From Bdellovibrio sp. KM01 (GTDB taxonomy: Bacteria; Bdellovibrionota; Bdellovibrionia; Bdellovibrionales; Bdellovibrionaceae): 64,000 nt of DNA. The notes beneath the pieces were generated by a model that had not been told where the DNA came from, did not search any database, and saw only the letters and a list, made by a program, of their open reading frames with translations. Positions 1-64,000 of the stretch are shown piece by piece; position 1 is the first letter of the stretch, and each line of letters starts with the position of its first letter. The stretch covers positions 2,232,001-2,296,000 of the forward strand of contig NZ_CP058348.1 of assembly GCF_013752535.1 (NCBI RefSeq), in the 5' to 3' direction. The translations under genes were made by a program, and so were the position numbers.

Positions 1-879
1 TTGATTCATGCTTGGCTGCGCAATCCCCCGTTTAATCTGCAGCTAAAAAAGAAACAGCCTTTGGATCTTTTGAATATCATTCGCACAACTCCGGTCGACA
101 TCATTGGTTACGATGGTTGTTCTGATGGCGTTAGCAAAAAAGATGCAGTCGCATATTCGCAACCTTCAAATCGTATTTGCGTAAGCTCGTTGCAACTAAA
201 AAGCAAATTGAGCTCTGCAAACTATCGTCTGCAAATTTTAGCTTTGATGATGCATGAATATTCACATCTGATTGGATTTGATGAAGCGGCGGCCACAAAC
301 TTTCAACAATATATTTTACGATACATCGAGTTCGCTGGCTATCCGGTGACTCAGCCAGAAGGCATCGATGATTTTGTTTTATACAATCCTTATTCCATCT
401 TTGAAGGAGTTTGGAGCAATAAACAGCGCCTGTCCGAAGACATAGCCGCCTACAGCAAAGACCTTCGCGAAAAAATCCAAAGCTATGCAACCTACACAAC
501 GGGCAACTACCCCTTGGTGCCACCCCAGATGAATCTGACGGGTGATATTTTATTACGCTTGAATTACTTGGATTTAGTGAACAAAGCGTATTGGAGACAA
601 CCTGGAGATGCCGAACTCCGCCAACGCTTGAAGTTTATGGCAGGACACGATGGTCAGGTCGACATGTCGATCTTTAACAATTCGGATATCAACCCGACTC
701 TTATGGAATTTAGCCGAACAAATCTGACGGCACCGCGAGTACAGGATCAAAAGGAAGCCGACTTCAAAGCGTTCATTCTGCAAGTCGATCAACTGAAGGT
801 CGAAATGGAAAAATACATGCTGAGTGTCTTAAAACCCACGCCGAAATTTAACTACTACCCGGCGCCACAGGCGAAATAA
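1..879 (+). CDS. HExxH-containing hypothetical protein, 5' end cut by window edge
   Basis: The frame is open from base 1, so the true start probably lies upstream; 292 residues are visible. Residues 85-95 read HEYSHLIGFDE, an HExxHxxGxxE arrangement. This resembles the zinc site of metzincin peptidases but has Glu where His or Asp is usual. No signal peptide can be judged because the N terminus is missing. The rest matches no family I recognise. A clear intrinsic terminator follows 3 bases after the stop, so this is the end of its transcript. A metal-dependent hydrolase is an inference from the motif only. Confidence 0.7.
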   Translation: MIHAWLRNPPFNLQLKKKQPLDLLNIIRTTPVDIIGYDGCSDGVSKKDAVAYSQPSNRICVSSLQLKSKLSSANYRLQILALMMHEYSHLIGFDEAAATNFQQYILRYIEFAGYPVTQPEGIDDFVLYNPYSIFEGVWSNKQRLSEDIAAYSKDLREKIQSYATYTTGNYPLVPPQMNLTGDILLRLNYLDLVNKAYWRQPGDAELRQRLKFMAGHDGQVDMSIFNNSDINPTLMEFSRTNLTAPRVQDQKEADFKAFILQVDQLKVEMEKYMLSVLKPTPKFNYYPAPQAK

Positions 880-882
880 TAA

Positions 883-913
883 AAAAACCCCAGGTTCATC
901 ACCCGGGGTTTTT
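883..913 (+). terminator. intrinsic terminator after the first gene
   Basis: A 9-bp stem AAAAACCCC / GGGGTTTTT encloses a 13-base loop, 3 bases after the stop codon at 879. The T-run follows on the + strand. Confidence 0.85.
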
Positions 914-936
914 AGTTTTAAGTAGTCCGTACTGCG

Positions 937-968
937 CCGCACCCCCAAAAGGTACGGCGTACCTTTTA
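937..968. repeat. REP-like palindrome at the fadE stop codon (copy A1)
   Basis: 947-967 is a perfect odd palindrome, AAAAGGTACG-G-CGTACCTTTT, preceded by a GCCGCACCCCC lead. The same 21-base palindrome and a near-identical lead recur at 36222-36242. The fadE stop codon (TAA, minus strand, 966-968) lies inside the element. It may act as a fadE 3' end, but no long T-run follows. Confidence 0.75.
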
Positions 969-3419
969 AGGGATTACTTTGTTGGCGTGGTATTGCTCTT
1001 CGTTGTAATCATCTACCAGGATCGCGTCGTAGCGTACTTGATCTGCTTCCTTAAGAAGTTTTGCTTCTTCGGAAGTGATGATGTTTTTGTTCAGAGCTTC
1101 ATCAACCAAAGTGTTTGTCTTCTGTTTTGGAAGAGCTTTGTCACGGATGGCTTTTTTGATTTTCTTTTCAGCAGCTTCGGCTCTTAAAGAAACGGAGAAA
1201 GCGTAATCCAAACGACCTACAGCTTGATCGCGTTCTTTAGGAAGGTAAATACCTTGAGTCAAACGATCGCGGATGCCGCCTTCTTTCATCATTTCTGATG
1301 CAATAGCATGAGTCCAACCGTCAGAGGCTTGGGAACCGATGGAGTTGATACGAGACCAAGCGCCGATCCAGCCTTTAAAGAACCAACGAGCACCTGGGAT
1401 CTTTAAGTTATCAAAGATACCGTCGAAACCTTTTTGAATTTCAACCATGCACATTTTCAAGTTGTAGTGTGCAAATGCCAAGTCTTCTTCTTTGCGGCCT
1501 TCGGCTTCAAAACGGCGAAGGATAGCTGTCGCGATATACATGTGAGCCAAGATATCCGCGAAACGACCTGTGATTTTCTCTTTCATTTTCAAAGAACCAC
1601 CCAATACACCCATTGCTACGTCTGATAGCAATGCGAATGTAGCAGAGGCCCAAGACATACGACGGAAGTAGACCTTCATTTGCGGATGGCAGTCTGGAGT
1701 GGCAGCCAAGTAACCGCGAGAGCAAGACAACAAGATCGCACGGCACGTGTTACGTACAATGTGACCAATGTGACCGAAGAACGCACGGTCGAAGCCTTTC
1801 AAATCATTAGCTTCGTAGGCTTTTACTTCAGCGTAAGCAAACGGATGGGCACGAAGAGCACCTTGACCAAAGATGATCAATGTACGAGTCATGATGTTTG
1901 CACCCTCAACCGTGATACCGATTGGAGTTGCGATATAGATTTCAGCTAGCACGTTACGGGGACCCAAAGAGATTCCAGCACCGCCCATGATATCCATGGC
2001 ATCGATGATCACTTTACGACCCATTTCAGTCGCATAGTATTTTTGCATCGCCGTGATAACACCTGGCTTGATACCTTTATCCAAAGCACCCAAGCAATAT
2101 TTTCTCATGGCTTCCAACGCGTAAGTTGAAGCACCGATACGAGCTAGAGGTTCTTCAACACCTTCGAATTTACCAATTGAAACACCGAATTGACGGCGAA
2201 CCACTGCATGCGCAGAAGTCACGCGCATCGCAAGCTTCGTTCCACCTGTGGCTTGAGCTGGAAGAGAGATACCGCGACCCGCAGCCAAACACTCCATCAA
2301 CATCATCCAACCGCGACCTGCACCACCAAGACCGCCAACGATAGCGTCTTCAGCAACGACCACAACGTCTTTACCTTGTGTTGGACAGTTATAGAATGGT
2401 GTGCCTAGTGGATCATGACGACGTCCCAAGACCACGCCTGGCGTATTCGAAGGGATCAAACCGCATGTGATACCAAGGTCCTCACCTTTACCCAAAAGAT
2501 TTTCAGGGTCACGAAGACGGAACGCCAAACCGATAACAGAGGAGATCGCAGCCAGTGTGATCCAACGTTTATTCCAGTTCAGTTTAATTTTGATTTTGCC
2601 ATCAGTGTCTTTGAAAAGAACACCCGAGGACGTGATCGCACCGGCATCAGAACCTGCATTTGGCTCTGTCAAACCGAAGCATGGAATTTCCAAGCCATCA
2701 GCCAAACGAGGCAACCAGTGTTTTTTCTGAGCATCAGTACCATAGTGAGCAAGAAGCTCTGCCGGACCCAATGAATTCGGAACCATCACTTGAATCGCAA
2801 CTGCCAAAGAACGCGAAGAAAGCTTCATGATCACTTCAGAGTGGCAAAGTGCCGAGAAGCCAAGACCGCCGTACTCTTTCGGAACGATCATACCCAAGAA
2901 TTTTTCTTTCTTGATGTAATCCCAAATCGCAGGTGGAATTTCTTTAGTTTTGTAGATCTCCCAGTGGTCGATCATTTTACAAAGAGTCTCAACCGGGCCT
3001 TCAACGAAAGCTTTTTCTTCCGCCGTCAAATCCGGATAAGATTCTTTCATCAAGTTAGAGAAGTTAGGCTTACCAGAGAAAAGATCTTTCTCGACCCACA
3101 CCACACCCGCATCCAGTGCAGCTTTCTCGGTATCAGAAATTTTAGGAAGGAATTGAAACTTCTTAAAGATCGCAAACACACCTGAAGTAACAAGTGCCGT
3201 ACGAATCGGCGGCACGTTGAAGATCACTGCCAAAACAGCACCCACAACAAACAACCACATCGGAGCCGCAAAACCCACCATGATGGCCGCTAACAAGATC
3301 GTCCACACGATCAAAGGACTTCCAAAGAAGCCAACAAACAACAGCGCCACAATCGAGCCCAAAACCCAAGCCCAAGTGCAGCACTCTAAGAAATACCCAT
3401 AAACGCTGATTGAATCCAC
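966..3419 (-). CDS. fadE: acyl-CoA dehydrogenase FadE
   Basis: Catalyses the first step of fatty-acid beta-oxidation, acyl-CoA to trans-2-enoyl-CoA, with FAD. The 817 residues match the long FadE class (about 814 residues) rather than the 380-residue soluble acyl-CoA dehydrogenases. The first 75 residues hold hydrophobic segments (membrane anchor). They are followed by the acyl-CoA dehydrogenase N-terminal and middle domains (GLTEPNAGSDAGA is the FAD/substrate segment), the C-terminal helical domain (VEGANIMTRTLIIFGQGA) and the extra FadE C-terminal domain. Start ATG at 3419 has an AAGGAG-type site upstream. Single gene; its stop codon sits in a repeated palindrome. Confidence 0.93.
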   Translation of the reverse strand: MDSISVYGYFLECCTWAWVLGSIVALLFVGFFGSPLIVWTILLAAIMVGFAAPMWLFVVGAVLAVIFNVPPIRTALVTSGVFAIFKKFQFLPKISDTEKAALDAGVVWVEKDLFSGKPNFSNLMKESYPDLTAEEKAFVEGPVETLCKMIDHWEIYKTKEIPPAIWDYIKKEKFLGMIVPKEYGGLGFSALCHSEVIMKLSSRSLAVAIQVMVPNSLGPAELLAHYGTDAQKKHWLPRLADGLEIPCFGLTEPNAGSDAGAITSSGVLFKDTDGKIKIKLNWNKRWITLAAISSVIGLAFRLRDPENLLGKGEDLGITCGLIPSNTPGVVLGRRHDPLGTPFYNCPTQGKDVVVVAEDAIVGGLGGAGRGWMMLMECLAAGRGISLPAQATGGTKLAMRVTSAHAVVRRQFGVSIGKFEGVEEPLARIGASTYALEAMRKYCLGALDKGIKPGVITAMQKYYATEMGRKVIIDAMDIMGGAGISLGPRNVLAEIYIATPIGITVEGANIMTRTLIIFGQGALRAHPFAYAEVKAYEANDLKGFDRAFFGHIGHIVRNTCRAILLSCSRGYLAATPDCHPQMKVYFRRMSWASATFALLSDVAMGVLGGSLKMKEKITGRFADILAHMYIATAILRRFEAEGRKEEDLAFAHYNLKMCMVEIQKGFDGIFDNLKIPGARWFFKGWIGAWSRINSIGSQASDGWTHAIASEMMKEGGIRDRLTQGIYLPKERDQAVGRLDYAFSVSLRAEAAEKKIKKAIRDKALPKQKTNTLVDEALNKNIITSEEAKLLKEADQVRYDAILVDDYNEEQYHANKVIP

Positions 3420-3539
3420 GATGATTCTCCTTATTAATGCTTACCCCATTAATTAGACGCCTCAATCGTGCACTAATCAAGCGCGATCCCACATTTACCC
3501 AACAAATACGAGGGCTTAAGTACTGTCAAAACTAGAGCC

Positions 3540-3768
3540 CCAATCCTAATTCCAAGTTTCCCTCACCCACCCCGGCCGGAGAAAAACCCGGCAAAATTCT
3601 CCCCACCCCAGCGGGGAAAGGGGCGCAGCCCCAACCGGGGCAAGGGGCTGAAAGCCCCACCAGCAGCGGCGCTAAGTCGCCAAAGGCGACAGCCAGCCAG
3701 AAACCCGCGGCGCCCGAAGGGCCAGCCAAAAAACAAACGGAAAGCTCGTAGAATTGTCCCAAACAAGA
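3540..3768. repeat. G+C-rich intergenic island of short hairpins
   Basis: Between fadE and the small secreted protein lies a stretch far richer in G+C than its surroundings. It is built of short self-complementary pieces such as CCCCAGCGGGG, GGGGCTGAAAGCCCC and GTCGCCAAAGGCGAC. Open frames across it are low-complexity and lack ribosome sites, so I do not call a gene. Bases 3420-3539 show nothing. Confidence 0.6.
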
Positions 3769-3891
3769 GGGTTGATCAAAAAGGTCCAGATGCAAGGCGG
3801 AGGGAGCGAACCGCAGCGCAGGCGTGCCCCGGGCACGTCGGAGCGAGGACCGCACCCGACAACGCAGCAGATGGGCCTTTTTCATCAACCC
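3769..3891. repeat. 123-bp inverted-repeat element
   Basis: Imperfect 25-bp terminal inverted repeats (21 of 25 matching) at 3769-3793 and 3867-3891, starting GGGTTGAT.AAAAAGG.CCA. They enclose a G+C-rich core with GTGCCCCGGGCAC. The design, in which the two ends read GATGAAAAAGGCCCA-like inwards, resembles non-coding repeat elements I recall from delta-proteobacterial intergenic regions such as Geobacter. That resemblance is from memory and unchecked. Confidence 0.65.
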
Positions 3892-3906
3892 GTCTCGAAG
3901 GCAAAA

Positions 3907-3932
3907 AAAAAGCCACCCTAGGGTGGCTTTTT
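3907..3932. terminator. bidirectional-looking terminator downstream of the 3957-4178 gene
   Basis: Perfect 26-base palindrome, AAAAAGCCACCC-TA-GGGTGGCTTTTT, with T-runs on either strand. It ends the minus-strand small gene. Confidence 0.85.
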
Positions 3933-3956
3933 GAACTTAACTAATCTAGCAACTAA

Positions 3957-4178
3957 TTACTTAGTTTCGCCAGCTGCTGGAGATGCTGCTGGAGTTGCAG
4001 TTGCATCAGCTGCTGGAGCCGCAGTAGCGTCAGCTGCTGGAGCTGCAGTACCGTCAGCTGGAGCTGTAGTAGTTGTAGTCTCAGTTGTAGTTGTAGTTTC
4101 AGCTGGTTGATTTTTAGAGCAAGTGAAACCAGTTGTGAAAGAAAGTGCTAGCAAAGCTGCGATAACGATAGCTTTCAT
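3957..4178 (-). CDS. small secreted Ala/Thr/Pro-rich protein
   Basis: 73 residues. It has an N-terminal hydrophobic signal (residues 1-19) followed by Cys20 in a GFTC context, which is close to but not a canonical lipobox. The remainder is low-complexity: Thr runs, then repeats of the type APAADATA. A ribosome site (AAGGGACA) precedes ATG 4178. Probably exported and possibly lipid-anchored; function unknown. The repeats make its length likely to vary between strains. Confidence 0.7.
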   Translation of the reverse strand: MKAIVIAALLALSFTTGFTCSKNQPAETTTTTETTTTTAPADGTAAPAADATAAPAADATATPAASPAAGETK

Positions 4179-4298
4179 TGTTGTGTCCCTTCGTAAATTT
4201 ACAAACCCACCGAAATGGCGAATCTGTGTTTTTTGTTAATCTCGACTAAGGGCTAAGTTATACAAATTTATAATGCCTTAGCAATAAAATTTTAAAAA

Positions 4299-5117
4299 TT
4301 ATTTCTGGCAATGTCCGCACCAAAAAGTATTCCGACCGCCCATCACTTTCGATTTTATCTGTTGTTTGCATACAACACAGGGCTGCCCCGCACGATCATA
4401 CACTTTGAAAGTGTTTTGAAAGTACCCGCTTTCGCCTGAAGTTTGGGCAAAATCACTGATCGAAGATCCGCCTTTTTTTATGCTCTCAGCAAGTATGCGA
4501 CGAATCTCTTTTACGAGTAAATTTGCTCTCTCAAGAGAGAGTTTTTTCGCTGGCAAAGTGGGTTTAATTTTTGCGGCAAAAAGCGCTTCGCTCGCGTAAA
4601 TGTTCCCCACCCCGACAACAACTTTTTGATCCATAATGGCGACCTTCAAAGCGATCTGTTTATTGCGTAAACTCTGCCACAAAGTTTCGCCTGTAAATTC
4701 AGCACTCAGCGGCTCAGGTCCCAAGATCTTCAACCTTGGATGCGCAGCAACATCATCTGCGGCCACAAAGTCGAAAATCCCAAACCGGCGCGGATCACGG
4801 TAAGCCAAACGCAAACCACCTGAAAAGTGCAAATAGATGTGATCATGCAACCGCTCATCACCCTTCTCCGCCACTCGCCAAGTCCCCGTCATTCCCAAAT
4901 GTGAAAGCATCCCGCCCTTGTCGGTCCAAATCAAAAGATACTTTGCGCGACGTTCGACCTTGCGAACCTTCTGTCCAATCAAAGTTTTTAGTTTTTTAAG
5001 CGGAATAGGATCGCGCAAATCAGGACGCTTGAGTTCAATATCTAAAAGAGTCGGTTCTTTTTTAAGAATTTCTTCAAGCCCCTTACGGACGACTTCGACC
5101 TCTGGCAATTCAGGCAT
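4299..5117 (-). CDS. mutM: formamidopyrimidine-DNA glycosylase (Fpg/MutM)
   Basis: Excises 8-oxoguanine and other oxidised purines from DNA and nicks the abasic site. The mature N terminus PELPEVEVV provides the catalytic Pro2 and Glu3. ISDFAQTSGESGYFQ and the C-terminal zinc finger (CVVC...CGHC, ending at the last residues) are standard. 272 residues is the normal length. Its neighbour downstream is unrelated, and the divergent ASCH gene starts 72 bases away, so both probably use that short gap for promoters. Confidence 0.97.
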   Translation of the reverse strand: MPELPEVEVVRKGLEEILKKEPTLLDIELKRPDLRDPIPLKKLKTLIGQKVRKVERRAKYLLIWTDKGGMLSHLGMTGTWRVAEKGDERLHDHIYLHFSGGLRLAYRDPRRFGIFDFVAADDVAAHPRLKILGPEPLSAEFTGETLWQSLRNKQIALKVAIMDQKVVVGVGNIYASEALFAAKIKPTLPAKKLSLERANLLVKEIRRILAESIKKGGSSISDFAQTSGESGYFQNTFKVYDRAGQPCVVCKQQIKSKVMGGRNTFWCGHCQK

Positions 5118-5189
5118 ATGTGTACCTCGTGATTTCTGCTTTCTATCACTGCTTGCATTCGATCACCAACCCAAATAGCGTCATCCTTG

Positions 5190-5546
5190 ATGAAATATAA
5201 TGCCCTTTCCATTGTTTGGCCGAACGGAAGTAAAATTGCGTCGGGCGAGAAAAAACTAGAGATCCGATCTTGGAAACCGCCCGAAGGTTTTCAAGGGGAT
5301 TTGCTGATAGTGGAAAATCATAACTTTTTGCGCAAAGAGGGCGAAATCGATCCCGCCGGCAAACCTGTTGCGCTGGTTAAAATTAAAAACGTTCGCCCCT
5401 TCATGGCTGGGGATTTATTGGATGCGTGTTGGGATAAATGGGAACCTGGGTTGTTTGCTTGGGAAGTCACTGATGTACGCCCGATTAAATCAGACAAGGT
5501 GGCGGTCGCGGCAAGGAAGATTTACGAACTGGAGATCGACCTATAA
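5190..5546 (+). CDS. ASCH-domain protein
   Basis: 118 residues carrying the PUA-like ASCH fold signature. ALSIVWPNGSKIASGEKKLEIRSW near the N terminus is the typical start with the GxKxxExR motif, followed by LLIVEN and ALVKIKNVRPF strands. ASCH proteins bind or act on RNA or modified nucleosides; no specific role can be assigned. Start placed at ATG 5190; a TTG lies one codon upstream. Divergent from mutM. Confidence 0.85.
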   Translation: MKYNALSIVWPNGSKIASGEKKLEIRSWKPPEGFQGDLLIVENHNFLRKEGEIDPAGKPVALVKIKNVRPFMAGDLLDACWDKWEPGLFAWEVTDVRPIKSDKVAVAARKIYELEIDL

Positions 5547-5613
5547 TCTTGAATGATTGTTGCCCCAAAGATGTGCTTTCACACTCAACAACCACTGTGA
5601 GGAGCCAGTTTCC

Positions 5614-5873
5614 ATGAACATTTATGATTTTATTACGGCACAACAACAGCATTCAAATGATCCCCCACCTATCACAAGAAGAGTTCATGCAGACACTACT
5701 GCGAACAACAGTTGTTTCTTTTTACCGTTTTACGCAATCAACTAGCTCCCGATGTTTCTTTAAGGTTGGGAACCTTCGCCATGCAATTTCATACGATCGG
5801 TAAAGACTTGCAGATAGCTTATGATGTCAAATTCGACAGGCCTAACCACCATAAAAAAAGGACGATGGTTTAA
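5614..5873 (+). pseudogene. possible frameshifted small gene remnant
   Basis: A GAGGAG site precedes ATG 5614, which opens a 43-codon frame (MNIYDFITAQQQHSND...). Protein-like stretches then continue in the other two frames: IPHLSQEEFMQTLLRTTVVS from about 5659, and LAPDVSLRLGTFAMQF from 5742 to a stop at 5871-5873. The switch of plausible coding sequence through three frames suggests two small indels. It ends at a strong terminator. No family recognised; it may also be chance. Confidence 0.35.
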
Positions 5874-5889
5874 GCCATCGTCCTTTTTT
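5854..5889. terminator. strong bidirectional terminator
   Basis: 15-bp perfect stem (AAAAAAGGACGATGG and its complement) with a 6-base loop, flanked by A and T runs. It separates the + strand remnant from the convergent minus-strand gene ending at 5909. Confidence 0.9.
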
Positions 5890-5908
5890 ATTTTGAAGTG
5901 TCTGATAA

Positions 5909-6199
5909 TTATCTTCTTAAAGTGTTATTGTCTGTCGTGGATTCGTCTTCCATCGCTCTGCGACCGAAATCATTCAAATCAAGAGAGTTCGAAGGACGCG
6001 ATACCCGTGGGTTCGTTGGCATCGCTGAAACATCATCGCGAGCCCAAGGATCAGATGATTTAGGATGACGAGTATTAATATTCTCTGAATTAGATGGGGG
6101 TGGGTAAGGCTTATTTTTACTTTTGCTATAATCTGCCGCCATTGATGTGCTTGAGGCGATAACGAAAATAGATGTGAGGACAAGACCTTTCAATTTCAT
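5909..6199 (-). CDS. small secreted protein
   Basis: 96 residues from ATG 6199, which follows an AAAGGAG ribosome site. Residues 1-21 form a signal peptide ending SMA before ADYSKSK. The mature part is hydrophilic, rich in Ser, Asn, Pro and Arg, with no Cys and no recognised domain. Function unknown. Confidence 0.75.
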   Translation of the reverse strand: MKLKGLVLTSIFVIASSTSMAADYSKSKNKPYPPPSNSENINTRHPKSSDPWARDDVSAMPTNPRVSRPSNSLDLNDFGRRAMEDESTTDNNTLRR

Positions 6200-6321
6200 A
6201 TTTGCTCCTTTTATTAGCTCCCTCATCGTCCATGAAATACGGGGCTTTGAGCAGCCGGATCTTATTTTTATTTTCAAAAAACAAGAGAACACATTCCCGG
6301 CTGCCAAATGCCAGCCCACAA

Positions 6322-6873
6322 CTAATGAATTTCAGAATTTCGATCTGATTCATGCGGAGTTTCTTGCCCGCCTTTTTCCAAGTATTGAACTTTCAGAGCC
6401 AGGAATTTTTCACCCAACTGCATCCGCTCCTGAGCTTCAGAGTTCTTTCTGAACTCTGGTAAAAGATCTTCTTCCTCTTCCTCAATATGATGCTCAACCA
6501 ATTCAGCCAGCACTTTGATTTTTGCCCCGATCTCATCTGGGTCTTCGGTGCGCATGATCTCTTCACAAAGTTGGTCGGCCAGTTGATGCTCAACGTCTCC
6601 TTCAAAACCATCTTCCCGGAGCTCTTCATTGCCTTTCATATAAACGTAGAGACTTTGCTCTTCGGGTTTTGCGTGACAGACTAACAGTGGAGCAAACTCG
6701 GCGAAAGCATCTTCACGAGCCGCCAGATCTTTGTCCGAGTCCTTCATGATTTTAATAAGCTCTTTCAGTGGTTTATGGTCTTCCAGAATCATTTCAACGA
6801 TGTCGTCTTGTTTCGAAAACTCTTTGCCACCCTGCCATTGATTACTTTGCTGCTGATGATGATGTTGTGCCAT
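6322..6873 (-). CDS. hemerythrin-like HHE cation-binding protein
   Basis: 183 residues. The four-helix hemerythrin/HHE pattern is visible: DHKPLK (first helix), HAKPEEQSLY, EHQLADQL and HHIEEEEEDLLPEF, giving the His and Glu/Asp ligands for a di-iron centre. The N terminus has a His/Gln-rich tail (AQHHHQQQ). Such proteins bind oxygen, NO or iron, or regulate redox responses; which applies here cannot be told. It has its own ribosome site and seems monocistronic, near small stress-type genes. Confidence 0.9.
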   Translation of the reverse strand: MAQHHHQQQSNQWQGGKEFSKQDDIVEMILEDHKPLKELIKIMKDSDKDLAAREDAFAEFAPLLVCHAKPEEQSLYVYMKGNEELREDGFEGDVEHQLADQLCEEIMRTEDPDEIGAKIKVLAELVEHHIEEEEEDLLPEFRKNSEAQERMQLGEKFLALKVQYLEKGGQETPHESDRNSEIH

Positions 6874-6900
6874 GGAATATTCCCCCTTGCTGAGTGTGAT

Positions 6901-7098
6901 CTATTTTTTACCATCCGATTTCGTACGATTGTGAGTTGTCGCCTGTGAGTGATTGACGAGTGTTTCCCTCACATCCGCCCCTTGATTTTCTGTACGGAAT
7001 GCTTCCCCATCAATCTGAGATTGTATGATTTTCTCTCTCAGAGCGGGGCCTCGTACTGTGGTAGGTCGCTGTCCGTTACGTGAGTTTGAATTTTTCAT
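6901..7098 (-). CDS. small hydrophilic hypothetical protein
   Basis: 65 residues from ATG 7098, chosen because AAGGAGACATCT lies directly upstream; the open frame extends further but without a ribosome site. Composition is rich in Asn, Arg, Gln and Thr, and the protein is probably disordered. No family recognised. It lies just upstream of the hemerythrin gene on the same strand. Confidence 0.6.
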   Translation of the reverse strand: MKNSNSRNGQRPTTVRGPALREKIIQSQIDGEAFRTENQGADVRETLVNHSQATTHNRTKSDGKK

Positions 7099-7239
7099 AG
7101 ATGTCTCCTTGGTCCACAGTATAACGCCGCCCTGGCTGCAGAGGATTTCAAAGTGATTGTTTTTACTCACTCGGCTAAGGGCTGTAAATCCATCGTGTAG
7201 ATGTTGCTTGAAACAGGACTTCTCTGAAAGAATAGATCA

Positions 7240-7512
7240 ATGGAAGATTTTGAAACGGTCCAATCAATTCCGTCCCCGTTAGAAACGATGCAAGCGCTGG
7301 GGTTTGACTACAGTGTAGGTGCCTTGGTTGGCGCAACTATTTTCGGAATCATCGGTATCTGGCTATTTCGCAAAGGCCGTCGCGAAGCCCACCTTCCGAA
7401 CGTTGCTGTCGGTGTAGGACTGATGGTTTACCCTCTCTTCGTCACGAGCACTCTTTATACCTGGGTCGTGGGAACTCTGCTGTGCGGTATCGCTTATTAT
7501 TATTGGCCCTAA
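7240..7512 (+). CDS. small two-helix membrane protein
   Basis: 90 residues with hydrophobic spans at about 26-45 and 55-88, separated by a basic loop (RKGRREAH). This is the look of a small inner-membrane protein. No family name can be given with confidence. Confidence 0.75.
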   Translation: MEDFETVQSIPSPLETMQALGFDYSVGALVGATIFGIIGIWLFRKGRREAHLPNVAVGVGLMVYPLFVTSTLYTWVVGTLLCGIAYYYWP

Positions 7513-7632
7513 GCAAATCATCGCTCCTCTCACTTTGACGCTCGACAAGATTGAATCTTTACATCTGTATCAGTTACTGATACATTAATGCTGCTTTCGA
7601 TATTCGTTATTAATCAACAAAGGAACATTTCA

Positions 7633-8241
7633 ATGAATTTGTTTTATTCTCCAGGAGCATGCGCCCTTGCTTCTCAAATTGCTCTTCGTGAAGCTGGTTT
7701 AAACTTTGAACTCATTAAAGTAGATCTTAAAGCGAAAGAATACTCTGGCGGCGACTATAAAAAAATCAATCCAAAGGGTTACATCCCCGCTTTGCAACTT
7801 CCTAACGGTCATTTGATGACCGAAGGCGCTGTGATCTTGCAATGGATCGCGGACCAAGTACCCGAGAAAAATCTTCTGCCAAAATATGGGACCATGGAAC
7901 GCTATAAAGCGATGGAGTGGTTAAACTTCATCGCAACGGAAATTCATAAAGGTTTGGGTTCATTATTCGGTGGCGCCGTGATGAATGAAGAAACCAAAGA
8001 GCAAATCAAAGGCAAAGTGCAATTGCGCTTAGCTGTTTTGGATCAACATCTGCAACAAAATCCATTTATTTTGGGAGAGAATTTCTCTGTAGCTGATGCC
8101 TATGCTTACAACGTTCTTCGTTGGACAGGTTTGGTTGGCGTGGACATTGCTCAACACAAAGCTTTGCAAAACTTCATCAGCAAAATGGCTGATCGTCCGA
8201 CAGTAAAAGAAGCTGTTGCAGCGGAAGGTATTCGTCTTTAA
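7633..8241 (+). CDS. gstA: glutathione S-transferase
   Basis: 202 residues. The thioredoxin-like N-terminal domain begins MNLFYSPGACALASQIALRE, typical of beta-class GSTs with the SPGACA motif and the catalytic Ser/Cys. NPKGYIPAL (cis-Pro), an all-helical C-terminal domain and FSVADAYAYNVLRW (N-capping box) follow. It conjugates glutathione to electrophiles or reduces peroxides. Start ATG 7633 follows AAAGGAACA. A strong terminator ends the gene, so it is a single unit. Confidence 0.93.
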   Translation: MNLFYSPGACALASQIALREAGLNFELIKVDLKAKEYSGGDYKKINPKGYIPALQLPNGHLMTEGAVILQWIADQVPEKNLLPKYGTMERYKAMEWLNFIATEIHKGLGSLFGGAVMNEETKEQIKGKVQLRLAVLDQHLQQNPFILGENFSVADAYAYNVLRWTGLVGVDIAQHKALQNFISKMADRPTVKEAVAAEGIRL

Positions 8242-8243
8242 TT

Positions 8244-8273
8244 AAAAAGAGCGCAGGCAACTGCGCTCTTTTT
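8244..8273 (+). terminator. terminator after gstA
   Basis: 13-bp stem AAAAAGAGCGCAG with a GCAA tetraloop and a T-run, starting 3 bases after the stop codon. Confidence 0.9.
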
Positions 8274-8293
8274 TCCCAAGTTTTCAAACCGGG

Positions 8294-8563
8294 TCAATGT
8301 CTTGGATTCTTCTCGATCTCGATATTGATATCTTTCTGATTCCAATCTTCTTTTTGATCGAAATCCATATCATCCGGTTCTAATTCGTCAGTGTTGAAAT
8401 CTTCGTTTTGCGAAACTGCCTGTTTAATCTGACGAGCGTCTTGTTTAGGAGCTTCTTTTCCGGCAGGCTGCACAGTACTTTTATCTGCGCCCCTTTCCAG
8501 CTCCTCGGATTTCAAACTTCGATTCTGCTGATTCTGCCCGGATTGTTGATCTTGGGTAGCCAT
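8294..8563 (-). CDS. small acidic, Gln/Asp-rich hypothetical protein
   Basis: 89 residues preceded by a very good AGGAGGTC ribosome site. The sequence is almost entirely polar (Q, D, E, K, N), without hydrophobic core or Cys, so probably disordered. No family recognised. Confidence 0.7.
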   Translation of the reverse strand: MATQDQQSGQNQQNRSLKSEELERGADKSTVQPAGKEAPKQDARQIKQAVSQNEDFNTDELEPDDMDFDQKEDWNQKDINIEIEKNPRH

Positions 8564-8612
8564 AAAGACCTCCTAGAAAAGTAACTGGTTCGGTCATCAT
8601 ATACCCAAAAAA

Positions 8613-8640
8613 AATGAGGACTGTTTTTTCAGTCCTCATT
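8613..8640 (-). terminator. terminator for the tandem lipoprotein genes
   Basis: 11-bp stem AATGAGGACTG/CAGTCCTCATT; read on the minus strand it is followed by eight T. Located downstream of the stop at 8684. Confidence 0.85.
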
Positions 8641-8683
8641 CCCAGGCTATAGGCCAATATATTTCAGATTTAAAAGCGAGGGA

Positions 8684-9277
8684 CTAGTAACGAGTGTTGC
8701 GCTCGCGTTGCTTTTTCAAAGCCATCGTAAAAGGACCACCACAGATATTCTCGGTGCCGTTGTCTCTTAGAACGATAGTCGCTGTTTTCTTACGACGCGG
8801 AGATTGCTCGACAACACGTTGCAATGTATTGCTGCGAGCCGCTTGCAGTTCCGTACCTTGCTCATTCACCAAACGAGTTTGATTGATGGTGAAGCTTGCA
8901 CCATTTACCGTGTAAGTTCCCATACCAAACATCAAACAGTTACGCATGCAACGGTAGTCTGCGCTGATTTCTTGGGAATAATTGCCATCAGGATTTAAAG
9001 TAAAGCTAATGCTCGTACCCAAGATACGGTCCGTAGCCCACTCATTATCACAACGAATAGTGGCATTGTAAGTGCCGGGCTCGATCACATTTTGATCGCC
9101 ATAACCGCCACCAATATTTGGTGGATACTGATTTTGATCATAAGGACCAATGACAGTTGGCTGCGGATAAACAGCGTTATCAGGATTACCACCGCCGCCG
9201 CCACCGGAATTCCCAGTACAAGCTACCATAGCTACCGAAACGATCATCAAAGAAAAAACAGACTTCATAGTATTCAT
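8684..9277 (-). CDS. lipoprotein, tandem paralogue 2
   Basis: 197 residues: signal sequence with a lipobox-like SVAMVAC, then a Gly-rich linker (GNSGGGGGG). The C-terminal domain has paired cysteines (IRCDNEW, YRCMRNCLMFG, ENICGGPF). The same domain, with Cys and CGGP motifs in register, is in the gene just upstream (9292-9846), so the pair arose by duplication. 14 bases separate them; they form one operon. Function unknown. Confidence 0.8.
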   Translation of the reverse strand: MNTMKSVFSLMIVSVAMVACTGNSGGGGGGNPDNAVYPQPTVIGPYDQNQYPPNIGGGYGDQNVIEPGTYNATIRCDNEWATDRILGTSISFTLNPDGNYSQEISADYRCMRNCLMFGMGTYTVNGASFTINQTRLVNEQGTELQAARSNTLQRVVEQSPRRKKTATIVLRDNGTENICGGPFTMALKKQRERNTRY

Positions 9278-9291
9278 AATTTTCTCCGCAG

Positions 9292-9846
9292 TTAGCGACG
9301 TTGAGAGCCGCCGTCTTTAGTCAAATATAATTCCATCGGGCCACCGCACATATTGTTGCTGCCCTTATCAACCAGAACAATCAAACCGGATTTTCTGGAT
9401 GTGACAGGACTGAACTTGCGAGTGTACGTATTGTTGCGAACACCTTGCACGATCGCCCGGTTATTCGAAACAATTTGGCGTTGGTTAAACGTCATGCCTT
9501 CAACAGAAGAAAGAAATGTGCCTTCACCACGCATGTAACAATCTTGTCTGCAACGTCTTTCAAGACTGATGATCTCTTGAATATAGCTGCCGTTTCGTTT
9601 CAAAGTGAACTTCATCGCGATATCCGGAAGATTCTGTGTCGCTGTTTCATCGGCACAATTGACAGCCACACTGTAAGTACCTGGCTCATCGGCCATTTGG
9701 TATCCGCCATATGGAGCACCTGATTGGTCTGACGGAGTGACTACTTGCTCTGCTGTATTGTCTTTACCGTCATTGGATTTTGAGTCACAACCAACGACGG
9801 CTAAAGTCACAACCATCACCGAAACTAACGATTTAAATGTGTTCAC
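9292..9846 (-). CDS. lipoprotein, tandem paralogue 1
   Basis: 184 residues. Lipobox LAVVGC, polar linker, then the domain shared with the downstream gene: VNCADET, RRCRQDCYMRGEGTF, NMCGGPMELYL. A disulfide-bonded beta domain is plausible. First gene of a two-gene operon ending at the terminator near 8613. No named family. Confidence 0.8.
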   Translation of the reverse strand: MNTFKSLVSVMVVTLAVVGCDSKSNDGKDNTAEQVVTPSDQSGAPYGGYQMADEPGTYSVAVNCADETATQNLPDIAMKFTLKRNGSYIQEIISLERRCRQDCYMRGEGTFLSSVEGMTFNQRQIVSNNRAIVQGVRNNTYTRKFSPVTSRKSGLIVLVDKGSNNMCGGPMELYLTKDGGSQRR

Positions 9847-9902
9847 AGCGCGCTCCGATTATTAGTTAGAGAAACAACACGCGCAATTTATACCATACAA
9901 TG

Positions 9903-9958
9903 TAAAAAGCCTCAGGCTTCCCCGAGGCTCTTTGCAATGCTTTCCTGATTGTACAAAC
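9903..9958 (-). terminator. terminator and duplicated 3' sequence after the protease gene
   Basis: Minus strand: GAGCCTC...GAGGCTTTTT stem-loop downstream of the gene that stops at 9990. The adjoining 28 bases (CTTTGCAATGCTTTCCTGAT...) recur with a few changes at 10819-10846, next to a similar stem after another gene. Confidence 0.65.
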
Positions 9959-9989
9959 TTTGGACAGGTGGGCCCTGCTCTAAAAGCCT

Positions 9990-10769
9990 CTAAAGCTCTT
10001 TAATCGTTTTACGGATCCAAGTCAGCTGGGACTTTACATAAACTGATCCGGCTATTTGACCGCAAGGATTTTTACTTGGGCCTTCGACATAAGAATTGAC
10101 CCCAATAAGTTGCATCTCATTGCCCACCTGGACAAACACCGGCCCACCTGAATCACCACTGCAAACGCCGTTGTGAGGCTGTTGGATTATCAGTATTGAG
10201 TTATTGCGAATACGAACGTCATCTAAGTCTTTCGTGGTCGTACGCAAATATCCAGCATCGGTACCTTGGGAGCTCGTGATACCGTAACCAACCAAAGTCA
10301 CTGTATCCGAAGTGACCTCCTGGGAACCGTCATAGATTTTACTGACCTTATAGTTAGACGGAATAGCCTTTTGCAAACGAACCAAACCTAGATCATATTG
10401 ATCTGCGTCTTCCTCGTAGTCCTCGTGAGCCTTAAAAGATTTAGCCACAACAAGGTTGCCTTTTGTAATTGAATCTTCATCCAAAGCGTAACCCACTCTA
10501 ACTCGCACAGCGCCTTTTACACAGTGAGCAGCTGTTAAAATAGTCGTTTTATCAATCGGCGTCCCCGTACAGAGATTGGTACCCCCGTTTTCGTATTTGA
10601 TCTCAATCATCACGACTCGAGTTGCGACAGGATCATTGGCTTTGACCAATCGGCCCCCTACGATGCCAGTTGTATTTTGCTCCAAACTCACAGCACCAAG
10701 TTGGCTATTGGAATCCTTATCTGCACACGCACCTAGAAACAAGAATGGAAGAACAATTAAATATTTCAT
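9990..10769 (-). CDS. secreted trypsin-like serine protease (S1), lipoprotein
   Basis: 259 residues from ATG 10769 (MKYLIVLPFLFLGAC gives a lipobox). Propeptide-like region, then GIVGGR as the likely activation site. Catalytic triad motifs: TAAHC (His), DQYDLGLVRL (Asp), GVCSGDSGGPVFV (Ser). Likely a cell-surface or periplasmic endopeptidase used on prey or host proteins. A second protease with the same layout lies at 51385-52221. Confidence 0.92.
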   Translation of the reverse strand: MKYLIVLPFLFLGACADKDSNSQLGAVSLEQNTTGIVGGRLVKANDPVATRVVMIEIKYENGGTNLCTGTPIDKTTILTAAHCVKGAVRVRVGYALDEDSITKGNLVVAKSFKAHEDYEEDADQYDLGLVRLQKAIPSNYKVSKIYDGSQEVTSDTVTLVGYGITSSQGTDAGYLRTTTKDLDDVRIRNNSILIIQQPHNGVCSGDSGGPVFVQVGNEMQLIGVNSYVEGPSKNPCGQIAGSVYVKSQLTWIRKTIKEL

Positions 10770-10788
10770 GCGAAGACGTATATCACAA

Positions 10789-10846
10789 AAATAAAAGAGC
10801 CTCGGAATTCCCAAGGCCCTTTGCAATGCTTATCTGAATGTAAAAA
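10789..10846 (-). terminator. terminator and duplicated 3' sequence (second copy)
   Basis: Imperfect stem GGGCCTTGGGAATTCCGAGGCTC followed on the minus strand by TTTTATTTTT, after the gene ending at 10850. It shares its flank with 9903-9958, suggesting the 3' regions were copied. Confidence 0.6.
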
Positions 10847-10849
10847 GAT

Positions 10850-11200
10850 TTACCAGCCGACTTGCTGGCAATAATTCGTTCTTACGATGTAATTTAGAGC
10901 TGAGACCTGAGCTTTCAAACCCACTTGATCTTTTTCGACGTAAACGAATGTTTTACGGTCAACAGATTTGAACATCATCACGTTCTCGTCGGAGTTTTGG
11001 TAATCGTAATTGACCGTTTTAGTCACCAGTGTTTCACCATGACCGGTGATTTTCATTGTGATAGAATCGCGGCAGTCTTGAATCAAAGTGACTGTGTCTG
11101 CCCCTTGAAGATCTCCCGACGTGATGGGACAACGATAAACTCCCGCCATCGAAGTTGAAGTAGCAAGCAATACGGCGGCCGTTAAAACCAAAGACTTCAT
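10850..11200 (-). CDS. small secreted protein
   Basis: 116 residues from ATG 11200 behind AAGGGAG. Signal peptide MKSLVLTAAVLLATSTSMA. The mature part has Cys in YRCPITSG, IQDCRDS and NYCQQ. Probably a periplasmic beta-rich protein; no family recognised. Confidence 0.75.
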   Translation of the reverse strand: MKSLVLTAAVLLATSTSMAGVYRCPITSGDLQGADTVTLIQDCRDSITMKITGHGETLVTKTVNYDYQNSDENVMMFKSVDRKTFVYVEKDQVGLKAQVSALNYIVRTNYCQQVGW

Positions 11201-11372
11201 ACAAACTCCCTTTTGAAGATATCTATGAAGTCTATGGTGCGGGAAGAAGTGACTCGACGCCACCCCTTCTGCACCGTTACAATTATTTGATTACGGCAAT
11301 GATTCTCCCCACATTTTATTGTCAGTGCCTGCGATAATACCTATCCTTAATTTATTAACTAAGGACTGAGCC

Positions 11373-12494
11373 ATGCGCACTTCAACTTTGATGCTTTTAT
11401 TTGCGACTCTTGTAGGTGTTACCTCTTTAGCAGCGGCCGATGAATCTGCGGTAACGACGAAGGGTGATGATAAACTGAGTATACCTGGTGTCGCCGATGT
11501 TGAAATCCCAGAGAATTGTTTTAAGGAAAAGACCAAAGTTACTTTGAATAAGACCGCACTTAAAGAAACTGTCGAAGACTTTAGTTCTATTTACGAAGGA
11601 AAAGATCGCATCCCCTATGAAATTCGCATCAACACGGGCAAAACACAGCCAACTTGTGCTTTTAAATTGAAAATGACTGTGCCGACTGATTTCACCAAGA
11701 AATCGACAGATAAGAATGCGGAGCCTGCCCTGTATGGCCAAGAATTCACTCACACAGAAACAGAAATCTACGACATCTTTCAAATCGTTACGGCCGACTT
11801 CGACGCTAAAAAAGAAACCTTGTCTGGCGAGATCTCGCCTAAACTTTTTACCAATGAAAGAACGAACGACAAATCTTACGAAGCGATTGTCGTCATTTCT
11901 CAAGACGTCAAATTCACGCCTCCGCAGCAAGATATTTTACCACTGCAAAAATCTGAAATCTTTAATGATGCTTATATTGTCGCTGATGCGCAGTTTGAAC
12001 GCGACGACTTTAACTCAGCCAATCCTTCAGATGAAAAACGCAATGACATCCCAGTTGCGTTTCATCGAATCAAAGGCGGCAAAGGCACCATCATCGCTTT
12101 AAGAATGTTTGACCCGGGCGATACCGATGCAACTGATGATGAGCTGTTCGAGAAAATCACGATCTCGATGGAACAACTGAAACCCGGCACCTACATATTC
12201 GGTAAAGATAAGATCAAGGCCTACTATAGCAGAGGGGGCTCGGCTTGGCCCAATGCTCAATGTGGGTATATTCTTGATAATGGCACATTAACGATTGCTG
12301 ATACTAAAGATGGAAGAACAGCGATCAGCATTTCAACAGAAGTGAAATGCAATAATCTCGCACCAAAGGGACCTTTTAAAATCCTGAAGCTCTATACGGC
12401 AAAGAAAATCACCGCAAAAGAAGTCACTCCTTGGATTGGCAAAAAAGGCGAGCACATTTACGACGAAACTTATATTAGAAAAGGAGCCATGTAA
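11373..12494 (+). CDS. secreted hypothetical protein
   Basis: 373 residues, ATG 11373 behind AAGGACTGAGCC. Signal peptide of about 22 residues ending SLAAA before DESAV. The mature part is soluble, with a few Cys (ENCFKE, PTCAFKL, NAQCGYIL, VKCNNL). No motif I can assign. Convergent with oxyR, 15 bases away. Confidence 0.8.
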   Translation: MRTSTLMLLFATLVGVTSLAAADESAVTTKGDDKLSIPGVADVEIPENCFKEKTKVTLNKTALKETVEDFSSIYEGKDRIPYEIRINTGKTQPTCAFKLKMTVPTDFTKKSTDKNAEPALYGQEFTHTETEIYDIFQIVTADFDAKKETLSGEISPKLFTNERTNDKSYEAIVVISQDVKFTPPQQDILPLQKSEIFNDAYIVADAQFERDDFNSANPSDEKRNDIPVAFHRIKGGKGTIIALRMFDPGDTDATDDELFEKITISMEQLKPGTYIFGKDKIKAYYSRGGSAWPNAQCGYILDNGTLTIADTKDGRTAISISTEVKCNNLAPKGPFKILKLYTAKKITAKEVTPWIGKKGEHIYDETYIRKGAM

Positions 12495-12509
12495 TAATGG
12501 CTCCCCCAT

Positions 12510-13469
12510 TTAGGCAATCGGAAGAACATCCAAGTCTTTAGGTTTAATTTTACGCAGATCCTCGGGGATCGCTTTTAAAATCGCCTCCCCCAAGGCATCG
12601 ACTAATTCACTTTTATAATGCTCGCGACGACATACCAAACCGATTTCACGAGCTGGGATGGGGCGTTCGAATTGCACCACCTGACTGCGATCCCCCACCG
12701 TGTGGGTCGCAAGCTGGGGTAGCAAAGTATAACCGCCGTAAAGATCGACCAGGTTTTTCAAAGTTTCCAAGGAACCACTTTCGAACTTGTACTTACGTTC
12801 CGTGCCCTTTTTCTTTTTGATCGAGCACAGATCCAGGACTTGATTGCGCAAGCAGTGGCCTTCTTCTAAAAGCCAGATGTCATCCATTGATAAGGAATGA
12901 TATTTGATCTTTTTCTGATTTGCATATTCATGGTTTTTATCGCACAACACATAGAACGGTTCATAGTACAGCGGATATTCAAACATCCCTGCGATCTGTG
13001 TAGGGGTTGCTAAGACTCCCACGTCGATTTCGTCTTTATTCAAGGCTTCGATAATTTGATCTGTCTGCATTTCTTTAATGTTGAGTTCCAGATCCGGAAG
13101 CATCTCCACGCAAACTGGTAAAAGTCGCGGCAACAAATACGGTGCAATTGTTGGAATGATCGCAACGGTCAAAGTCCCCTTACGAGATCCCTTTGTACCT
13201 TCCAATAAAATTGATTCAATTTTACGCGCTTCAAACAAGACCGTCTGCATTTGAGAAATAAGCTTTTTACCAGCATCCGTAAGCAAAATAGGTTTCTTAG
13301 AGCGGTCAAAAATCACCACTCCCAGTTCGTCTTCAAGCTTTTGAATTTGCATACTTAGAGTGGGCTGAGTCACATGGCAGGCCTCTGCGGCCTTCGCAAA
13401 GTGTCCATACTTATGGACAGCCATCACATATTCGAGCTGCGTCAAAGAAAAGTTCACCTTTAATTTCAC
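12510..13469 (-). CDS. oxyR: peroxide-sensing LysR-type regulator OxyR
   Basis: 319 residues. LysR-type winged HTH at residues 8-65 (YVMAVHKYGHFAKAAEACHV, TQPTLSMQIQKLE). The ligand domain holds Cys206 and Cys215 in EEGHCLRNQVLDLC, which matches the redox pair C199/C208 of E. coli OxyR in sequence and spacing. It lies divergent to ahpC with an OxyR-type operator between. Peroxide forms the disulfide and turns on ahpC-ahpF. Confidence 0.95.
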   Translation of the reverse strand: MKLKVNFSLTQLEYVMAVHKYGHFAKAAEACHVTQPTLSMQIQKLEDELGVVIFDRSKKPILLTDAGKKLISQMQTVLFEARKIESILLEGTKGSRKGTLTVAIIPTIAPYLLPRLLPVCVEMLPDLELNIKEMQTDQIIEALNKDEIDVGVLATPTQIAGMFEYPLYYEPFYVLCDKNHEYANQKKIKYHSLSMDDIWLLEEGHCLRNQVLDLCSIKKKKGTERKYKFESGSLETLKNLVDLYGGYTLLPQLATHTVGDRSQVVQFERPIPAREIGLVCRREHYKSELVDALGEAILKAIPEDLRKIKPKDLDVLPIA

Positions 13470-13503
13470 CGTAAACCCCTTGTCTTATAAGGATTCTACG
13501 CCG

Positions 13504-13539
13504 ATAGATAAAATCTATCAAGGTATATTTATAATCTAT
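13504..13539. promoter_or_regulatory. OxyR operator between oxyR and ahpC
   Basis: 13504-13518 fits the OxyR half-site ATAGnTnnnAnCTAT exactly. 13525-13539 fits it with one change (ATAT for ATAG). The spacer is 6 bases where the E. coli consensus has 7. The tandem lies 109 bases upstream of the ahpC start and 35 bases from the oxyR start, so it can serve activation and autocontrol. Confidence 0.85.
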
Positions 13540-13647
13540 TTTACTAATGGTCTAAGATCTTCTAGTCTAACTGAGTAGCCGACGATTTAAAACGGTTTTG
13601 ACCTGAAGAGGGTCCACAATAAACACCGCTATTCTTAAGGAGAATAC

Positions 13648-14214
13648 ATGCAAACATTGATCAACACGCAAGTGCCTGACTTTAAAGTACAAGCTTACCA
13701 CCACAACGATTTCAAAACTGTTACGCAAAATGACCTTAAAGGTAAATGGTCTATTTTCTTCTTTTACCCAGCTGACTTTACATTCGTGTGCCCTACTGAA
13801 CTAGGTGACATGGCTGATAAATACGCTGAATTCCAAAAATTGGGCGTAGAAGTTTACGGCGTATCTACAGACACTCATTTCACGCACAAAGCTTGGCATG
13901 ATGCTTCTGATACAATCAAAAAAATCAAATACCCAATGTTGGCAGACCCTACATTCCAATTGACTCGCGCATTCGGCGTTCACATTGAAGAAGAAGGTTT
14001 GGCTTACCGTGGTACTTTCTTGGTAAACCCAGCTGGTAAAATCGTATTGGCTGAAGTTCAAGACAACGGCATCGGCCGTAACGCTGATGAGTTGTTCCGT
14101 AAAGTTCAAGCTGCTCAATACATCGCTGCAAATCCAGGCGAAGTTTGCCCAGCTAAATGGACTCCAGGTAAATCGACTTTGAAACCTGGCTTGGACCTAG
14201 TTGGCAAAATCTAA
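13648..14214 (+). CDS. ahpC: alkyl hydroperoxide reductase C, 2-Cys peroxiredoxin
   Basis: 188 residues, standard AhpC length. Peroxidatic Cys48 in FVCPTE and resolving Cys167 in GEVCPAKW. It reduces H2O2, organic hydroperoxides and peroxynitrite and is recycled by AhpF. TAAGGAG ribosome site before ATG 13648. First gene of ahpC-ahpF; preceded by the OxyR operator. Confidence 0.98.
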   Translation: MQTLINTQVPDFKVQAYHHNDFKTVTQNDLKGKWSIFFFYPADFTFVCPTELGDMADKYAEFQKLGVEVYGVSTDTHFTHKAWHDASDTIKKIKYPMLADPTFQLTRAFGVHIEEEGLAYRGTFLVNPAGKIVLAEVQDNGIGRNADELFRKVQAAQYIAANPGEVCPAKWTPGKSTLKPGLDLVGKI

Positions 14215-14356
14215 CTTTTAGATTTTCGAACGTTCTGTTATCGGCTGGTGCGGCGGCTCTCTCCTCCGCACCGGCTCTCCATGTGACGATTTTAAAGGTC
14301 CTATTCAAATTTGGATGGCAGCTTTAAAGTCGTTTTTTATTAAGAGGAGGCTCTTT

Positions 14357-15931
14357 ATGTTAGATCAATCACTCCGCGAACAGCTTGTTTCAGTCTTTGG
14401 CAAACTTGAAAAGCCAGTTGAACTCATCATCGAAAATAGCACACACGAAGATCACAAGGACCTTCTTGAAATGTTGAATGATGTTGCTGAGACATCTCCC
14501 AACATCACTGTTAAAGAAAATCCAGGCAGCAACTCCCCGGTTCCCGCTTTTCACATCGCTTATCAAGGCAAGCCCACAGGAATCTCTTTTAAAGGTATTC
14601 CGGGCGGCCACGAATTCACTTCGCTGATCCTGGCGATCTTAAACACCGACGGCAAAGGCAAATTGCTGGATAGCCTGCTTGCCGATCGCGTGAAGCGTTT
14701 GAAAAAAGGCATCACGGTTCAGACTTTCATGTCTTTGACTTGTGAAAACTGCCCTGAAGTCGTTCAAGCTTTGAACTTGATTACACTTGCTCACGGCAAC
14801 ATGAAGCACGAAGTGATCGATGGTGGCTATGTTCAGGATGAAGTTCAAAAATTGGGCATCCAAGGTGTACCAAGCCTGGCTGGTAACGGTAAAATGTTCC
14901 ACTCCGGTCGTATCAGCGTTTTGGACCTGATTGAAAAATTAGAAAAAACATACGGCATTGACGAGAACGCTTCGACAGAACCCTCAGAGCCCGTGAACAA
15001 AAACTTGGGTCACTTTGATGTCCTGGTTGTTGGTGGCGGTCCTGCGGGCGCTTCGGCTGCAATCTATTCTGTTCGCAAGGGCTTAAGTACTGCGTTGATC
15101 ACCGAAAAAATCGGTGGCCAGGTTCAAGAAACTAAAGGTATCGAGAACTTAATTGGTGTGACTTACACTGAAGGTCCTCAGTTGGCAGCGCAATTGAACC
15201 AACACGTGGCCAGCTACCCTGTTCGCGTTTTGGAAAACCGCCGTGTGAAAACGATCAAAACTGAAGGCAAGATCAAAACGGTCGAGCTTGAAAGCGGCGA
15301 ACACCTGGTTGCGGATTCTATCATCGTCACAACGGGCGCGAAATGGCGCGAGCTTGGTGTTGAAGGTGAAAAAGAATATATGGGTCGTGGTGTGGCGTAC
15401 TGCCCTCACTGTGATGGACCTTTTTATAAAGGCAAAAAAGTTGCAGTTATCGGCGGAGGAAACTCTGGCGTGGAAGCAGCGATTGACCTTGCGGGGATCG
15501 TTCGCGAAGTGGTTGTTATCGAATACAACAACGAACTGAAAGCGGACCGTATCTTGGTGGATAAACTTAAATCATTGCCAAACGTTTCTGTGATCACAGG
15601 AGCGAAAACGGAAAAAGTTTTGGGTGATGGTCAAAAGGTTCATCAATTGGAATACACAGACCGCACGACTGGCAAACTTGAAAAATTGGATCTTGATGGT
15701 GTGTTCGTCCAAATCGGCCTGGTTCCCAATAGCCAATTCCTAAAAGGCACCGTGGAGCTGACGAAGTTCGGCGAAATCATCACCGATGAAAAATGCCGTA
15801 CGAACGTTAAAGGCATTTACGCTGCCGGCGACGTGACGACGACTCCGTACAAACAAATCGTGATCGCCATGGGCGAAGGCGCGAAAGCTGCCTTGGCGGC
15901 GTTCGAAGATCGCATGTACGATCACGCCTAA
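14357..15931 (+). CDS. ahpF: alkyl hydroperoxide reductase F, AhpC reductase
   Basis: 524 residues (E. coli 521) from ATG 14357 behind AAGAGGAGG. Tandem thioredoxin folds at the N terminus with Cys129/Cys132 (CENC). The FAD/NADH thioredoxin-reductase-like part has GGGPAGASAA and the redox pair Cys349/Cys352 (CPHC). Moves electrons from NADH through FAD to AhpC. 142 bases separate it from ahpC, with a C-rich stretch but no clear T-run terminator. Confidence 0.97.
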   Translation: MLDQSLREQLVSVFGKLEKPVELIIENSTHEDHKDLLEMLNDVAETSPNITVKENPGSNSPVPAFHIAYQGKPTGISFKGIPGGHEFTSLILAILNTDGKGKLLDSLLADRVKRLKKGITVQTFMSLTCENCPEVVQALNLITLAHGNMKHEVIDGGYVQDEVQKLGIQGVPSLAGNGKMFHSGRISVLDLIEKLEKTYGIDENASTEPSEPVNKNLGHFDVLVVGGGPAGASAAIYSVRKGLSTALITEKIGGQVQETKGIENLIGVTYTEGPQLAAQLNQHVASYPVRVLENRRVKTIKTEGKIKTVELESGEHLVADSIIVTTGAKWRELGVEGEKEYMGRGVAYCPHCDGPFYKGKKVAVIGGGNSGVEAAIDLAGIVREVVVIEYNNELKADRILVDKLKSLPNVSVITGAKTEKVLGDGQKVHQLEYTDRTTGKLEKLDLDGVFVQIGLVPNSQFLKGTVELTKFGEIITDEKCRTNVKGIYAAGDVTTTPYKQIVIAMGEGAKAALAAFEDRMYDHA

Positions 15932-15985
15932 GCAATCGTCGACCTAACGTTTACGATTCGTAAAGTTATTACCTGCGAAAACTCA

Positions 15986-16043
15986 AGGTGCGGCAGTTTT
16001 GCCGCGCTTTGATTCTGAAGTTCTCTTAGTTTTTGCCGCACCT
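15986..16043 (+). other. overlapping alternative stem-loops
   Basis: GCGGCA-GTTT-TGCCGC (15990-16005) can form a tight hairpin. AGGTGCGGCA (15986-15995) can instead pair with TGCCGCACCT (16034-16043). The two are mutually exclusive and sit between ahpF and the next gene. No T-run follows either. Confidence 0.4.
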
Positions 16044-16080
16044 GCGGTAAAAGATTTCTATCAACCAAATAGGAGTCTTT

Positions 16081-16761
16081 ATGAAAAAACTTGTTCTTTC
16101 CCTGATCGCTCTTTCTTTCGCCGGCGTCACTGCACAAGCCGCTGACACACTTAAATTTCACAACCTTGGTTTTTCTACGGATGGTAAATACTATTCGTAC
16201 GCGACATCGGCTGTTGGCGATGGCTCCGGTTACGGCTATGCGACTGTATTTATCAAACAAGTGGACGAATACGATCGCGGCGAAATCCTACGTGTTACAC
16301 GTGACACAGAAGTTGATAATGACAGACTGGCACTTAAACTTGCGATTCAATCTGTGAACTTCACAAGCTTCGGTGGACTTATCCCATATGGAATCCGAGG
16401 CGAAACTCTGACTCCGACGGCAGACAAAGAAATCACACTCGATACCTATAATGCAAAATACCGCCTCCAACTAAAAACACTTCCTGCGCGCTTTCCGAAT
16501 CCAACATGCAAAAATGACTGGGACGTCGCGAGCAGTCGCCTTGAACTAGCAGTGACGAAAACAGATTCTAAAGGAAAAAGCGAAACTCAGGTTTTATTTA
16601 GCGACTATTCTGAACCAGGAGCTCGCATCTGCGCACAAAACTATAAAATTGCACAAGTCATCCGTCACGACGACAAATTGATGCTGATCATTTCCTATGA
16701 CAGCCCGGGATTTGAAGGCATGGACCACGACTTTGTCGTCATCTCTACAAAACTAGAATAG
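16081..16761 (+). CDS. secreted DUF2259-like protein
   Basis: 226 residues; signal peptide ending AQAAD, ATG behind ATAGGAGTC. The start of the mature part (NLGFSTDGKYYSYATSAVGD, then GSGYGYATVFI) resembles the DUF2259 predicted secreted family. Cys in NPTCKND and ARICAQN. Periplasmic role unknown; the family link is from memory. Confidence 0.75.
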   Translation: MKKLVLSLIALSFAGVTAQAADTLKFHNLGFSTDGKYYSYATSAVGDGSGYGYATVFIKQVDEYDRGEILRVTRDTEVDNDRLALKLAIQSVNFTSFGGLIPYGIRGETLTPTADKEITLDTYNAKYRLQLKTLPARFPNPTCKNDWDVASSRLELAVTKTDSKGKSETQVLFSDYSEPGARICAQNYKIAQVIRHDDKLMLIISYDSPGFEGMDHDFVVISTKLE

Positions 16762-16835
16762 CCGCCCCCGGACTTGTTGGCTGACGCGGCATGCATCCTT
16801 GCATTTTGCCGCGAAGCCGACAAATATATCCCTCC

Positions 16836-17552
16836 ATGACTGAAACCACTGCCTCCAACCAAAAACCTGAAAATAGCTGGCTCAACTTAATCTTTAACAT
16901 TTTGTTGCCGGTTATGATCCTGAACAAACTGACTAAGCATATCGGTCCGATGAATGCTTTGGTTTTGGCACTGGCATTTCCGTTGATCTACGGGATCTAC
17001 GATCTTCTTAAACGTAAAAAAGTAAATGCTTTCTCGATCCTCGGTTTATTAAACGTGGGTTTGACCGGTGGACTGGCAGTCATCGGAATTCACGGATTCT
17101 GGTTCGCAGTCAAAGAAGCTGCGTTCCCGTCTCTGGTAGGTCTTTTCGTCTTGGGATCAGCGTTCACTAAAAAACCCTTCATCGAAAGCTTGTTCCTAAA
17201 CCCAGGCGTGATGAAAGTGGATCTGCTCGAAGAAAAATTAAGAGAGCACGGCAAACAAGCCGAATTCCACGATCACATGAGAAAAGCGACAATGTGGCTC
17301 TCCCTAAGTTTCGCATTTAGCGCTGTGCTAAATTTTGTGTTGGCAAGAAAGATCTTCCTAGATATCGACTCAACATTAGCAGCCGAAGCCCAATCCGTAA
17401 TCTTAAACGAACAGATTGCCAAAATGACCACATGGTCCATGGCCATCATCATGGTTCCATCCATGATCTTCCTCTTAGGCATCTTCTGGTACCTAATGAA
17501 AGGCGTAAAAGCCTACGCCGGCCTAAGCACCGACGAACTCCTAAAATCCTAA
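16836..17552 (+). CDS. VC0807-like integral membrane protein
   Basis: 238 residues from ATG 16836. About six hydrophobic spans, with the pairs NLIFNILLPVMIL, LVLALAFPLIYGIYDLLKRKK and NVGLTGGLAVIG typical of the VC0807 family of inner-membrane proteins. Function unknown. A hairpin-prone stretch (16776-16826) separates it from the preceding gene. Its end overlaps the convergent gene by 4 bases. Confidence 0.75.
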   Translation: MTETTASNQKPENSWLNLIFNILLPVMILNKLTKHIGPMNALVLALAFPLIYGIYDLLKRKKVNAFSILGLLNVGLTGGLAVIGIHGFWFAVKEAAFPSLVGLFVLGSAFTKKPFIESLFLNPGVMKVDLLEEKLREHGKQAEFHDHMRKATMWLSLSFAFSAVLNFVLARKIFLDIDSTLAAEAQSVILNEQIAKMTTWSMAIIMVPSMIFLLGIFWYLMKGVKAYAGLSTDELLKS

Positions 17553-18280
17553 AAATCACCCGACTCAAAGTTGCCTGGTGGAGGTGGCGGAGGTGGAATG
17601 AACTCACTGCCGGTACTGAAATCCCCAAAGCCCGTTGGCATTGGTGGAGGAGGTGGTGGTGGTACATCGCCGAAGTCCTCTGGGGAAACGTTCGGTGCTG
17701 GCACGTAGCCATCGCTAAAGTCATCAAATGTTGGTGGAGGTGGGAATGACGAGTTTCCAGGATTGAAACTGCCGCTGCTTCCCCCGCCGCCGCGACCCGT
17801 TCCTGAACTGCCCGCAGTTGAGGTTCCGAAGTTACGTTTCGCGAAATCAAAGCGTGGACGCTCCTGATCAAGTCCCAATTCTTGCGCCAAAGTCGGAAGA
17901 CCTTTCGCTTCGCGGTCCAAGGCTTGATTCTTTGCGGACTGAGCTGCGAAAGCCTTGCGAGTTTCTTCGTAAGCTTGCTCTTCCGATTTCTTTTGTTTTT
18001 CCCAAGCGCGGTACTCAGGGCTGTTTTCGTCCATCAACGGTTCCGCTTTAGGTTTATTTTTTTTATAATCAGCCAGATCGCGGTCTTTTTCAGACGCCCA
18101 CTGCTCCTGCTCCTCAAGGTAAGCGCGCTTCCCGCTTTCGCGAGCTTCGTCGAATCGGCTGAATTTACTTTGATGCTCAGCAAAACCGCGCAGGCGTTCC
18201 TCTTCCGCGTCCATGGCGTAAGCCAGAACTGAGGAAAAACTGAGACCTAAAATAAGCAGTAAACAGCGAGGAGGTTTCAT
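17549..18280 (-). CDS. secreted protein with charged coil and poly-proline tail
   Basis: 243 residues. Signal peptide to about residue 22, a charged helical stretch rich in Glu/Lys/Arg (residues 24-130), then a Gly/Ser linker. It ends with two proline runs (PPPPPPPM and PPPPPPPG) among Phe-Asp motifs. No enzyme motif; a structural or surface-exposed role is possible. Its last codons overlap the convergent membrane protein gene. Confidence 0.75.
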   Translation of the reverse strand: MKPPRCLLLILGLSFSSVLAYAMDAEEERLRGFAEHQSKFSRFDEARESGKRAYLEEQEQWASEKDRDLADYKKNKPKAEPLMDENSPEYRAWEKQKKSEEQAYEETRKAFAAQSAKNQALDREAKGLPTLAQELGLDQERPRFDFAKRNFGTSTAGSSGTGRGGGGSSGSFNPGNSSFPPPPTFDDFSDGYVPAPNVSPEDFGDVPPPPPPPMPTGFGDFSTGSEFIPPPPPPPGNFESGDF

Positions 18281-18389
18281 TCTTGACCCAGTCTATCAGG
18301 AGGCTCCCTTTTTTTTGAGCAAACAAAAAAAGATGCTCGACCTTTGTCCAATAACTTAATAACGTAGGCCCTTGCATCAAGGAGCATCA

Positions 18390-19409
18390 ATGGACGCAAT
18401 GCAGAGCATCGGAATATTCGCCGCACAGACCTTTCTAATCCTCTTTGCTATTTTAGCGGTCATCATAGTCATCGCCGTTCTTGCTGCCAAAGCGGGCCAC
18501 AAAACAGAAGTTGAAGTAGAACTTTTACATAAGAAATACAAAGGCTTCCGCAATCTCCTTAAAGCGCACACAATTTCCAAATCTGAGCGCAAAGAACTTA
18601 AGAAAAAACTTAAAGCAGAACGTAAAGCTCACGATGCAAAATCGCAGGGACACGAAAAGAAAATATTCGTGGTCGACTTTGAAGGCGACGTGAAGGCTTC
18701 GGCGGTTGAAAACCTGCGTGAAGAAATCACAGCGGTCCTGACTATCGCGACTCCGCAAGACGAAGTTGTCGTTCGCGTGGAAAGCCCGGGCGGCGTCGTT
18801 CACGGTTACGGCCTGGCGGCTTCCCAACTTTTGCGTGTACGTGAAAAAAACATTCCTTTGACTGTGTGCGTGGATAAAGTTGCGGCCTCTGGTGGCTACT
18901 TGATGTCTGTGACAGCTAACAAAATCCTATGCGCTCCTTTTGCGATCGTGGGTTCGATCGGCGTGGTGGCTCAGGTTCCAAATCTTCACCGCGTTTTGAA
19001 AAAACACGATGTGGACTTCAAAGAATACACCGCGGGCGAGTACAAACGCACCGTAAGCCTTTTGGGTGAGATCACTCCAAAAGGTGAAGAAAAGTTCAAA
19101 CAGCAACTTGAAGACACGCACGTGTTGTTCAAGGGCTTTGTGGGCAAGTTCCGTCCACAACTTAATTTAGAAGAAGTAGCCACAGGCGAATACTGGTATG
19201 GCGAGCAAGCTATCACTAAGGGCTTAGTGGATGAAATTCGTACAAGCGATGATTACTTGATGACGTTGGCGGACCAACACCAAGTGATCAAAGTGAAGTT
19301 CGAACAAAAACAGTCTATCGGCGATAAACTGACAGGGATTTTAGGGAAAGCCATGAAAAAAGGCGCCCTTTCCATCGTCGAAGAACTAGAAACACGTCGT
19401 TTCCTTTAA
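18390..19409 (+). CDS. sohB: SohB-type S49 peptidase
   Basis: 339 residues (E. coli SohB 349) from ATG 18390 behind AAGGAG. An N-terminal membrane helix (residues 8-35) and charged coil are followed by the ClpP-like S49 domain. SPGGVVHGYG is the oxyanion/turn motif and DKVAASGGYLMSVTANKI carries the catalytic Ser, with a downstream Lys expected. Periplasmic membrane-anchored protease. 15 bases before oppD, so it may be co-transcribed with the peptide importer. Confidence 0.93.
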   Translation: MDAMQSIGIFAAQTFLILFAILAVIIVIAVLAAKAGHKTEVEVELLHKKYKGFRNLLKAHTISKSERKELKKKLKAERKAHDAKSQGHEKKIFVVDFEGDVKASAVENLREEITAVLTIATPQDEVVVRVESPGGVVHGYGLAASQLLRVREKNIPLTVCVDKVAASGGYLMSVTANKILCAPFAIVGSIGVVAQVPNLHRVLKKHDVDFKEYTAGEYKRTVSLLGEITPKGEEKFKQQLEDTHVLFKGFVGKFRPQLNLEEVATGEYWYGEQAITKGLVDEIRTSDDYLMTLADQHQVIKVKFEQKQSIGDKLTGILGKAMKKGALSIVEELETRRFL

Positions 19410-19424
19410 AGAGGTACATAGATA

Positions 19425-20396
19425 GTGCAAGAAACTCCTGTTATCGAAGTCAAAAATCTTGAGACGACCTTCGTTACGAAGGCCGGCCCCTTCAAGGCCG
19501 TTAACAACATTTCTTATTCAATCAACAAAGGCCAAACCATGGGCATCGTCGGGGAATCTGGTTGCGGTAAATCCGTAACTTCATATTCCCTCATGCGATT
19601 GATTGAAAGACCTGGCACTGTTACAGGTGGTCAGGTTTTGCTGAACGGCCGCGATCTTTTGAAAATCAATGAAGCGCAAATGGAAGAAGTTCGCGGTGGC
19701 GAGATGGCCATGATCTTCCAGGAGCCGATGACAGCCTTGAATCCTGTTCTTACGATCGGTCGTCAAATGGACGAACAGATCATGCGCCATAAAAAGTGCA
19801 CACAAAAAGAATCCAAAGACCGCGCGATTGAAATGCTTCGTCTGGTGGGTATTCCGTCGCCTGCTGAACGCTACAACTCTTACCCTCACCAACTCTCGGG
19901 CGGTATGAGACAACGTGCGATGATTGCGATGGCTTTGTCTTGCGATCCCATGTTTTTGATCGCCGATGAACCGACGACAGCTTTGGACGTAACGATCCAA
20001 GCGCAGATTTTGGAACTGATCCAAGGTCTACAACAAAAATTCAATATGACAGTGCAGTTCATCACTCATGACCTGGGCGTGATCTCGGAGATCTCGGACC
20101 GCGTGATGGTGATGTATGGCGGTCAATTCTGTGAACAAGCTGACACTCAAGAACTATTCCTAAATCCTCGCCATCCGTACACGGCGGCGTTGATTGCGTC
20201 TCGTCCAAAGTTTGGCGAGCGCGTGGCAAGACTTAGAACTATCGAAGGTTCTGTTCCTGCTCCTCACGAACTTCCTAAGGGTTGTCCGTTTACGAATCGC
20301 TGCCCGCGTGCCGTGAATGAATGTGCGGTTCTAAAACCACCTGTTGTTGAATTTAAACCTGGCCATACTGTGGCTTGCTTTAACCCGGTAGCTTAA
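19425..20396 (+). CDS. oppD: oligopeptide ABC transporter ATP-binding protein
   Basis: 323 residues, GTG start 19425 behind AGAGG. Walker [10 protein letters not shown]-loop [10 protein letters not shown], signature LSGGMRQR, Walker B LIADEP and switch His in FITHDLGV are all present. The C-terminal OppD/DppD extension carries the [14 protein letters not shown] cysteine cluster, which in this family binds Fe-S. Pairs with OppF to power peptide import. Confidence 0.96.
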
Positions 20397-20408
20397 GGAG
20401 TGATGCAG

Positions 20409-21395
20409 ATGAACGAAGTCATTCTGGAAGCCAAAAATATCAAAAAGCACTTCCCGATCAAAAAAGGTTTTTTGATGCGCGAAGTGGCCAGCGTTAAAGC
20501 CGTCGACGATGTTTCTTTGATCGTACGCAAAGGTGAAACTTTGGGCCTGGTTGGAGAATCCGGTTGCGGTAAATCCACACTGGGTCGCACGTTGATTCGT
20601 CTTTACGAACCCACAGCCGGATCAATCAATTTTGAAGGTCAAGATTTCCTAAAACTATCTGGTGAACAGCTTCGTCAAAAACGTCGCGACATGCAGATGA
20701 TCTTCCAAGATCCTTTTGCTTCTTTGGATCCGCGTATGACCGTGGGTCAAGCGATCCGCCAGCCAATGGACATCCACAACGTTGGAACCATGGAAGAGCG
20801 TGAAAAACGCGTTTTGGAATTGATTGAAGTTGTGGGTCTTAGAAAATCCACAGTGAATCGCTACCCGCATGAATTCTCTGGTGGTCAACGTCAGCGTATT
20901 TCTATTGCCCGCGCGATTGCTTTGAATCCTGAACTTATTATTTGTGACGAACCGGTTTCGGCGTTGGATGTTTCCATTCAAGCTCAGATCTTGAACTTGT
21001 TGGAAGACCTGCAACAGAAATTGGGTCTGACTTATATTTTCATCTCTCATGATCTTTCCGTGATTGAGCACATCTGTGATCGTATTGCGGTGATGTACCT
21101 GGGCAAGATCGTAGAAATCGCGGAACGCGATGAACTTTTCTCGAACCCACAACATCCTTACACCCAGGCGTTGATCGGTGCGATCCCACGCGTGGGCCAC
21201 GGTAAGAAAATGATGAAGAAATCATTGGGTGGAGAAGTGCCAAGCCCCATCAATCCACCTTCAGGCTGCTCTTTCCATACACGCTGTCCGTATGTCATGG
21301 ACGTTTGTAAGGAAAAGATCCCGGTTCTTGAGGGCGCTGGCACTCACCAAAAAGCATGCTGGTTGGATAAAGCACCCGTTATGCGGGCTGAATAA
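20409..21395 (+). CDS. oppF: oligopeptide ABC transporter ATP-binding protein
   Basis: 328 residues from ATG 20409. That start is preferred to GTG 20400 or ATG 20403 because AAGGAG lies 8 bases before it. Walker [10 protein letters not shown], signature FSGGQRQR, Walker [17 protein letters not shown]-terminal Cys cluster [14 protein letters not shown]. Partner of OppD, 12 bases downstream of it. Confidence 0.96.
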
Positions 21396-21420
21396 TTTAG
21401 GTATCAACAAGGAGAAACGA

Positions 21421-23109
21421 ATGTTGAATAGACTTGCAAAAGGATTGTTGCTGGGAGCCGCTCTTGGAATGAGCGCACAAGCTGTGGCAGCTCCTTCTAA
21501 TGCCGAATTGAAAATCGGTATTTCTCAGGAATTTGAAACTTTGAATCCCATCATCATGTCCATGTCGGCATCCGCTTACATGTACCGTATGGTGGGTCGT
21601 TCATTGGTGAACCTGACTCCGGATGGAAAATGGGTTCCGCAATTAGCGAAAGAGATTCCTTCGATCGAAAAAGGCACTGCTAAAATCATCGACGATGGCG
21701 GCAAAAAGAAAATCGTCGCTAACTGGGAAATCATCGACGGCGCTAAATGGGGCGACGGCAAACCAGTTATCTGTGCCGACTTTATCGCTTCTCAAAAAAT
21801 TGCCACGTCTCCTAACGTAGCTGTTGGTGAGAAAGAGCAATGGACTCAAGTTGAAAAAATCGACGTGGATCCAAAAAATCCTAAAAAATGTACTTTCAAA
21901 TACGACAAAGCGATCTGGAGCTTCTATCAATTGGCTCAGTTCTTCCCAGTGCCTGCGCACTTGGAGCTGGCTGTCTTTGAAAAACACGGCAAAGCTAAAG
22001 AAGGTTACGAAAAGAACTCTAACTATGTTCGTAATCCCACCAACCCGGGTCTTTACAGCGGTCCTTATGTGATCACTGAAGTGAAATTGGGTTCGCACGT
22101 GGCTTTTGCACCAAATCCACATTTCTATGGTAAAAAACCAAACATCCAAAAAGTGATCGTAAAATTGATTCCGAACACAGGAACAATGGAAGCGAACCTT
22201 CGTTCCGGAACTATTGATATGGTTTCTGTTCTGGGTTTGGATTTTGACCAAGCCTTGGCTTTCGAGAAAAAAGCGAAAGCAGAAGGTCTGCCATTCGACG
22301 TTTTGTTCGTACCGTCCGTGACTTACGAACATATCGACTTGAACCTGGACAACCCGATCTTGAAAGATGTGAAAGTACGTAAAGCACTTTTGTACTCGAT
22401 CAACCGTGATGACTTGGTAAAAGCTTTGTTCGAAGGCCGCCAAGAAGTCGCAGTTCACAATGTTTCCCCTAAAGATCCTTGGTTCACTAAAGATCCAAAA
22501 GTGATCACAACGTATGCTTACTCTAAACGTACTGGCGGAAAATTATTGGATGAAGCGGGTTGGAAAATGGGTGCTGATGGTTTCCGTTCTAAAGACGGCA
22601 AACGCCTTTCATTGGTATTCCAAACAACTGCAGGTAACAAAACTCGTGAGTTGGTTCAGGTTTACCTACAAAACCAATGGAAACAAAACGGCATCGAGGT
22701 TCTAGTTAAAAACGAACCAGCACGTGTATTCTTCGGTGATACGATGTCTAAACGTAAATTCGCTGGTATGGCTTTGTTTGCGTGGGTTTCTTCTCCGGAA
22801 AACTCACCTCGTTCCACTTTGTCTTCTAAAGCAATTCCATCCAATAAAAATGGTTGGTCAGGTCAGAACTATATGGGCTGGACAAATGCTCAAGTGGATA
22901 AAGATCTAGATGCTTTGGATCTGGAGTTTGATGCGAAAAAACGCACAGCTTTGGTTCACGACATGTTGAAACAATACACTGATGAAGTTCCTGTACTTCC
23001 TTTGTACTACCGCTCTGACATCTCTGTAGTTCCTAAGAATTTGAAAAACTACAAAATGTCTGGTCACCAGTTCTACGAAACTAACTATATCGAAGACTGG
23101 TCTTTGTAA
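21421..23109 (+). CDS. oppA: oligopeptide-binding protein, SBP family 5
   Basis: 562 residues from ATG 21421 behind AAGGAG. Signal peptide ending AVAAPSNAELKIG. Extracellular solute-binding family 5 features: LNPIIMSMSASAYMYRMVGR, then ALLYSINRDDLVKAL, and a C-terminal DEVPVLPLYYRSDI. Captures peptides in the periplasm and hands them to OppB/OppC. No lipobox, so soluble. Confidence 0.95.
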   Translation: MLNRLAKGLLLGAALGMSAQAVAAPSNAELKIGISQEFETLNPIIMSMSASAYMYRMVGRSLVNLTPDGKWVPQLAKEIPSIEKGTAKIIDDGGKKKIVANWEIIDGAKWGDGKPVICADFIASQKIATSPNVAVGEKEQWTQVEKIDVDPKNPKKCTFKYDKAIWSFYQLAQFFPVPAHLELAVFEKHGKAKEGYEKNSNYVRNPTNPGLYSGPYVITEVKLGSHVAFAPNPHFYGKKPNIQKVIVKLIPNTGTMEANLRSGTIDMVSVLGLDFDQALAFEKKAKAEGLPFDVLFVPSVTYEHIDLNLDNPILKDVKVRKALLYSINRDDLVKALFEGRQEVAVHNVSPKDPWFTKDPKVITTYAYSKRTGGKLLDEAGWKMGADGFRSKDGKRLSLVFQTTAGNKTRELVQVYLQNQWKQNGIEVLVKNEPARVFFGDTMSKRKFAGMALFAWVSSPENSPRSTLSSKAIPSNKNGWSGQNYMGWTNAQVDKDLDALDLEFDAKKRTALVHDMLKQYTDEVPVLPLYYRSDISVVPKNLKNYKMSGHQFYETNYIEDWSL

Positions 23110-23132
23110 TTCGTATTTAAGAGAGGCTACCC

Positions 23133-24104
23133 ATGACTACATTTATCACCCGTCGCATCTTGCAAACTCTCGCAGTGATAGCTGTGCTATCCTACGTGGT
23201 TTTTGTTCTGATGAGTTTAATGCCCGGAGATCCGGTGGACATGATGGTGGCCTCAAACCCCAAAATCACGGCTGAAGACGTTGCCCGTCTGAAAACTTTG
23301 TATGGATTGGATCAACCGATCTACAAACGTTATGGAAACTGGATGGCGTCATTAGTGACCGGTGACTTGGGTTACAGCCGTACTTATCGTGTGCCCGTTC
23401 AGGAATTGATGGGCCCACGTCTTTGGAACACCTTTATTCTTTCTGCGGCATCACTGTTTTTGTCGATCGTGATTGCGGTTCCACTGGGAGTGATTTCGGC
23501 ATTAAAACCAAACTCCAAAACCGACTATTTCATGAATTTCTTTTCGTTTGCAGGTATCTCGATACCCTCGTTCTGGCTGGCGATCGTATTAATTATCGTC
23601 TTTGCCGTAAAAATCCCGCTGTTCCCGGCCGGAGGCACACAAACTATTGGTGCTGAGAATATGGGATTCTGGGCCGACATCATGGACCGTGCGAAGTATT
23701 TGGTATTGCCAGTACTGTCTTTGTCGATTCAACAAATCGGTCGTTTCTCGCGCTTTACTCGTTCCGCAATGGCCGAGGCTATGCGCAATGACTTTATCCG
23801 TACGGCGAAAGCCAAAGGTCTTAACTATAAGACCGTGGTTTGGAAGCATGCTTTCAGAAATGCTTTGATTCCTTTGATCACGATCTTAGCTTTAAGCATC
23901 TCCACTTTATTCTCGGGTGCTCTTTTGACTGAAACCGTTTTTGCTTACCAAGGAGTAGGTAAATTGGTTTACGACTCGATCATCGGTAACGACTATAACG
24001 TGGCGATGATTTCATTTGTTATTTCTGTGAGCATGGTTTTGCTAATGAACTTAGTGGCCGACATCCTTTACGGATTCGCAGATCCACGTATTGCTTACAA
24101 GTAG
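23133..24104 (+). CDS. oppB: oligopeptide ABC transporter permease
   Basis: 323 residues, six membrane spans. N-terminal FITRRILQTLAVIAVLSYVVF and MPGDPVDMM are typical of OppB/DppB. The ATPase-contact EAA loop is ...MRNDFIRTAKAKGL. The downstream oppC frame begins close to or overlapping its end, depending on the oppC start. Confidence 0.96.
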   Translation: MTTFITRRILQTLAVIAVLSYVVFVLMSLMPGDPVDMMVASNPKITAEDVARLKTLYGLDQPIYKRYGNWMASLVTGDLGYSRTYRVPVQELMGPRLWNTFILSAASLFLSIVIAVPLGVISALKPNSKTDYFMNFFSFAGISIPSFWLAIVLIIVFAVKIPLFPAGGTQTIGAENMGFWADIMDRAKYLVLPVLSLSIQQIGRFSRFTRSAMAEAMRNDFIRTAKAKGLNYKTVVWKHAFRNALIPLITILALSISTLFSGALLTETVFAYQGVGKLVYDSIIGNDYNVAMISFVISVSMVLLMNLVADILYGFADPRIAYK

Positions 24105-24132
24105 GTCGCAGATGTCAGGAAGTGAATTAACA

Positions 24133-25329
24133 ATGAATAACATAGATATGTCGACAACACTTACAGACAAAGACCGCGCGGATCTTGAAAAAGCGATGCC
24201 GATGTGGAAGATGATTCTTACCCAGTTCTTGGACCACAAGTTGGCCGTGGCGGGATCGATCATCATCGCTTTGTTTCTTTTGGTTGCGATCTTTGCCAAT
24301 ACAATTGAATCCATCACGGGCCTTGATCCCGACGCCCAAAACGTCGCAAACCGTTACGTGGCGCCATTCGAGACAACCCAAGCTGGTCCCGATGTTCGCG
24401 AAACTGAAATTGAAAAATTCATTTTAGCGAACCCGAACGAAGCTGACAAAATTCAAAAGGCCTTGGTCGAAAAAGGACTGGTTTCAGTCCCTGAAGCCGA
24501 TGCGATTTACGATGTGGGTTCTAAAGAAGTTCCTGAAGCGATCAAAATCTTTAAGTCTTTGGACATTCCAGAAACCAAAGGATTGTTGAAAACCTTTGAT
24601 GGCTTTAAAACTTTCCACTTTTTTGGAACTGATGAATTGGGCCGCGATGTTTTCATCCGTCTGGTTTATGGGACTCGCGTTTCCATGGGTGTGGGGGTTT
24701 TAGTCGCCATCGCATCTGCATTAGTGGGTCTTTTAATCGGAAGTATCGCCGGTTACTATGGTGGTTGGATCGACACCGCATTGATGCGTGTGACGGATGC
24801 TTTGCTAAGTCTTCCGACGATTCCAGTTTTGATCGTCATGGCTGCGATCGACTTTACTAAAATCCCCGTTTTAAATGCCATCGTCAGCACCCAGAACGAG
24901 TCGATCTTTAAGATGATCATCATCCTGTGCCTGTTTTCATGGATGACGGTTGCACGCTTGGTACGTGGAAGTATCTTGTCCTTGCGCGAGCGCGAGTTCA
25001 TTTTGGCAGCAAGAACTTTGGGTGCAAAAGACAGCACAATCATCATTCGTCACATGTTCCCGAACGTCATCGCTCCGATGTTGGTATCAATCACTTTGGG
25101 CGTCGGCGAATCCATCTTGTTTGAAGCAGCCCTTTCCTTCTTGGGTTTGGGTATCATGCCACCAACACCAAGCTGGGGGAATATGCTGAACAACGCTCAA
25201 GAGTTGATTTACCAAGCACCGTTCCTGGCAATCTTGCCAGGCATCTTGATCTTACTTACAACAATCAGCTTCAACTATCTGGGCGACGGCCTCCAAGACG
25301 CGATCGATCCAAAATCCGTTCGCCGCTAG
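24133..25329 (+). CDS. oppC: oligopeptide ABC transporter permease with long periplasmic insertion
   Basis: 398 residues from ATG 24133, which follows AGGAAG; ATG 24112 is an alternative. Most OppC proteins have about 300. After membrane span 1 there is a charged stretch of about 90 residues (DPDAQNVANRY... to ...LLKTFDGFKTFHF) before the family motif FFGTDELGRDVF. The EAA loop LREREFILAARTLGA and the C-terminal LSFLGLGIMPPTPSWG are normal. The insertion probably faces the periplasm and the OppA docking side. Last gene of the operon. Confidence 0.93.
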   Translation: MNNIDMSTTLTDKDRADLEKAMPMWKMILTQFLDHKLAVAGSIIIALFLLVAIFANTIESITGLDPDAQNVANRYVAPFETTQAGPDVRETEIEKFILANPNEADKIQKALVEKGLVSVPEADAIYDVGSKEVPEAIKIFKSLDIPETKGLLKTFDGFKTFHFFGTDELGRDVFIRLVYGTRVSMGVGVLVAIASALVGLLIGSIAGYYGGWIDTALMRVTDALLSLPTIPVLIVMAAIDFTKIPVLNAIVSTQNESIFKMIIILCLFSWMTVARLVRGSILSLREREFILAARTLGAKDSTIIIRHMFPNVIAPMLVSITLGVGESILFEAALSFLGLGIMPPTPSWGNMLNNAQELIYQAPFLAILPGILILLTTISFNYLGDGLQDAIDPKSVRR

Positions 25330-25354
25330 AATTCAAATCACAATTTAGCATCCC

Positions 25355-25385
25355 AAAAAAGCCACTCCCAAAGAGTGGCTTTTTT
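25355..25385 (+). terminator. terminator of the opp operon
   Basis: 13-bp stem AAAAAAGCCACTC/GAGTGGCTTTTTT with a 5-base loop, 25 bases after the oppC stop. Confidence 0.92.
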
Positions 25386-25411
25386 TATTCTCCGCAAATG
25401 CAGATGGACGA

Positions 25412-25546
25412 GGTTTGAGAGGCGAGGCAAGGGCCTGCAATGCAGTGACCTCCGTCGGCGCAGGATGCGCGAACCGCCGCAGGCGGCGACGGTGAAGCAC
25501 GATGCTGTGTCACGGAATTGCAGGCCCTTGCCTCGCCTCTCAAACC
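25412..25546. repeat. 135-nt hairpin with 30-bp perfect inverted repeat
   Basis: 25412-25441 is the exact reverse complement of 25517-25546. Inside, GTGAC (25445-25449) pairs with GTCAC (25509-25513), and the apical part is G+C-rich with smaller stems. It lies in the 294-base gap after the opp terminator. Further right, at about 25624-25635, is the 12-base palindrome GTGCCCGGGCAC. No open frame with a ribosome site fits it. Confidence 0.85.
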
Positions 25547-25679
25547 GCCGCGCCACCTGCCAATTTGCTGTACACCCGTGAAAAAAGCACCCAACTCCCC
25601 CAGCGTCCTGCAATCTGGTGGAGCGTGCCCGGGCACGGAACTTGGAATAGGTACTCCTAGATTTTCTATGGGAGTCTTT

Positions 25680-26156
25680 ATGAAAACTGTCTTGTCTTTT
25701 GTTTTCACAATTCTTTTTGCCAATAACACCTTTGCGGCGGCGAATTCCACACCGGCCTCTGGTGAGGTTATGTGCCGTGCTAAAGCGAAAGAAATCGCTG
25801 CTTCCACGTACTCTGGCTGCATGGATGAGTACAACACAGCTCAGGTAAAATCGATTCGCGAGGCCTATCAAAAAGACCTGGCGGCAGTAAAAGCCAAGTA
25901 CGATAAAAAGCTTAAGGCTCTTAAAAAAGGCTCATCAAATGTGAATGCGAATAACACTGCAAATGCCGCTAAACCGTCTAAGGGCTTGGCTAAGGAGCTT
26001 CCAGCGAAATCAGTGAACCAATCTGAGACTACTCCAGTGAATATGAATACGTCTGACGAGAATGCCGTCGTAGCTACTCAGTCTTCAGACGCGGCGCTAG
26101 AAAATGAGGCCGCTTTGTCTGACCAAAACGAATTAAATGAGACTACAGCCCAATAG
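25680..26156 (+). CDS. secreted hypothetical protein
   Basis: 158 residues from ATG 25680 behind GGGAGTC. Signal peptide ending TFAAA. A short helical part has two Cys (EVMCRAKAKEI, YSGCMDEY) and Lys-rich coil (AVKAKYDKKLKALKKG). The tail is low-complexity and rich in Asn, Ala, Ser and Thr. No family recognised. Upstream of tatA but with its own spacing of 81 bases. Confidence 0.75.
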   Translation: MKTVLSFVFTILFANNTFAAANSTPASGEVMCRAKAKEIAASTYSGCMDEYNTAQVKSIREAYQKDLAAVKAKYDKKLKALKKGSSNVNANNTANAAKPSKGLAKELPAKSVNQSETTPVNMNTSDENAVVATQSSDAALENEAALSDQNELNETTAQ

Positions 26157-26237
26157 TCCCTAGTCTTGGATTGATTTTCCTCCCTGAGCAGTCTAAAACG
26201 TGTAGACTGATTAAAACCTCTGGGAGGAGTCTTTCTA

Positions 26238-26492
26238 ATGGGTGAGTTTAGCCTTACACATCTTCTGTTACTTGGCCTGATCTTCTTGATCTTTTTTGGA
26301 CCAAGCCGTCTACCACAACTGGGTCAATCTTTGGGTAAAGCTATCCGCGGATTCAAACAAGGTTTGAACGAAATCGACGTTGATGCAAAAGACATCAAAG
26401 ACAACGTAAACAACCAACAAGTTTCACACCAACAACAACAAGGCCAACAAGTTAACCAAACTCAAAGCCAAAAAGATCCACACAACTCTTAG
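26238..26492 (+). CDS. tatA: Tat translocase subunit TatA, copy 1
   Basis: 84 residues. The N-terminal hydrophobic helix with FFGPSRLPQLG and the amphipathic helix SLGKAIRGFKQGLNEI are diagnostic for TatA/E. The tail is rich in Gln/Asn (NNQQVSHQQQQGQQVNQ). It forms the pore-like component exporting folded proteins with TatC, which is not in this window. GGGAGGAGT ribosome site. Closely related copy follows 32 bases later. Confidence 0.95.
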   Translation: MGEFSLTHLLLLGLIFLIFFGPSRLPQLGQSLGKAIRGFKQGLNEIDVDAKDIKDNVNNQQVSHQQQQGQQVNQTQSQKDPHNS

Positions 26493-26524
26493 TTGTGTGA
26501 TTCTTTGGAATCGGGAGATTTAAA

Positions 26525-26764
26525 ATGGGTTCATTAAGCCTTACACATCTTCTTCTCATCGCACTAGTTTTCTTGGTCTTCTTTGGTCCAAGCAAATTGC
26601 CTCAATTGGGTTCTTCTTTGGGTCAAGCCATCCGTGGCTTCAAAAAAGGTTTGAACGAAATTGATGCTGATGAAAAAGTGGCGCCACAACAAGTGTCCCA
26701 CCAACAAAACCAAGGTCAGCAAATGAACCAAACGCAAACAAACAAAGAGCCTCATAACTCTTAA
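26525..26764 (+). CDS. tatA: Tat translocase subunit TatA, copy 2
   Basis: 79 residues, FFGPSKLPQLG and SLGQAIRGFKKGLNEI as in copy 1, with the same kind of Gln-rich tail (VSHQQNQGQQMNQTQ) ending EPHNS against DPHNS. The pair clearly arose by tandem duplication. Ribosome site TCGGGAG. Followed by a terminator. Confidence 0.95.
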   Translation: MGSLSLTHLLLIALVFLVFFGPSKLPQLGSSLGQAIRGFKKGLNEIDADEKVAPQQVSHQQNQGQQMNQTQTNKEPHNS

Positions 26765-26789
26765 TTGTTTTCGCAAATTTGGATTTAAT

Positions 26790-26822
26790 AAAAAGCCTTC
26801 TGGGAAACCATGAAGGCTTTTT
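26790..26822 (+). terminator. terminator after tatA copy 2
   Basis: 11-bp stem AAAAAGCCTTC/GAAGGCTTTTT with an 11-base loop, followed by TGTTTTTT. Confidence 0.85.
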
Positions 26823-26856
26823 TGTTTTTTGAAGAGCGTCCGTCACGCAAAACAGT

Positions 26857-27048
26857 TCATCTCCACTTCGGCAACTGAGTGCAACTATCGAATATCCTAA
26901 CGTACTTGCAAGATTCACTGCCGCTCCGGTTGCTGCATGCATCAAACAGATTGTGACAGTTTACCTCCGCTTCGGTAACTGTGTGTGTTGGTCCGGCCGA
27001 ATTTACGCACATGCCGGAAGCTTTAAATTGAAAATCGACAGAAGGCAT
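26857..27048 (-). CDS. small cysteine-rich protein, perhaps frameshifted near its 3' end
   Basis: 63 residues, 5 Cys, starting 12 bases after the GDPD stop codon and without a clear ribosome site. The DNA for HTVTEAEVNC is repeated about 100 bases downstream, but in another frame (HSVAEVEMNC, ending at 26843). A one-base indel near 26890 would join both copies in one frame. No family recognised. Confidence 0.4.
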   Translation of the reverse strand: MPSVDFQFKASGMCVNSAGPTHTVTEAEVNCHNLFDACSNRSGSESCKYVRIFDSCTQLPKWR

Positions 27049-27060
27049 TTTGAATTGGAT

Positions 27061-27852
27061 TCAATTTTTCGGAGCGAGGGTATCGCTGATGATGGATTGA
27101 GCACCGTTCGATAGCAACTCATCCGCGCGCGATTGTTCATTCACGGTCCAGAAGCTTACTGGGATTCCGCGCTTAACAAATTTGCGCAGCTCTTCGGTGC
27201 TTACGAAGCGATGATCCAGATGTATAATATTAGCGTGAATATACGGAGCTAGGACCAACAATTTCAAATACCAGCGGTTGGCGGGATCTTTTTCCTTCGT
27301 CGCCAATAAAGCTCGCGGAACTTTTGGCAAAAGTCTGTGCAGTTCACGGATAGCCAAGGGATTGAAACTTGAAAACAAAATGCGCGACGAAGACTCTGTT
27401 TCGTGAATCACGCGCACGACTTTCGCTTCCAAACTGCGATCGGTGGATTTGTTGGTCTTTAATTCAATATTCAAAAACGGGGGAACATCAGGGCTTAGCA
27501 AAACCTCACGCAAGGTGGGAATATTCGCAAGGCGCTCAAGCTCTGCCGCGGTTACGTCTTCCACGCGTCTGGTATCGCCGATGATGCGCTTTAGATCATC
27601 ATCATGAAAGACCACCACATGGCCGTCCTTCGACAAGCGCACATCCATCTCGACCATCTGCAGTCCGCGCTCTTTCGCTGCCTTAAAGGACGCTAACGAG
27701 TTTTCCTGTGCGCCCCCCTTCCAGTATCCACGATGACCTTGATAGAGTGGAGGCTTCACTCCCCCCTCTGGCCAAGGGTCTGCTTTCCAAAAGAAATGCT
27801 TATAGAGTAGAACTGCAATCACCAGAATAAGGAAGACTGATAAGAGAATCAT
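27061..27852 (-). CDS. glycerophosphodiester phosphodiesterase
   Basis: 263 residues. An N-terminal membrane anchor (residues 1-18) is followed by the GDPD TIM barrel: QGHRGYWKGGAQENSLASF (catalytic HR and EN), GLQMVEMDVRLSKDGHVVVFHDD (metal Glu/Asp and second His) and PPFLNIELKT. Hydrolyses glycerophosphodiesters to glycerol-3-phosphate and an alcohol, probably at the periplasmic face. Its start overlaps the end of the AsmA-like gene by 4 bases, so they are translationally coupled. Confidence 0.92.
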   Translation of the reverse strand: MILLSVFLILVIAVLLYKHFFWKADPWPEGGVKPPLYQGHRGYWKGGAQENSLASFKAAKERGLQMVEMDVRLSKDGHVVVFHDDDLKRIIGDTRRVEDVTAAELERLANIPTLREVLLSPDVPPFLNIELKTNKSTDRSLEAKVVRVIHETESSSRILFSSFNPLAIRELHRLLPKVPRALLATKEKDPANRWYLKLLVLAPYIHANIIHLDHRFVSTEELRKFVKRGIPVSFWTVNEQSRADELLSNGAQSIISDTLAPKN

Positions 27853-29825
27853 TTGCGGGTGTTTGCATGAGCTTCAAACTCGAAAGTTGGCACGTCACGC
27901 CTCCCGCCAATTTTTAAAACTTGTAAAGACTTACCAGCCCGAGCATTCACGCGACCAGAAAGCATTCCGTACTGATCCCACGCGCCTGTGGTCTCAAGTT
28001 CTTTGTCTTTATCGACTTTAGCCTTTACGTTTTTCCATTGCAGGCTTTGATCGTTTTTCCAGTGAACTTCACCATTCAAATCACGCAATGATAGCTTTTG
28101 ATCCACCCACCAATCAGGGTTCGTGACTTTGCCAAAGACTTCAACTCCGACAGAATCATCCTCTATGACCATGCTTTGTGCTTGCGCCAGAATCACGACA
28201 TCTTTTTGTTTCAGGTCAAACTTCGCTTTGGATTTTCCAAAAGTCATACCTTCCACATCCAATGTATCCAACTGGGCGGAACCATGAACCAAGGAGACTT
28301 TCCCTTCGGTCATGCGGGCTTCGGCGTTCAAAGTCAAAGTGCCGATTTCTCCCCCGTCCGTCATTAGGGATTGAACAGCCGGAGCCAAGGTCACTTCGTC
28401 AATGTCGGCGTTTAAACTCACATCCTTAAAATCCCGATCCGCCTTCACTTTAACATTTCCGATAAATTTACCACCACGAGGCTCGGCACGAGTGACCGCG
28501 ATATTCCAAGTATCACCTTTCAGAGACATCTCGCCTGCGATGCGATCTACGGTTTGAACTTCACGTTCACTTTTATTCGAGAAAATAAATTGCAAACCGT
28601 GATGCTCTCCCACCATGCGTATGTCCTTTTCAGAAACGAATTCCGCTTGTCCTGTAAAAGACCCCAAATCACCAAAGATACGTGCCTTTTGAGGACGATT
28701 GATAAAGGCCATCAACTTATCAATGCGCATGTTCTGAATATCAATTAACAAAGGCTTATAGCGAAGAGGATCCACCGACGTAAACGACGCCTGATCAATA
28801 CTCATCTCGCCCAAATCACCTTCGATTCGGAAGTCTTTTACTTCCAACGGTGCAGACTTTAACTTTTCCGCCTCACCCGTCATGCGCGCTTTAGCTGAAA
28901 CCCAAACTTGCTTGCCGTTCAGGTCTTTAGAAACCAGGTCGTACTTTTGCAAAACCTGCAGCACCTGGCTTAAAGGAATATGCTTCATATCGGTTTCGAC
29001 ATTCAAAAGGTGATCCGCCAAAGAGTAATGGGCAATAACGGAATAATGCCCCTCGCGCCAGTTACCGAAGAAATGAGCTTGCAAAGACTGCTCTGGCACT
29101 TCTTTGTATTCCAAAAACAGGTTCGCATGGGAAAGATAGTCCCCCACCGTTTCATCGCGCAGGAAATTAGTTTTCGCATGAACTTCGACCACACGTGGTT
29201 CAAATGATTTCACCGATGCTTTGAAGCTTAAAAGCTCCGAGGGATACTGCGGATACTGAGCCGAAATAATTTTAAAACTTTGAATATTCAAACCACGAAT
29301 GTCATTGCGGTACTTGTCGGCTTGCTCGGAAGGACTTAACGTCACCAGCGGAGCCCGCTCTTTATCACCGTCCGCTGCCGCTTTCTTTAATTCTTGCTTT
29401 TCTTTTTCACAGGCATCAATCGTTCCCCGCAAAGTCAGCTGCATGTTATCAGCATCAATGGTTTTAATGGGTGACTCTTTAGTGATCAGTCCCCACACGG
29501 AAACTGGCAAGCGCATTTCATCGATCTCAAGCACCGGAGACATCCAACAAGCCTGATCAGATTCCATTCGAACTTGCTTAATCACGATGGCAAAACGCGG
29601 TAAAATTCCATCCGCAAGACTGAGCTCAGCAGAGTCAAAAGAAACTTTGATGTCTTTGTGAATGTGGCTGGCCGCTTTTTCCAACTGCGCTTTGATGCGC
29701 GCGGGAGAAAGAACAGATTTTGTCGTGTAGCCAATAAGAAAAGCCAGGATCAAACCCGTTAAAAGGATTTTCATACCTGGCTGTTCAGAGATCAAATATT
29801 TATCAGAGCGGTGTCGGCGATCCAT
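27849..29825 (-). CDS. AsmA-like membrane-anchored periplasmic protein
   Basis: 658 residues. One N-terminal membrane helix (MKILLTGLILAFLIGYTTKS, about residues 18-37) is followed by a long repetitive beta-rich region with alternating short strands. The motif style (VKVKADRDFKDVSLNADIDE, LTLNAEARMTEGKV) is that of AsmA/TamB-type lipid-transfer or envelope proteins. Family assignment is by overall look, not by a firm motif. ATG at 29774 is an alternative start. Coupled to a phospholipid-related GDPD gene, which fits an envelope-lipid role. Confidence 0.7.
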   Translation of the reverse strand: MDRRHRSDKYLISEQPGMKILLTGLILAFLIGYTTKSVLSPARIKAQLEKAASHIHKDIKVSFDSAELSLADGILPRFAIVIKQVRMESDQACWMSPVLEIDEMRLPVSVWGLITKESPIKTIDADNMQLTLRGTIDACEKEKQELKKAAADGDKERAPLVTLSPSEQADKYRNDIRGLNIQSFKIISAQYPQYPSELLSFKASVKSFEPRVVEVHAKTNFLRDETVGDYLSHANLFLEYKEVPEQSLQAHFFGNWREGHYSVIAHYSLADHLLNVETDMKHIPLSQVLQVLQKYDLVSKDLNGKQVWVSAKARMTGEAEKLKSAPLEVKDFRIEGDLGEMSIDQASFTSVDPLRYKPLLIDIQNMRIDKLMAFINRPQKARIFGDLGSFTGQAEFVSEKDIRMVGEHHGLQFIFSNKSEREVQTVDRIAGEMSLKGDTWNIAVTRAEPRGGKFIGNVKVKADRDFKDVSLNADIDEVTLAPAVQSLMTDGGEIGTLTLNAEARMTEGKVSLVHGSAQLDTLDVEGMTFGKSKAKFDLKQKDVVILAQAQSMVIEDDSVGVEVFGKVTNPDWWVDQKLSLRDLNGEVHWKNDQSLQWKNVKAKVDKDKELETTGAWDQYGMLSGRVNARAGKSLQVLKIGGRRDVPTFEFEAHANTRK

Positions 29826-29876
29826 GACCTATTCTTATTCGAAAGGTCCCGACCGCCAAGGTCTTTTTAGAAATGA

Positions 29877-30365
29877 CTACTTGTATTCGAAGTGAAGGAT
29901 TTCGAATTCCTTGTCACCTTTTGGGCTTTGCACTGTTACAGTGTCGCCTACTTTTTTACCGATCAAAGCGCGAGCCAACGGCGAAAGCACAGAAACCATG
30001 CCTTTTTTAACGTCAGCTTCGTCAACGCCTACGATTTGATAAGCCACTTCTTCTTCTGTTTCAGTATCAACGGCTTTAACATGTGCACCGAATACAACAC
30101 GGTCAGCTTTGATTGTGGATACGTCGATTACTTCCGCGCCTGCCAATTTGCCTTGGATTTCAGCAATACGACCTTCAATCATAGATTGGCGCTCTTTAGC
30201 AGATTCGTACTCCGCGTTCTCAGAAATATCGCCTTGAGCGCGGGCTTCTTCGATAGCCGCGATAACAGAGGGTCTTTCCTCTAACAATAGCTTCTTAAGC
30301 TCTGCATCTAGCAGCGCTTTTCCGCGAACTGTCATTGGAAGTTTGTCGTTTGTACCTACAGACAT
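29877..30365 (-). CDS. greA: transcription elongation factor GreA
   Basis: 162 residues. N-terminal coiled coil with the catalytic tip ARAQGDISENAEYESAKERQ and the C-terminal FKBP-like domain (VVFGAHVKAVDTET, SPLARALIGKKVGDTV). It stimulates RNA polymerase to cleave backtracked RNA. Start ATG 30365 follows GTGGAGATAGAC; the longer frame upstream lacks a ribosome site. Confidence 0.97.
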   Translation of the reverse strand: MSVGTNDKLPMTVRGKALLDAELKKLLLEERPSVIAAIEEARAQGDISENAEYESAKERQSMIEGRIAEIQGKLAGAEVIDVSTIKADRVVFGAHVKAVDTETEEEVAYQIVGVDEADVKKGMVSVLSPLARALIGKKVGDTVTVQSPKGDKEFEILHFEYK

Positions 30366-30501
30366 GTCTATCTCCACTGTTAAAGGGACATTACTTTTAC
30401 CCGAGAAGGGCGAACTTATCAACCGCGCCCCCACCCAGACTCGACGCAATGCATTTAGATAATGCATTGAGCCGCATATTCCTCCGGCGTACCATAAACC
30501 C

Positions 30502-30771
30502 ATGGGTCAAAAGAAAAAGTCCGAAATCATCTGCCGTTGCAACAATGTGTCCCGGGCGACCATTGAGCAAGCTATTACAGATGGTGCAAAGACCCTGAAC
30601 GAAATCTTCGATACCACCACCGCTGGCGTAGGTCCCTGCGGAGGATCCTGCCGCCGCAAACTCGCCCCTCTTCTTGAACACTACCTGAAAACCGGTCAGT
30701 TCCCTGAAAAAATTCAGGAGGACTTATCAGGCAAAAGTAATGTTAAGGGTGAGGGCGAGAAAAAAGACTAA
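30502..30771 (+). CDS. BFD-like [2Fe-2S] protein
   Basis: 89 residues. Cys ligands in ICRCNNVSR and GPCGGSCRRKL form the CxC...CxxxC pattern of the bacterioferritin-associated ferredoxin domain. The tail is lysine-rich. Could pass electrons for iron release or serve as a domain-only redox partner. It converges on a second BFD-type gene and overlaps it by 4 bases. Confidence 0.85.
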   Translation: MGQKKKSEIICRCNNVSRATIEQAITDGAKTLNEIFDTTTAGVGPCGGSCRRKLAPLLEHYLKTGQFPEKIQEDLSGKSNVKGEGEKKD

Positions 30772-31091
30772 GAAGCTTTTTGCTGATTCAGACGGTACTG
30801 AATCATCTTGTGAACCTCAGGACGACAGGTCCCGCACTGCGCACTCGCCGATGTCTGACGAGTTACGACTTCAGGAGTACGAGCTCCCGCAATAATAGCT
30901 TGATCAATAGTGTGCGCAGAAATACCACGGCAATGACAGATCTCTGTATCACCCGTAGCGGCCTGCCACTCACCACGCAAACGCAAAACCATTTCACGCA
31001 GTAAAAGACTGCTGTGATCTTGCCCTTCCGGCAGAGGCCATTTTGAAATATCCGCGCCAAACGAACGACGCATTTTCTTCATCATATCCAT
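30768..31091 (-). CDS. second BFD-like [2Fe-2S] protein
   Basis: 107 residues from ATG 31091; the frame stays open further upstream only because it runs antisense to the RimK remnant. A polar N-terminal part (about residues 1-50) precedes ICHCRGISAHTI and SAQCGTCRPEV, i.e. CxC...CxxC Cys spacing (one residue shorter than in its neighbour). Convergent with the 30502-30771 gene of the same domain type. Function unknown. Confidence 0.75.
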   Translation of the reverse strand: MDMMKKMRRSFGADISKWPLPEGQDHSSLLLREMVLRLRGEWQAATGDTEICHCRGISAHTIDQAIIAGARTPEVVTRQTSASAQCGTCRPEVHKMIQYRLNQQKAS

Positions 31092-31113
31092 AAATTCAGT
31101 ACATCCCACATGA

Positions 31114-31578
31114 GAGACACTCAATACTCGGCCCACAGGTTTACCAAGAGCGGAAGATGCACGTGCGATTGCAGATATTTTCACCAGCACGGGCGATGAA
31201 GAACTTTTAGCGCAGGAATACTTTCCCGAAGCGTTCGGGACTGACGTGCGCGCATTCGTGGTTGGAGGAGAAATCAAAGCTGCGATGAAAAGAACGGCTC
31301 GCCCGGGAGAGTTTCGCAGCAATCTCGCATTAGGAGCCACGGCGGAACCCTGCACGTTGGAACCCTATGAATCTGAATTGATTTTAAAAACTATTCGTAC
31401 TTTGGGTTTGCAGGTCTCTGGTGTCGATCTATTGCGAACGCGTAAAGGCAGTCTGGTTTTAGAAGCGAACCCTTGTCCTGGGTTAGAAGGCATAGAAAAA
31501 TATAGTCAGCAGAACCTTGCAAACAGCATCATTCAATATGCTGAGGAGCTGTATGGCAAACACAAGACCTCGCGTTGA
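31114..31578 (+). pseudogene. RimK-type ATP-grasp ligase, 5'-truncated remnant
   Basis: About 154 codons readable from a stop at 31111. They match the C-terminal half of RimK: AQEYFPEAFGTDVRAFVVGG, AAMKRTARPGEFRSNLALGA, VSGVDLLRTRKGSLVLEANP, GLEGIEKYS. The N-terminal lobe and the first half of the ATP-grasp fold are absent; the BFD gene occupies that place. The distal end still overlaps gloB by 26 bases, so it was once coupled to it. RimK enzymes add Glu residues to proteins; this copy should be inactive unless a short product has another use. Confidence 0.75.
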
Positions 31579-32311
31579 GCTTATCCCTATCTTTGAAGAC
31601 AATTATGTCTTCTGTTTGATTGATGATAACAATCAAGAGGCTCTTGTTATTGATCCAGGCGAATCTTCCAAAACTTCTAATTATTTAAAAGAGAATAATT
31701 TAAAACTTACTGGCGTCCTGTTGACCCACCATCATAACGATCATGTGGGCGGAGTTCGCTCCCTGATCTCCGAGCATCCTGCACCAGTGTATGCTCCGAT
31801 GAAAAACAAATCACAGATTGGCTCAGCTGATACTTGGGTAGCTGAAGGCCACACGGTGCGAGTGGGACCCTTTGAATTTCAGGTGCTGGAACTTCCCGGC
31901 CACACACTGGGACACGTCGCCTACTGGGAGCCAAAATTCAAATGGCTTTTTTCAGGTGATGTTCTTTTTGGATTAGGCTGCGGAAGATTGTTCGAAGGGA
32001 CCTATGAACAAGCTTACGAAAGCCTTCAACGAATTAAAAAACTACCTGAAGAAACGTTAGTCTATTGCACTCATGAATACACCGAATCCAATCTGACATT
32101 TTGCAATATGCTTTCTAATTTAGACGACTCCCCTATCACCGGCGACAGCGAAGAGTTAGAAATGTATGCGAATCAATTGCTATCTCGCCGAGAAATGAAT
32201 TTACCCTCGGTGCCGCTCAAATTATCAGTGGAACTGCGAGTGAATCCATTCTTGCTGGCCAAATCCGTAGCGCAATTTACTTATCTGCGGGATTTGCGCA
32301 ACAAACAATAA
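31553..32311 (+). CDS. gloB: hydroxyacylglutathione hydrolase (glyoxalase II)
   Basis: 252 residues from ATG 31553 behind GAGGAG. Metallo-beta-lactamase fold with THHHNDHVGG (metal ligands), ELPGHTLGHVAYW, LFSGDVLFGLGCGRLFEG and YCTHEYT. Glyoxalase II length is about 251. Hydrolyses S-lactoylglutathione in methylglyoxal detoxification. Preceded by the RimK remnant. Confidence 0.96.
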   Translation: MANTRPRVELIPIFEDNYVFCLIDDNNQEALVIDPGESSKTSNYLKENNLKLTGVLLTHHHNDHVGGVRSLISEHPAPVYAPMKNKSQIGSADTWVAEGHTVRVGPFEFQVLELPGHTLGHVAYWEPKFKWLFSGDVLFGLGCGRLFEGTYEQAYESLQRIKKLPEETLVYCTHEYTESNLTFCNMLSNLDDSPITGDSEELEMYANQLLSRREMNLPSVPLKLSVELRVNPFLLAKSVAQFTYLRDLRNKQ

Positions 32312-32373
32312 ATGAACCTGCTATTGGGTTTCATAGTTAAATTAAGCCAAGACATTTAATGGTGCCTTTAAAT

Positions 32374-32407
32374 AAAAAAAGCCCGGGCTGTGCCGAGCTT
32401 TTTTTTT
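32374..32407 (+). terminator. terminator after gloB
   Basis: AAAAAAAGCcCGG pairs with CCGaGCTTTTTTT (one mismatch) around a 7-base loop, with a nine-T run. About 60 bases after the stop. Confidence 0.7.
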
Positions 32408-32430
32408 GGAGAAAGTGTGTCCGTACCTAG
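32405..32430. repeat. degenerate half copy of the GGTACGGAC repeat (B half)
   Basis: TTTGGAGAAAGTGTGTCCG then TACC matches the right arm of the 48395-48449 hairpin except for two bases and a two-base gap. It lies 5 bases beyond the stop codon of the minus-strand gene at 32436. Confidence 0.7.
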
Positions 32431-32435
32431 CGCGC

Positions 32436-32843
32436 CTAGCGAGCTTGCTCCACAACTTCACACTTGAAGTTGCCTACGTGAGTTTTTTCACCCAAGCCCC
32501 AGTAGTAAAGTTTCGCAGAGTGATCAACGACGTTGATAGACAATTCGAATTCAGTCGAAGCTTCAACAGAGAAAATGTATTCAACAGAAACTGGAGTGGA
32601 ATCAATATCCAACGCCAAGGCAGGACCATTCAAATCTTGAGTGTCGATTTTATAATCGCCCACATTCAATGACCATTGTTGCAAACCATGGCGGAACAAA
32701 ACCGTAGGATTGTTTTGAATGTTGATTTCAGCAGGAATATCAGCAGATTTGTTAAGCTGCGTAGCTTGGCAGTCAAACACGCGTTCGTCAGCGAAAGAAA
32801 TTGAAGCGAACAACATTGTGACAGCGATAATTGCAGATTTCAT
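32436..32843 (-). CDS. secreted hypothetical protein
   Basis: 135 residues, ATG behind AAAGGACG. Signal peptide ending ISFAD. Mature part beta-rich with one Cys near each end (VFDCQATQ, NFKCEVVE), suggesting a disulfide between the termini. No family recognised. Confidence 0.8.
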   Translation of the reverse strand: MKSAIIAVTMLFASISFADERVFDCQATQLNKSADIPAEINIQNNPTVLFRHGLQQWSLNVGDYKIDTQDLNGPALALDIDSTPVSVEYIFSVEASTEFELSINVVDHSAKLYYWGLGEKTHVGNFKCEVVEQAR

Positions 32844-32983
32844 GAATTCGTCCTTTGTTTAATGCCCCATCACCTATCGTGATTCCCGGGCAATGTCGTC
32901 CATTTTCTATATTTTTCACACCCAGCATCGGGGGCAGGATTCACAAATTAACATTTGTTACCCGCCACAATGAATCCCAAATG

Positions 32984-33010
32984 AAAAACCGCGTTCATCA
33001 CGCGGTTTTT
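32984..33010 (-). terminator. terminator after the halogenase gene
   Basis: 11-bp stem AAAAACCGCGT/ACGCGGTTTTT with a 5-base loop; on the minus strand it follows the stop codon at 33017 by 6 bases. Confidence 0.85.
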
Positions 33011-33016
33011 CAACTA

Positions 33017-34618
33017 TCAAGCTTCTGTTTCAACGATCCAAGTATCCTGATCTTCAAATAGCTGCTCCAATAACCCACCCTCAATCAGATAGTCCTCGCT
33101 GAAAAGCTCATGCAGGCTGAGCGCCTTTTTAGTCAGTTCTTGATACGAAAGCGTGCGCTGCACGTATTCTTCCTTAGTCATCTTAGGGCGCACTGGCGGA
33201 CGCTCCAGAGCTTTTTGACCATACAAAAGGGTGTCATAGCTATAACTATTAAATACCAGGGCCTCACAAGCCGTGTATGGAGAGTTCGTTCCAAGATTGC
33301 TGGCGCTTAGTGGCGCACGTTGATTGAAAAGATCCACCACCATCTGTGCATCACCCATTTCAGTATTTGCACGGCAGTCTTTCCAGTACTGGGTATCCAG
33401 CTGCTTATTGTATTTGTAGTGCACTGCCAAGAACCATCGGAACGTATCCCAAGTCGCTGCGATCTCTTGATTGATGGCTGCGATGCTGGAGCTGTCTTGA
33501 TGGTTGTTCGGCATAAGCTTACACAACGTCATGATGCTGTGAACAGCTGTTTGAATGGCTGTGGATTCCAAGGGCTCCACAAAGCCGTAAGCATTTCCCA
33601 AGCCGAAAACGTTTTTATTCCAAGCTTGTTTTTGACGGCCTGTACGGAACTCCACCATTTTGTATTTTTCAAAGTGGCCGAATCTTGCACGTGCCTCTTT
33701 CAAAGCTTGTTCTTCATCACAGTACTGCGTGGAGTGCACGTAACCGTAGTGATTTTCGGTGCGCATTGGAATCGTCCACGCCCAACCATTCGGCATCGTC
33801 GTACATTGCGTGTAAGGACGGATGTCGTTGTTATTTGGTAAATCAAAAGTCAGCGCGCGGTTATTTCTTAATGTTGAGGTGAATGGGATGAACTCTGTTT
33901 TAAGAGCTTGCCCCAGGATGCGCGAACGGAAACCCGAGCAATCAATGTACAAATCAAAAGAATGCTTTTTACCGTCATCTGTTTCGATAGACGTCACAAA
34001 ATCATTATCATCCAAGTGAACATTCTCAACCACAGCGTCGATGATTGGAATTTGTCTTTGCTTAACAATGTTATTCAAGAAACGGATCAGATTCTTATTA
34101 TCAATATGATAAGAAAATGGAATGCTTTGAAGCAAAGAGATCATCTCTCCGTTTTTTTCGCGGATCACAGGGATTTTGTGATTATCCATCAACACCGATG
34201 CCCAGTTGGCATTGTTGATAGAATCTTCGTAATAGTAACTTTCCTGCTGATGACCAGCAAAGAAGTTAAAATTAAAATGATAGTCCCCAGGACAGCCCCA
34301 ATCAAAGCGAATACCCAATTTAATTGTCGGTTGAACCGCCTGGAAAAACTCTTGAGGATCGATACCCAAAGTACGGTGCAAGAACGGAACGATCTCGGTT
34401 GTTGTCGACTCGCCCACGCCAATCACTGGAATTTTGCTGGATTCGATCACAGATGTTTGAATTTTAGGGTGCAGCTTTTTAAGCGCCAAGGCTGCCAGGT
34501 AACCAGCCGTCCCGCCGCCCAGGATCCCGATGGATTTGATTTCTGTCTGAGGATATTTAGAAAAATTCAGGTAACTAAGATCAAAAGCTGTGTCGATATA
34601 ATCGGACAAAGACGCCAT
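33017..34618 (-). CDS. flavin-dependent halogenase (tryptophan halogenase family)
   Basis: 533 residues, in the size range of PrnA/RebH. FAD-binding GILGGGTAGYLAALALKK near residues 28-45. PTIKLGIRFDW holds the likely catalytic Lys at residue 100. The signature WxWxIP is present as W279-A-W-T-I-P. The family uses FADH2 and chloride or bromide to form HOX and halogenate an aromatic substrate. A separate flavin reductase is needed and none is next to it. No biosynthetic cluster surrounds it, so the substrate is unknown. Own terminator downstream; apparently single. Confidence 0.92.
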   Translation of the reverse strand: MASLSDYIDTAFDLSYLNFSKYPQTEIKSIGILGGGTAGYLAALALKKLHPKIQTSVIESSKIPVIGVGESTTTEIVPFLHRTLGIDPQEFFQAVQPTIKLGIRFDWGCPGDYHFNFNFFAGHQQESYYYEDSINNANWASVLMDNHKIPVIREKNGEMISLLQSIPFSYHIDNKNLIRFLNNIVKQRQIPIIDAVVENVHLDDNDFVTSIETDDGKKHSFDLYIDCSGFRSRILGQALKTEFIPFTSTLRNNRALTFDLPNNNDIRPYTQCTTMPNGWAWTIPMRTENHYGYVHSTQYCDEEQALKEARARFGHFEKYKMVEFRTGRQKQAWNKNVFGLGNAYGFVEPLESTAIQTAVHSIMTLCKLMPNNHQDSSSIAAINQEIAATWDTFRWFLAVHYKYNKQLDTQYWKDCRANTEMGDAQMVVDLFNQRAPLSASNLGTNSPYTACEALVFNSYSYDTLLYGQKALERPPVRPKMTKEEYVQRTLSYQELTKKALSLHELFSEDYLIEGGLLEQLFEDQDTWIVETEA

Positions 34619-34680
34619 GGGAAAACCTCGTTTAGATAGGTCTTCCTTATCCCATAACGCCCGTCAGGATTCAAAGGTCT

Positions 34681-35430
34681 TTAAGAAGCAAAGAATTTTT
34701 GCTGCCACATCGCTTGGCGCTCGTCAGTGATACCGTATTCAGTAAGTAAAAATTTCTGGATGCTACCGGTCTTGGACTTCATTTCTTCTAACGCTGCATT
34801 CAGAAAGCCCTCGTGAGCGCCCATCATGTATTGGAATCCCTCCATGGCTTTATCAGAAAGGATGTTCTTAAACTGAATCATCAGGCCATTACGAAAAGGC
34901 TCAAGACCCGTTTGTGTTTGCAGATAGTCTTTCATCACCTGGGACTCATCCACTCCCAAAGCCAAAAGCATCAAGGCAGTTCCTACACCTGTACGGTCTT
35001 TACCGACCGCGCAGTGCTGAAGCATCCCCTTGCCTGACATTTCATCCATCACCGCAAACATGCGACGATAAGCCTGATTATCAAAAGGCAAAGTGCGATA
35101 AAGCTTTTCCATGTACTGCGGAGGAATATTCTCCAGATGCTCTTTGGTAAAAAATGAACCTAAGTTCGCACTCATCCGATACGCAACGGGATTGGCCGGG
35201 CAGTTTTCATAAGCGACTCCGTCCCACAGAACATCTTTATCATGGGCAGCTTCAGAGGGATCTCGGAAATCAATCACGTGCCCAATTGTCGTTTGCAAAA
35301 GCAGAACATCGTCTGATGTGAGCTTTGACAATGCTCCGGAACGATAGAATTGACCCGATATAAGCTGATGACCTTGGACAGAAACATGCCCACCCAGATC
35401 GCGGAAGTTAATTGCGCCAGTAAGTTTCAA
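34681..35430 (-). CDS. protein tyrosine/serine phosphatase family protein
   Basis: 249 residues, TTG start 35430 with GGAG nine bases before it. N-terminal NFRDLGG and FYRSGALSKLT are typical of the Y_phosphatase3 family. The Cx5R active site is HCAVGKDRTG, where Cys is the nucleophile and Arg binds phosphate. Acts on phosphoproteins or phosphoinositides; the target is unknown. 15 bases after trmO, hence co-transcribed. Confidence 0.9.
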   Translation of the reverse strand: MKLTGAINFRDLGGHVSVQGHQLISGQFYRSGALSKLTSDDVLLLQTTIGHVIDFRDPSEAAHDKDVLWDGVAYENCPANPVAYRMSANLGSFFTKEHLENIPPQYMEKLYRTLPFDNQAYRRMFAVMDEMSGKGMLQHCAVGKDRTGVGTALMLLALGVDESQVMKDYLQTQTGLEPFRNGLMIQFKNILSDKAMEGFQYMMGAHEGFLNAALEEMKSKTGSIQKFLLTEYGITDERQAMWQQKFFAS

Positions 35431-35445
35431 ATGAGGAACTCCGGT

Positions 35446-36183
35446 TTAGAGGATTTCGAAGACGAAGAAGTGACCTTCTCGCAGTTCGTATTTTACATCA
35501 CTTCCCAGGATATCAAAGCCGTATCTCTGTCCCCAGCTCTTTGAGTCCGTAATGGGATCCTGGCGCTTCTGAAACGCTGGACGAGGGTCCAATTCGAGAA
35601 TGCTGATAATAAGATTACGAAGGTTGTTCTGGTTATTCGGATCGCGTATTTTTATCGCCGCCTCAGCATCGTCAGAGAAAAGCACTTCTGTGCGCTCGAT
35701 AGGATCGCTTGCCCAACCCGCGTTCGCCTCAGGAATCGAGTCTGCGTAAGGAATATAAGGTTTAATATCAAGCACTGGCGTGCCATCTAAAAGATCCACG
35801 CCGTGCACGTGAATTTCAGGGCCGCCCTTGGCATCAAAATCAATCTTTTCAATTTTTACTGCCGACATTCCAATCGGATTCGGTCGGTGCGGAGAACGCG
35901 AAGCTAAAACACCGACTTTACGATTCCCGCCCAATCGCGGTGGACGAATGCTAGGTTTCCAGTTTTTGCCACCATGTTCGTGAAAAACAAAAACAATCCA
36001 AAGATGAGAGAACTCTTCCAGACTGCGAATTGCAGTCAACAGATCAGGATCAGGCAACAGCTTAATAATCCCCTTAGCAGGATTCGCAAGCCCCGGCTGG
36101 CGAGGAATTCCAAATTTATCATGAAAGGGCGTTTGTACATGCCCTATCGCTGAAAATTCAAATGTCTCGCCATGCTTCTGCAT
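35446..36183 (-). CDS. trmO: tRNA t6A37 N6-methyltransferase TrmO
   Basis: 245 residues. Uses SAM to methylate t6A at position 37 of tRNA-Thr. Family motifs: FSAIGHVQTPFHDKFGIPRQ, WIVFVFHE, VGVLASRSPHRPNPIG and HVHGVDLLDGTPVLDIKPY. The start ATG directly follows a GGACCTGGCACC repeat module, and I see no usual ribosome site. Lies between ileS and the phosphatase, all on the minus strand. Confidence 0.95.
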   Translation of the reverse strand: MQKHGETFEFSAIGHVQTPFHDKFGIPRQPGLANPAKGIIKLLPDPDLLTAIRSLEEFSHLWIVFVFHEHGGKNWKPSIRPPRLGGNRKVGVLASRSPHRPNPIGMSAVKIEKIDFDAKGGPEIHVHGVDLLDGTPVLDIKPYIPYADSIPEANAGWASDPIERTEVLFSDDAEAAIKIRDPNNQNNLRNLIISILELDPRPAFQKRQDPITDSKSWGQRYGFDILGSDVKYELREGHFFVFEIL

Positions 36184-36242
36184 TTGGTGCCAGGTCCTAT
36201 CTATGTATGCGGCGCATCCCCAAAAGGTACGGCGTACCTTTT
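36184..36242. repeat. REP-like modules filling the ileS-trmO gap (C single + A2)
   Basis: GGTGCCAGGTCCTAT (36186-36200) equals the arm of the proB hairpin. 36222-36242 is the same 21-base palindrome, AAAAGGTACG-G-CGTACCTTTT, as at 947-967, with the lead GCGGCGCATCCCC. The element overlaps the ileS stop codon (36241-36243). Confidence 0.8.
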
Positions 36243-39200
36243 AGTTTTGCACGCCGATTTTGATTTTTTCGCCGTCGATATCGCTGTCGTCTACGTGAGC
36301 GCCTTTTGGCATTCCAGATAGAGGCAGGATATTCAACGTGTGAGTCAAAGTTTCAGACGTGATCATGTCCTTATGCGCGTTCAAAGCGTCAAGCAAAGCA
36401 CCGTCGCAGGCGATTTCAAGAGTGATTTTATCATCAAGTTTGAAGTCCGCTGTTTTGCGGGCCACTTGGATCTTACGCATGATTTCGCGAGCCAGACCTT
36501 CACGCTCTTGCTCAGGTGTGACCGTTGGATCAACTTCGATCGATACCACTTGGTGCACTGACAAGTTCGCATTGCCACCTTTAGGAGCTCTGCGGATTTC
36601 AACGTCAGCCAACGTGATCTCTTCACCATCAACAGTGACTGAACCACCCGTTTCAAGTTTCAAGATGCTTTCAAGCGGCAATGCCATGATACCTGCGCCC
36701 ACTGATTTCATCTTAGGACCCAAGCGTTTACCAAGAACCGGGAAGTTTGCTTTCGCAGTCACTTGCACGAATTGGTCTTCGTTCGAATTGTAAACAACTT
36801 TACGGAAGTTCAATTCATCAACAAAGAACGGTTCGAACTTTTTCAAAGTCTCAAGCAACGCTGCACTTCTGTGGATAATCTTGATTTCGTTGAGTGGAAT
36901 TTTTGCTTTCACGCCGATTTTCTCACGGTGGTTACGACCGAGCGTCACCAAGGTATCCATCGCCTTCACAGCCTCTTCAAGCTCGGGGCGAAGCAAAGAA
37001 AGATCTTCTGGCGGGAAGCTTTCCAAATGCACAGATTCTTTCTTGTTCGGAAGAACTTGCGACAAGTTTTTGTAAGTTACTTCAGACATGAACGGCGCAA
37101 ATGGCGCCATCAAACGCGACAACGTCACCAAAACTTCATGCAAAGTCTCGTAAGCATAGCGTTTCGTTTCAGGCATGCCTTCTTGCCAGAACAAAGAACG
37201 ATTGAAACGGATGTACGTGTTCGTTAAATCCTCGATAAATTGAAGCAAGTGTGGCACCACGTTGTACAGGCGATAAGCGTCCATCTCTTTGTGAGTGTTC
37301 GCAATCAAACCGTTCAAACGAGAAAGAACCCATTGGTCTAAAATATTTGGAGATTTTTTAGCATCGCCTTTAGGAACAAAACCATCGATGTTGGCATAGT
37401 TCGCAAAGAACGAATAAGAATTCCACCATCTTAACAAGATTTTACGAACGATATCGTAAACGCCTTTTTCCGAGAACTTCAATTCCTGAGCTTTCACCAC
37501 TGGAGAGTCGATCAAGTACAAGCGCAAAGCATCGGCACCATGCTGGTTCAATACTTCCATTGGATCCGGATAGTTTTTCAAAGACTTAGACATCTTACGA
37601 CCGTCTTCCGCCAATACCAATCCATTCACCACCACGTTTTTGAATGGAGCCTGATTGAACAAAGCCGTACCGATGATTGAAAGCGTATAGAACCAACCAC
37701 GAGTTTGGTCCAAACCTTCGGCGATGAAATCAGCTGGGAAAGCTTTCTTGAAATCTTCGACAGAAGTTTCAGGATAGCCCCATTGAGCGTACGGCATGGA
37801 GCCCGACTCAAACCAGCAGTCCAAAACGCCTTCCACACGTTTCAAAGGAGATTTACCCGTCGGAGATGGGATCGTGATTTTATCCACGAACTCGATATGA
37901 AGATCTTCGACTGTTTGACCAGATAGTTTTTCAAGTTCCGCGCGGGACCCGATACACATCACTTCACCTTCTGGATTTCTCCAGATAGGAAGCGGAGTTC
38001 CCCAGAAACGGTTGCGAGAGATCGCCCAGTCACGAGCGCCTTCCAACCAGTTACCGAAGCGACCATCACGAAGATGATCCGGAACCCAAGTTGTGTTCTT
38101 GTTATTAGCAATCAACTCTTCTTTGATTTTTTCAACAGCCACAAACCATGAAGACACCGCACGATAAATCAGCGGCGTATCAGAACGATAGCAGTATGGA
38201 TAACTATGTTGAATCGTATCTTGCTTGAACAAGTTCCCTTTAGCTTTCAAAGCCGCGATAATATCTTTATCTGCTTCTTTAACGCGCTTCCCTTGATAAT
38301 CAGGAACTTCTGCTGTGAACATACCGTCGTCATCCACTGGGTTTACCAAGGGGATGCCAGCTTTTGCACAAGCATAGTAGTCTTCCTCACCGAACGCTGG
38401 CGCCATGTGCACCACACCCGTACCGGATTCAGTCGTTACGTGATCAGAAGAAATAATACGGAATGCACCTTTTTCAGCGCGATCGCCAAAGTATGGGAAT
38501 AGCGGTTCGTAAGTCAGACCTACCAACGCTGAGCCCTTCATCATTTCCAAAACTTCAACTTCCTCATCCGGCTTCTTAAACACGGATGGAAGCAAAGCTT
38601 GCGCAAGAATCAATTTACGACCCGAAGCCTTCTCCTGAACTTTGACGTAGTCCATTTCCAAACCCACAGCCAAAGCCATATTCGATGGAAGAGTCCAAGG
38701 AGTCGTCGTCCAAGCCATCACTGCCGTATCAGGTTGATTGATGAGTTTAAACATCACCGTGATCGCAGGGTCTTGAACCATTTTATAATTTTGATTCGCT
38801 TCAAAGTTTGAAAGCGAAGTCGAGATCCCTACAGAGTAAGGAACAACTTTGTGACCTTCATAGATCAAGCCTTTTTTGAAAAGCTCTTGGAACACCCACC
38901 ACACGGACTGCATGAAAGAAACGTCCATAGTGAAGTATGGATTTTCCATATCCACCCAACGACCCACACGGCGCACAGTTGTTTTCCACTCTGTGGAGTA
39001 ACGTTTTACGATCGAGCGGCAAGCGTTGTTGTACTCAGCCACGCCCATTTTGAAAACGTCTTTGCGAGATTCGATTTTATGAGTCTTGTTGATTTCGTAT
39101 TCAACCGGAAGACCGTGACAGTCCCAACCGAAACGACGAGGCACTGTGTAGCCCTTCATCGTCCAATAACGAGGAACAACGTCTTTCAAAACACCAGCAA

Positions 39201-39405
39201 GCAAATGCCCATAGTGAGGAAGACCTGTCGCAAACGGAGGACCATCGTAAAAGCTGTAAGTTTTTTTGCCTTTAGGATCTAGTGACTGTTGGAAAATCTT
39301 TTGCTGATCCCAGAAATCTAAAATGCCCTCTTCTTGCTTCGCAAGTTGAACATCAGGTTTTACAGCAGAATATGGAGTCGTTTTAGGGGTGTTTGCATTC
39401 GTCAT
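36241..39405 (-). CDS. ileS: isoleucyl-tRNA synthetase
   Basis: 1054 residues, the long form. Class I signature GLPHYGHLLAG (HIGH equivalent) near residue 60 and GRKMSKSLKNYPDP (KMSKS) near residue 610. The CP1 editing domain lies between (WTTTPWTLPSN, MAPAFGEED). The C terminus carries the anticodon-binding and extra domain of the eukaryote-like/long bacterial type, which often gives reduced sensitivity to mupirocin (family knowledge, not shown here). Charges tRNA-Ile. Confidence 0.97.
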   Translation of the reverse strand: MTNANTPKTTPYSAVKPDVQLAKQEEGILDFWDQQKIFQQSLDPKGKKTYSFYDGPPFATGLPHYGHLLAGVLKDVVPRYWTMKGYTVPRRFGWDCHGLPVEYEINKTHKIESRKDVFKMGVAEYNNACRSIVKRYSTEWKTTVRRVGRWVDMENPYFTMDVSFMQSVWWVFQELFKKGLIYEGHKVVPYSVGISTSLSNFEANQNYKMVQDPAITVMFKLINQPDTAVMAWTTTPWTLPSNMALAVGLEMDYVKVQEKASGRKLILAQALLPSVFKKPDEEVEVLEMMKGSALVGLTYEPLFPYFGDRAEKGAFRIISSDHVTTESGTGVVHMAPAFGEEDYYACAKAGIPLVNPVDDDGMFTAEVPDYQGKRVKEADKDIIAALKAKGNLFKQDTIQHSYPYCYRSDTPLIYRAVSSWFVAVEKIKEELIANNKNTTWVPDHLRDGRFGNWLEGARDWAISRNRFWGTPLPIWRNPEGEVMCIGSRAELEKLSGQTVEDLHIEFVDKITIPSPTGKSPLKRVEGVLDCWFESGSMPYAQWGYPETSVEDFKKAFPADFIAEGLDQTRGWFYTLSIIGTALFNQAPFKNVVVNGLVLAEDGRKMSKSLKNYPDPMEVLNQHGADALRLYLIDSPVVKAQELKFSEKGVYDIVRKILLRWWNSYSFFANYANIDGFVPKGDAKKSPNILDQWVLSRLNGLIANTHKEMDAYRLYNVVPHLLQFIEDLTNTYIRFNRSLFWQEGMPETKRYAYETLHEVLVTLSRLMAPFAPFMSEVTYKNLSQVLPNKKESVHLESFPPEDLSLLRPELEEAVKAMDTLVTLGRNHREKIGVKAKIPLNEIKIIHRSAALLETLKKFEPFFVDELNFRKVVYNSNEDQFVQVTAKANFPVLGKRLGPKMKSVGAGIMALPLESILKLETGGSVTVDGEEITLADVEIRRAPKGGNANLSVHQVVSIEVDPTVTPEQEREGLAREIMRKIQVARKTADFKLDDKITLEIACDGALLDALNAHKDMITSETLTHTLNILPLSGMPKGAHVDDSDIDGEKIKIGVQN

Positions 39406-39481
39406 AGGTCCTTAAGATTTATCAGGTTTTCCCTGATCTTGCACCCTTTCAGGACCTTGAACCCACGGAATGCGCAATGCA

Positions 39482-39787
39482 TCATAGGTCTTTTTGCAGC
39501 ATCTCCATAAGACCAGGGAAGCGTTTCTTCACCTCCTGCATCCGCAAAGAGACAAAGCGCCTTGTCCCCTCATCGCGAAAACGAATAAGACCTGCCTCGC
39601 GCAGAATCTTTAAATGATGAGAGAACGTCGCTTTGGTGATGGAATACTCGAACGTCCCACAGACTTTCTCCTCCCCCTTCACGGCCAATAACTGCTTAAC
39701 TGCAGAAATGCGCACAGGATCCCCCAGGGCTTTTAAGACCTGCTCCAAAGTGACATCTTTCAATTTCGGGTGAGTGATGGTTTCCAT
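39482..39787 (-). CDS. ArsR-family transcriptional regulator
   Basis: 101 residues from ATG 39787. Winged HTH: LKALGDPVRISAVKQLL, SITKATFSHHLKILREAGLI (recognition helix) and FRDEGTRRFVSLR (wing). Lacks the CVC metal site of ArsR proper; a lone Cys is in EEKVCGTFEY. Divergent from an MFS exporter, with two identical-format operators in the gap, so it most likely represses both itself and the transporter. Confidence 0.92.
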   Translation of the reverse strand: METITHPKLKDVTLEQVLKALGDPVRISAVKQLLAVKGEEKVCGTFEYSITKATFSHHLKILREAGLIRFRDEGTRRFVSLRMQEVKKRFPGLMEMLQKDL

Positions 39788-39807
39788 TGTTAGATGAATA
39801 TCTAACA
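39788..39807. promoter_or_regulatory. ArsR operator 1
   Basis: Perfect inverted repeat TGTTAGAT-GAAT-ATCTAACA directly abutting the regulator's start codon. Confidence 0.75.
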
Positions 39808-39847
39808 TTGATCTTGCAATTCCACAAGCAAAGAGTATAACAGACAT

Positions 39848-39867
39848 TGTTCGATACTCATCGAACA
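39848..39867. promoter_or_regulatory. ArsR operator 2
   Basis: Perfect inverted repeat TGTTCGAT-ACTC-ATCGAACA, 15 bases before the MFS start. Same format as operator 1 (TGTTnGAT-N4-ATCnAACA), with centres exactly 60 bases apart. Confidence 0.75.
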
Positions 39868-39882
39868 TCAGGAGTACCCATC

Positions 39883-41100
39883 ATGAATCATCAAGAATCC
39901 GCCCCCGAAGTTCCCGCCAGAACCTTAACATTACTCTTAGGACTTACTGTCGGAGTTATTGCAGCGAACCTTTACTATGCACAACCACTCGTGGCGATGA
40001 TAAGCCTTGCCCTTGGCATTGCAACATCATCAGCAGGATTGGTCGTGACATTCACACAAATCGGTTACGGTCTGGGAGTTTTATTCCTGGTTCCCCTTGG
40101 CGATCTGGTGGAAAATAAAAAACTCATCATCACTTTGATGATGATCGCAGTGGCCGCTCTTTTGGCCCTCGCCTTCACCACTCATGTTATTCCGTATTTG
40201 ACCGCCGCTTTGATTTTGGGCATTGGCACCTCGGCCGTACAAATTGTCGTGCCTTACGCGGCTCATATGACGTCGGAATCCCATCGCGGTCGCGTGGTTG
40301 GAAGCCTGATGAGTGGACTGATGCTTGGGATTATGCTTTCTCGCCCCATCTCAAGTCTTTTAACAGACATGCTTTCCTGGCATGCGGTGTTTTTTCTTTC
40401 GGCTATTTTCATGTCGATCATGGCGTTTATTCTTTATAAATTCCTGCCTCCACGAAAACCGGCTGACACTGAAAATATTCACTACGTCAAACTGATTGCC
40501 TCTATGGGCGAGCTTTTCAGAACTACGCCAGTCTTGCGCCGTCGCGCGATCTATCAGGCTTGTATGTTTGGCGCATTCAGTTTGTTTTGGACAGCCGCTC
40601 CCCTTTATCTGATGAGTGAAACGTATCATCTTTCCCAAACTGCGATTGCGATTTTTGCCTTTGCCGGAGTGGCCGGCGCGATCTCAGCCCCCATTGCGGG
40701 TCGACTGGCAGATAAAGGCATGAGCACTCAAGCCACCGCGGTCGCGATGCTTTCAGCTATCGCTTCTTTTGCAGTGACTCACATTGTGGAGCCCGGATCG
40801 TACACAGCATTGGGAGTTTTAGTATTTGCCGCAATTTTATTGGATGCAGGTATCACCGCGACGCTGGTTTTAGGCCAACGTGCTATCTTTTCTTTGAAAC
40901 CTGAATATCGGGGACGCCTGAATGGCCTTTATATCGCGACTATTTTCGTGGGAGGGGCTTTGGGTTCTTTCGCGGGGGCCTGGGCCTATGCCCATGGCGG
41001 ATGGACGATGACGACGATCGTGGGGTCTTTATTCCCTGCAACCGCCCTGGTTTATTTCTTAACCGAATGGATCACAGGGTTTCGTAAAACTCAGAATTAA
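39883..41100 (+). CDS. MFS transporter
   Basis: 405 residues, 12 hydrophobic spans, ATG 39883 behind AGGAG. Motif A-like loop GDLVENKKLI between spans 2 and 3, and ADKG in the second half. Overall resembles drug or metabolite efflux MFS of the AraJ/YnfM type. Expressed under the divergent ArsR regulator, so an inducible exporter for an unknown compound. Confidence 0.9.
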   Translation: MNHQESAPEVPARTLTLLLGLTVGVIAANLYYAQPLVAMISLALGIATSSAGLVVTFTQIGYGLGVLFLVPLGDLVENKKLIITLMMIAVAALLALAFTTHVIPYLTAALILGIGTSAVQIVVPYAAHMTSESHRGRVVGSLMSGLMLGIMLSRPISSLLTDMLSWHAVFFLSAIFMSIMAFILYKFLPPRKPADTENIHYVKLIASMGELFRTTPVLRRRAIYQACMFGAFSLFWTAAPLYLMSETYHLSQTAIAIFAFAGVAGAISAPIAGRLADKGMSTQATAVAMLSAIASFAVTHIVEPGSYTALGVLVFAAILLDAGITATLVLGQRAIFSLKPEYRGRLNGLYIATIFVGGALGSFAGAWAYAHGGWTMTTIVGSLFPATALVYFLTEWITGFRKTQN

Positions 41101-41147
41101 AAATGCACAAAGGCTCGACACAGCAGCGACTGCGACAGCACTTTCGT

Positions 41148-41180
41148 GTTCACTTGGTTCAGATCGCGAACCAAGTGAAC
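41148..41180. terminator. hairpin between convergent genes
   Basis: 13-bp perfect stem GTTCACTTGGTTC/GAACCAAGTGAAC with a 7-base loop, between the MFS stop and the convergent gene. It lacks a T-run, so termination is only likely. Confidence 0.5.
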
Positions 41181-41197
41181 CGAGCAGAAAATCGACT

Positions 41198-41887
41198 CTA
41201 TTTTGTCGGAGTCGGAGTCCCCGGAGATCCCGGAGTAAATACCAATCTTAGAAGATTCGCAAACTCATCTTCAGACATTGTTTTAACTTTGTTGGACAAG
41301 ATCACTTCATTGATCAAACGAACACCTTCAGAAGACTCCGGTGCTTTTCCACGAGACAAAGCTACGCGGTAGATAATTTCGTGAAGAATCGCAACAGCGC
41401 GATCTTGAGTCGAAAGTTTATCCCAGTAAATCTGATTGATTGTGTACAAAGATTTTTTTGGATATTGAACTGGCTTTTGCACGATCAAAAGTTCCAAAGA
41501 ACAATCTTTCGCTGGCAATACAACCACACCGGCATCATCCAAAACATTCGGCAAATAACCTTTTACGAAAGTTACTTCCTCCATGAATGTTGCAAGATAC
41601 GTGTTCAATTTTCCGAAAAGAATCGGATTCAATTTTTGAATACGCTTAATATAAGCGCCAGCCAATTTAACTTCGTCGAATTCTGAGCCACTGTCTGTTT
41701 GATCAATAATTTCCTGATCCCAAACCCAGTCATAACGCAGGGTTAATTCGAAACGATCGTAAAAACCCATCACTTGGTCCGAACAAACAACCACGTTGCC
41801 TGCATTACCCACATAAGTCCACGCGTGACTTAGTCCTGGGAAAGACATCAAACCGACCAACAATACACTCTTCATCATACTTTTCAT
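41198..41887 (-). CDS. cassette 1: secreted LHExIY-family protein
   Basis: 229 residues from ATG 41887 (TTG 41890 also possible) behind AGGTAGGAC. Signal peptide ending SHAW, then YVGNAGNVVVC, a PAKDC segment, and VAILHEIIYRVAL near residue 170. The GN-x-G...C start and the LHExIY motif recur in the genes at 57385 and 60588. Second His of a zinc HExxH is Tyr here, so peptidase activity is uncertain. Starts 7 bases after the TIGR02147 gene. Confidence 0.8.
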   Translation of the reverse strand: MKSMMKSVLLVGLMSFPGLSHAWTYVGNAGNVVVCSDQVMGFYDRFELTLRYDWVWDQEIIDQTDSGSEFDEVKLAGAYIKRIQKLNPILFGKLNTYLATFMEEVTFVKGYLPNVLDDAGVVVLPAKDCSLELLIVQKPVQYPKKSLYTINQIYWDKLSTQDRAVAILHEIIYRVALSRGKAPESSEGVRLINEVILSNKVKTMSEDEFANLLRLVFTPGSPGTPTPTK

Positions 41888-41894
41888 CAAGGTC

Positions 41895-42662
41895 CTACCT
41901 TCCCGCTACTGTTATTGGTACTAATTGCACTGCCAGGCTGTACACTTCCGTTGTGTCGCCTTTATCCATAAGTTCAGCCATACGCACGTTGAACTCAGCG
42001 ATGATTTTTTTCGCCTTTGCCAAGTTCTTAACGTTCGCTGGGAAAACCATGCTGGTGATGCTGCGAGAATCAACGGAATCACGCTGCAACGATGTGACAG
42101 AGCGACCGATGATTTGACGATGGAACTCGCGCAAAACTTCAGATGGCACTTCATTTTGAGTGGTGATATTCGTGTAAGCCGGAACATAACGTCCGTCTTC
42201 TTCTGTCACCAAACCTTGATCAACCAGACGATTCAAAGCACCTTCTGCTTGCAACTGTGAAATCTCCAAGCGAGACACAATACTATTGATGGTGTGATCA
42301 AAACCTTTCGTCGAAATCAAATTGAAGATCGCCAAGTGCTCCCAATCCGAGATCATGGCAAACTCATCATTAGAAACAGAACGCATTGTTGATACTGGTT
42401 GTGCCTTTTCAGCAGCGATCAACATCTGCATTTTGCTTTTATCTTCCGGCGAAAGCTTCAAAAGTTCAGAAATACGCTCTGTCACTTTTGCACCGGGGAT
42501 ATAGCGGCCATGGATCAACTCCCAAAGACGACCTTGCGTTAACGAAAGGTCACGAGCGAAAGCTCGCATTGAGTACTTTGGATTTTTGCGGCGGCGGTTT
42601 AAGAAAATCTCGTTAAAGAAATTTGATAATTCTGATGTTTTTTTAATAGAAGTGTTCCCCAT
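41895..42662 (-). CDS. cassette 1: TIGR02147/DUF4423 regulator
   Basis: 255 residues. The N-terminal cro/CI-type HTH is SMRAFARDLSLTQGRLWELI. A linker leads to the C-terminal half with DWEHLAIFNLI, IVSRLEISQLQAEGALNRLVDQGLV (winged helix-like), PSEVLREFHRQIIGRS and EVYSLAVQLVPIT. Same architecture as the genes at 56621 and 61583. Known as a family from Bdellovibrio and Fibrobacter; role unproven. Likely controls its own operon. Confidence 0.88.
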   Translation of the reverse strand: MGNTSIKKTSELSNFFNEIFLNRRRKNPKYSMRAFARDLSLTQGRLWELIHGRYIPGAKVTERISELLKLSPEDKSKMQMLIAAEKAQPVSTMRSVSNDEFAMISDWEHLAIFNLISTKGFDHTINSIVSRLEISQLQAEGALNRLVDQGLVTEEDGRYVPAYTNITTQNEVPSEVLREFHRQIIGRSVTSLQRDSVDSRSITSMVFPANVKNLAKAKKIIAEFNVRMAELMDKGDTTEVYSLAVQLVPITVAGR

Positions 42663-42720
42663 GGATAAAAATAACTATTGCAAAACAGAAGGAGACGCAA
42701 CGCAATTGCCATGTCGCTCT

Positions 42721-42735
42721 GACTCCATTGGAGTC
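42721..42735. promoter_or_regulatory. inverted repeat upstream of cassette 1
   Basis: GACTCCA-T-TGGAGTC, centred 66 bases before the regulator start. Its core TCCATTGGA is also the core of the repeat upstream of cassette 3. Otherwise the 265-base gap 42663-42927 shows no gene. Confidence 0.5.
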
Positions 42736-42927
42736 GCAAATTGAATTTTTTGCATTTCAGAAAACTCGTGGAATGTCGTGGAATATCTAGAGCTTGGAGC
42801 CGAATGTCAGGATTTTGTTAGAATTAAACTAGAGGCTTTTTGTTTACCAAAATAAGAATCAGCTGATTATAATTCGAGCACCTAATTTCAAGCACCCTCA
42901 AGTTCCGCACTGAGAGCGCTTTTCCGG

Positions 42928-43599
42928 TTAGACTTGTACTTTCGAAATTTCAAGTTCGCGAAACGCATCCGTCACTTCGTCATAGAAAGACAGCTTCCCG
43001 TCTTCAAGATCGAAGTACACACCGATCAATTGCAAACCACGATTCTTCACAGCGAAATCGATAAATGGAAAAGTACGCAGGTTGTCAAGTGAGGTCACGA
43101 TTGAAGTCTTCTCACACTCGCGGCAATGAGAATCCACGTCGCCTTCCGGGTGCGCTTTCAAAACTTTTTCTTTCGCTTCGCCGGCAATCGTCATCCATTG
43201 TTGCACGAATCCACCCTCGCGAATGGCATCCGGTTGGAACAAGGATCGAATACCACCGCACTGACGATGTCCTAAAATCACCACGTTTTCGACTTGTAGA
43301 TTAACAACCGCAAATTCAATCGCTGCGGAAACCCCGTGGAAACCAATATTAGATTCAAAAGGAGGAACCAGGTTTGCAACGTTGCGAACGACAAAGATTT
43401 CACCTGGAGAAGAAGAAAATAAAATCGCCGGATCAACGCGTGAGTCACTGCACGCAATCATCAAAGTTTTTGGACTTTGCCCCGTGGCCAAACTGTCATA
43501 GACAGAGTGCTGTTCCTTAAAGAAACGCTCTCTGAAGCGACGAAAGCCAACCATCATTTTTAGAATTTCTTTTTTTGTAAGAAGCGATTCCTGAGTCAT
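42928..43599 (-). CDS. can: beta-class carbonic anhydrase
   Basis: 223 residues. Zinc ligands and catalytic dyad: IACSDSRVDP (Cys, Asp, Arg) and ILGHRQCGGI (His, Cys). Interconverts CO2 and bicarbonate. FVVRNVANLVPP is the usual second motif. Single gene. Confidence 0.96.
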   Translation of the reverse strand: MTQESLLTKKEILKMMVGFRRFRERFFKEQHSVYDSLATGQSPKTLMIACSDSRVDPAILFSSSPGEIFVVRNVANLVPPFESNIGFHGVSAAIEFAVVNLQVENVVILGHRQCGGIRSLFQPDAIREGGFVQQWMTIAGEAKEKVLKAHPEGDVDSHCRECEKTSIVTSLDNLRTFPFIDFAVKNRGLQLIGVYFDLEDGKLSFYDEVTDAFRELEISKVQV

Positions 43600-43825
43600 G
43601 CTTCATTTACTAATCCTTCACTGGGAAATGTACAATTTGGGGTTTACGCATAACTCATCGAGTCATCACATTTGTGAGCACTCTTCTGTAACTTTTTCCT
43701 CCCACAGAACCGCCGAAAACCCTTTCCTAACAATCATTTCATGATTCGTTGTTGGACTTTTCTTTACGGCAGTTCATAGAATTTTTTTTGGACAGCCTAA
43801 ATACATTTTCACAAAAGAGTGTTCT

Positions 43826-44623
43826 ATGAACCTGAATAAATTCGCTTTCAGCAGCCTCATCTTGTCGCTTTTGCTTACAAGCTGCAGTCCGGACCGGCAA
43901 CATCCGAGTGATTTCGATCATGAAACCAACACGATTCTTTGGGAGAATGTCGGAAGCGAATTCAATCCGCAATCGTCACAGAATGATGTGGACATCAAAG
44001 ACGTCGAAAAGATTTTAGTTAACGTCCCGAGTGCTGCAGACAAAGTCATTGTTAAATACTCCACGACCCTTCCTGCGAACATAGCAATTGTAAAAATATT
44101 TACGATCAGCAAAGACTCCTTAACGTCATCCAACTTCCGCCGAGGACGTCGCAGCAACACAATTGAAATGTCAGACCCTTCACAACCTTGCAAGCTGACC
44201 GTCGAAAACGGCCACATCAAAGATGTAAAAGGTTATTGCTATGCTCGCATTGAAATTCATCTGCGTGAAAATGCACCGGTGGAAGTTTACAGCGGCTCAA
44301 AAATTATCACGGACCACTATTACCCGGTATCCTTGGCAGATTTAATGAAGCGCCTGGAAGATTGCCACGAAGATTCCGAACATTTAGCACAGGTGGCGGA
44401 TTTTTCGGCTTCCTATAGCGAAACGGGCGTACGCATTCCCTTATACACCACAGAAGTGGTTCCCATCTTGCGTAAGTTTCAGACGGTGACTCCCAAGTTT
44501 CAAGTCTTGCGGCTCGTGCAGATTTATATAGTGGATCGTGATCAGCTGGAAAAAATGATCGAAGAAGAGTTTGAATACTTTGATCGCGCCGAAGCCCGCA
44601 AGATTGTGGGCCTTGGAGTATAG
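43826..44623 (+). CDS. lipoprotein of unknown function
   Basis: 265 residues, ATG 43826. Lipobox LLTSC at residues 17-21. Mature part mixed charged with beta-type stretches and a Cys pair (QPCKLTVENG, KGYCYARIEI); C-terminal helix rich in Glu. No family recognised. The 226-base gap before it shows no gene. Convergent with the next gene, 6 bases apart. Confidence 0.8.
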   Translation: MNLNKFAFSSLILSLLLTSCSPDRQHPSDFDHETNTILWENVGSEFNPQSSQNDVDIKDVEKILVNVPSAADKVIVKYSTTLPANIAIVKIFTISKDSLTSSNFRRGRRSNTIEMSDPSQPCKLTVENGHIKDVKGYCYARIEIHLRENAPVEVYSGSKIITDHYYPVSLADLMKRLEDCHEDSEHLAQVADFSASYSETGVRIPLYTTEVVPILRKFQTVTPKFQVLRLVQIYIVDRDQLEKMIEEEFEYFDRAEARKIVGLGV

Positions 44624-44629
44624 AGAAGC

Positions 44630-45418
44630 TTAGTTACTGGATCGAGATACGTAGTCGAACATTTCTTTCCGACCACCATAAGAGCACTTGCCGTCAGCGC
44701 ACGTACGAGTCGCACATTTGCCACGCAGACCCGAAGGTGCTTTGGAATCATTCTTAGCCACGCAGACTTTTTTAAAGCCCTCGGCACTGCCTGCGACCGA
44801 TGCAGGCTTCCTGGAAGGAACTGGAGCTGCTGCCACCGGAGCCGCTTTTGCCGTATCTGCTTTTAAAGTGACATTAATAGGAGCGGGCTCGACTGGTTCT
44901 TGGGAAACCGCTTTGGGCGCGGGCTTTTGCACAACGGGCTCAGGCTTAGCCGGCATTTTTGGAAGCTGGGCGGTTGGATCAACATCCAACTCTTGCTGAG
45001 CTTCCATGGCTTTTTTGCCTTTTTTTCCTTTGGCTTTAGAGACCTTTTTTCCTTGTCCCGAAGTTTGGGCAGATTGAGTTCCACCCTCTTCATCATCAAA
45101 GTAGCGATGGCGCATCAGTTCCGAATATTGATCCAACACGCCGATTTCACCGCGCAACTGACAATCCGTATTTGAACCTTTGCTGCAGATTTTTTCCACG
45201 CACTTGCCACGCAAGGATGCGAGGGCATTGCGATTCTGCGAGCCAATACATCGTGTGGTTACGACTTTGCTTTCGTCGTTCACACGTTCGGCTTTACACA
45301 CATCCTGACTTTCGCCGTCACCAAAACAGCTGGCAACGATTTCAGGAGTTTTAACTTCTTGCTTATGGGCGCAACCAAAGGCTGCCAGGGCCGCCAAGAC
45401 AACAACGTACTTTTTCAA
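44630..45418 (-). CDS. lipoprotein with duplicated Cys modules
   Basis: 262 residues, TTG start 45418 behind AAGGGGAATCC. Lipobox LAAFGC. Two similar Cys modules, LRGKCVEKICSKGSNTDC near residue 70 and LRGKCATRTCADGKC near residue 240. They flank a Lys/Ala/Pro-rich linker (KGKKGKKA..., PAKPEPVVQKPAPKAV). Cys pairing in each module is likely. Surface or periplasmic, function unknown. Confidence 0.8.
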   Translation of the reverse strand: MKKYVVVLAALAAFGCAHKQEVKTPEIVASCFGDGESQDVCKAERVNDESKVVTTRCIGSQNRNALASLRGKCVEKICSKGSNTDCQLRGEIGVLDQYSELMRHRYFDDEEGGTQSAQTSGQGKKVSKAKGKKGKKAMEAQQELDVDPTAQLPKMPAKPEPVVQKPAPKAVSQEPVEPAPINVTLKADTAKAAPVAAAPVPSRKPASVAGSAEGFKKVCVAKNDSKAPSGLRGKCATRTCADGKCSYGGRKEMFDYVSRSSN

Positions 45419-45651
45419 TGGATTCCCCTTTTGGTGTCTGCATCTAAATTTAACAAATTATCGTTTGGCAGGTAAAGCACTCTGCCAGTTGGCTTTCAAA
45501 CTGAGACTAAAATAGAGTTTCTTAACCCCTCGTTCCCACCGGGGGTCCTGTAAGCGATTTTATTAAGCTTAATAAGCATTATACGCACTTTGATCAACCT
45601 CCGGATTCCGGGCGCTTCCAACGTCCGTTGGGTTCTGCTAAGCTGACCCCT

Positions 45652-46254
45652 ATGAAACGCGTCCTGGTCACGGGCTTTGAGCCCTTCGGCAATCAAGAAA
45701 TCAACCCCTCGGAACTGCTCGCAGCTGAGCTTGCAGCCACATTACCGACGGTGACATCGCTGATTCTTCCCGTGGATTTCAAAGAGGCGTTTCAGGAACT
45801 TTTGAAATTTATCGAACACCAGCCCGAGCCATTTGATTTTATCGTGATGCTGGGACAAGCCAGTGGCCGCTCACAAATTTGTTTGGAGCGCATGGCGCAC
45901 AACTGGATGGAAAACAGAAACGCCGACAAGAAAAACCCTGCCATCTCCGCGCAAAAAATCTTCCCGGGACATCTTGATGCTGTGATGACGTCTTTGCCGG
46001 TGGAAAAAATTCGTGACGACTTGAATTTGAATTTTCCGAACTTTCCAGTCGCGGTGACTCTGTCTGCAGGCGTTTATGTGTGCAACAATCTTTACTATAA
46101 AGTTTTAAATCACCAAGAACTTAAGAACATCCCCTCTTTGTTTGTTCACGTCCCCCTGTTGCCTGAACAACAAAAAGACTCCTCCCATCCAGTGATGGCG
46201 TTCAAACTTCAGGTTCAAATCCTGACAGCCCTTCTGGAAACACTAAAAATCTAA
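45652..46254 (+). CDS. pcp: pyroglutamyl-peptidase I
   Basis: 200 residues from ATG 45652. Removes N-terminal pyroglutamate from peptides. KRVLVTGFEPFGNQEINPS is the family start. The triad fits E in SQICLERMAHN, C in GVYVCNNLYY and H in LFVHVPLLPEQ. Length is that of Pcp (about 215). Cytoplasmic; links to peptide use and, via glutamate, to proBA downstream. Confidence 0.93.
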   Translation: MKRVLVTGFEPFGNQEINPSELLAAELAATLPTVTSLILPVDFKEAFQELLKFIEHQPEPFDFIVMLGQASGRSQICLERMAHNWMENRNADKKNPAISAQKIFPGHLDAVMTSLPVEKIRDDLNLNFPNFPVAVTLSAGVYVCNNLYYKVLNHQELKNIPSLFVHVPLLPEQQKDSSHPVMAFKLQVQILTALLETLKI

Positions 46255-46292
46255 TTTTTCATTTGCGGTGCACTAGCCACCCTCCTAGACTT

Positions 46293-46355
46293 GAAAAGGT
46301 GCCAGGTCCCATTTCTTGTCGCGTGTCGACAAGAAATAGGACCTGGCACCTTTTC
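46293..46355. repeat. REP-like 63-nt hairpin in the proB leader (C pair)
   Basis: 28-bp arms with one mismatch. Left GAAAAGGTGCCAGGTCC (46293-46309) plus ATTTCTTGTCG; right is its complement, ending CCTTTTC at 46355; loop CGTGT. It ends 2 bases before the proB ribosome site GGAGTGG. Confidence 0.9.
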
Positions 46356-46368
46356 GCGGAGTGGAAGT

Positions 46369-47154
46369 ATGGCTAAGAATCGTCGTTGGGTTATTAAAGC
46401 TGGCAGCAAAATGGTTTGCGATGGCGGTCCTCTGTTGATGAGGGCTTGGATGCTGCAAGTGGCGCAGCTTAAAAAGAAGTACAACATTGATGTGATATGG
46501 GTGACTTCGGGAGCGATTGCCTGGGCTGTGGCTCGCACGAACTTTAAAGCGGCAAAACGTACACTTCCGCAAAAACAAGCTTTGAGCGCAATCGGGCAAC
46601 CTTTAGTCATGGATCAATATGTTTTGGCTTTGCAGTCCGCGAATCTTTTGGGCTCACAAGTTTTGCTAACTGCTGGTGACATGAAAGATCCAGTTCGTCG
46701 CAAGAATTTGCAAAACACACTGTCTGAACTCGTTAAAATGAAAGTCATCCCTATTCTGAATGAAAACGATGCCGTGGCGACCGAAGAGATCAAGTTCGGT
46801 GATAATGACTCATTGGCAGCGAAAGTGGCTGTCATGATGAAGGCTGAGCGCGTGGTGCTGATGACGGACGTGGAAGGTCTTTTTGATTCTGATCCGAATA
46901 AAAATCCTGACGCAACACTGGTTCGTTATCGTCCAAAGGTTGGCAAAGCTGAATTCGCGTTAGCGGATCGCAAATCTATTTCCAAGGTCGGCACTGGTGG
47001 AATGTATTCGAAATTATTAGCGGCAGAGACCGCGGGTAAAAATAAAATCATCACGCACCTGGTAAAGGGTGATATTCCAAATAATTTGCTGCATATCGCT
47101 CAGGGTACAAGCATAGGAACTCAATTTGGAGGTCGTCATGAGCTCGCAAAATGA
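46369..47154 (+). CDS. proB: glutamate 5-kinase
   Basis: 261 residues. Amino-acid-kinase fold: VIKAGSKMV, VTSGAIAWA, PILNENDAVATEEIKFGDND, VVLMTDVEGLFDSDP and KVGTGGMYSKLLAA. It phosphorylates glutamate, the first step to proline. The PUA domain found in E. coli ProB (367 residues) is absent. A large hairpin lies directly before the ribosome site. Overlaps proA by 17 bases. Confidence 0.96.
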   Translation: MAKNRRWVIKAGSKMVCDGGPLLMRAWMLQVAQLKKKYNIDVIWVTSGAIAWAVARTNFKAAKRTLPQKQALSAIGQPLVMDQYVLALQSANLLGSQVLLTAGDMKDPVRRKNLQNTLSELVKMKVIPILNENDAVATEEIKFGDNDSLAAKVAVMMKAERVVLMTDVEGLFDSDPNKNPDATLVRYRPKVGKAEFALADRKSISKVGTGGMYSKLLAAETAGKNKIITHLVKGDIPNNLLHIAQGTSIGTQFGGRHELAK

Positions 47155-48394
47155 TTTGATGCTGGCTGATTTAAAGAAAGCGGCTCGTGAACAGCGTAAA
47201 CTGGATAGTGCGACAAAAAATAAAGCCCTTTTAAAAATGGCCGAAAAGCTTTCGTTGGCCGCGAAAGATATCATCACTGAAAATAAAAAAGATCTTGAAG
47301 CGTTGGCTGCGGATACTGCGGCAGCCTTTCGTGATCGTCTGACTTTAAATCCAGAGCGCATTGATGGAATGATCGGAAGTTTGAAACAAGTAGCAGCTCT
47401 GCCCGATCCTGTCGGTGAAATGATTGACCAGCAGACTTTGAAAAATGGTTTGTTGCTAAAAAAGATCCGCGCTCCATTGGGTGTCATTTTTATGATCTTT
47501 GAATCCCGTCCCAATGTTATTTTGGAGGCGTTTTCATTGGCGTTTAAATCTGGCAATGTGATTTTACTGCGTGGTGGCTCTGAATCGAAACATTCGGCGG
47601 CTGCGATTTATAAACTGATGCGCGCGGCTTTAACGGAAGCTGGTTTTAAGTTCATGCCATTCCATGGAGTTGAAGATTACGACCGTGGCTTGGTCGAGCA
47701 GCTCTTAAAACGCAAGGACATGATTGATATCGTAGTCCCTCGCGGTGGCGACAAGCTGATTGATTTCGTTCAGCGCACGGCTTTGATGCCAATCATTAAG
47801 AACGACCGTGGCATGTGCCACACGTTTGTTGATGAGGATGCTGATTTGACGATGGCAGCTAAGATCGTGACAAATGCCAAAACTCAACGCCCCGGCGTGT
47901 GCAATGCCTTAGAAACAGTTTTGGTTCATGAAAAGATAGCCGCGCAATTTCTGCCGATGCTTTATAAGGAGACAGATTCCAAAAAGCTTCAATGGCACGT
48001 GGACAGTGCTTCATTATTCATATTGAAGGATCATGAGCGCGTGACTTCCGCGAAGCCCGAAGACTGGGACACGGAATACTTGGATCTAATCATGAACTGC
48101 CGTGTGGTTTCAGGACTTGATGAAGCTTTGGCACATATTGAAAAGCACGGAAGCAAGCATTCGGAAGCAATCATCACGAAGTCCGAAAACAAGGCTCGCC
48201 TATTCCAACAGGAAATCGACGCCGCCGCAGTTTATTGGAATGCCTCCACTCGCTTTACGGATGGCTTTGAATTCGGTTTGGGCGGAGAACTAGGTATCAG
48301 CACACAAAAGCTGCACGTGCGCGGCCCCGTAGGCTTGCGAGAACTAACAAATGCCCGCTGGCTGGTGGATGGCTCAGGACAAACACGCGGATAA
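47138..48394 (+). CDS. proA: gamma-glutamyl phosphate reductase
   Basis: 418 residues from ATG 47138 behind GGAGG. NADPH-dependent second step of proline synthesis. Motifs: APLGVIFMIFESRPNV, LRGGSESKHSA, DIVVPRGGDKLI, and the catalytic Cys in QRPGVCNALET. ALDH-like fold. Overlap with proB suggests coupled translation. Its TAA stop is followed directly by the AAAGGTACGG repeat. Confidence 0.97.
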   Translation: MSSQNDLMLADLKKAAREQRKLDSATKNKALLKMAEKLSLAAKDIITENKKDLEALAADTAAAFRDRLTLNPERIDGMIGSLKQVAALPDPVGEMIDQQTLKNGLLLKKIRAPLGVIFMIFESRPNVILEAFSLAFKSGNVILLRGGSESKHSAAAIYKLMRAALTEAGFKFMPFHGVEDYDRGLVEQLLKRKDMIDIVVPRGGDKLIDFVQRTALMPIIKNDRGMCHTFVDEDADLTMAAKIVTNAKTQRPGVCNALETVLVHEKIAAQFLPMLYKETDSKKLQWHVDSASLFILKDHERVTSAKPEDWDTEYLDLIMNCRVVSGLDEALAHIEKHGSKHSEAIITKSENKARLFQQEIDAAAVYWNASTRFTDGFEFGLGGELGISTQKLHVRGPVGLRELTNARWLVDGSGQTRG

Positions 48395-48449
48395 AAAGGT
48401 ACGGACTGACTTTCTCCAAATTATTTGGAGAAAGTCAGTCCGTACCTTT
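48395..48449. repeat. REP-like 55-nt perfect hairpin between proA and chaA (B pair)
   Basis: Perfect 27-bp arms, beginning AAAGGTACGGACTGACTTTC on the left, around a single central base. It starts at the base after the proA stop and ends 5 bases before the chaA stop. Suitable as a shared 3' end; no long T-run. Confidence 0.92.
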
Positions 48450-48454
48450 AGTTC

Positions 48455-49561
48455 TTATGGATTAAATACCAAAACTAAGAACACGAAGAACAGAACCAAG
48501 TGAACTGTTCCCTCGAGCATTGTGGTTCTTCTATTCGAGAATGTTAACGTACTGAGGATCAAAGTCATTCCCAGCAACGTCACTTCACGTGGAGCTAAAC
48601 CCAACACGACTTTTTGACCAGTGAAGGATGCGATCGCGAGGATCACTGGAACCGTCAGACCGACAGTTGAGGTCGCAGCGCCCAAGCACAGATTCACGGT
48701 ACGTTGAAGATCATTACGAGCAACCGCACGAAGTGCACTGATACCTTCTGGCGCGAATACTATCGCAGCAACAACCACCCCACCCAGGGCCAATGGCAAA
48801 TTCAAAGCTTTGATTTCTGCATCCAGGATTTTTGCCAGACCCTTTGATAACAAAACGATCGGAAGGATGTTTGCTAACAATAAGATCACGTGAGTACGAA
48901 GTTTTGCCATATCAATCGGTGGACGTGGAGCATCGACGTCCTCGTCAACTTTACCTTCAATCTGATGAACGTAAAAAGCACGGTGACGTCCCGTCTGAGT
49001 GATCAAGAAAACGCCATACAACGCAATCGAGAAAATCGAGAAATACGTAGACTGCCAAAACGAAAAAGTTCCGGACTCGGTGGAAGTTGTGAAATTTGGC
49101 AAGATCAACGCGATACACGTTAAAGGAATCAATACAGACAAGTAGGATGCGGCACCTTGAAGGTTGTAAGACTGCTCACGGTGTTTAAGACCACCAATGA
49201 ACAAACCAAGACCGACAACCCCGTTCATAACGATCATCAAGACCGAGAACATCGTATCTCGTCCCATGGTTGGAGCGGCATTCGAACCCAACATTACAGC
49301 TGCTACTAAGGCCACCTCGATCACGACGATGGATAACGTCAGGATCAAAGTTCCATAGGGCTCCCCCATGATTTCCGCAAGTTCTTCGGCCTCATGAACA
49401 ACGCCGAAGGCAGACCACATGATGACTGCAAAGAACAACGTGAACAAAACCATCAGCATCGCTGGCGAAGTTACGGAGTCCATCCAACTGGAAAGAACCA
49501 AGAAGTATAAAAGGACAGAGCCCCATGAGGTTAACAAACGTAAAGCTGAAAGATTGAACAT
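48455..49561 (-). CDS. chaA: calcium/sodium:proton antiporter ChaA
   Basis: 368 residues (E. coli ChaA 366) from ATG 49561. About 11 membrane spans. Conserved acidic motifs GEPYGTLILTLSIVVIEVAL (first alpha repeat) and FAPEGISALRAVARNDLQ (second). Exports Ca2+ or Na+/K+ against protons. ATG 49591 is less likely as it lacks a ribosome site. Confidence 0.93.
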   Translation of the reverse strand: MFNLSALRLLTSWGSVLLYFLVLSSWMDSVTSPAMLMVLFTLFFAVIMWSAFGVVHEAEELAEIMGEPYGTLILTLSIVVIEVALVAAVMLGSNAAPTMGRDTMFSVLMIVMNGVVGLGLFIGGLKHREQSYNLQGAASYLSVLIPLTCIALILPNFTTSTESGTFSFWQSTYFSIFSIALYGVFLITQTGRHRAFYVHQIEGKVDEDVDAPRPPIDMAKLRTHVILLLANILPIVLLSKGLAKILDAEIKALNLPLALGGVVVAAIVFAPEGISALRAVARNDLQRTVNLCLGAATSTVGLTVPVILAIASFTGQKVVLGLAPREVTLLGMTLILSTLTFSNRRTTMLEGTVHLVLFFVFLVLVFNP

Positions 49562-49620
49562 AGGCTCCCTTTTATATTTTCCTATTTCCAAGGGAGCAGC
49601 GGGTTATGTCAAGGTCATTC

Positions 49621-51195
49621 CTACAGCACCACGTTTGTTGATAAGAACTTAGAACTGTCTTGATGCAAAATCCCCTGAATCACCTGACGACTTGCTTGAT
49701 CTTGTTTCGCCGCGACCATGCAACGAATACTGAACGAGCGAAGGGCATCGTAAACACTCAAAGTTCCTTCGGCAGAATTTTTACGCCCTGTGAAAGGATA
49801 AACATCCGGGCCACGCTGGCATTGGCTGTTAATGTTGATGCGACAAACCTGATTGCTTAAGCGATCAATCATTCGTCCCATTTTTTCGGCATCACGACCA
49901 AACACACTTGCCTGATTTCCATAAGGAGAATTTAAAATATAATCCTCGATCTCTTGGAAGCTTTCGTATTCAGCCAAAGGAATCACAGGACCGAATTGTT
50001 CTTCAACAGCAGCACGGGAATTCAAAGGTACATTCCCCAAAATCGCTGGGAAGAAAATATTTCCTTTAAGCTTTCCACCCTGCTCTGGATTCGCCAGCAC
50101 CGCGCCTTTAGAAATTGCATCGTCGATCAAGCCTTGGAGGTACTTTGGTTTTTCTGGATCTGGCAAGGGAGTGATAGCAACGCCCTTATCCCAAGGCATC
50201 CCAGCAACAAGACTATTCACTTTTTGAACCAATACTTTAGTGAACTCGGCCGAGATCTTTTTATGCACAAAAATCATTTTTAAAGCCGTACAGCGCTGAC
50301 CATTGAAAGACAATGCTCCACGCACGCACTCATTCACGGCATTTTCCAAATCCGCGTCCTCCAAAATAATCGCGGGATTTTTAGCTTCCAGACTTAAAAT
50401 ACTACGGAAGCGGAAAGGCTGAGGATGAGAAACCTTGATCTGATTTGCGACACGGCTGGTGCCGATGAAAGCCAGGACATCGATCTTGCCATCCTTCACC
50501 ACGGGGTTCACGATCTCGCGCCCCAAACCATTGATGATGTTTACGACGCCTTTAGGAAAAGCTGTACGGAAAGGTTCAAGTAGCGGCTCCCACAAAAGCT
50601 GCCCGTACCGAGCAAGCTTCACCACAACGGTATTTCCCATGATCAGGGCCGGAATCAGTGTCGTAAAAGTTTCATTCAGCGGATAATTGAAAGGCCCCAT
50701 ACACAACGTCACACCCAAGGGAGCCCGGCGAATCTGCGCCATCACGCCACCCGAGAATTGAAAACGACTGGCTTCGCGGTCCATGTTTTTTACTTCATTC
50801 ACCGTATCATCGATGTATTGAATCGTACGATCAAACTCGGCCTGGGAGTCAACCCAGTTTTTTCCGATCTCCCACATAAGCAGGCGACAGATGATTTCAC
50901 GCTGCTCAAGCATCCCATTTCTGAAAGCCACCACCGCCTTGATACGATCCTCCATGCGCGATGTGGGCCAATCGCCTAATCCCTTTGCCCAAGCTTTCGC
51001 CGCCCCGTCCACTGCGTCTCGCAATATATCCGCGCTTACGTGTGGAGTCGTTCCGATTTGTTGAGGCTTACCGTCTTCTGTACATGTCGAAAAGACCGGC
51101 TGAGATTCATAGCCTTTATCACGGATTTCACCGTTAATTAAAATACGGCCATTTAACTGAGGAATACCCGGAAATTCTGGGAGCTGATAGTTCAT
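49621..51195 (-). CDS. gapN: NADP-dependent non-phosphorylating glyceraldehyde-3-phosphate dehydrogenase
   Basis: 524 residues, ALDH superfamily. GPFNYPLNET, GTSRVANQI, SLEAKNPAIIL (catalytic Glu) and FNGQRCTALK (catalytic Cys). The GapN-type tail CQRGPDVYPFTGRKNSAEG followed by LSVYDALRSFS sets it apart from general ALDHs. Oxidises GAP to 3-phosphoglycerate with NADPH formation. Single gene behind GAAAGGACC. Confidence 0.9.
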   Translation of the reverse strand: MNYQLPEFPGIPQLNGRILINGEIRDKGYESQPVFSTCTEDGKPQQIGTTPHVSADILRDAVDGAAKAWAKGLGDWPTSRMEDRIKAVVAFRNGMLEQREIICRLLMWEIGKNWVDSQAEFDRTIQYIDDTVNEVKNMDREASRFQFSGGVMAQIRRAPLGVTLCMGPFNYPLNETFTTLIPALIMGNTVVVKLARYGQLLWEPLLEPFRTAFPKGVVNIINGLGREIVNPVVKDGKIDVLAFIGTSRVANQIKVSHPQPFRFRSILSLEAKNPAIILEDADLENAVNECVRGALSFNGQRCTALKMIFVHKKISAEFTKVLVQKVNSLVAGMPWDKGVAITPLPDPEKPKYLQGLIDDAISKGAVLANPEQGGKLKGNIFFPAILGNVPLNSRAAVEEQFGPVIPLAEYESFQEIEDYILNSPYGNQASVFGRDAEKMGRMIDRLSNQVCRININSQCQRGPDVYPFTGRKNSAEGTLSVYDALRSFSIRCMVAAKQDQASRQVIQGILHQDSSKFLSTNVVL

Positions 51196-51384
51196 CGCGG
51201 AGGTCCTTTCAGAGGTGATAAGTTAGGGTACTCTCCTCTGGTGGTCGCGCAAGGCTTTTAGCAGCTACGTCATACCTTTGCCACCAGACATAATGTTTAA
51301 ACTGTTTACAATCCTGAGGAGTTTTCAGCCCCTCTGGTGGGCCGCCCGTTGTTCAGCTAAACTCCCCGCTTTAGGAAAAAACAT

Positions 51385-52221
51385 ATGAAAAAGAATCTAA
51401 CGCAAATCGGATTGTCTGTTCTTGCCCTGACTCTGATCGCCGGCTGCCAGGGAACCAACCCAGGTGCTCAAGTGGAGCTAACTAACGAAACCGGAATTGT
51501 TGGTGGCGAGCCAATTCCCAAAAATAGCTCCCTGATAAAACACGCCGTGGGCCTTTTGATATTGCGTAAAGATGAATCCCAAACCACCTGCTCTGCTGTT
51601 ATAATCAGAAAAGATCTGATCTTAACTGCCAGACACTGTATGAGTAATGCCAAGTTGGTCTATGTGATGTTCACGAATGATATGCATTCTAAAGACTACT
51701 ACTATCTGAACTCGACGACGTTCATTTCATATGAAAAAGACCAAAACACCGGTAAGGATGCCGACCTTGCGTTAATCAAAGTCCGTGGGGATCTTGCCCC
51801 GGGATATGAACCCATCAATATGCCTACAGAAACAATTCGTGCCAAACCAGGTTTGGACATCATTCATATTGGCTTTGGGCAAAACAAAAGTATCGCCAAC
51901 GGTCCGACCGACGAAAAGGGATGGGGAATCCTTCGCACCGTCAAACAAAAGGTCTTATACATGTACGACATTATGGAGAAGAATTCGCAATCTTTTGTGG
52001 TGGATCAATCCAATCTTAAAGGAATCTGCTATGGAGATTCAGGTGGCCCAGCTTATACGGTTTCCAACGGTAAGTACTACCTGGTGGGTATTAATGAAGG
52101 TGCTTTGGCGGGTTACAACAAAGACCCAAATGACAGGGACACCTGCCACGGTCGCTCCCTTTTGATCGACGTGTTTGCTACAAAAAAATGGATATTGGAC
52201 AACGCTGCGAAACTTCAATAA
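51385..52221 (+). CDS. secreted trypsin-like serine protease (S1), lipoprotein
   Basis: 278 residues. Lipobox LIAGC at residues 18-22, NETGIVGGEP activation region. Triad motifs LTARHCMSN (His; TARHC in place of the common TAAHC), DADLALIKV (Asp), GICYGDSGGPAYT (Ser). Same layout as the protease at 9990-10769, which it resembles in the lipoprotein leader and TGIVGG. Prey-protein digestion at the cell surface is plausible. Confidence 0.92.
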   Translation: MKKNLTQIGLSVLALTLIAGCQGTNPGAQVELTNETGIVGGEPIPKNSSLIKHAVGLLILRKDESQTTCSAVIIRKDLILTARHCMSNAKLVYVMFTNDMHSKDYYYLNSTTFISYEKDQNTGKDADLALIKVRGDLAPGYEPINMPTETIRAKPGLDIIHIGFGQNKSIANGPTDEKGWGILRTVKQKVLYMYDIMEKNSQSFVVDQSNLKGICYGDSGGPAYTVSNGKYYLVGINEGALAGYNKDPNDRDTCHGRSLLIDVFATKKWILDNAAKLQ

Positions 52222-52243
52222 GCTTCTTACCCAAGGAGCTTTC

Positions 52244-52684
52244 ATGAGAGCAAAAGTCCACCGCATTGATGGTCATCATTTTAAATTTGAAGTTCGCGGA
52301 ATGCAGGGTGATATCGATGTCGCCCTGGCTGATGCCAAATCCGCAGGCCCCAGCCCCAAAGAATTAGTCCTTGCCGCTTTATGTGGATGCACAGGAACAG
52401 ATGTCGTTGATTTGATGGCCAAGTTTCAAGTGCAATATGAAAGCTTTGATCTGGAAGCCCGTGCGGGACTTACCGACAAGCATCCAAAAATCTTCACGCG
52501 CATTGATTTAACCTACTCAGTAAAAGGCGCTGGCATCGATGCCGCGCAAGTTGTCGAGGCCGCCAAACGCTCGACTCACCAATACAGCGGAACGGCAGCG
52601 ATGCTTTCAAAAGCGGTTCCCATTTTTTATACAGTCCAAGTCAACGGAGAAACCGTTGCCACTGATCAAGCGCAATTCGCGTAA
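52244..52684 (+). CDS. OsmC/Ohr family protein
   Basis: 146 residues from ATG 52244 behind CAAGGAGC. GPSPKELVLAALCGCTGTDVV carries the first peroxidatic Cys region of OsmC proteins. YSVKGAGIDAAQVVEAAKRS leads into the helix where the second Cys would lie. Here that position reads STHQYSGTAAML with no Cys, so a classical two-Cys peroxidase mechanism is doubtful. Ends at a terminator. Confidence 0.88.
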   Translation: MRAKVHRIDGHHFKFEVRGMQGDIDVALADAKSAGPSPKELVLAALCGCTGTDVVDLMAKFQVQYESFDLEARAGLTDKHPKIFTRIDLTYSVKGAGIDAAQVVEAAKRSTHQYSGTAAMLSKAVPIFYTVQVNGETVATDQAQFA

Positions 52685-52686
52685 AT

Positions 52687-52718
52687 AAAAAAGCCCCGGG
52701 GGACAATCCGGGGCCTTT
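52687..52718 (+). terminator. terminator after the OsmC gene
   Basis: GCCCCGG/CCGGGGC stem with flanking A and short T run, 8-base loop. Confidence 0.7.
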
Positions 52719-52730
52719 CGAGTGCAACCG

Positions 52731-52862
52731 CTATTCGAAATGCGGGTACACAAATATTTTAAAGATCACTAAAAGAACCACCAAAACTCCCAGAATAATA
52801 ATTCCACGAGAACTGTGTTTTACATCGGGAGGCGCGCTATTGTGTGATGACTTGTTTTCCAT
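52731..52862 (-). CDS. 43-residue single-span membrane protein
   Basis: ATG 52862 to TAG 52731. A polar start (MENKSSHNSAPPDVKHSSRG) is followed by one hydrophobic helix, IIILGVLVVLLVIFKIFVY, and PHFE. The ribosome site is weak. The clean helix and position between genes make it credible; function unknown. Confidence 0.55.
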   Translation of the reverse strand: MENKSSHNSAPPDVKHSSRGIIILGVLVVLLVIFKIFVYPHFE

Positions 52863-52935
52863 ACAAATAAATCCATTCCCTTCGCTTTCAAAGCGAAGGT
52901 GCTAAGTTTCTAAAAACTAAAATTAAACTGTGGGA

Positions 52936-53271
52936 TTAGATGATGGAATCTGGCGGCGCTCGAGACTGAGACCAATTGAATTCAACCAGACTTTGATAGC
53001 GATAGGAAACAGGATCGCGATGGCCGTATTCGACCTCGGGATTTAAAATTACAATATCAGTGACGACAGCAAAGAACGTCGGCAGACGATCTGTGTTTTT
53101 AAAGAAACGAAGATTGTTAGAAAGTTCAAATGCTAAAGAGGGACTTGCAACCAGACGTTGCACTGAAGAAACAGACGCACCACTGCCCGCTGCGACTTCC
53201 ATTTGTGGAAAGCTCGCAAAAAACAAAAATGCGAAAAGAAATAAGAAACCTGAATACTTCACAAGCTTCAC
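52936..53271 (-). CDS. small membrane-anchored or secreted protein
   Basis: 111 residues if begun at GTG 53271, just before the hydrophobic leader KYSGFLFLFAFLFFASFP. The longer open frame upstream is antisense-like and polar. Mature part has no Cys and no known motif. No clear ribosome site, so the start is uncertain. Follows the 53307-53471 gene by 35 bases. Confidence 0.5.
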   Translation of the reverse strand: MKLVKYSGFLFLFAFLFFASFPQMEVAAGSGASVSSVQRLVASPSLAFELSNNLRFFKNTDRLPTFFAVVTDIVILNPEVEYGHRDPVSYRYQSLVEFNWSQSRAPPDSII

Positions 53272-53306
53272 GCTAACAGCGTTTGCAAGTCTTGTCAAAA
53301 CTCGGA

Positions 53307-53471
53307 CTATTCGCCAGAGACGATTGAATTGGAAGTGGAGCTGACATGGATTGTGATCGTTTTCGCATCCTGCTGCGCACGATACTCTGCGGAACCATTG
53401 ACCAAAGCCACCGCGCCACAAAGCACCATAATTACCAGAACGCCTAATCCAAAAATTTTAAGTGTGTTCAT
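53307..53471 (-). CDS. 54-residue membrane protein
   Basis: ATG 53471 after AAGAGG (very close spacing). One hydrophobic segment IFGLGVLVIMVLCGAVALV, then a polar tail (YRAQQDAKTITIHVSS). Function unknown. Confidence 0.5.
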   Translation of the reverse strand: MNTLKIFGLGVLVIMVLCGAVALVNGSAEYRAQQDAKTITIHVSSTSNSIVSGE

Positions 53472-53494
53472 GCCTCTTAGTATACAAGCTGTGC

Positions 53495-53530
53495 AAAGGT
53501 ACCGCGAATAGCGTTCTCACATCGGTACGC
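53495..53530. repeat. degenerate GGTAC repeat
   Basis: AAAGGTACCGCG...CGGTACG: an imperfect inverted pair related to the AAAGGTACGGCG palindromes elsewhere. The rest of the gap 53472-53697 shows no gene. Confidence 0.35.
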
Positions 53531-53697
53531 AATATTCAGGAGTGTCCAAAAGTTAGCGAATAATCCTTTCACGGCCAAGAGGGAAATCGTCAATATCTTC
53601 GACACGGGAGGCCTCTCTGATAGTTCACAAGGAATGTGCTCCTTGATTGTGAGTCTTTCTGGAGATTCCTAGAATAGGCATCTGCAAGGAGTTTTTC

Positions 53698-54447
53698 ATG
53701 GAATTAAAAGATCAAGTTATCATCGTCACCGGTGCCGCGAGCGGAATTGGAAGAGAGTCTGCTGTCGCTCTCGCCAAGAAGGGCGCAAAAATAATCTCTG
53801 CCGACTATAACGATCAAGGGGCAGAAAAAACCGCGGAAGAATTGCGCGAAATTGGCGTACCGGCCTTTTCATTCAAAGTCGATGTTTCTAAAGCCGACCA
53901 AGTAAAAGCCCTGGTCGATTTTGCCGTCGAAAAATTCGGAACCTTGAACGGGATCTTTAATAATGCTGGAATTGGCCTGGTGAAACCGTTTTTGGAAATG
54001 GAGCCCGCCTCTTACCTGAAAGTTATCGAGGTCGATCAACACAGCGTTTATTACGGGATGTGGTACGCTGCTAAAAAGATGGTGGAACTTAAAGCCAAGG
54101 GGACGTTTGTTAACACCGCTTCGATTTATGGCACCATGGCTGCGGAAGGAAGCTTTAATTACAACGCCGCTAAAGCAGCCGTTGTGATGATGAGTAAAAC
54201 TGCCGCGTTAGAACTGGCTCCGCATGGCATTCGTGTGGTCGGTGTGGCTCCTGGCTTCATCAACACTCCGATTTTGGGTGATGACAAGGCCCTGAAGGAT
54301 TCTTTGGCAAAGCAACACATGCACGGCCGCCTGATTGAACCCGAAAAAGTTGCCAGTGTGGTAGCTTTCTTGTTCTCCGATGCAGCTCAAGCCATCAATG
54401 GAACAACTGTTCCCGTGGATGATGGATTTTTGGTCTTTAAGAAATAG
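53698..54447 (+). CDS. short-chain dehydrogenase/reductase
   Basis: 249 residues. Classical SDR: NAD(P) site TGAASGIGRES, NNAGI, catalytic Ser in NTASIYGT, YNAAK (Tyr, Lys), and PGFINTP. ADYNDQ after beta-2 carries an Asp, which favours NAD(H). Substrate unknown. Single gene behind AAGGAG. Confidence 0.93.
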   Translation: MELKDQVIIVTGAASGIGRESAVALAKKGAKIISADYNDQGAEKTAEELREIGVPAFSFKVDVSKADQVKALVDFAVEKFGTLNGIFNNAGIGLVKPFLEMEPASYLKVIEVDQHSVYYGMWYAAKKMVELKAKGTFVNTASIYGTMAAEGSFNYNAAKAAVVMMSKTAALELAPHGIRVVGVAPGFINTPILGDDKALKDSLAKQHMHGRLIEPEKVASVVAFLFSDAAQAINGTTVPVDDGFLVFKK

Positions 54448-54585
54448 TAGAGTTTTCTCTTGCGACACCTTTCAGAAACGGACTTTTCAGAATAACAACA
54501 CTGCGCGTCCTGTAATAACATCAGGGTATCGTCAAGATCGGTGAATTTTATTGAGTCAGGGAAATAGCGGGACTACAAAAGTTCT

Positions 54586-55227
54586 ATGAAAAGACTGACT
54601 CTGACAGCTTCTTTGATCCTGGTTCTTCCGTTAACGTCCCAAGCCGACTGGACACAGATTTCGGCGAGGGATTTTACTATGCAGGATCCGCCGGTTTCAG
54701 AATCCTCGGTTGAAAAAGCAGAAGTCGACATCATGTTTGATCTGCAAAACCGCCGCACCGAAGCTGAGTGCGCCATGGCCGAAAAACAGCAAAGCCCCAC
54801 CTTCGATGCTTTTTATAAAAAATCAGGACTTTTCACTGCCGAAGAATACGCAAAAATCCAAAGACCTCTGATGCAAGCCTCCTCCCTGGCTTCAAAAATT
54901 TCTGATTCCTTTAAGGATCACTATCACCGCCCCCGTCCTTACAGTGACTACTCTCGCCTTCGTCCCTGCATTCCGCCACCAGGTGGTTCGAAATCTTACC
55001 CAAGCATGCACGCCGCGGTCAGCATGACTGATGCCTGCATCATGGCTGCGATCTTTCCAGAACGTGCTCAGCAGATTTTGACTTACGGAGATCGCCTGGG
55101 AACTCTGCGCACGGTGGTGGGAGTTCACTATCCGTCGGATGTGGCAGCGGGTAAAATCCTGGGCGAGCAAATTTGCAAGGCCCTTTTGGCGGACCCTTCG
55201 TACACAAAGCTCCTGCCTCATAATTAA
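54586..55227 (+). CDS. PAP2/class A acid phosphatase family protein
   Basis: 213 residues. Signal peptide ending SQAD. Phosphatase signature in three parts: KDHYHRPRPY, YPSMHAAVSM (PSGH variant with Met for Gly) and RTVVGVHYPSDVAAG (His and Asp). Periplasmic phosphomonoesterase likely, freeing phosphate from nucleotides or other prey products. Confidence 0.92.
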   Translation: MKRLTLTASLILVLPLTSQADWTQISARDFTMQDPPVSESSVEKAEVDIMFDLQNRRTEAECAMAEKQQSPTFDAFYKKSGLFTAEEYAKIQRPLMQASSLASKISDSFKDHYHRPRPYSDYSRLRPCIPPPGGSKSYPSMHAAVSMTDACIMAAIFPERAQQILTYGDRLGTLRTVVGVHYPSDVAAGKILGEQICKALLADPSYTKLLPHN

Positions 55228-55373
55228 CTTCCTTAGTCTGCGACACTAAGCAGATCGCAAGCCAAAACTAAACAAATGCGACTAGGAAGTCTCATCGTGA
55301 GACTTTCAGGAAATACTACTGTTTCCAGCCGAAAGTTCCGATTTATTCTGTATGTACTTTGAAAGGTGCCGGA

Positions 55374-55796
55374 ATGTTGCAACTTATTGGTAAATCCACT
55401 GCCATTATTCTTTTTATCGCTTCTCTTTTCTGTGGCGCCTATGCCCTTGCTGATGATGCAAGCGAAATGGCGGCTGCAATTGAAAAAACCCAAAAAGACC
55501 TGCGCAGCTCTCAAACTCGCCAAGGCATGACCAAAGAGTCCCCTGAGGCCGCTAACGTTGCAGAAAAAGTTAAAAGCATGTCAGGCAGCTCTGCCAACGA
55601 AAATGAAATGTACGACCTTGCTGCAGACGTACTGGGCAACATGAAAGGCCTGTCACAAGAACAGCTGATGAAAGTCATGCAGGAAGCCCAAAAAGACCCA
55701 GAAGGCTTTTTAAAAACATGGACCCCCGAGCAACGAAAAAAACTTGAAGGCATCGCGGACCGACTGCCCGCTTCTAAAAAAGGCAAACAGCCATAA
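55374..55796 (+). CDS. secreted helical protein
   Basis: 140 residues from ATG 55374 behind AAAGGTG. Signal peptide ending ALADD. Mature part charged and helical (EMAAAIEKTQKDLRSSQ, LSQEQLMKVMQEAQKD), without Cys. No family recognised. Confidence 0.75.
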   Translation: MLQLIGKSTAIILFIASLFCGAYALADDASEMAAAIEKTQKDLRSSQTRQGMTKESPEAANVAEKVKSMSGSSANENEMYDLAADVLGNMKGLSQEQLMKVMQEAQKDPEGFLKTWTPEQRKKLEGIADRLPASKKGKQP

Positions 55797-56039
55797 GCCT
55801 GAGTTCCCGATCGAGTGTCTGTCTCGCGGAACGATTCACACGGAACAACTACACCCTTAAAAAACGAAGTCATAAGAATTTGACAGCATGAAGCCCCTAC
55901 TGTCACTTTCGTACTTTTCATCTACTTGAGCTAAAAATGAACCGACTCTCGCCGGGCCAGAATTTGCTTTTATACCTTGTGAAAGGATCGCAACAAGACT
56001 CGCGGAATCTTCCCGAATCTGAGATTGCGAAAACAAGTT

Positions 56040-56453
56040 ATGAAAAAGGCATTTATTATTTTGAATCTTTTGATTTACAGCTTTCACGCCAACGCAAAAA
56101 CTCCCTCGATCCTGGAATCACTCAGCAGCAATTGCAAATACCGCTCTGAAAAATTCATCGCGAGCATGGACAAAATCAAGCCACGCTATGCTTACGCATA
56201 TATCAACGACTGGCTGATGAATGTGACCTTTGAACTGCAGGATACCGCTGAACGAGAAGGCCATGATCCCGTCTCCGCCGTCACTCCCGAAATCCTGTCA
56301 AAAAAATACTGCAACCAGATAAAATCAGTGAAAAGTCAGGAGTTTGAAATTTACTTTTTAGATAAACAGTTCAAAGACGCTGGGATGAAAAAGGCAGAGA
56401 TCGAAAAAGAACTGTTTAAAGCCCAGTATCTTTTAGACTCGCCGATGCTTTAA
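56040..56453 (+). CDS. secreted hypothetical protein
   Basis: 137 residues from ATG 56040. Signal peptide KKAFIILNLLIYSFHANA. Mature part helical with two Cys (SSNCKYRSE, KKYCNQIK). No family recognised and no strong ribosome site. The gap 55797-56039 holds no convincing gene. Confidence 0.7.
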   Translation: MKKAFIILNLLIYSFHANAKTPSILESLSSNCKYRSEKFIASMDKIKPRYAYAYINDWLMNVTFELQDTAEREGHDPVSAVTPEILSKKYCNQIKSVKSQEFEIYFLDKQFKDAGMKKAEIEKELFKAQYLLDSPML

Positions 56454-56620
56454 AATGCGATAAAATCGAAGTGAAGGAGTGACTTCAAAACTCACTCTTT
56501 TCACAACATCAGTGAAGGATTTCTTAACTGAAATTCGCTCACTTAAAGTGTACCCGTTTTGATTACAGTCGTTTTCACACCTCTTGACCCGCTCCTGTTC
56601 CCCACGCTAAAAGTCGCCCC

Positions 56621-57382
56621 ATGAACCACACTTATCGCGACATTCTTTCTTCAGAACTGCTGACACGCAAGCAAAGCAATCCCCGTTTTTCATTGCGTGC
56701 GTTCGCGAAACAATTGGACTTGAGTGCCAGCCATCTTTCATCGTTAATTATCGGAAAAAGAAATCTGACAACTCAACAGGCTCATAAGCTCTTAAACAAG
56801 CTTGAACTTTCACCAGCAGATAAGTCTTTATTTTTATCTTCAGCCTTTCCGCATTTACTGGAAACTCCGACAGTCCAGGAACGTCAGACGCAACTTATCG
56901 CTGAAGACAAATTTACATTTCTTGCCGAGTGGTACCACTTCGCAATCTTAAGCCTGGGTGATATTTCCTTAAACAAAGCCACACCGGCTTGGATTTCAGA
57001 ACGCCTGGGAATCAGCGAGCTGCAAGCCCGCGATGCCTTAAAACGTTTACAACGACTGGATCTAATTTCCATTAAATCAGATGGCAGTTTTAAGCAGACT
57101 GGAAACCCCTTAACAACCACGGATGATATTCCATCCGGTGCCATCAAGGCTTACCACCGCAGTATGATCGATATCGCAAAGACAAAACTTGATACTGTTC
57201 CCGTTGAGGAACGAGAATTTGGCGCGGTCACCCTGGCCATCAATCCTGCAAAAATTGGCAAAGCCAAAAAAATGATTCGCGAATTTCAAAACCAGCTTTG
57301 CCAAGAGCTTGAAGTTGGCAAAAAGAAAACAGTCTATACCCTTTCGGTGCAATTCTTTCCGGTCACGGACTCTAAGGAATAA
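56621..57382 (+). CDS. cassette 2: TIGR02147/DUF4423 regulator
   Basis: 253 residues. HTH: FSLRAFAKQLDLSASHLSSL. C-terminal half: EWYHFAILSLGDI, ISERLGISELQARDALKRL, PSGAIKAYHRSMIDIAK, VYTLSVQFFPVT. Aligns throughout with the genes at 41895 and 61583. Two bases before the secreted partner gene, whose ribosome site AAGGA lies inside its last codons. The inverted pair GAGTGA...TCACTC lies upstream at about 56480. Confidence 0.9.
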   Translation: MNHTYRDILSSELLTRKQSNPRFSLRAFAKQLDLSASHLSSLIIGKRNLTTQQAHKLLNKLELSPADKSLFLSSAFPHLLETPTVQERQTQLIAEDKFTFLAEWYHFAILSLGDISLNKATPAWISERLGISELQARDALKRLQRLDLISIKSDGSFKQTGNPLTTTDDIPSGAIKAYHRSMIDIAKTKLDTVPVEEREFGAVTLAINPAKIGKAKKMIREFQNQLCQELEVGKKKTVYTLSVQFFPVTDSKE

Positions 57383-57384
57383 AA

Positions 57385-58431
57385 ATGAAAAGCCAACTTA
57401 TAGTTTCAATTCTATTCTTGTTAGTAAGCTCAGTATCATTTGCCTGGAACCGCGTCGGCAACGGCGGTGGCGCCTGGATATGTCGCAATTACGTTGGAAA
57501 AGGTTTTACAAATACTGAAGTGTCATGGGTTGCTCAAATCGATCTGCATGAAGCCTCGTCGCAATATGGATTGAGAATTACAAATTTCAACGGAAACTAT
57601 CACAGCATCGTTAAAAAGGTGGCCCAGCGTTTAAGTGGGCTGCCAAACAACCCTCTCGCAGGACTTGCGCCATTTTTGAAAGAGGTCAACGATCTAAGAT
57701 CGGGACCAAAGATCACTTACCTGGATCAAGATTTAAAAATTATCAACGATGCTCTTTATTTTGCCGTCCCAAGATCCTCTACTTGCCCGAAAGGACGTAT
57801 TAGTTACGAACAAATCGTAAATTACGACAACAATGGTTTCATTTTTGTTCAGAAAAGTCTTTTTAATACTTTGTCGGAAAGATCCAAGGCAGCAATGGTT
57901 TTACACGAAGCCATCTATGCCTATCGCCGCAGTTTGGGTGATACCGATTCCTTAAACAGCCGTCGCATTGTTGGCTTGGCATTTTCAACTTTAACAGACG
58001 AAGAAATCAGCTGGCATCTGTCATATTTGAATAATGATATCGCTCTCCGCTATCCTCCCAGCTATAACTTTTATGTTAAACTGATTACTGACTCAGGACA
58101 GATTTCATCTCTGTGGAGTATTCCAATTCGGTTGACCGGTCTATCCAAAATTAACTCAGCGGAAAGTGCCTCCCTTGAAGTTAAATCCAATGAACACGGA
58201 TTTGCTTTCATTTATATTGATCCTTCAATCTACCATATTGAAGCAGCTCCCAACTTAAGCATCCGCTTAAATGACGGCAACACCTATACAGCGCCACTCA
58301 CACCGAATGGCTGGGCGAAAAGACTGTCCCCCAATCTGCTGAGCTCAAATCCCAAATACTCCTGTGAAGTCATGACCATGGTTGGCTATAATGATGTCCA
58401 CATCATTTGCATAAGCCTGGCTAAGAACTAA
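57385..58431 (+). CDS. cassette 2: secreted LHExIY-family protein
   Basis: 348 residues. Signal peptide ending VSFAW, then NRVGNGGGAWIC. Mid-part RSSTCPKGRISYEQI, then MVLHEAIYAYRRSLGDTD and SRRIVGLAFSTL. The first 210 residues align with the partner genes of cassettes 1 and 3; the last 130 or so form an additional beta-rich domain ending with Cys (YSCEVMT, VHIICIS). Exported; function unknown. Confidence 0.85.
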   Translation: MKSQLIVSILFLLVSSVSFAWNRVGNGGGAWICRNYVGKGFTNTEVSWVAQIDLHEASSQYGLRITNFNGNYHSIVKKVAQRLSGLPNNPLAGLAPFLKEVNDLRSGPKITYLDQDLKIINDALYFAVPRSSTCPKGRISYEQIVNYDNNGFIFVQKSLFNTLSERSKAAMVLHEAIYAYRRSLGDTDSLNSRRIVGLAFSTLTDEEISWHLSYLNNDIALRYPPSYNFYVKLITDSGQISSLWSIPIRLTGLSKINSAESASLEVKSNEHGFAFIYIDPSIYHIEAAPNLSIRLNDGNTYTAPLTPNGWAKRLSPNLLSSNPKYSCEVMTMVGYNDVHIICISLAKN

Positions 58432-58473
58432 GAGACTCGACTCCTCGTCTCATTTTGAGATAGGGCCCAACGC

Positions 58474-58495
58474 CTTAAGGACGGAAGTCCTTAAG
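58474..58495 (+). promoter_or_regulatory. leader hairpin before 58509 gene
   Basis: CTTAAGGAC-GGAA-GTCCTTAAG: 9-bp perfect stem with a GNRA-type loop, ending 13 bases before the ATG and close to the AAAGG ribosome site. Could end the upstream transcript or affect translation. Confidence 0.4.
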
Positions 58496-58508
58496 CCGAT
58501 AAAGGTTC

Positions 58509-59426
58509 ATGTCAAACGCAGCCGAAAAAATTCAGTTTATTCCAAGAGCCAATTTAAAAAGAACTCTAGCGTATCGTCCAATGCTAAAACGAGCGTTCTA
58601 TCTCCAGGCGGGTTATGGCGGCTTCTTATTTCTTTTGGGAATTGGCGGAATTATCCATAATGCGACTTGTGATTGCTCGATTCAAGCAAGGATCTCTTTA
58701 GGAAACTCCACAGCCCTCTTTCTTGGCCTGTCTGCAGTCCTTTTCTGGGCCGCGCGCAAAACACATGAGCTTTCAAAAACGTTAGTGCATGTCACTCCAG
58801 AAGATATCACCCTCGATAAACCAAACAAGACGATTGAGATCGCTTACAAAGACATCAGTTCCGTCAAACTGGCATTCGTTCCCAGACTGGGCGGATGGAT
58901 TGAGATTCATCTTAAAGGCAAAACCATGCACAAATTTCCGGTAGGACTTGAGCGTAGTGAATATATTTTGGAATCCATTGCCAACTATGATCCGCAACTG
59001 GTCTCAGTGGAACAGATCGAACAGTACCGCAGAACTTCAATTGTCGGTGATCACGTAGGGGCGCGCATAGAAGAATACCTTCGCAATTGGCGTTCCATGT
59101 TGGCACGATATGTAGGATTACCTTTGATGACTGTCCTTATCGCGACCGGTATAAGATACCTGCGTGGCAAGCCTATGAATAATGGTGATGATATTATGAT
59201 CGTAAGCATGGTCTTTGGAATGATCAGCATGGTCATAGGCACAAGCTTGTACTGGCTTACAGAGAACCGAATCTCGACAAATATCCGCAAAAGACTTATC
59301 AATGATCCAAACAACGCTGCCCGCGACTTGGCCTACGAAAGTAAAGTGATCAAGCTGGCACAAAAAGCCCACGTGGTACTTTTCTTTTGTGCTGTTGCTG
59401 CGCTTTTTATCTGGATTAAAAAGTAA
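58509..59426 (+). CDS. membrane protein of unknown function
   Basis: 305 residues. Hydrophobic spans at about 32-50 and 67-80, a soluble beta-rich middle (VHVTPEDITLDKPNKTIEIA, WIEIHLKG) that looks PH-like, then spans at about 200-215, 230-250 and 288-303. Two adjacent Cys in ATCDCSIQ. No family name assigned. Follows cassette 2 on the same strand. Confidence 0.8.
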   Translation: MSNAAEKIQFIPRANLKRTLAYRPMLKRAFYLQAGYGGFLFLLGIGGIIHNATCDCSIQARISLGNSTALFLGLSAVLFWAARKTHELSKTLVHVTPEDITLDKPNKTIEIAYKDISSVKLAFVPRLGGWIEIHLKGKTMHKFPVGLERSEYILESIANYDPQLVSVEQIEQYRRTSIVGDHVGARIEEYLRNWRSMLARYVGLPLMTVLIATGIRYLRGKPMNNGDDIMIVSMVFGMISMVIGTSLYWLTENRISTNIRKRLINDPNNAARDLAYESKVIKLAQKAHVVLFFCAVAALFIWIKK

Positions 59427-59507
59427 TTGGACGCGATACACCCTCCTTGGCGCGTCGCGCATCATTGACGACGCCCACACCCAAGGTTAAATTTAAAGTC
59501 CCTTATC

Positions 59508-59531
59508 AAAGCTCCCCTTGGGAGCTTTTTC
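59508..59531 (+). terminator. terminator before the tRNA
   Basis: AAAGCTCCC-CTT-GGGAGCTTT with a T-run, 80 bases after the membrane protein stop. Confidence 0.85.
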
Positions 59532-59541
59532 TTTTCGGTGC

Positions 59542-59624
59542 GCGCGGGTGGTGGAATTGGTAGACACGTACGTTTGAGGGGCGTATGCGCAAGCGTGAGG
59601 GTTCAAGTCCCTCTCCGCGCACCA
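59542..59624 (+). tRNA. tRNA-Leu (anticodon GAG), CCA encoded
   Basis: Acceptor stem GCGCGGG pairs with TCCGCGC, discriminator A then CCA. D arm with GGAATTGGTAGAC. Anticodon stem TACGT/GCGTA around TTGAGGG, so the anticodon is GAG. Long class II variable arm (TGCGCAAGCGT) and T arm GAGGGTTCAAGTCCCTC. Reads CUC and CUU leucine codons. Confidence 0.97.
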
Positions 59625-59791
59625 CTTCTCCCTCCCCTAATGAGGGCAAATCCCCCAGAGTGTTACGTCTATTTCTGTGAATTACGCCAATCTCGTAGTT
59701 ACAATTGAGCAATCCGATGAAATAAAATGGAAAGCTGTAGGAAGACACAGTACAGATTTACCGTAGCGCCATTTTGGCTGTTGGGGGATCT

Positions 59792-60586
59792 GTGAAAACA
59801 TTTAAGCATTATTTGTACGCACTAGCGATAGCAGCGACTTTAATGAAATCTACTCCCGCAGCAGCTGACACGATCGAATTGCGTTCCGATACTTGGTGTC
59901 CCTATGTTTGCGACAACAAAGCAGCTCCCGGATACATGATCGAAGCCTTCATCCGCATCTTTGAAAAACACGGACACAAAGTAAATTTTGAAATCGTCAA
60001 TTGGGCTCGCGCCGTCAATGAAACCCGTCAAAACAAAGCGCATGTGATTGTGGGCGCCATGGTGAATGACTCCCCTGACTTTGTCTTTCCAGAAAAATCT
60101 TTTGGTACGGGGGATGATTATTTCTATGTTCCTCGCGATTCAACTTGGACCTATACCGGCGAGCCTTCTTTGAAAGGTAAGAAAGTCGGCGTGATCAATG
60201 GTTATGCTTATGGCGGCCTAGTTGATGATATTATCCGAAAGCGCAAAGACGTTTTCATCTCTATGTCCGGCGACCACCCGCTTGAACAACTTTTCCGCAT
60301 GGTTAAAAATAAGCGCTTGGACGCTTTTATCGAAAACGATGCGGTTTTTAAATACACTCTTAGAGAACTAAAATTAAATCCGAATGACTATAAGCGCGTC
60401 AGCGAAAACGTCGCCGATGATCCAAGATTATGGGCCGCGTTTTCCCCGAAGAATAAAAATTCGGTGGCCTACGGCAAGATTTTTTCAAAAGGCATCGTGG
60501 AACTTCGCCAAAGCGGCGAGCTGCAAAAAATTCTGGCCAAGTACGGGCTCACCGACTGGGAGCCCCTGCCAAAACAATCACGTTAG
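59792..60586 (+). CDS. periplasmic solute-binding protein, SBP family 3-like
   Basis: 264 residues, GTG start 59792 behind GGGGGA. Signal peptide ending PAAAD. SBP_bac_3 pattern: WCPYVCDNKAAPGYMIE near the start, LKGKKVGVINGYAYGG in the middle, and SGELQKILAKYGL at the end. Cys pair in WCPYVC. No transporter genes adjoin, so it may be an orphan binding or sensing protein. Ends 1 base from the convergent cassette 3 gene. Confidence 0.85.
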   Translation: MKTFKHYLYALAIAATLMKSTPAAADTIELRSDTWCPYVCDNKAAPGYMIEAFIRIFEKHGHKVNFEIVNWARAVNETRQNKAHVIVGAMVNDSPDFVFPEKSFGTGDDYFYVPRDSTWTYTGEPSLKGKKVGVINGYAYGGLVDDIIRKRKDVFISMSGDHPLEQLFRMVKNKRLDAFIENDAVFKYTLRELKLNPNDYKRVSENVADDPRLWAAFSPKNKNSVAYGKIFSKGIVELRQSGELQKILAKYGLTDWEPLPKQSR

Positions 60587-60587
60587 T

Positions 60588-61586
60588 TTAAAGTGGATCG
60601 CGGTCCAAGGGGCTGCTGGATTCACAAGCGAACTTCATGCTTTGCTCAGCATCACGCTTTAACGTGATCGTGGTGCGACGAACGGAGTTAAAGACAGACA
60701 CGATGTCTGAGCCATCCAGTACACTGGTGAAGCCCGTTTTTTCGTCAGTCACTTCCATGCTTAAGGGGCTGCCATCGATCAACGAAGTGGAAAGCTTTAA
60801 CAGATATCCATCCACCGACATTTGCGTTAACTCTCCCGGAACAATCGGACCCCAAGGGAAAGAATTCAGATTATTCAATATCACCGAGCACGACAGGCGA
60901 ACATTGAATAAGGCCGGGCTATTATCAAATCCAAAGATCCCTGGGCGAGAACGAGGCTTCGCTTTAAAAACCTCATCAATACCACCTCGCAAAGGATTTT
61001 CATTCAGTCCGGAATATAGCAGACCGATGATTTGACGGGTGCGGTAGGAGCTCTCATCGCCTAGCTCTTGTCTTAGGGCATAGTAGATTTCTTCATGCAG
61101 CAGAATCGCCGCCTTCTGGTAATTCGAGAACTGCGGAAGCCCCCACACACGGCTAGAGTAAATAACTTCACCATCAAGGTTGGCATCAGCCAACTGCACA
61201 TAGGAAACCACCCCCGCAGGACAACTCGAGACCGGTGGTTTATAACGAAGTTCTGCATCAGGCAGGTAATTTAAAGCATCAGGAACCGGGCGCAGTCTGG
61301 TGCGGATGTTTAAAGGGTGCTTTACCAGAAGAGCATCCAGCTTTGGAAGCACACGCTTGATATAAGCGCGTTGCTCTTCCAAAAGATCCCACTCACTTCC
61401 CTCTTTTTCGACAAGCTTTCCAGGGAGAACGAACTCAACCTTGGTTAAATCCGCGGCCTTTACCCAAAGGACTTCACCGCCATCGATCTTACGGCAAACC
61501 CAACCGCCACCACCGCTATTCACACGTGGAGCCGCAAAGACTGCAGAGGCACTTACCAGAACGATCAAGAAAGAGAGGTATCTCAT
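60588..61586 (-). CDS. cassette 3: secreted LHExIY-family protein
   Basis: 332 residues. Signal peptide ending AVFAAP, then VNSGGGGWVCRK. Mid-part VSSCPAGVVSYVQL, then ILLHEEIYYALRQELGDE and TRQIIGLLYSGL as in cassette 2. C-terminal part (about residues 205-332) differs, with Cys (RLSCSVIL, KFACESS). Its ATG overlaps the regulator's TGA by 4 bases, so translation is coupled. Confidence 0.85.
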   Translation of the reverse strand: MRYLSFLIVLVSASAVFAAPRVNSGGGGWVCRKIDGGEVLWVKAADLTKVEFVLPGKLVEKEGSEWDLLEEQRAYIKRVLPKLDALLVKHPLNIRTRLRPVPDALNYLPDAELRYKPPVSSCPAGVVSYVQLADANLDGEVIYSSRVWGLPQFSNYQKAAILLHEEIYYALRQELGDESSYRTRQIIGLLYSGLNENPLRGGIDEVFKAKPRSRPGIFGFDNSPALFNVRLSCSVILNNLNSFPWGPIVPGELTQMSVDGYLLKLSTSLIDGSPLSMEVTDEKTGFTSVLDGSDIVSVFNSVRRTTITLKRDAEQSMKFACESSSPLDRDPL

Positions 61587-62404
61587 ATAAGATCCTTTTC
61601 AGAATTTTTGGAAAGCATATAGAATTGCAAATTCACTTGGAAAACTTCCTCGCCCGGATTTTTTTCCAGATCGCGGATGAAAGCATCCATGAAAAGGCGC
61701 AGGCGTTTTTTCGCTTTCGGAATGTCAGCTTTGTTCATAGGAATAGAGGCATTTTGGAATTCAAGCTGTCCTGGTGGCAAGGACGTCAACGCCAGACCTG
61801 CCAGGTGCAAATGCTGACGGTGATTTTCACGCACCGCTTGTGAAGCAACGTCATGGGGAGTTTCAATGTCCCCGTCATTCATCGCCACATACTTGCCATT
61901 TTCTTTACGAATGAATCCAAGTTTAACCAGGCGCTCGAAAGATTCCTTCGCGATCTCGTGCGGGATACCCAAGCGCTCACCGATCCAGCGGCCTGTCCCA
62001 CGGAAATCTTTGGTATTTAAAAGAGCCAGGATCGCAAAGTGATGCCACTCGGCCACGGCTTTGAAATTATCTAACGTGACTTTGTTCTGAGGCGAACGTT
62101 TGGTTTTTAAAATACGGGCACGTAATTGCTGACCACTGCGCGAGTTTTCCGCAAGCTGGTCACGCGCCACCAGACGCATTAAATGAGCTTCTTCTTCAGG
62201 AGTCATATCCAGAATCTGACTGATCTTGCTGGCAGAAGCTATAGATAAAGTCTTTTGGGAGTTCATCACGCGAGACAAATAGGAATGAGAGATACCCGCG
62301 ATACGCGCAAAGCCGCGAAGACTCATGTTGCGCTGGGAAACCTTGCTGGAGAAAAGATCCTGCAAAAACGTCTGGTAATCTTGGTATTCGAGAGGTGAAA
62401 TCAT
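61583..62404 (-). CDS. cassette 3: TIGR02147/DUF4423 regulator
   Basis: 273 residues from ATG 62404; ATG 62455 would give 290 but sits only 2-3 bases from the expected transcript start. HTH: MSLRGFARIAGISHSYLSRV. C-terminal half: EWHHFAILALLNT, IGERLGIPHEIAKESFERL, VASQAVRENHRQHLHLAG, VFQVNLQFYML. Same family as the regulators of cassettes 1 and 2. Confidence 0.9.
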   Translation of the reverse strand: MISPLEYQDYQTFLQDLFSSKVSQRNMSLRGFARIAGISHSYLSRVMNSQKTLSIASASKISQILDMTPEEEAHLMRLVARDQLAENSRSGQQLRARILKTKRSPQNKVTLDNFKAVAEWHHFAILALLNTKDFRGTGRWIGERLGIPHEIAKESFERLVKLGFIRKENGKYVAMNDGDIETPHDVASQAVRENHRQHLHLAGLALTSLPPGQLEFQNASIPMNKADIPKAKKRLRLFMDAFIRDLEKNPGEEVFQVNLQFYMLSKNSEKDLI

Positions 62405-62445
62405 GGGGCTGGTATATGCAGCTTTAACGCGATTGTCCAGCTTGG

Positions 62446-62469
62446 TGGTGTCCATTGGACACCATTATA
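62446..62469 (-). promoter_or_regulatory. cassette 3 promoter with inverted repeat
   Basis: TGGTGTCC-ATT-GGACACCA (62446-62464) partly overlaps a minus-strand TATAAT box (62464-62469), so the repeat covers the expected start of transcription. Core TCCATTGGA is shared with 42721-42735. Confidence 0.6.
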
Positions 62470-62499
62470 ATACGGTCACGAATCGCGTGTAAAAATCAC

Positions 62500-62847
62500 C
62501 TAATTTATAAAGAGCAAGTAAGTCAGGATCGGAGCCAGTTGCCAAGAAACCAAGTTCGCTGTGAGCGAGGCTTTCCATGTCGTTTTCAGAGGAAGTTTAC
62601 CAAAATAAGCATGCAAGAAAGTTTCAGCAACAAAGGCAAATCCCTCGGCAAGCAGTATCGCCTCTATATAACTTAAGCGAGAAGCCATGATGACAAAAAA
62701 TACAACGGGATGAGTAAGAGTGTTTGCCAAAGTGGTCAACACAAAAGTGGCACCAAAAGCCTTAAGCTTTCTGTAGAACAAAAAGTAAACGAAGACTTCG
62801 ATCGTGCTCGATTGCAGAAAGATATAGACGTAACTAAGTTTTTCCAT
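62500..62847 (-). CDS. small integral membrane protein
   Basis: 115 residues with three to four hydrophobic spans (EVFVYFLFYRKL, FVLTTLANTLTHPVVFFVIM, AILLAEGFAFVAE). Overlaps the gene upstream by 14 bases, so coupled. No family recognised. Confidence 0.75.
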   Translation of the reverse strand: MEKLSYVYIFLQSSTIEVFVYFLFYRKLKAFGATFVLTTLANTLTHPVVFFVIMASRLSYIEAILLAEGFAFVAETFLHAYFGKLPLKTTWKASLTANLVSWQLAPILTYLLFIN

Positions 62848-63166
62848 GGGACTTTCGCAATCTGATTAACAAATACGAAGCCACGGCGATAAAACCCACC
62901 CAGCTCGCGGTAAACCCGAGGTCTGAGAAAAGGTATTCACGTGCTTGCGTCGCTTGAAACAAATACGGATACAGATAGTGTTCGTCAGCACTTAAAATAT
63001 GAAACAAGCCCAGCGGCGTCAGCATCGTGGCGATTTCAAAATTCACATCACCCACTGAGCCCACCACCGTAAAGCCGCTCAATACAGACAGGGCCAGGAG
63101 AGAAACTCCCCACAGCCCTGCAAATAGAAAGTTTACTTTCTTTTTTGGCACGAATTGCTTTCCCAT
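62834..63166 (-). CDS. small membrane protein
   Basis: 110 residues. Hydrophobic spans at about 13-32 (FLFAGLWGVSLLALSVLSGF) and 82-102 (WVGFIAVASYLLIRL), with a loop rich in aromatic residues. Overlaps both neighbours, forming a three-gene operon with 63133 and 62500. Function unknown. Confidence 0.7.
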   Translation of the reverse strand: MGKQFVPKKKVNFLFAGLWGVSLLALSVLSGFTVVGSVGDVNFEIATMLTPLGLFHILSADEHYLYPYLFQATQAREYLFSDLGFTASWVGFIAVASYLLIRLRKSHGKT

Positions 63167-63540
63167 ACGTGAGAGTCACCTTCGTCTGTTTCTGGATCAA
63201 AGCTGTTGCCAACGCTGATCGTGCACTCAGTTGTCGAAGGAATTGTTTCGATTGGATAAGGACCACCGTAGTCTTGGTTTTTATTTTTCGGTTGTTGATT
63301 GCAATTAATGCGAACTGAACCTTCAGGCCCGGTGATAGTCACAGCGCGCTCTGTGTACCAAGGTGCATAAGAGCCGCTTACTCCCAAAGCTTCATAAATT
63401 TTATAAGCGTCGCCGCCTTTAAAAGAAACTTCGCCGTTAACAGATTTAACCGAGTTCACTTTGATATAAGGAATGGATGAATCATTGGCAGAGGCAGTTG
63501 CTGCAGAGACCAAAATAACTAGACCTAAAATAAGACGCAT
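63133..63540 (-). CDS. small secreted protein
   Basis: 135 residues from ATG 63540 behind TAGGAGATTTT. Signal peptide ending TASAN. Mature part beta-rich with three Cys (RINCNQQ, TTECTISV, SNSCQKRK). No family recognised. Overlaps the next gene by 34 bases. Confidence 0.75.
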   Translation of the reverse strand: MRLILGLVILVSAATASANDSSIPYIKVNSVKSVNGEVSFKGGDAYKIYEALGVSGSYAPWYTERAVTITGPEGSVRINCNQQPKNKNQDYGGPYPIETIPSTTECTISVGNSFDPETDEGDSHVWESNSCQKRK

Positions 63541-63877
63541 AAAATCTCCTAAATAAAGGGTTGTTGTTGCTGAGGTTTCTAAGGGCAGATCGCAAAATGC
63601 ACAAGGGGCCCACCCGGGAAACTGGTTCCCGCTGGTCACCACGAGATATTTTCTACATTTTTTCGCGGCGTAACCCCACGAAACCCTGATCCTTTATGGG
63701 TTTCCCGTAATTCAAGCCCACTTTTTCCGCATTTTTTTATTTCCCGATTAACCCCTGTCAGGGGGCAGATCGTCTTACTTACAACAGAGCATGGACGCTC
63801 TAGAGGGGGATGAAGGCCAAGGAAGGCCAGCTGACACCCTCCAAAAGGAAACGATCTTAAGAAGGAGGTACGAATTT
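63541..63877. other. 337-base gap without a gene
   Basis: Holds the promoter regions of the two divergent small genes and a short stem (CCCCTGTCAGGGG). No protein or RNA gene is supported. Confidence 0.5.
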
Positions 63878-63991
63878 ATGGAATTAAGAGAAGTTGCAAT
63901 GTTCTGCCTCTTCTACTCAGGAGTTGTCATGTACACCCTGTGGCTCACGGTGGCTCGAAAGCCCGAACGAGTGAGATCTTCTCGGAAGTAA
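63878..63991 (+). CDS. 37-residue membrane peptide
   Basis: ATG 63878 behind a near-perfect GAAGGAGGT ribosome site. One hydrophobic helix (VAMFCLFYSGVVMYTLWLTV) followed by a basic tail (ARKPERVRSSRK): the look of a small inner-membrane regulator peptide. The strong ribosome site makes a real product likely. Function unknown. Confidence 0.6.
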   Translation: MELREVAMFCLFYSGVVMYTLWLTVARKPERVRSSRK

Positions 63992-64000
63992 ATTTATTTT

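Follow-up and report, generated by a model that had tools for sequence, protein, structure and literature searches.

The halogenase locus

In the window (the whole 64,000-nucleotide stretch of Bdellovibrio sp. KM01 DNA analysed here), an open reading frame at 33017-34618 on the reverse strand encodes a flavin-dependent halogenase of 533 aa. Its position and full length are exactly as originally predicted. A Pfam profile search matched residues 30-472 to PF04820 (Trp_halogenase) with an E-value of 7.2e-128; the score of 427.7 bits, where 21 would pass the cut-off, rules out a chance match. No second PF04820 protein occurs in the genome, which is a single contig of 3.96 Mb. The features of the locus are as follows.

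32982..33012, (-) strand: hairpin just past the halogenase stop codon, with a 13-bp stem, a 5-nt loop and a U run closing the 3′ arm (MFE -20.4 kcal/mol, z -4.63 against shuffled sequences)
33017..34618, (-) strand: coding sequence of the MibH-type flavin-dependent halogenase, 533 aa (PF04820, MibH 5uao as top PDB match, tree)
33554..33583, (-) strand: FVEPLESTAI, residues 346-355, the tunnel and halide-site motif Fx.Px.Sx.G by alignment, with the second conserved Glu at E351
33767..33784, (-) strand: WAWTIP, residues 279-284 (WxWxIP), both Trp, the Ile and the Pro invariant in 14 orthologues
34319..34321, (-) strand: Lys100 in KLGIRF, aligned with the catalytic Lys of Thal, AbeH and MibH and present in 14 of 14 orthologues
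34502..34519, (-) strand: GGGTAG, residues 34-39, the FAD-binding GxGxxG motif, invariant in 14 of 14 orthologues except at x positions
34681..35430, (-) strand: PF13350 tyrosine-phosphatase-like gene (profile match), co-directional with the halogenase and 62 bp upstream of it
35446..36183, (-) strand: TrmO tRNA methyltransferase (profile match), part of the context

The gene order on the reverse strand is IleRS, TrmO, the PF13350 phosphatase and then the halogenase. The hairpin at 32982..33012 is a probable transcription terminator, and its strength suggests that the halogenase is the last gene of that unit in the window. The phosphatase was rejected as an operon partner, as its homologues lie elsewhere in genomes both with and without the halogenase. 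A FliA-like promoter was also rejected; an upstream match was seen in one close orthologue alone (G011), where it overlaps the phosphatase stop codon. A scan for sigma-70 promoters upstream gave scores little above those of shuffled sequences. Near this locus, the sequence of a sister genome (G010) stops about 150 bp past the phosphatase, so that it offers no proven empty site for comparison. On the forward strand of the window, at about 31129-31580, a RimK-like ATP-grasp gene is reduced to a remnant: about 540 bp are gone, and what is left encodes only the C-terminal 146 residues. The gene is intact in G012 (280 aa, L019 6867-7709), and the G022 and G011 copies are similar in length.

No flavin reductase or biosynthetic gene was found beside the halogenase among the neighbours tested. 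This agrees with the original description of a stand-alone gene, which can be extended to the whole genome: searches found no PF01613 flavin reductase (present in 13 of 14 control genomes), no NRPS condensation domain and no LanC. In a search for NHLP leaders no positive control responded, which leaves the RiPP check thin.

Catalytic residues and family placement

Two hallmarks of variant A halogenases are found in the window protein: its PF04820 score exceeds the curated cut-off across the catalytic domain, and it combines GxGxxG, catalytic Lys and WxWxIP. The Lys predicted near residue 100 and the WxWxIP predicted at residue 279 are where they were expected, and alignment revealed the loss of neither. 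Glu351 is likewise invariant in 14 of 14 orthologues. The one departure is in the Fx.Px.Sx.G motif, which is usual rather than strict in the family: F346, P349 and S352 are kept, and the near-universal Gly is replaced by Ala354 in all 14 orthologues, whereas MibH and a Streptomyces homologue have Gly in the alignment. BrvH and Xanthomonas campestris enzymes are also exceptions, with Ser or Asn at this position, yet they halogenate indoles (PMC7336383). Annotation by a motif that requires the Gly would probably overlook the Bdellovibrionota group.

The original prediction proposed a comparison with PrnA and RebH and with variant B halogenases. Neither set fits, and the family indicated by bit scores and tree, the MibH type, had been missed. 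Among PDB sequences, MibH (5uao) scored 392.8 bits over residues 26-530, compared with 208 for PyrH, 173 for RebH and 170 for PrnA. Variant B enzymes, which act on carrier-protein substrates (CndH/CmlS/Bmp2 type), are excluded: all score below 31 bits (CmlS 30, CndH 23), whereas variant A enzymes of PF04820 reach 131-393 bits.

In a maximum-likelihood tree, MibH, a Streptomyces plasmid halogenase and 14 Bdellovibrionota proteins form a clade with 100/100 support that excludes Thal, BorH, AbeH, VirX1, Xcc4156 and L11. PrnA, RebH and PyrH are represented in this tree by their group mates rather than by their own sequences. The window protein therefore groups with MibH, apart from Thal/BorH, AbeH, Xcc4156/L11 and VirX1. 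Inside the clade, a sister relationship between the Bdellovibrionota proteins and the actinobacterial pair is moderately supported (81/78). An AlphaFold model of the window protein (pTM 0.80, mean pLDDT 72.8) gave MibH as the top Foldseek match (E 2.7e-45, TM 0.82). VIA-align Z-scores were 40.5 for PrnA and 37.1 for MibH, with SttH and RebH similar, so the fold alone cannot settle the subfamily. The window halogenase and its orthologues are of the MibH type and make up a new subfamily within an enzyme kind that is already known.

Other Bdellovibrionota carry unrelated halogenases. The G152 genome has a tandem pair (L031/L034), the first of which is of the L11/BrvH type, G047 has a VirX1-like halogenase (L018), and L032 and L033 are further loci of this sort.

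Orthologues, selection and probable horizontal transfer

Matches occur in 18 of the 369 genomes of the phylum, and 14 of those 18 belong to the type found in the window. These 14 orthologues come from 11 of the 24 Bdellovibrio genomes and from three other genera; those in genomes of the same genus are 69-97% identical to the window protein. The genome had been called predatory-type from its sequence, which is borne out by its identity as a Bdellovibrio and by an orthologue in G006, presumed to be B. bacteriovorus HD100 (1314915-1316510, 69% identical to the window copy).

The 14 copies lie in nine unrelated contexts, with immediate neighbours that include signal peptidase, a Na/H exchanger, Fpg, a DTW-domain protein, trypsin, Hsp20 and peptide transporters. 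No partner recurs across the nine contexts: among neighbour families, a generic ABC ATPase about 5-9 kb away is alone in occurring in at least three of them, and no homology extends past the coding sequence from one context to a different one. The presence of the halogenase is patchy on the rpoB tree. The halogenases of the window and of G006 share 69% identity, against 95.5% for rpoB, and those of the window and of G035, a different genus, share 79%, against 90.1% for rpoB. The G035 halogenase is in turn 84-85% identical to the G017, G020 and G008 copies, against about 90% for rpoB. Since the relationships of the gene and of rpoB disagree, horizontal transfer of the halogenase gene appears to be the simplest account of these sequences. 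The G+C content of the gene (0.450) is close to that of the window (0.460). An origin from a phage or plasmid was considered and rejected, as the best phage, plasmid and IMG/VR matches are about 24-33% identical, save for one Streptomyces plasmid (38.6%).

We used rpoB as the species marker and dropped IleRS, of which two unrelated types occur in Bdellovibrio and relatives (window 36241-39405, (-) strand, and L077-L083). The type in the window is 83-97% identical in 18 other genomes, and G003, G014, G017, G018 and G035 have a match of only 34-36% identity.

Within lineages, dN/dS was 0.018-0.051 for pairs with computable dS, several of which are almost saturated at synonymous sites. Such strong purifying selection argues that the halogenase is functional and, along with the retained key residues, is in keeping with the earlier expectation of a probably active enzyme. 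Taken together, the window gene is a real and, it appears, horizontally mobile halogenase gene, and its product is probably active. Our search of the literature on Bdellovibrio and halogenase turned up no paper that deals with it.

Proposed mechanism and substrate

We lean towards a MibH-type halogenase that is cytosolic, two-component and FADH2-dependent and is encoded as a one-gene module, with the indole of a Trp in a peptide or other larger molecule as its likeliest target. The conserved residues suggest how it would work. FADH2 arriving by diffusion would bind the GxGxxG domain and react with O2 to give a flavin hydroperoxide, and chloride or bromide held at the FVEPLEST loop would be oxidised to hypohalous acid. 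The acid would then travel along the internal tunnel and reach Lys100; this residue would position it or form a haloamine, and the Lys100-held halogen would be substituted onto an electron-rich ring, most likely that of a Trp indole within a peptide or other larger molecule. The WxWxIP segment would keep monooxygenation down. The reduced flavin may come from one of four FMN_red proteins or from an FNR-type protein of 259 aa, the reductase candidates in this genome. Served by a general cellular flavin reductase, such a module would need no dedicated cluster and could move alone among Bdellovibrio lineages.

Our best guess for the substrate, a peptide-borne or larger indole rather than free tryptophan, follows from the placement with MibH, given that both MibH and ChlH modify Trp within peptides, and from the absence of the Trp4 motif. 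In enzymes that use free tryptophan, Trp4 reads YYxxF(E/D)xEF(R/K)NFW (group A) or (Y/H)YHG (group B) (PMC8269204). The aligned region of the window protein reads TNSPYTACEALVFNSY and contains neither form, that is, the motif of PrnA, RebH and PyrH is absent. A peptide substrate is nevertheless put forward as hypothetical because the searches for condensation domains and LanC found no RiPP or NRPS machinery. Known MibH-type members are surrounded by a cluster with precursor peptide and maturation enzymes, a feature of their setting rather than of the enzyme, whereas the nine contexts here show no recurrent partner. Identity to MibH, at 39.5%, is low enough for the substrate to have changed.

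The G015 halogenase is flanked by POT-family and OPT-family oligopeptide transporters (L024 7763-12664), a suggestive hint at a peptide substrate that may be due to chance. Elsewhere in the window, at 18372-25329 on the forward strand, a peptidase S49 gene is followed by all the components of an oligopeptide/dipeptide ABC transporter, namely two ATPases, SBP_bac_5 and two permeases.

The main competing explanation, which we regard as possible, is that the substrate is small and free, either an indole or another aromatic compound (indole, a tryptamine-like or a prey-derived molecule), and that the enzyme has no specificity for peptides. A predator could presumably reach the indoles of its prey, the genome searches found no peptide-making machinery (condensation domain or LanC), and the orphan enzymes BrvH and Xcc4156 take free indole, and not free Trp, in vitro (PMC7336383). 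The tree, however, joins the window protein to MibH and places Xcc4156, L11 and VirX1 at a distance, and what BrvH-type enzymes do with indole in vitro may differ from their natural role. The original prediction had proposed a free metabolite or a prey-derived aromatic compound. The nearest enzymes speak against the former, as MibH and ChlH use peptide Trp, ChlH does not accept free L-Trp, and Trp4 is absent; the latter is possible.

A free-tryptophan halogenase of the PrnA/RebH/PyrH type, supplying halotryptophan, would share the Pfam family and the fold with the window protein, and PrnA even exceeds MibH in VIA-align Z-score. The scores and the tree set the window protein apart from Thal, BorH and AbeH, though, and the YYxxF..EF.NFW of Trp4 is missing, so we consider this account improbable. 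It is more improbable still that the protein keeps the fold of a flavin-dependent halogenase and has lost halogenation, to act as a monooxygenase or not at all. The invariant Ala354 in place of Gly at the halide and tunnel site could be taken that way, but the same Gly is replaced in functional BrvH-type enzymes (PMC7336383), Lys100, WxWxIP and Glu351 are invariant in 14 copies, and dN/dS is about 0.02.

If the peptide-borne Trp preferred here is the target, a further idea, and one we think unlikely, is that in predatory Bdellovibrio a MibH-type enzyme, self-sufficient and exchanged horizontally, halogenates Trp in peptides or proteins that no dedicated cluster produces, for example in prey peptides or the predator's own proteins. 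If true, this would be a peptide halogenase acting outside natural-product biosynthesis. The group may provide biocatalysis with a new peptide halogenase of separate evolutionary descent, and the copy in G006 offers a genetically tractable route to the natural role of orphan halogenases.

Comparison with known halogenases

Among orphan halogenases, BrvH and Xcc4156 resemble the window protein in lacking the Gly of Fx.Px.Sx.G, and they do not act on free Trp. They carry Ser or Asn where the window protein has Ala354, and Xcc4156, L11 and VirX1 fall in clades separate from it.

The halogenase on a plasmid of Streptomyces sp. NBC_00557 (NZ_CP107797.1, WP_330343269.1) is about 38% identical (38.1-38.6%) to the window protein and shares its clade. 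It differs in adjoining an NRPS gene, with flavin reductase, P450 and condensation-domain genes near. At this locus (L035 15013-18395) the NRPS gene is directly adjacent and a tryptophan 2,3-dioxygenase gene is near, a setting in which a carrier-bound substrate within the MibH clade is possible.

ChlH, the Trp halogenase of the lasso peptide chlorolassin, is 58% identical to MibH and chlorinates Trp in many peptides, but not free L-Trp (PMC12518702). Its likeness to the window protein runs through MibH, by identity taken from the literature rather than by direct alignment. ChlH is served by a flavin reductase of its own, ChlR, and belongs to a lasso-peptide cluster, whereas the window halogenase has neither beside it.

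The closest known relative is MibH (PDB 5UAO), the tryptophan 5-halogenase of the lanthipeptide NAI-107, which has the catalytic motifs and the 100/100 clade in common with the window protein at 39.5% identity. MibH chlorinates Trp only within the macrocyclic lanthipeptide (PMC12615548, PMC12518702). It has Gly in Fx.Px.Sx.G where the window protein has Ala354, and it is encoded within a RiPP cluster (PMC12615548), whereas the window gene stands alone. Characterised MibH-type enzymes belong to antibiotic-peptide clusters, and here a conserved group of the same type occurs free of any cluster in obligate predators.
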